A stretch of 11,474 nt of DNA from NCBI GenBank assembly GCA_031255375.1, contig JAIRSP010000009.1, positions 1 through 11,474 of the forward strand, given 5' to 3'. The notes below the pieces were generated by a model that was given only the letters and a program-made list of their open reading frames with translations, was not told where the DNA came from and did no database searches. The position numbers and the translations under genes were made by a program. Positions 1 through 11,474 of the stretch are shown here, in pieces. This DNA is from Endomicrobium sp. GTDB lineage: Bacteria > Elusimicrobiota > Endomicrobiia > Endomicrobiales > Endomicrobiaceae. Numbering within the stretch: position 1 is the first letter of the stretch; each line of letters begins with the position of its first letter.

Positions 1-75
1 AATGCAAGACAAGGAGATATAATAGAAAGTTATATGATGGAAAAAATTATTAGAAAATTTGATGATAATCGGTAA
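1..75 (+). CDS. infB: Translation initiation factor IF-2, C-terminal end (partial)
   Basis: An open frame enters from the left edge and stops at the TAA at 73-75, giving 24 residues. The core, GDIIESYMMEKI, matches the conserved end of domain IV of IF-2 (usually a GDxIEaYe-type motif followed by a short basic tail), which binds the formyl-Met end of initiator tRNA. The position directly before rbfA agrees with the common nusA-infB-rbfA order. Only the last few percent of the protein is present, so the call rests on this motif plus gene order. Confidence 0.7.
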   Translation, partial: NARQGDIIESYMMEKIIRKFDDNR

Positions 76-137
76 TTTTATATGTTATTTTTATTATATT
101 ATAGTAGATACAATTAATAAGTGAGGATCGTGTATAT

Positions 138-488
138 ATGTCGTTATTATATAAGAGATCTACAAGAGTTTGTAAACTTATACACAAAGTTTTAGTTAAA
201 ATTATAATTAAAGTAAAAAATTTAGATACGAGTATCATTACAATTACCGATGTAAAACTTACTGATGATTTAATGAATTGCAAGGTTTATTATTCCGTAT
301 TTGGAACAACAGATGATGTTGAAAAAATAAATAAAATTTTAAAGAAAAATATAAAAAATATAAGATATCAATTAGCGACGCATTTGAGTTTAAGGAGAAT
401 TCCATTGATATCATTTGTTTATGATAATACCAATGAAAATGCATCTAGGATATTAAAGCTTTTGAAAAAGATAAATGAAAAAAACTAG
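138..488 (+). CDS. rbfA: 30S ribosome-binding factor A
   Basis: This 116-residue protein has the usual RbfA length. The family pattern is visible: an N-terminal RSTRVCKLIHKVL helix (family: R..RV...I...I), then the strand-helix segment ITITDVKLTDDLMNCKVYYSVF, which corresponds to the VTVT.V..s.DL..A.VYvs.. part of the KH-like fold, and finally LSLRRIPLISFVYD (family: ..lR..P.l.F..D). RbfA binds the 30S subunit near the neck, helps 16S rRNA 5'-end maturation and is important at low temperature. The ATG at 138 has an AGTGAGGA purine stretch about 10 nt upstream. It lies 62 nt after infB and 21 nt before the DHH phosphoesterase gene, so it is probably co-transcribed with both. The C-terminus is short and lysine-rich. 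Confidence 0.9.
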   Translation: MSLLYKRSTRVCKLIHKVLVKIIIKVKNLDTSIITITDVKLTDDLMNCKVYYSVFGTTDDVEKINKILKKNIKNIRYQLATHLSLRRIPLISFVYDNTNENASRILKLLKKINEKN

Positions 489-509
489 TATAAATATACA
501 ATTAATGAA

Positions 510-1505
510 ATGAAAAATTTAAATTTATCTGATTTTGAAAAAATTTCTGAAATAAGTAAAATAATCAGATCCTCGAAAACATTTTTTATTGCTGGGCATG
601 TAAGACCAGATGGAGACAGTTTGGGGTCTGCATTAGCCTTAGCATCTGTGTTGGAAAGACTCAAGAAAAAAGTCTCTGTTTGTTGTTATGGCAAAATTCC
701 TGATTCTATAAAATTCCTTAGTGGTATTGATAAAATAAAAAAAAATGTAAAAAAAAATTATGTGTTTGATTGTGCAATAATTTTAGAATCAATTGATTTT
801 TCAAGAATGGGAAATATAATTAATGAAAAACAAGCAAAAAAGATAATAAATATAGATCATCATTTTGCGTACACTAACTTTGGCGATGTGAATTATGTTG
901 ATTCATCATCATCGTCAACTGCTGAACTTGTGCTAAATGTTTTAGAATATATGAAAATCGAACCTACAAAAAATGAAGCTGAAAATCTTTATGTTGGGAT
1001 ATTAACTGATACCGGGTGTTTTCAGCAAGCAAACACTACGATAAATTCACATATTTCTTGTGCTAAGCTTATGAAGTTTGATATAAATATCAATAATATT
1101 TATAAAAATATTTATGAATGTAACTCTATTGATACATTAAAATTACATGGAATGCTTCTCTGTAAAATAAAAACAATTTTTAATAATTGTGTTTCTTATA
1201 TTGTTTTAAAAAAAAATATGTTAAAAAAAAACAAGAATGTAAGTACGGATTCTATAATAAATTATACTTTAAAAATAAAGGATACAAAGATTGGGTGTTT
1301 TTTTAGAGAAATAGATAAAAAAAGAACAAAAGTTAGCTGTCGCTCGGTAAATGGTTTTGATATTTTAGAAATAATGCGTAAGTTTAATGGTGGTGGTCAT
1401 AAAAATGCTGCTGGATGCATAATTAATGCTGGACTAAACAATTCAATTAAAATTATAATAAATGAATTAAAAAGTAGATTTAATTTTGATAAAATAAAAT
1501 CGTAA
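510..1505 (+). CDS. nrnA: Bifunctional oligoribonuclease/PAP phosphatase NrnA-like (DHH-DHHA1)
   Basis: The 331-residue protein has the full DHH-family layout. Motif I is GHVRPDGDSLGS (H30, D34, D36), the DHH triad is D116-H117-H118, motif IV is DTG starting at D167, and the DHHA1 substrate-binding motif is GGGH at 294-297 in the segment FNGGGHKNAAG. These residues bind two Mn ions and the phosphate end of short RNA or pAp. NrnA-type enzymes degrade 2-5-nt RNA and dephosphorylate 3'-phosphoadenosine 5'-phosphate in the cytoplasm. The gene commonly follows rbfA in nusA-infB operons, as here. All catalytic motifs look intact even though the gene carries several A8-A9 runs (for example near 738-757 and 1207-1230). 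The ATG at 510 has no clear SD and may depend on translation of rbfA 21 nt upstream. Confidence 0.88.
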   Translation: MKNLNLSDFEKISEISKIIRSSKTFFIAGHVRPDGDSLGSALALASVLERLKKKVSVCCYGKIPDSIKFLSGIDKIKKNVKKNYVFDCAIILESIDFSRMGNIINEKQAKKIINIDHHFAYTNFGDVNYVDSSSSSTAELVLNVLEYMKIEPTKNEAENLYVGILTDTGCFQQANTTINSHISCAKLMKFDININNIYKNIYECNSIDTLKLHGMLLCKIKTIFNNCVSYIVLKKNMLKKNKNVSTDSIINYTLKIKDTKIGCFFREIDKKRTKVSCRSVNGFDILEIMRKFNGGGHKNAAGCIINAGLNNSIKIIINELKSRFNFDKIKS

Positions 1506-1568
1506 GTATGTTTTATTGATATTATTAAACGTGCATAAAATTTGAAGATATTTATAGTGATTAAGTTA

Positions 1569-1596
1569 TTGTTGTTTTTATGTTATATATTATAAA
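1569..1596 (+). promoter_or_regulatory. Candidate sigma-70 promoter for ribF
   Basis: TTGTTG (1569-1574) and TATAAA (1591-1596) are separated by 16 nt. A start about 7 nt downstream would leave only about 9 nt before the ribF ATG at 1612, and there is no SD in that leader. AT-rich DNA yields chance matches, so this is tentative. Confidence 0.35.
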
Positions 1597-1611
1597 TTTC
1601 ATAAATATTAT

Positions 1612-2496
1612 ATGAATGACAATATTAAAAAAAAATCAGTAGTCGCAATTGGAACTTTTGACGGTGTTCATAAGGGGCATGAGTTAGTTATAAATAAAAC
1701 CCTATTTATTGCTGATAATAAAAATATGAAAAGCACTATAGTTATGATAGAAAAACCAATAAAAAAAGTTTCTGGAGTATTAATGACATATGAGGAGAAA
1801 ATAGAAAAAATAAAATCTTATGGTGTTGATGAGATTTTTATGGTAATTGTTCCATCTGTAGTTTTATCATATGATTCTGATAAATTTTTTGATGATTTTT
1901 TAATTAAAATTATTAGAGCTTCAGAGATAGTTTGTGGTTTTGATTTTGCGTTTGGTAAAGGTAGATGTGGAGATATTAAATGGCTAGATAAAAAAAGAAA
2001 TGATATAAAGATAAATACAATTAAACCATTGAAGCATAAATCTGTAGTTATTTCATCATCGTATATAAGGTTGTTGATTAAAAATGGTGATATGCGCAGC
2101 GTAAAAGAAATGTTAGGTAGGAATTATTCTTTTAATGGTGTTCCATTTAAAGATAAGGGAATTGGAAAAAAACTTGGATTTCCTACAGTTAATCTTTTTG
2201 TAAATTGTGAAAAGCTGTTGCCACGTGGAGTTTATATAAGCTATATTTCCAAATGCGATAATAAAATACAATATAATGCGATAACAAATATAGGTTTACG
2301 ATCTACGTTTGGTATAGATAAAAAACCAGTTTCGGAAACCTACATTCTTGGATTCAGTGGCGTATGGAGTGATACGAATACAAAGGTAACTCTGTTAAAA
2401 AAAATAAGAGACGAAAAGAAGTTCTTAAATGTCGATATGCTTATAAAGCAAATTTTAAATGATGCCTTGGTAGCTTCGAAGTTTTTTTGTTGTTAA
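1612..2496 (+). CDS. ribF: Bifunctional riboflavin kinase / FAD synthetase
   Basis: The 294-residue protein has both RibF modules. The N-terminal FMN adenylyltransferase domain shows GTFDGVHKGH (nucleotide-binding HxGH type), CGFDFAFGKGRCGD and ISSSYIR (family ISSTxIR). The C-terminal riboflavin kinase domain shows GKKLGFPTVNL (Mg/ATP-binding GFPTAN loop), PRGVYISYI, the NIG...TF element, the SETYILGF glutamate (catalytic base in the family) and KKIRDEKKF. Together they convert riboflavin to FMN and FAD. The usual F-D/E-P-x-P loop after the first strand is degenerate here (IEKPIKK). The N-terminus is slightly shorter than in E. coli RibF. The 106-nt gap upstream holds a possible promoter and no truB. 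The start ATG at 1612 lacks an obvious SD; no other in-frame start fits the fold better. Confidence 0.92.
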   Translation: MNDNIKKKSVVAIGTFDGVHKGHELVINKTLFIADNKNMKSTIVMIEKPIKKVSGVLMTYEEKIEKIKSYGVDEIFMVIVPSVVLSYDSDKFFDDFLIKIIRASEIVCGFDFAFGKGRCGDIKWLDKKRNDIKINTIKPLKHKSVVISSSYIRLLIKNGDMRSVKEMLGRNYSFNGVPFKDKGIGKKLGFPTVNLFVNCEKLLPRGVYISYISKCDNKIQYNAITNIGLRSTFGIDKKPVSETYILGFSGVWSDTNTKVTLLKKIRDEKKFLNVDMLIKQILNDALVASKFFCC

Positions 2497-2529
2497 TAAT
2501 TTAAAATATAAAAATACAAAAAATGTAAA

Positions 2530-2558
2530 ATTCTAATATTAGTGTTAGAGTATTTTTT
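2530..2558 (+). terminator. Possible weak intrinsic terminator after ribF
   Basis: ATTCTAA (2530-2536) can pair with TTAGAGT (2545-2551), giving 7 bp with one G-U around an 8-nt loop, followed by a run of six T at 2553-2558. It sits 33 nt after the ribF stop. The stem is AT-rich and short, so termination may be partial. Confidence 0.35.
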
Positions 2559-2594
2559 GATTTGATATTTATATGATAATTATATGGATCTTAC

Positions 2595-2942
2595 GTGCAT
2601 AATAATTGTATTTTTTGTAAAATAGTTGTTGGCGCTATTGTGTCAAACAAAGTTTATGAAGATAATGAGGCTCTTGCTTTTAATGATATAAACCCAATAT
2701 CGCCAGTCCATATTGTTGTTATTCCAAAAAAACATATAAGTGGACTAAATGTTATCTCAAGAGAAAATGAAAAAATATTAGGACATATTCATGGTGTGAT
2801 TTCAAAAATATCGAAGCAGTTTCCTGAAATGAAGAATGGCTTTCGTGTGATAGGTAATTGTGGTACAGATGCTGGCCAAACAATTTTTCATGTACATTAC
2901 CATCTTTTAGGAGGAAGAGTTTTTTCTTGGCCACCTGGATAA
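2595..2942 (+). CDS. hinT: HIT-family (HinT-like) purine nucleoside phosphoramidase
   Basis: This is a full-length 115-residue HINT-type protein. It has the N-terminal CIFCKI (C5 and C8, zinc-binding pair in many bacterial HINTs), the LAFNDINPISPVHIVVIPKKHI block, and the catalytic histidine triad HVHYHLLGG (H99, H101, H103), ending in the typical WPPG tail. The family hydrolyses AMP-lysine and other nucleoside phosphoramidates; the cellular substrate is not evident from sequence. The start is the GTG at 2595. The frame is closed by a stop at 2577-2579, the ATG at 2584 is in another frame, and a GGA at 2586-2588 gives a short SD at a 6-nt spacing. It lies between ribF and rpsU and is probably transcribed with rpsU 31 nt downstream. 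Confidence 0.9.
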   Translation: MHNNCIFCKIVVGAIVSNKVYEDNEALAFNDINPISPVHIVVIPKKHISGLNVISRENEKILGHIHGVISKISKQFPEMKNGFRVIGNCGTDAGQTIFHVHYHLLGGRVFSWPPG

Positions 2943-2960
2943 AATAAGAATTTTTTATAT

Positions 2961-2965
2961 AAGGA
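2961..2965 (+). promoter_or_regulatory. SD sequence that sets the rpsU start
   Basis: AAGGA at 2961-2965 lies 8 nt before the ATG at 2974. It overlaps the first base of the alternative ATG at 2965, so it cannot serve that codon. This favours initiation at 2974. Confidence 0.7.
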
Positions 2966-2973
2966 TGTTAAAA

Positions 2974-3180
2974 ATGGTTAATGTTAGAATACGTGAAGGG
3001 GAATCAGTTGAAGAAGCCATTAGACGTTTTAAGAGAGAATGTGAAAGAAATGGCGTAATGCAAGAAATTAAAAGAAGAGAGTTCTACAAAGCTCCAAGCG
3101 TTTTAAAAAAAGAAAGACTTGCGGAAATAAAACGAAAAATTCGTCGTAAAGTTTTGAAAGATAGCAGATGGGCAAGATAA
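2974..3180 (+). CDS. rpsU: 30S ribosomal protein S21
   Basis: The protein has 68 residues from the chosen start, within the usual bS21 range. It shows the family hallmarks: MVNVRIREGESVEEAIRRFK at the N-terminus, then KRREFYKAPSVLKKER and a highly basic C-terminal helix with KRKIRRKV. bS21 binds the 30S platform near the 3' end of 16S rRNA and affects SD pairing. An in-frame ATG at 2965 would add MLK, but the SD at 2961-2965 and the family consensus (M-x-x-V-x-V-R-E) support 2974. It opens the macromolecular-synthesis cluster rpsU-(NIF3-like)-dnaG-rpoD. The basic composition and motif order leave little doubt. Confidence 0.93.
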   Translation: MVNVRIREGESVEEAIRRFKRECERNGVMQEIKRREFYKAPSVLKKERLAEIKRKIRRKVLKDSRWAR

Positions 3181-3214
3181 AACTGATAATATGTGCTTGT
3201 GATAATTTTATTTT

Positions 3215-3220
3215 GAGGTG
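3215..3220 (+). promoter_or_regulatory. SD for the NIF3-like gene
   Basis: GAGGTG at 3215-3220 lies 5 nt before the GTG at 3226. The overlapping ATG at 3224 is followed at once by TGA, so the GTG is the only workable start here. Confidence 0.65.
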
Positions 3221-3225
3221 ATTAT

Positions 3226-4179
3226 GTGAAATTAAGATATATACGTGACTTTTTTATTGAAGAAGGAATTAAAACTGATCCAAGAGGATTAGATTCTGTG
3301 AAACGAGATTTATTAAAACGTAAGAAAGAGTATGATGATATACCTGATAAGAAAAAGGAATATTATGATATAGAAAGTCTTACAAACCCTTATTATGATT
3401 CAAGAATTCTTTATGGTGATGAAAACATTGAAGTTGAAAATATAATGGTTGGTATAGATATAGAAGGTCAAGAAGTTTTGCTTGCAAAACAACTTATTGA
3501 TCTTGGAGGTAAAATTGATTTAATTGTAGCGCATCATCCAGAAGGTTATGCCTATTCAACGTTTTATAATATTATAGGTATGCATGCTGATATTCTAGGC
3601 AATCAAGGTGTCCCAATAAATGTTGCTGACAAAATTGTTTGTGATAGAATTAAAGAAATTAAAAGAGGTTTATCACCGCAAAACACTGAAAGAATTTTTG
3701 ACATGGCAAGACTTTTAAATATTCCGATTATGACGGCACACACAGTTGCAGACAATCATGTGACTTCGTTTTTGCAAAAAGAAATAGATTTATTAAAACC
3801 GACATACTTAAAAGAAATTATTGAATTATTATTTGAATATCCTGAATATAAATATTCATCAAAAATTGGTCATGCACCATTTATTTTGAATGGCGATGAT
3901 TATTCACGTTGTGGTAAGATTTTTGTTGATATGACCGGTGGAACTGAAGGGCCAAATAAATCATTTGAAAAACTTGAAATAGCTGGTGTGGGTACAATTG
4001 TGTCTATGCATTTAAGTCCTAAAGGCATTGCGGCAGCCGAAAAGCATCACATAAATGTTGTATTAGCAGGTCATATTTCTTCTGATAATTTAGGAATGAA
4101 TTTGCTTTTTGATAAATTAGAAAAAAAATCTCAATTTGAATTCATAGAATGTTCAGGATTTAAAAGATTTAGAAGATAA
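3226..4179 (+). CDS. NIF3-like dinuclear metal-centre protein
   Basis: This 317-residue protein resembles the NIF3/YbgI/YqfO family. The metal-binding motif AHHPEG (H103-H104) corresponds to the family's HHP motif, and AGHISSDNLG (H283, D287) corresponds to the C-terminal GHxxSE/D motif; both bind two metal ions in solved family members. A region of about 70 residues before the first core strand is rich in charged residues and is longer than in short YbgI proteins; the PII-like insert of YqfO is not apparent. The family forms toroidal hexamers, and its reaction is unsettled (GTP cyclohydrolase I type 2 is a frequent but weak label). It starts with GTG at 3226 and ends 2 nt before dnaG, so it is probably translated in a coupled way with the primase. 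Codon and residue use looks less Lys/Asn-skewed than in neighbouring genes, suggesting strong constraint. Confidence 0.8.
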   Translation: MKLRYIRDFFIEEGIKTDPRGLDSVKRDLLKRKKEYDDIPDKKKEYYDIESLTNPYYDSRILYGDENIEVENIMVGIDIEGQEVLLAKQLIDLGGKIDLIVAHHPEGYAYSTFYNIIGMHADILGNQGVPINVADKIVCDRIKEIKRGLSPQNTERIFDMARLLNIPIMTAHTVADNHVTSFLQKEIDLLKPTYLKEIIELLFEYPEYKYSSKIGHAPFILNGDDYSRCGKIFVDMTGGTEGPNKSFEKLEIAGVGTIVSMHLSPKGIAAAEKHHINVVLAGHISSDNLGMNLLFDKLEKKSQFEFIECSGFKRFRR

Positions 4180-4181
4180 AA

Positions 4182-5954
4182 ATGGCTATACCTGAAGATA
4201 CAATAGAAAATATACGGTTTTTGAATAACATAGAACTTGTGGTAATGGAATATTTGCCAAACGTTAAAAGAATTGGCAGAAATTTAAGGACTTGCTGTCC
4301 GTTTCATAATGAAAAAACTCCATCTTTTTTAGTAAATTCAGAAAAAGGAATTTTTAAGTGTTTCGGCTGTGGCATTAGTGGCGATGTTTTTAAATTTGTA
4401 ATGCTTATCAATAATATATCTTGGCTTGAATCAGTAAAAAAACTTGCAAAAAGAGCAAATATAAAAATTAAATTTACAAATCAAAATACAGTAGTAGAAT
4501 CTAAAAAAAATAAAATATTTTCCATGTTAGAAATTTCGGCTGAGTTTTATAATAAACATTTGCTTGAAAGTCGTTGTGCGGAAAATGCAAGAAAATATCT
4601 TTATGAACGCGGTGTGACTGATGCTACAATAGATAAATTTAAAATAGGATACTCTTCAAGAAACTTTGTTTTGGATTTTTTTTTAAAAAAAAATTATAAA
4701 ATTGAAGATCTTTTAAATACTGGAATAATAACAAGAACAGTTAGAGATAATTTTTTTGAATATATGTCAAATAGAATTGTTTTTCCTATTTTTGATGTTA
4801 ATGGTAGAGTTGTTGCATTTGGCGGTAGAAATATTTTTGGAAGTGGCCCAAAGTATTTAAACACTCCAGAAACAATTGTTTATTCAAAATCATTAAATCT
4901 TTACGGATTATATCAAACTTTAAATGATTTACAAAAGAAAAGAAGGATTATTGTTCTTGAAGGATATATGGATGCTATTATTCTACAACAATTTGGTGTA
5001 GGCGGAGCAGTTGCTACACTTGGAACTTCTTTTAATAAAAATCATGTCAAGTTAATTTCAAGGTATTCAGATAATATTGTGTTGCTCTTTGATTCTGACA
5101 ATGCCGGAAGAAACGCTACGAGAAGATCGCTTGAAATTTTAATTGAAAATTCTATTGAGTGTAGTGTTTCTTCGTTACCTGAGCATGTTGATGCTGATGA
5201 ATATATTAATAAATATGGAAGAGAAAAATTTTTAGAGCTCGTTAAAAATAATTCAAAAAATCCAATAAATTTTATGTTAGAAGTATATACAGATTTATTT
5301 TCTGAAAATAATAAGAAAATAATGTCTTATGAAAGAGTAAAAATTATCTCCCATGCATTAGACTTTGTTGCAAAATGTACAAATTTAATACTTCAAGGGG
5401 AATGGATAAAAGATATTTCACAATATACAAATGTTGATGAAAAAATACTTTGGAGTGAATTTAAAAGAAGATGTAAATTGGACTTTAAAAATAGAAATTG
5501 TGCTCAATTTTATGATAATAATACAAAAATTTTACCTTTTACAATTAAAAATAAAACAATTGTGATGTCTTTAGAAGAAAATCTATTAAACATCATTCTA
5601 AATAATAGAAATTATGCTAATGAGTTAAATTGTGATTATTTTAAAAGTGAGAAATGTAGAAAAGTTTTTAGTTTTATTATTGCAGGATTTAATAATGATG
5701 AAATATTAAACAATTTGCAGGGAGAGTATAAAGATTGGTTTTTAGAGTTAATTTCAAGCAAAATAGAACAAAAAAATGTTAAAGAAACCATTGATATTAT
5801 TTTAAAAGATATTAAGATTAATGAACTTAAAAAAAAGAGATTGCAACTTGAGAAAGAAATTCTTTTGATAAGTGAAGGCAAAAAAGAGAAAAACGACGAA
5901 ATATTTTATAAGTATAGAGAACTAACAGCTTTTTTAAAGGGGTCTACGAAATAA
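4182..5954 (+). CDS. dnaG: DNA primase
   Basis: At 590 residues this has normal DnaG length. The N-terminal CHC2 zinc-binding domain uses C39, H42, C60 and C63 ([11 protein letters not shown] ... [15 protein letters not shown]). The RNA-polymerase core follows, with [20 protein letters not shown] and [10 protein letters not shown]. The TOPRIM domain has EGYMD at 260-264 and DSD at 304-306 ([10 protein letters not shown]), which bind catalytic Mg. The C-terminal 150 or so residues are helical and Lys/Asn-rich, as expected for the DnaB-helicase-binding domain. It makes RNA primers at the replication fork. It starts 2 nt after the NIF3-like stop and ends 1 nt before rpoD. A T9A9 tract at 4676-4693 lies inside the gene and is read as FFLKKN; the frame is intact. 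No catalytic residue is missing. Confidence 0.96.
4676..4693 (+). repeat. T9A9 homopolymer palindrome inside dnaG
   Basis: Nine T (4676-4684) are followed directly by nine A (4685-4693). The tract is self-complementary, and each run is a potential polymerase-slippage site. It encodes part of a poorly conserved segment between the zinc-binding and core catalytic motifs. Confidence 0.85.
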
Positions 5955-5955
5955 A

Positions 5956-7602
5956 ATGATAAAAAAAAATATGTTGTATTCGATACATAATTATAGAAAT
6001 AAATGTTATTTAGATAATGTAAAATGCATTTCTAATGCTATTAATAACAATATTAATAATAATCTCAATGCTGAAGTAACAATAGAACAATCATCAACTA
6101 AAATTGTAAACAATGAAGATGATAATAATATAAATCCAGTAAGGATGTACTTAAATGAGATGGCAAAGGTGCCTTTATTAGATAGATGCGTTGAGGTTGA
6201 ACTTGCAAAAAATATAAAAGAAAATGAAAAAAAGTTAAAACTTACAATATTAGAATCACCATTTATAATAAATGAAATAAGAAATTGGGAAGCACTCATA
6301 AGACAGCAAGAAATGACGCCAAAAGAACTTATGCCAAGGGGTAGAAAATCTAAAGCGCAATTAAAAGGAATGAGTGTTAAAATAAAAACAGCAGTAGAAA
6401 AAATAAATAATATTGAAAACGATATATGTATTTATAAAAAAAAAATAAAGCTTGGATTAATATCGAAAAAACAAAAAGAAAATTGCCAGATTGAAATTAA
6501 TGAACTTCGCTCTAGAATTATTAATATTGTTATTAAACTTAATATTAATAATGATAAAATTAAGAGAATTATAAATAAAATTAAAACGTTGGCAAATAAA
6601 TTAAATGAAATAAGAGATGATTTAAATAGATTTGAATGTAAATATAATAATTCAATTCATAAATTATTAATATTATTTAAAAAATTAAATTCAGGTAAAA
6701 TTTCAGCTAATAAATTTAAAAAATATACAAATATTTCTGTAAGAGATGCACGTAAAGATATTGAAGATATTATGGGTATTTTGGAAAAGAAAAAAAAATT
6801 GAATGAAAATTTTGTTACTATAACTTCTGATGATATAATTGAAATTGATAAAAAAATTAGAGAATACGAAAATGTTATACATAAATATAAAATGAAATTA
6901 ATTGAAGCAAATTTTAGACTTGTTGTTTCTATCGCAAAAAAACATGTTGGATTAAGTAGTTTAGAGTTATCAGATTTAATACAGGAGGGAAACCTTGGCT
7001 TATCAAAAGCAGTTGAAAAATTTGAATGGAAAAGAGGATTTAAATTTTCTACTTATGCTACATGGTGGATAAGACAATCTATAAATCGTGCGATAGCTGA
7101 CCAAGCAAGAACAATAAGAATTCCTGTGCATATGAAGGAACTCATATCAAAACTTAACAAAATCAAAAAAAAATATCAACAGGATATAGGCAGAGAACCA
7201 ACAATAATCGAATATTCAAAAGCTTTAAAATTTTCTTGTGACAAAATAAGGAGAATATTAAAGATGATGCAAGAACCAGTTTCTCTTTCTATGCCTGTAG
7301 GAGAAGAAGACGATTCTCGTTTGGAAGATTTTATAGAAGATCAAAATAGCCCCAATCCAGCAGTAAAAAGTCAAGGATATAGACTTCAGGTTGAGCTTAC
7401 AAAAGTATTAAATACATTATCTCCGCGTGAAGCTGAAATTATAAGTTTGAGGTATGGTATAGGTATCGGCTATCCAAGTACGCTTGAAGAAGTTGGCAAA
7501 AAATTTGGAGTTACTAGGGAAAGGGTCAGACAGATTGAAGCAAAGGCAATGAGAAAATTAAGGCATCCTAGCAGAAGCAAATTATTACGCGAATATTTAT
7601 AG
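5956..7602 (+). CDS. rpoD: RNA polymerase primary sigma factor (sigma-70)
   Basis: This 548-residue group 1 sigma factor has region 1.2 at about 60-90 ([16 protein letters not shown]) and regions 2.1-2.4 from L315 ([23 protein letters not shown] with Q343, [27 protein letters not shown]). Region 3 includes the [16 protein letters not shown] finger. Region 4, from about 489, ends with the helix-turn-helix [20 protein letters not shown] and HPSRSK.LREYL. It directs RNA polymerase to housekeeping promoters. The first ~55 residues are Asn-rich without a recognisable region 1.1, and about 220 residues between 1.2 and 2.1 are Lys/Asn/Ile-rich. An AAAGGGG SD at 5936-5942 inside dnaG precedes the ATG by 13 nt. 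It is the last gene of the cluster and converges on the beta-subunit gene with 19 nt between the stops. Confidence 0.96.
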
Positions 7603-7621
7603 CAATCATTTTTTATTTTTA

Positions 7622-8365
7622 CTATTTATTGATATTATTTTTTATTATGCCAAGCGGAAATGATTTTAAGAATACATTTTCAATCCATTTTAATGATTCG
7701 ATTGGCAGCATGTTCCAACCAACAGGACAGCTTGAGACAATTTCAATCATGGAAAATCCGTCGCCGTTAATTTGATGTTTGAATGATTTTTTTATTGCTT
7801 TTTTTGCATTTATTATATTTTTAGGACTATGGATTGAAGCTCTTTCTAGATATATTACTCCATCTAATGTTGAAAGAAGCTCAGACAGCTTTATTGGATA
7901 TCCATCTTTCTTGCAGTTTCTACCGAAAGGTGTAGTTTCTGTTATTTGTCCTATCAACGTTGTTGGCGCCATTTGTCCGCCTGTCATACCATAGTTTGCA
8001 TTGTTTACGAATATAATCGATATATTTTCACTTCTATTTGCTGCATGTATAGTTTCTGCTATTCCTATTGCAGCTATGTCGCCGTCTCCTTGGTAAGTAA
8101 ATACAAATTTGTCTGGATTTGTTCTTTTTATACCAGTGGCGACTGCAGGCGGTCTGCCATGTGGTGCCTCTGCAACGTCAAAGTTAAAATAGTCATATGC
8201 AAAAACGGCACATCCAACTGGTGCAACTGCTATTGTTTTTTCTCTTATTGATAATTCATCTATACATTCTGCGATTATTCTGTGTATTATACCATGTCCA
8301 CATCCAGGGCAATACGATAATACAGTGTTTTTCAGACTCTTTGGTCTTGATAGTATTTTTTTCAT
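7622..8365 (-). CDS. korB: 2-oxoacid:ferredoxin oxidoreductase, beta (TPP-binding) subunit
   Basis: The protein has about 247 residues from the chosen start. It begins MKKILSRPKSL and soon shows YCPGCGHGIIHR, the cysteine-containing N-terminal motif of KorB/VorA beta subunits. The thiamine-diphosphate motif is GDGDIAAIG ... NNANYGMTGGQMAPTT, and the C-terminus carries SSCPVGWNM. With the alpha subunit it decarboxylates a 2-oxoacid (2-oxoglutarate or branched-chain oxoacids) to acyl-CoA and reduces ferredoxin. Substrate cannot be fixed from sequence; vorA is an equally valid symbol. Starts at 8377 and 8371 are also in frame. A TTG at 8389 is unlikely because it lies inside the -10 box at 8389-8394. 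The start at 8365 best matches the family N-terminus, although 8377 lies only ~5 nt from the predicted transcription start. No gamma-subunit gene follows. Confidence 0.9.
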   Translation of the reverse strand: MKKILSRPKSLKNTVLSYCPGCGHGIIHRIIAECIDELSIREKTIAVAPVGCAVFAYDYFNFDVAEAPHGRPPAVATGIKRTNPDKFVFTYQGDGDIAAIGIAETIHAANRSENISIIFVNNANYGMTGGQMAPTTLIGQITETTPFGRNCKKDGYPIKLSELLSTLDGVIYLERASIHSPKNIINAKKAIKKSFKHQINGDGFSMIEIVSSCPVGWNMLPIESLKWIENVFLKSFPLGIIKNNINK

Positions 8366-8388
8366 ACACATTTTCATTTTATGATACA

Positions 8389-8417
8389 AGTATAATAAAA
8401 AATAACTTTTATATCAA
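8389..8417 (-). promoter_or_regulatory. Sigma-70 promoter upstream of the beta-subunit gene
   Basis: On the minus strand, TTGATA (8417-8412) and TATACT (8394-8389) are separated by exactly 17 nt. The predicted transcription start, about 8382, leaves 5 nt before the in-frame ATG at 8377 and 17 nt before the ATG at 8365, with no SD in either leader. The match (4/6 or better in each box with ideal spacing) is good for an intergenic space of only about 85 nt. Confidence 0.55.
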
Positions 8418-8474
8418 AATTTACGTAATTACTTTAAGCAATACTAGCATACAGTGTAATGAACATAATTTATA

Positions 8475-9527
8475 TTATTGCAATATTTTTAATTTATTAA
8501 ATATTTCCTCTTTTGTAATTAATTCTCCACCTGTTTTCCCTAAAAACTCAACATCAGACTTACCATTTACGGCAAGCTTTATATCTTCAATCATTTGACC
8601 ACAACTTAATTCTACTGATAAAAATTTTACATTATGTTTTGCTAAAGAATTTATAATTTTAGATGGAAATGGCCATAATATTTTTGGTCTCAAAAGCCCT
8701 ACTTTAATACCGTTTTTTCTGGCGAATTTTACTGCAGATTTTGACGTTCTTGATGATATTCCATAAGCAACTATAATAATATTAGCATCATCAACCATAT
8801 ATAGTTCATATTTTACTTCATTTTTTGATATTAGTTTATATTTCTCTTGCAATTTTATATTATTTTTTTCCAATGTTCCGTTTTTCATAAATAGTGACCT
8901 AATTGATCTTGGGTTTCTATTTTTACATCCATTTAAAATCCAATTATTTTTTTTGTTGAAATTTATTTTTTTTTTTGTTCTATTAAATTCAATTGGCTCC
9001 ATCATTTGGCCTATCACACTATCAGAGAGTATCATAACAGGAATTCTATATTTTTCGGCCAAATCAAATGCATCGTACGCAGATTCATACATTTCTTGTA
9101 CTGAATTTGGAGCAATTACGATTATTTTATAATCCCCATGTCCACCTCCCTTTACTGATTGAAAATAATCTGATTGCGAACAAGAGATGTTTCCAAGGCC
9201 AGGTCCACCTCTTTGAATATTGACTATGAGGGCAGGGACCTGCATTCCAGACATATACGAAATTGTTTCTTGTTTTAATGATATTCCAGGTGATGACGAT
9301 GACGTCATGGATCTTACCCCTGTTATGGCTGCTCCTAATGTCATGTTTATTGCTGCAATTTCAGATTCAGCTTGAATGAAAACTTCGCCAATTTCAATCA
9401 TTTTTTTTGATAGATATGAAGGAATTTCGTTTTGTGGTGTTATTGGGTAACCAAAATATGCTCTAAGACCAGCAGCAATCGCGCCTTCGCAAATTGCTAT
9501 ATTACCTTTTAAAAGTTTTTTTATCAT
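8475..9527 (-). CDS. korA: 2-oxoacid:ferredoxin oxidoreductase, alpha subunit
   Basis: The 350 residues match the usual VorB/KorA length. The N-terminal domain shows GNIAICEGAIAAGLRAYFGY followed by PITPQNEIP, the QAESEIAAINM motif with its conserved glutamate, and TSSSSPGISLKQE. NIQRGGPGLG follows, then GGGHGDY. The C-terminal domain has VAYGISSRTSKSAVKFAR, GLLRPKILWPFP and SVELSCGQMIEDI. In the family this subunit forms the pyrimidine-binding and CoA-side part of the active site with the beta subunit. The ATG overlaps the TGA of the ferredoxin gene by 4 nt (ATGA, 9524-9527), implying translational coupling. The linker around residues 185-230 is Lys/Asn-rich, as elsewhere in this genome, but both conserved domains are complete. 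vorB is an equally valid symbol, since the oxoacid substrate is unknown. Confidence 0.92.
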   Translation of the reverse strand: MIKKLLKGNIAICEGAIAAGLRAYFGYPITPQNEIPSYLSKKMIEIGEVFIQAESEIAAINMTLGAAITGVRSMTSSSSPGISLKQETISYMSGMQVPALIVNIQRGGPGLGNISCSQSDYFQSVKGGGHGDYKIIVIAPNSVQEMYESAYDAFDLAEKYRIPVMILSDSVIGQMMEPIEFNRTKKKINFNKKNNWILNGCKNRNPRSIRSLFMKNGTLEKNNIKLQEKYKLISKNEVKYELYMVDDANIIIVAYGISSRTSKSAVKFARKNGIKVGLLRPKILWPFPSKIINSLAKHNVKFLSVELSCGQMIEDIKLAVNGKSDVEFLGKTGGELITKEEIFNKLKILQ

Positions 9528-9748
9528 TTTTTTATTTCTGTTTCATATGTTTCTATACAAATGTCAGGGCATATAGTAAAGCAAAAGCCGCATCCTGTAC
9601 AATTATTTTCACTTTTTTTTATAATTGCCCAATGATATCCGAGTTTGTTAAATCTTTTTGAAAAAGATATGCATTTATTTGGACAAAACTCGATGCACAG
9701 GCCGCATCCTTTACATTTTTCTTTAAAAATTTTAATCATTGATCCCAT
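9524..9748 (-). CDS. korD: 2[4Fe-4S] ferredoxin-type (delta) subunit of the oxoacid oxidoreductase
   Basis: This 74-residue protein has two classic cluster motifs: CKGCGLCIEFCP (C13, C16, C19, C23 from the 9748 start) and CTGCGFCFTICP. Each binds a [4Fe-4S] cluster and together they carry electrons from the TPP subunit to free ferredoxin. The segment between them (FNKLGYHWAI) is typical of KorD/VorC subunits. Two starts are possible. The ATG at 9748 sits 6 nt after a good -10 box, so the mRNA would be leaderless. The ATG at 9739 (MIKIFKEKCKGC) fits the family N-terminus, but its GGGA is only 3 nt upstream. It is the first gene of the three-gene operon and overlaps the alpha-subunit start by 4 nt. 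vorC is an alternative symbol. Confidence 0.88.
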   Translation of the reverse strand: MGSMIKIFKEKCKGCGLCIEFCPNKCISFSKRFNKLGYHWAIIKKSENNCTGCGFCFTICPDICIETYETEIKK

Positions 9749-9754
9749 AAAATT

Positions 9755-9783
9755 ATTCTATGTTTTTTGAGATATTAAGTCAA
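9755..9783 (-). promoter_or_regulatory. Strong sigma-70 promoter of the oxoacid oxidoreductase operon
   Basis: On the minus strand, TTGACT (9783-9778) and TAGAAT (9760-9755) are separated by exactly 17 nt; each box matches the consensus at 5 of 6 positions. The 6-nt discriminator AATTTT runs straight into the ATG at 9748, so transcription is predicted to start at or within a base or two of the start codon. The rest of the gap to the tRNA (9784-9957) is AT-rich and shows no gene. Confidence 0.65.
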
Positions 9784-9957
9784 TTTTAGTAAAGTTGTTT
9801 TCTATGATTATTTTTTTTAAAGCATGCATTTTTTTATTTATGTTGTAACATACTAGCTAATATACTTACATAATTATTGATTAGTTTTTAAATTATATAT
9901 GCATATTGATAATTTGGCAAATGATTTAATAATCATAATTTATATTTAGATAAATTT

Positions 9958-10031
9958 CTGCCCGACCTGGATTTGAACCAGGGAATTTCTGCTCCAGAGG
10001 CAGACGTGTTACCAAATTACACCATCGGGCA
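9958..10031 (-). tRNA. tRNA-Gln (anticodon CUG)
   Basis: The minus strand folds into a complete cloverleaf. The 7-bp acceptor stem is TGCCCGA/TCGGGCA with discriminator G73, and the D-arm is GTGT...ACAC. The anticodon stem TCTGC/GCAGA holds the loop CTCTGGA (U33, anticodon CUG, G37), and the T-arm is CCTGG-TTCAAAT-CCAGG. U1-A72, G2-C71, U35, G36 and G73 fit tRNA-Gln identity. CCA is not encoded (AAA follows), so a CCA-adding enzyme is needed. It lies 74 nt downstream of tmRNA on the same strand and may share its transcript. Confidence 0.92.
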
Positions 10032-10314
10032 ATATTCATTTTTCTGTTTACAGTAATATGAAAATATCATTTTTATCAATTTAAAACGTTTGTTTTTCAA
10101 ATTAATGGAGGTGGCGGGAGTCGAACCCGCGTCCGAAAACATTTCAGTAAGACATAGTTACAGGTTTATTCTGAAATTCAAATTATAACAATTATGTAGT
10201 TTCAGACTAACTAAATAATTTTTTACATATCTTTCAACACCAAATTCTAAACTAATATGAAACAATAACAGAAATCTATTTTTACAATCAAAATACAAAT
10301 ATAAAACTGTTATT

Positions 10315-10437
10315 TTAAACAATAGCTGCTTGCATTAATTCAAAATTTTCGATTTTTTTTCTCATTTTGAAAAAAATTTGTGAGAACATTGAAAAAACGA
10401 AAATTTTAAAACAACTTGCTAAAAAAGTAAAATTGTC
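10315..10437 (-). CDS. tmRNA tag reading frame, unusually long (about 40 codons)
   Basis: Counting 11 nt from PK1, with T and A at -5 and -4 as in E. coli, gives GAC at 10437 as the resume codon. That frame stays open for 40 codons and stops at TAA (10317-10315), one base before the first strand of H5. It begins DNFTFLASCF, passes through the hairpin (Lys/Phe-rich), and ends NFELMQAAIV. Usual tags have about 8-35 residues and end in Ala-Ala after a hydrophobic residue, so length and ending are both atypical. Two other frames stop earlier: one after TTGTTT at the TAA covering 10408-10406, and one at the TAG at about 10421-10419. The true resume codon therefore needs direct proof. Confidence 0.45.
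   Translation of the reverse strand, partial: DNFTFLASCFKIFVFSMFSQIFFKMRKKIENFELMQAAIV
10342..10407 (-). repeat. 66-nt AT-rich hairpin within the tmRNA tag region
   Basis: AAAATTTTCG (10407-10398) pairs with CGAAAATTTT (10351-10342). T6 (10397-10392) pairs with A6 (10358-10353), and TTCTCA (10386-10381) pairs with TGAGAA (10364-10359). That makes about 22 bp, with a CAATG bulge on one side and a single T on the other. The outer stem can be extended by up to 4 more weak pairs. The length is exactly 22 codons, and it starts and ends on codon boundaries of the long tag frame. Confidence 0.75.
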
Positions 10438-10448
10438 ATTTAATTTTA

Positions 10449-10481
10449 GTCGAATTTTTACGAAGCCTTCGACGAACTTCG
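10449..10481 (-). other. tmRNA pseudoknot PK1
   Basis: Stem 1 pairs CGAAG (10481-10477) with CTTCG (10465-10461). Stem 2 pairs GTCGAA (10473-10468) with TTCGAC (10454-10449). The connecting TAAAAA is identical to the E. coli PK1 connector. PK1 positions the resume codon, which in E. coli lies 11 nt after the pseudoknot; the same spacing here points to the GAC at 10437-10435. Confidence 0.75.
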
Positions 10482-10537
10482 ACCTGATGTCATTACATCA
10501 ACAATTTTCGTCGATACCTGTTCACCCCCACTCATAA

Positions 10538-10592
10538 ATAGTAATGCTTTTTAATAATCAGCAATATTACAAATATTTATGTTTTGTTACAA
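10538..10592 (-). promoter_or_regulatory. Candidate promoter region of tmRNA (ambiguous)
   Basis: Two options exist on the minus strand. TTGTAA (10592-10587) with TAATAT (10569-10564) at 17-nt spacing would give a ~28-nt 5' leader, removed by RNase P. TTGCTG (10564-10559) with TACTAT (10543-10538) at 15-nt spacing would start transcription close to the mature 5' end. Neither stands out. No gene is seen in the 160 nt between tmRNA and tadA. Confidence 0.3.
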
Positions 10593-10689
10593 TTACAATT
10601 TTGATACAATATATCCTTTAAACATTCAAATTGATTAATAACAAATTAACAAAACATATTACACAAAATTGTACTAAATTTAAAATTTT

Positions 10690-11178
10690 CTATTTTTTTG
10701 CTCTTTTTTTTTTAAAAAAATCTTTTAGGATATTTGAGCAAATCATATTAATATGATGGTTGTCAGCACATATAATTTCTATTTTATGATTAAAACTTTT
10801 ATATATCTTTTCATTGTACATAAATTTATGAACTATGTTTTTTTTATCAAATGTTCCAAAAATTATTTTTTTTATTCTTGCATTTATTAAAGCGCCAATG
10901 CACATTATACATGGCTCCATTGTAACATATATGGAGCAATTGTTTAATCGGTAATTTTTTAATTTTTTTCCTGCATTTCTCAATACAATATTTTCTGCAT
11001 GCGCTGTTGGATCGCATAGTGATATGCATTTGTTAAAACCCTTTGCTATTATTTCTTTGTTTTTTGTAATGATTGCACCAACTGGTATTTCGTTTGCTTT
11101 TATGGCTTTGCGTGCTTCTTTTATCGCTTGTAACATGAAAAAAATATCATATTTTAAGATTTTTTGTTTGTAATTCAT
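10690..11178 (-). CDS. tadA: tRNA-specific adenosine deaminase
   Basis: The 162-residue protein has the zinc-dependent deaminase core: NEIPVGAIITK, then DPTAHAENIVLRNAG with the catalytic H-A-E, and YVTMEPCIMCIGALINARI with the PCxxC zinc cysteines. The FGTFDKKN segment corresponds to the substrate-side loop of TadA. It converts A34 to inosine in tRNA-Arg(ACG), allowing decoding of CGU/CGC/CGA. The YDIFFMLQAIKEARKA start matches the usual first helix, so the ATG at 11178 is preferred over the internal ATG at 11136. AAGGA lies 8 nt upstream. The C-terminus is a lysine-rich tail with A/T runs. It has its own promoter and is the first gene of the leftward-reading half, followed by tmRNA 160 nt downstream. 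CMP/dCMP deaminase is a less likely alternative given the HAE spacing and the TadA-like helix 1. Confidence 0.92.
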   Translation of the reverse strand: MNYKQKILKYDIFFMLQAIKEARKAIKANEIPVGAIITKNKEIIAKGFNKCISLCDPTAHAENIVLRNAGKKLKNYRLNNCSIYVTMEPCIMCIGALINARIKKIIFGTFDKKNIVHKFMYNEKIYKSFNHKIEIICADNHHINMICSNILKDFFKKKRAKK

Positions 11179-11186
11179 TCTTGAGA

Positions 11187-11191
11187 TCCTT
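11187..11191 (-). promoter_or_regulatory. SD of tadA
   Basis: AAGGA (minus strand, 11191-11187) is spaced 8 nt from the ATG at 11178. It supports that start over the internal ATG and shows that canonical SD initiation is in use in this genome. Confidence 0.65.
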
Positions 11192-11215
11192 TTTGCATTT
11201 TAAAATACTCGATAG

Positions 11216-11244
11216 ATTCTATATTTTATTGTTTGTTTTGTCAT
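11216..11244 (-). promoter_or_regulatory. Sigma-70 promoter of tadA
   Basis: On the minus strand, ATGACA (11244-11239) and TAGAAT (11221-11216) are separated by exactly 17 nt, each box matching 5 of 6 consensus positions. The predicted start near 11209 gives a leader of about 31 nt containing the AAGGA SD. The -10 box is identical to that of the oxidoreductase operon. Confidence 0.55.
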
Positions 11245-11442
11245 GATATTGATAGATATGAGCTATATTTAAATTGAAGATAAATTTTAATTAATATTAA
11301 TGAAATGCTTATAGGTGTACAAAATTTTCAATATTTTATTAATTTGACTGTTAACAATCAGAATATATATAATTTAATCGTTTCGAATAAGATGTATTTT
11401 GTATATATATAAAAATTTGTAAATTTCTTAATTTCTATCGTC

Positions 11443-11474
11443 TATAATTATATACATTGTAAGATGTTTGAATG
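11443..11474 (+). promoter_or_regulatory. Possible start region of a rightward gene leaving the window
   Basis: A perfect TATAAT lies at 11443-11448, and an ATG at 11464 opens a frame that runs off the edge after three codons. The nearest -35-like TTGTAA (11417-11422) is 20 nt away, which is too far for a good promoter. Apart from the tadA promoter, I see nothing else in 11245-11442, which is AT-rich without a gene. Confidence 0.2.

Follow-up and report, generated by a model that had tools for sequence, protein, structure and literature searches.

Few short signals in bacteria are as well conserved as the tag encoded by tmRNA, which usually has about 10 residues. Extended tags that Lon recognises are known from Mycoplasma and Mesoplasma (Gur and Sauer 2008; Ge and Karzai 2009, as cited in the available part of PMC3985003). 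According to the same part of that source, these tags are altered, with changed C-terminal residues, and belong to genomes that lack ClpXP, ClpAP and Tsp; it mentions no membrane-like stretch in them. Furthermore, hydrophobic sequences can promote degradation by Lon in M. pneumoniae, as stated in the available text of PMC7737663. The mRNA-like region with the open frame that precedes helix 5 spanned 48-126 nt in a 2005 set (PMC1168896, available part), and an A at position -4 emerged as the main determinant of the tag frame (PMC2481249, available part). In Carsonella the tag frame was found through conservation among strains, the same approach as the one adopted here (PMC4131195, available part). 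Among the open-licence papers listed in our literature searches, no title or abstract opening names a membrane-like tmRNA tag or a tag from Endomicrobium.

We analysed a stretch of 11,474 nt from Endomicrobium sp. (contig JAIRSP010000009.1 of assembly GCA_031255375.1), hereafter the window, whose minus strand at 10529-10106 is a one-piece tmRNA gene (ssrA; Table 1). In an Rfam covariance-model search, RF00023 covers 10529-10103 of that strand with 81.4 bits, vs a gathering score of 47, and is matched over model positions 1-374; ARAGORN, run on the window, reported no tmRNA and the neighbouring tRNA-Gln alone. The acceptor stem, T arm, PK1 and H5 are all intact, and the region of PK2-PK4 has low posterior probabilities in the Rfam alignment. 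CCA is not encoded, the discriminator A at 10106 being followed by TTA. In the acceptor stem U at 10109 lies opposite G at 10527, forming a G3-U70-type pair, which we take to confer alanine identity. The first stem of PK1 shows a paired change from G-C to A-U, CGGAG/CUCCG of the relatives having become CGAAG/CUUCG in the window (alignment of 9 tmRNAs, read by eye).

Table 1. Features of the tmRNA locus, in window coordinates
Feature	Position	Strand	Evidence
One-piece tmRNA gene (ssrA)	10106..10529	-	RF00023, 81.4 bits; alignment with relatives
Neighbouring tRNA-Gln (CTG)	9958..10031	-	ARAGORN (9957-10032) and Rfam
5' acceptor strand GGGGGTG	10523..10529	-	Rfam alignment and sequence
3' acceptor strand CACCTCC	10107..10113	-	sequence and alignment with relatives
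PK1	10449..10481	-	CGAAG/CUUCG and GUCGAA/UUCGAC, both stems complementary; alignment of 9 tmRNAs, read by eye
Spacer of 11 nt ending in UAAAU, which fixes the resume codon; position -4 is the A at 10441	10438..10448	-	sequence; rule from the available part of PMC2481249
Probable tag frame, 40 codons: DNFTFLASCFKIFVFSMFSQIFFKMRKKIENFELMQAAIV	10318..10437	-	sequence; likeness to the G005 and G034 tags
Hydrophobic core of the tag (IFVFSMFSQIFF)	10369..10404	-	hydropathy; borders set by hand
Basic stretch KMRKK after the core	10354..10368	-	G005 has MRKK at the same place
Tag stop codon UAA	10315..10317	-	sequence
Helix H5, arms 10264-10284 and 10294-10314	10264..10314	-	inverted repeat and Rfam alignment

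For comparison we searched 29 genomes reached through loci and the 83 genomes of the order to which one relative, G005, belongs. A tmRNA was found over the cut-off (E <= 1e-20) in 67 of the 83, and tags were read in all 67 of these: 61 in a first pass (with positions set by hand for G007 and G017), five from later loci, and that of G041 by hand.

The resume codon in the window is GAC at 10437, directly preceded by UAAAU, and the frame stays open for exactly 40 codons, up to a UAA stop that adjoins H5. Openness alone is only mildly unusual, because 2.2% of base shuffles of the tag stretch likewise remain open over 40 codons, and the open frame was dropped as proof of coding on this account. The strong evidence for a tag is that the predicted peptide resembles the tags of relatives in this frame and not in the other two. 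Upon local alignment of the 40-aa peptide with the 67 tags, the best score was 64 for G005, followed by G034 (34), G062 (32), G056 (30) and G001 (23), and none of 2000 shuffles reached 64, even as best-of-67; in the core, FKIFVFSMF-SQIFFKMRKKIENFE aligns with FKVFVSGMFLVGLFFGMRKKSKGFE. The other two frames of the window peak at 24 and 29. Furthermore, aligning the ssrA genes of relatives placed the tag start and the AA end in one frame in four of them (G005, G001, G034 and G056). Accordingly, the frame 10437-10318 is very probably the tag frame, as judged by sequence comparison, and the 40-aa tag would be added in the usual way to chains on stalled ribosomes.

The position of the start agrees with this assignment. 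Counted along the extracted tmRNA, the window's tag begins at index 112. Of the 67 tags of relatives, 59 begin within 110-114, 37 of these exactly at 112; the other eight come from sequences that had been cut differently or were shifted. Directly before the resume codon, the 67 tags show the five letters UAAAC (48), GAAAC (9), UAAAU (6), CAAAC (2), CAAAA (1) or UAAAA (1). These features are partly built in, and the starts are not independent of the resume rule, because the pattern used to read the tags itself demanded that position -4 be A and that the tag end in a plausible pair of residues (AA, AV, VA, VV, IV or FA). The coordinates given by the first-pass annotation are exact, and the covariance model, at 81.4 bits vs 47 over its whole length, bears out the gene. 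Its placement of the resume codon by the E. coli rule (11 nt after PK1, UA at -5/-4) very probably yields the true tag frame, as the match to the G005 peptide suggests. The shorter frames that it offered as alternatives end at the first stops of the two low-scoring frames, and nothing points to the changed resume rule that it had contemplated.

By a VorB/KorB-type subunit, relatives of the window at 85-86% identity are Endomicrobiellum genomes, from bacteria that live in termite-gut flagellates, and the best named relatives of its DnaG are from Endomicrobium. In a DnaG tree of 47 rows, G056, the window, G006, G034, G005 and G001 form a group with support of 100/99, within which the window joins G006, G034, G005 and G001 at 99/98; the last four unite at just 85/92, and the branch of the window is long (0.67). 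The distance between dnaG and the tmRNA gene on one contig is 5.7 kb in G005, 6.0 kb in G034, 4.9 kb in G006 and 4.2 kb in the window, and on the basis of these similar distances the loci look like orthologous places. As far as sequence likeness can tell, the frame of the window is related to the lengthened tags of this one Endomicrobiellum clade, which contain a hydrophobic stretch of 12-15 residues followed by basic residues. Within the clade, G006 has a 22-aa tag without the hydrophobic insert, having either lost it or never had it.

Across the order the 67 tags range from 9 to 50 aa with a median of 23 aa, which makes long tags normal for this group: at least 20 aa in 59 of the 67, at least 30 aa in 11 and at least 40 aa in six. 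Tags of 9 aa occur in G017, G020 and G028 (ANENLALAA, ANNNLALAA). Outside the order set, G029 and G027 have 8-aa tags, and the loci of G023 and G024 gave no confident tag. With its stop the frame takes up 123 nt in the window, 132 nt in G001, G005 and G034, 144 nt in G056 and 153 nt in G004; the window thus falls inside the 48-126 nt given in the available part of PMC1168896, so that length alone is not new for it, and the other five frames exceed that range. Several tmRNAs of the order have individual peculiarities: 1) a tandem duplication of 42 nt, in frame and 86% identical, has lengthened the G041 tag to 49 aa (L204:652-735); this tag is less certain because the 5' part of its tmRNA is abnormal, which may be an assembly fault. 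2) An insert resembling an intervening sequence sits in PK1 of G017 (L098:1571-1683), its 23-nt arms being 91% complementary, and the tag ANENLALAA follows it. 3) The shortest of the 67 tmRNA matches, those of G046 (275 nt, L142), G049 (307 nt, L143) and G047 (270 nt, L144), come from genomes of 0.4-0.5 Mb. Of the two suggestions that the first-pass annotation had made about the tag itself, that it is the longest of its group fails, the six longest tags of the order being those of G001, G005 and G034 (43 aa each), G056 (47 aa), G041 (49 aa) and G004 (50 aa); that it is hydrophobic and basic is borne out by G005, G001, G034 and G056.

In these last four of the five clade relatives, tags of 43-47 aa contain 14-15 hydrophobic residues and then basic ones. 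Under the reading that we favour, this hydrophobic-basic middle would be kept for what the peptide does. The main competing explanation, which we rate as possible but somewhat unlikely, is that the tag is translated and its middle nearly neutral: the start and the C-terminal end would be all that matters, the interior would drift and grow by small in-frame insertions or duplications, and the hydrophobicity would come from T-rich inserts. Such drift would suit the wide variation of interiors over the 67 genomes, the duplication in G041 and the lack of an insert in G006. The hydropathy values speak on both sides. In a ranking of 62 tags (five later-parsed tags and that of G041 are left out), the best 15-residue Kyte-Doolittle window places these four at ranks 1-4, with G001 at 2.27, G034 and G005 at 2.21 and G056 at 2.15, a concentration in one clade that neutrality does not lead one to expect; the window's tag is sixth at 1.77. 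Compared with base shuffles kept open, the 15-residue P values are 0.017 for G001, 0.064 for G034, 0.053 for G005 and 0.009 for G056, and that of the window, 0.38, lies within the expectation from base make-up. At 19 residues all are unremarkable (G001 0.13, G034 0.10, G005 0.23, G056 0.09, window 0.24), as near-neutrality would have it, and the hydrophobic signal hence depends on window size. The 19-residue maxima are 1.77 for G034, 1.74 for the window, 1.43 for G005, 1.35 for G001 and 1.21 for G056, the usual cut-off for a membrane span being 1.6, and the cores are short for such a span.

Further points weigh against a neutral middle. Positive charge is distributed asymmetrically in all five long tags of the clade, including that of the window, with 4-6 K/R on the C-side of the core vs 0-1 on the N-side (borders by hand). 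The peptides of the window and G005 are similar, and the cores contain fewer charged or polar residues than random changes would give (P 0.02-0.16 over 10 pairs). In a codon alignment of the five long tags, third positions change most in 8 of 10 pairs, with one tie and one exception (G005-G001), a bias that is weak taken alone, and pN is lower than pS in all 10 pairs. Set against the same number of randomly placed changes, the peptides are also the better conserved in every one of the 10 pairs, with P from 0/2000 (window-G005) to 0.12 (window-G001) and just 0.08-0.12 in three of them, but the pairs lack independence, and an alignment built on peptides favours conservation.

Another explanation, which we consider quite improbable, is decay: in a shrinking genome this tmRNA would be degenerating and its tag would have ceased to direct proteolysis, with AAIV at the C-terminus marking the loss of an old stop codon. 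The Rfam score of the window is indeed the lowest in the clade (81 vs 128-157 bits), its DnaG branch is long, and AAIV does not match the ClpXP-type (L)AA degron end. Of the 67 order tags 61 end in AA, and the other six also depart from it: G058 VV (L141), G004 FA (L202), G054 VA (L134), G055 VA (L133), G011 VA (L100) and G040 AV (L126). For ribosome rescue itself, the tag need not be a good degron. Decay is opposed by the retention of the acceptor stem with its G-U pair, the T arm and PK1 with its paired change, and by a frame that has stayed open with a conserved peptide. Finally, it is very improbable that the insert is an RNA element, a hairpin or an intervening sequence cut from the RNA that the ribosome does not read through: the window's tag does form a long AU hairpin of -21.3 kcal/mol, a value that 2.3% of base shuffles attain, only 1.7% of the synonymous-codon shuffles of G034 fold as low as G034 itself, and G017 has its insert in PK1, but 8.7% of the synonymous-codon shuffles of the window fold equally well, folding is not in excess in G005, G001 and G056 (27%, 27% and 18%), which also differ in their folds, the peptide is conserved, and start and AA end share one frame in four relatives. 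The fold data favour the coding reading, with some structure besides being possible.

If the middle of the tag is kept for its function, the proteases of these bacteria become relevant. Among the 83 order genomes, clpP was found in 68, clpX over the cut-off in 68, FtsH in 80, SmpB in 74, Prc over the cut-off in 51 and Lon_C, weak matches counted in, in 80. SmpB and FtsH are present in all five clade genomes (G001, G005, G006, G034 and G056). No Prc match over the cut-off was found in any of the five, although four gave partial matches, weak at 18-30 bits. Prc over the cut-off is missing from 32 of the 83 order genomes and from 25 of the 67 with a tag, the five clade members among them. As all hydrophobic tags come from one clade, the correlation with Prc amounts to one event and has no statistical weight. 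In G035 and G044, Prc-like genes contain several stops, and Prc is therefore probably being lost more than once in the group.

G005, G034 and G006 have clpX, clpP and lon. In G001 clpP and lon both stand, and the clpX that lies between them is broken, its pieces being spread across frames with stops (L206:4934-6184). The single Clp_N protein found in G001, as in G005, is ClpB, and with clpX broken G001 seems to be without a partner for ClpP. G056 gave no clpP match, no clpX over the cut-off and a weak Lon_C match, gaps that may reflect an incomplete genome. In G004 and G064 (L207, L210) lon directly follows tig with neither clpP nor clpX between them, and in G058 lon stands without clpP or clpX within the 10.5 kb read. 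A general rule by which loss of ClpXP explains long tags was rejected: G064 has the tig-lon arrangement yet an ordinary 20-aa tag ending in AA, and G005 and G034 have long tags yet clpX, clpP and lon are all there. Tags without an AA end occur in 4 of 13 genomes without clpX over the cut-off vs 2 of 54 that have it (Fisher P 0.011), and in 2 of 6 vs 2 of 53 when only genomes with lon are counted (P 0.048); because neither test corrects for kinship or incomplete genomes, this link is only a lead.

We give an even chance to the proposal that rescued chains are directed to FtsH or Lon by the hydrophobic-basic middle of their tag. Rescued chains would become substrates of membrane-bound or hydrophobicity-seeking AAA+ proteases, and this route would replace ClpXP for cytoplasmic chains and periplasmic Prc/Tsp for exported ones. 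In a chain stuck in export, the segment, with its basic side last, could serve as a stop-transfer helix, such that the C-terminus of the tag would stay in the cytoplasm, where FtsH works. This step is the least certain part of the proposal, and we regard as unlikely its fullest form, namely that the tag is a built-in stop-transfer helix pinning export-jammed rescued proteins in the membrane, C-terminus inside, for FtsH, in a lineage without Prc/Tsp and with one member without clpX. Were it true, trans-translation would decide the location of proteins besides their degradation. Against steering to FtsH or Lon stand G006, which belongs to the clade and has neither the segment nor Prc, and G005 and G034, which keep clpX, clpP and lon. 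A clade with a membrane-helix-like tag of 40-47 residues, no Prc found over the cut-off in its five genomes and clpX broken in one provides a natural experiment on the joint change of tag and protease.

Set beside the known systems, the window shares with E. coli ssrA (tag ANDENYALAA) the tRNA-like end, PK1, tag frame and H5, as well as the distance of 11-12 nt from PK1 to the resume codon and the UA at -5/-4, the rule given in the available part of PMC2481249. It differs in a tag four times longer that has a hydrophobic core and basic flank, in a resume codon for Asp (GAC) rather than Ala, and in an end that reads AAIV rather than ALAA. The Mycoplasma/Mesoplasma condition is approached by G004, whose 50-aa tag ends in PLFA and whose lon follows tig without clpP and clpX; unlike those genomes, most Endomicrobia with tags of at least 20 aa keep clpX (68 of 83 order genomes over the cut-off). 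The other Endomicrobia tags (e.g. NDKFVPMQSVKPFMGFGAMPIAA) have the same resume site and the same N- or D-rich start as the long tags of the clade, and share the MPxAA/VPxAA end with G001, G005 and G034, whereas the window is without the MPxAA end; at about 23 aa, they have no hydrophobic run of 14-15 residues. What is new here is a trans-translation tag with a membrane-helix-like segment, the function of which we infer.
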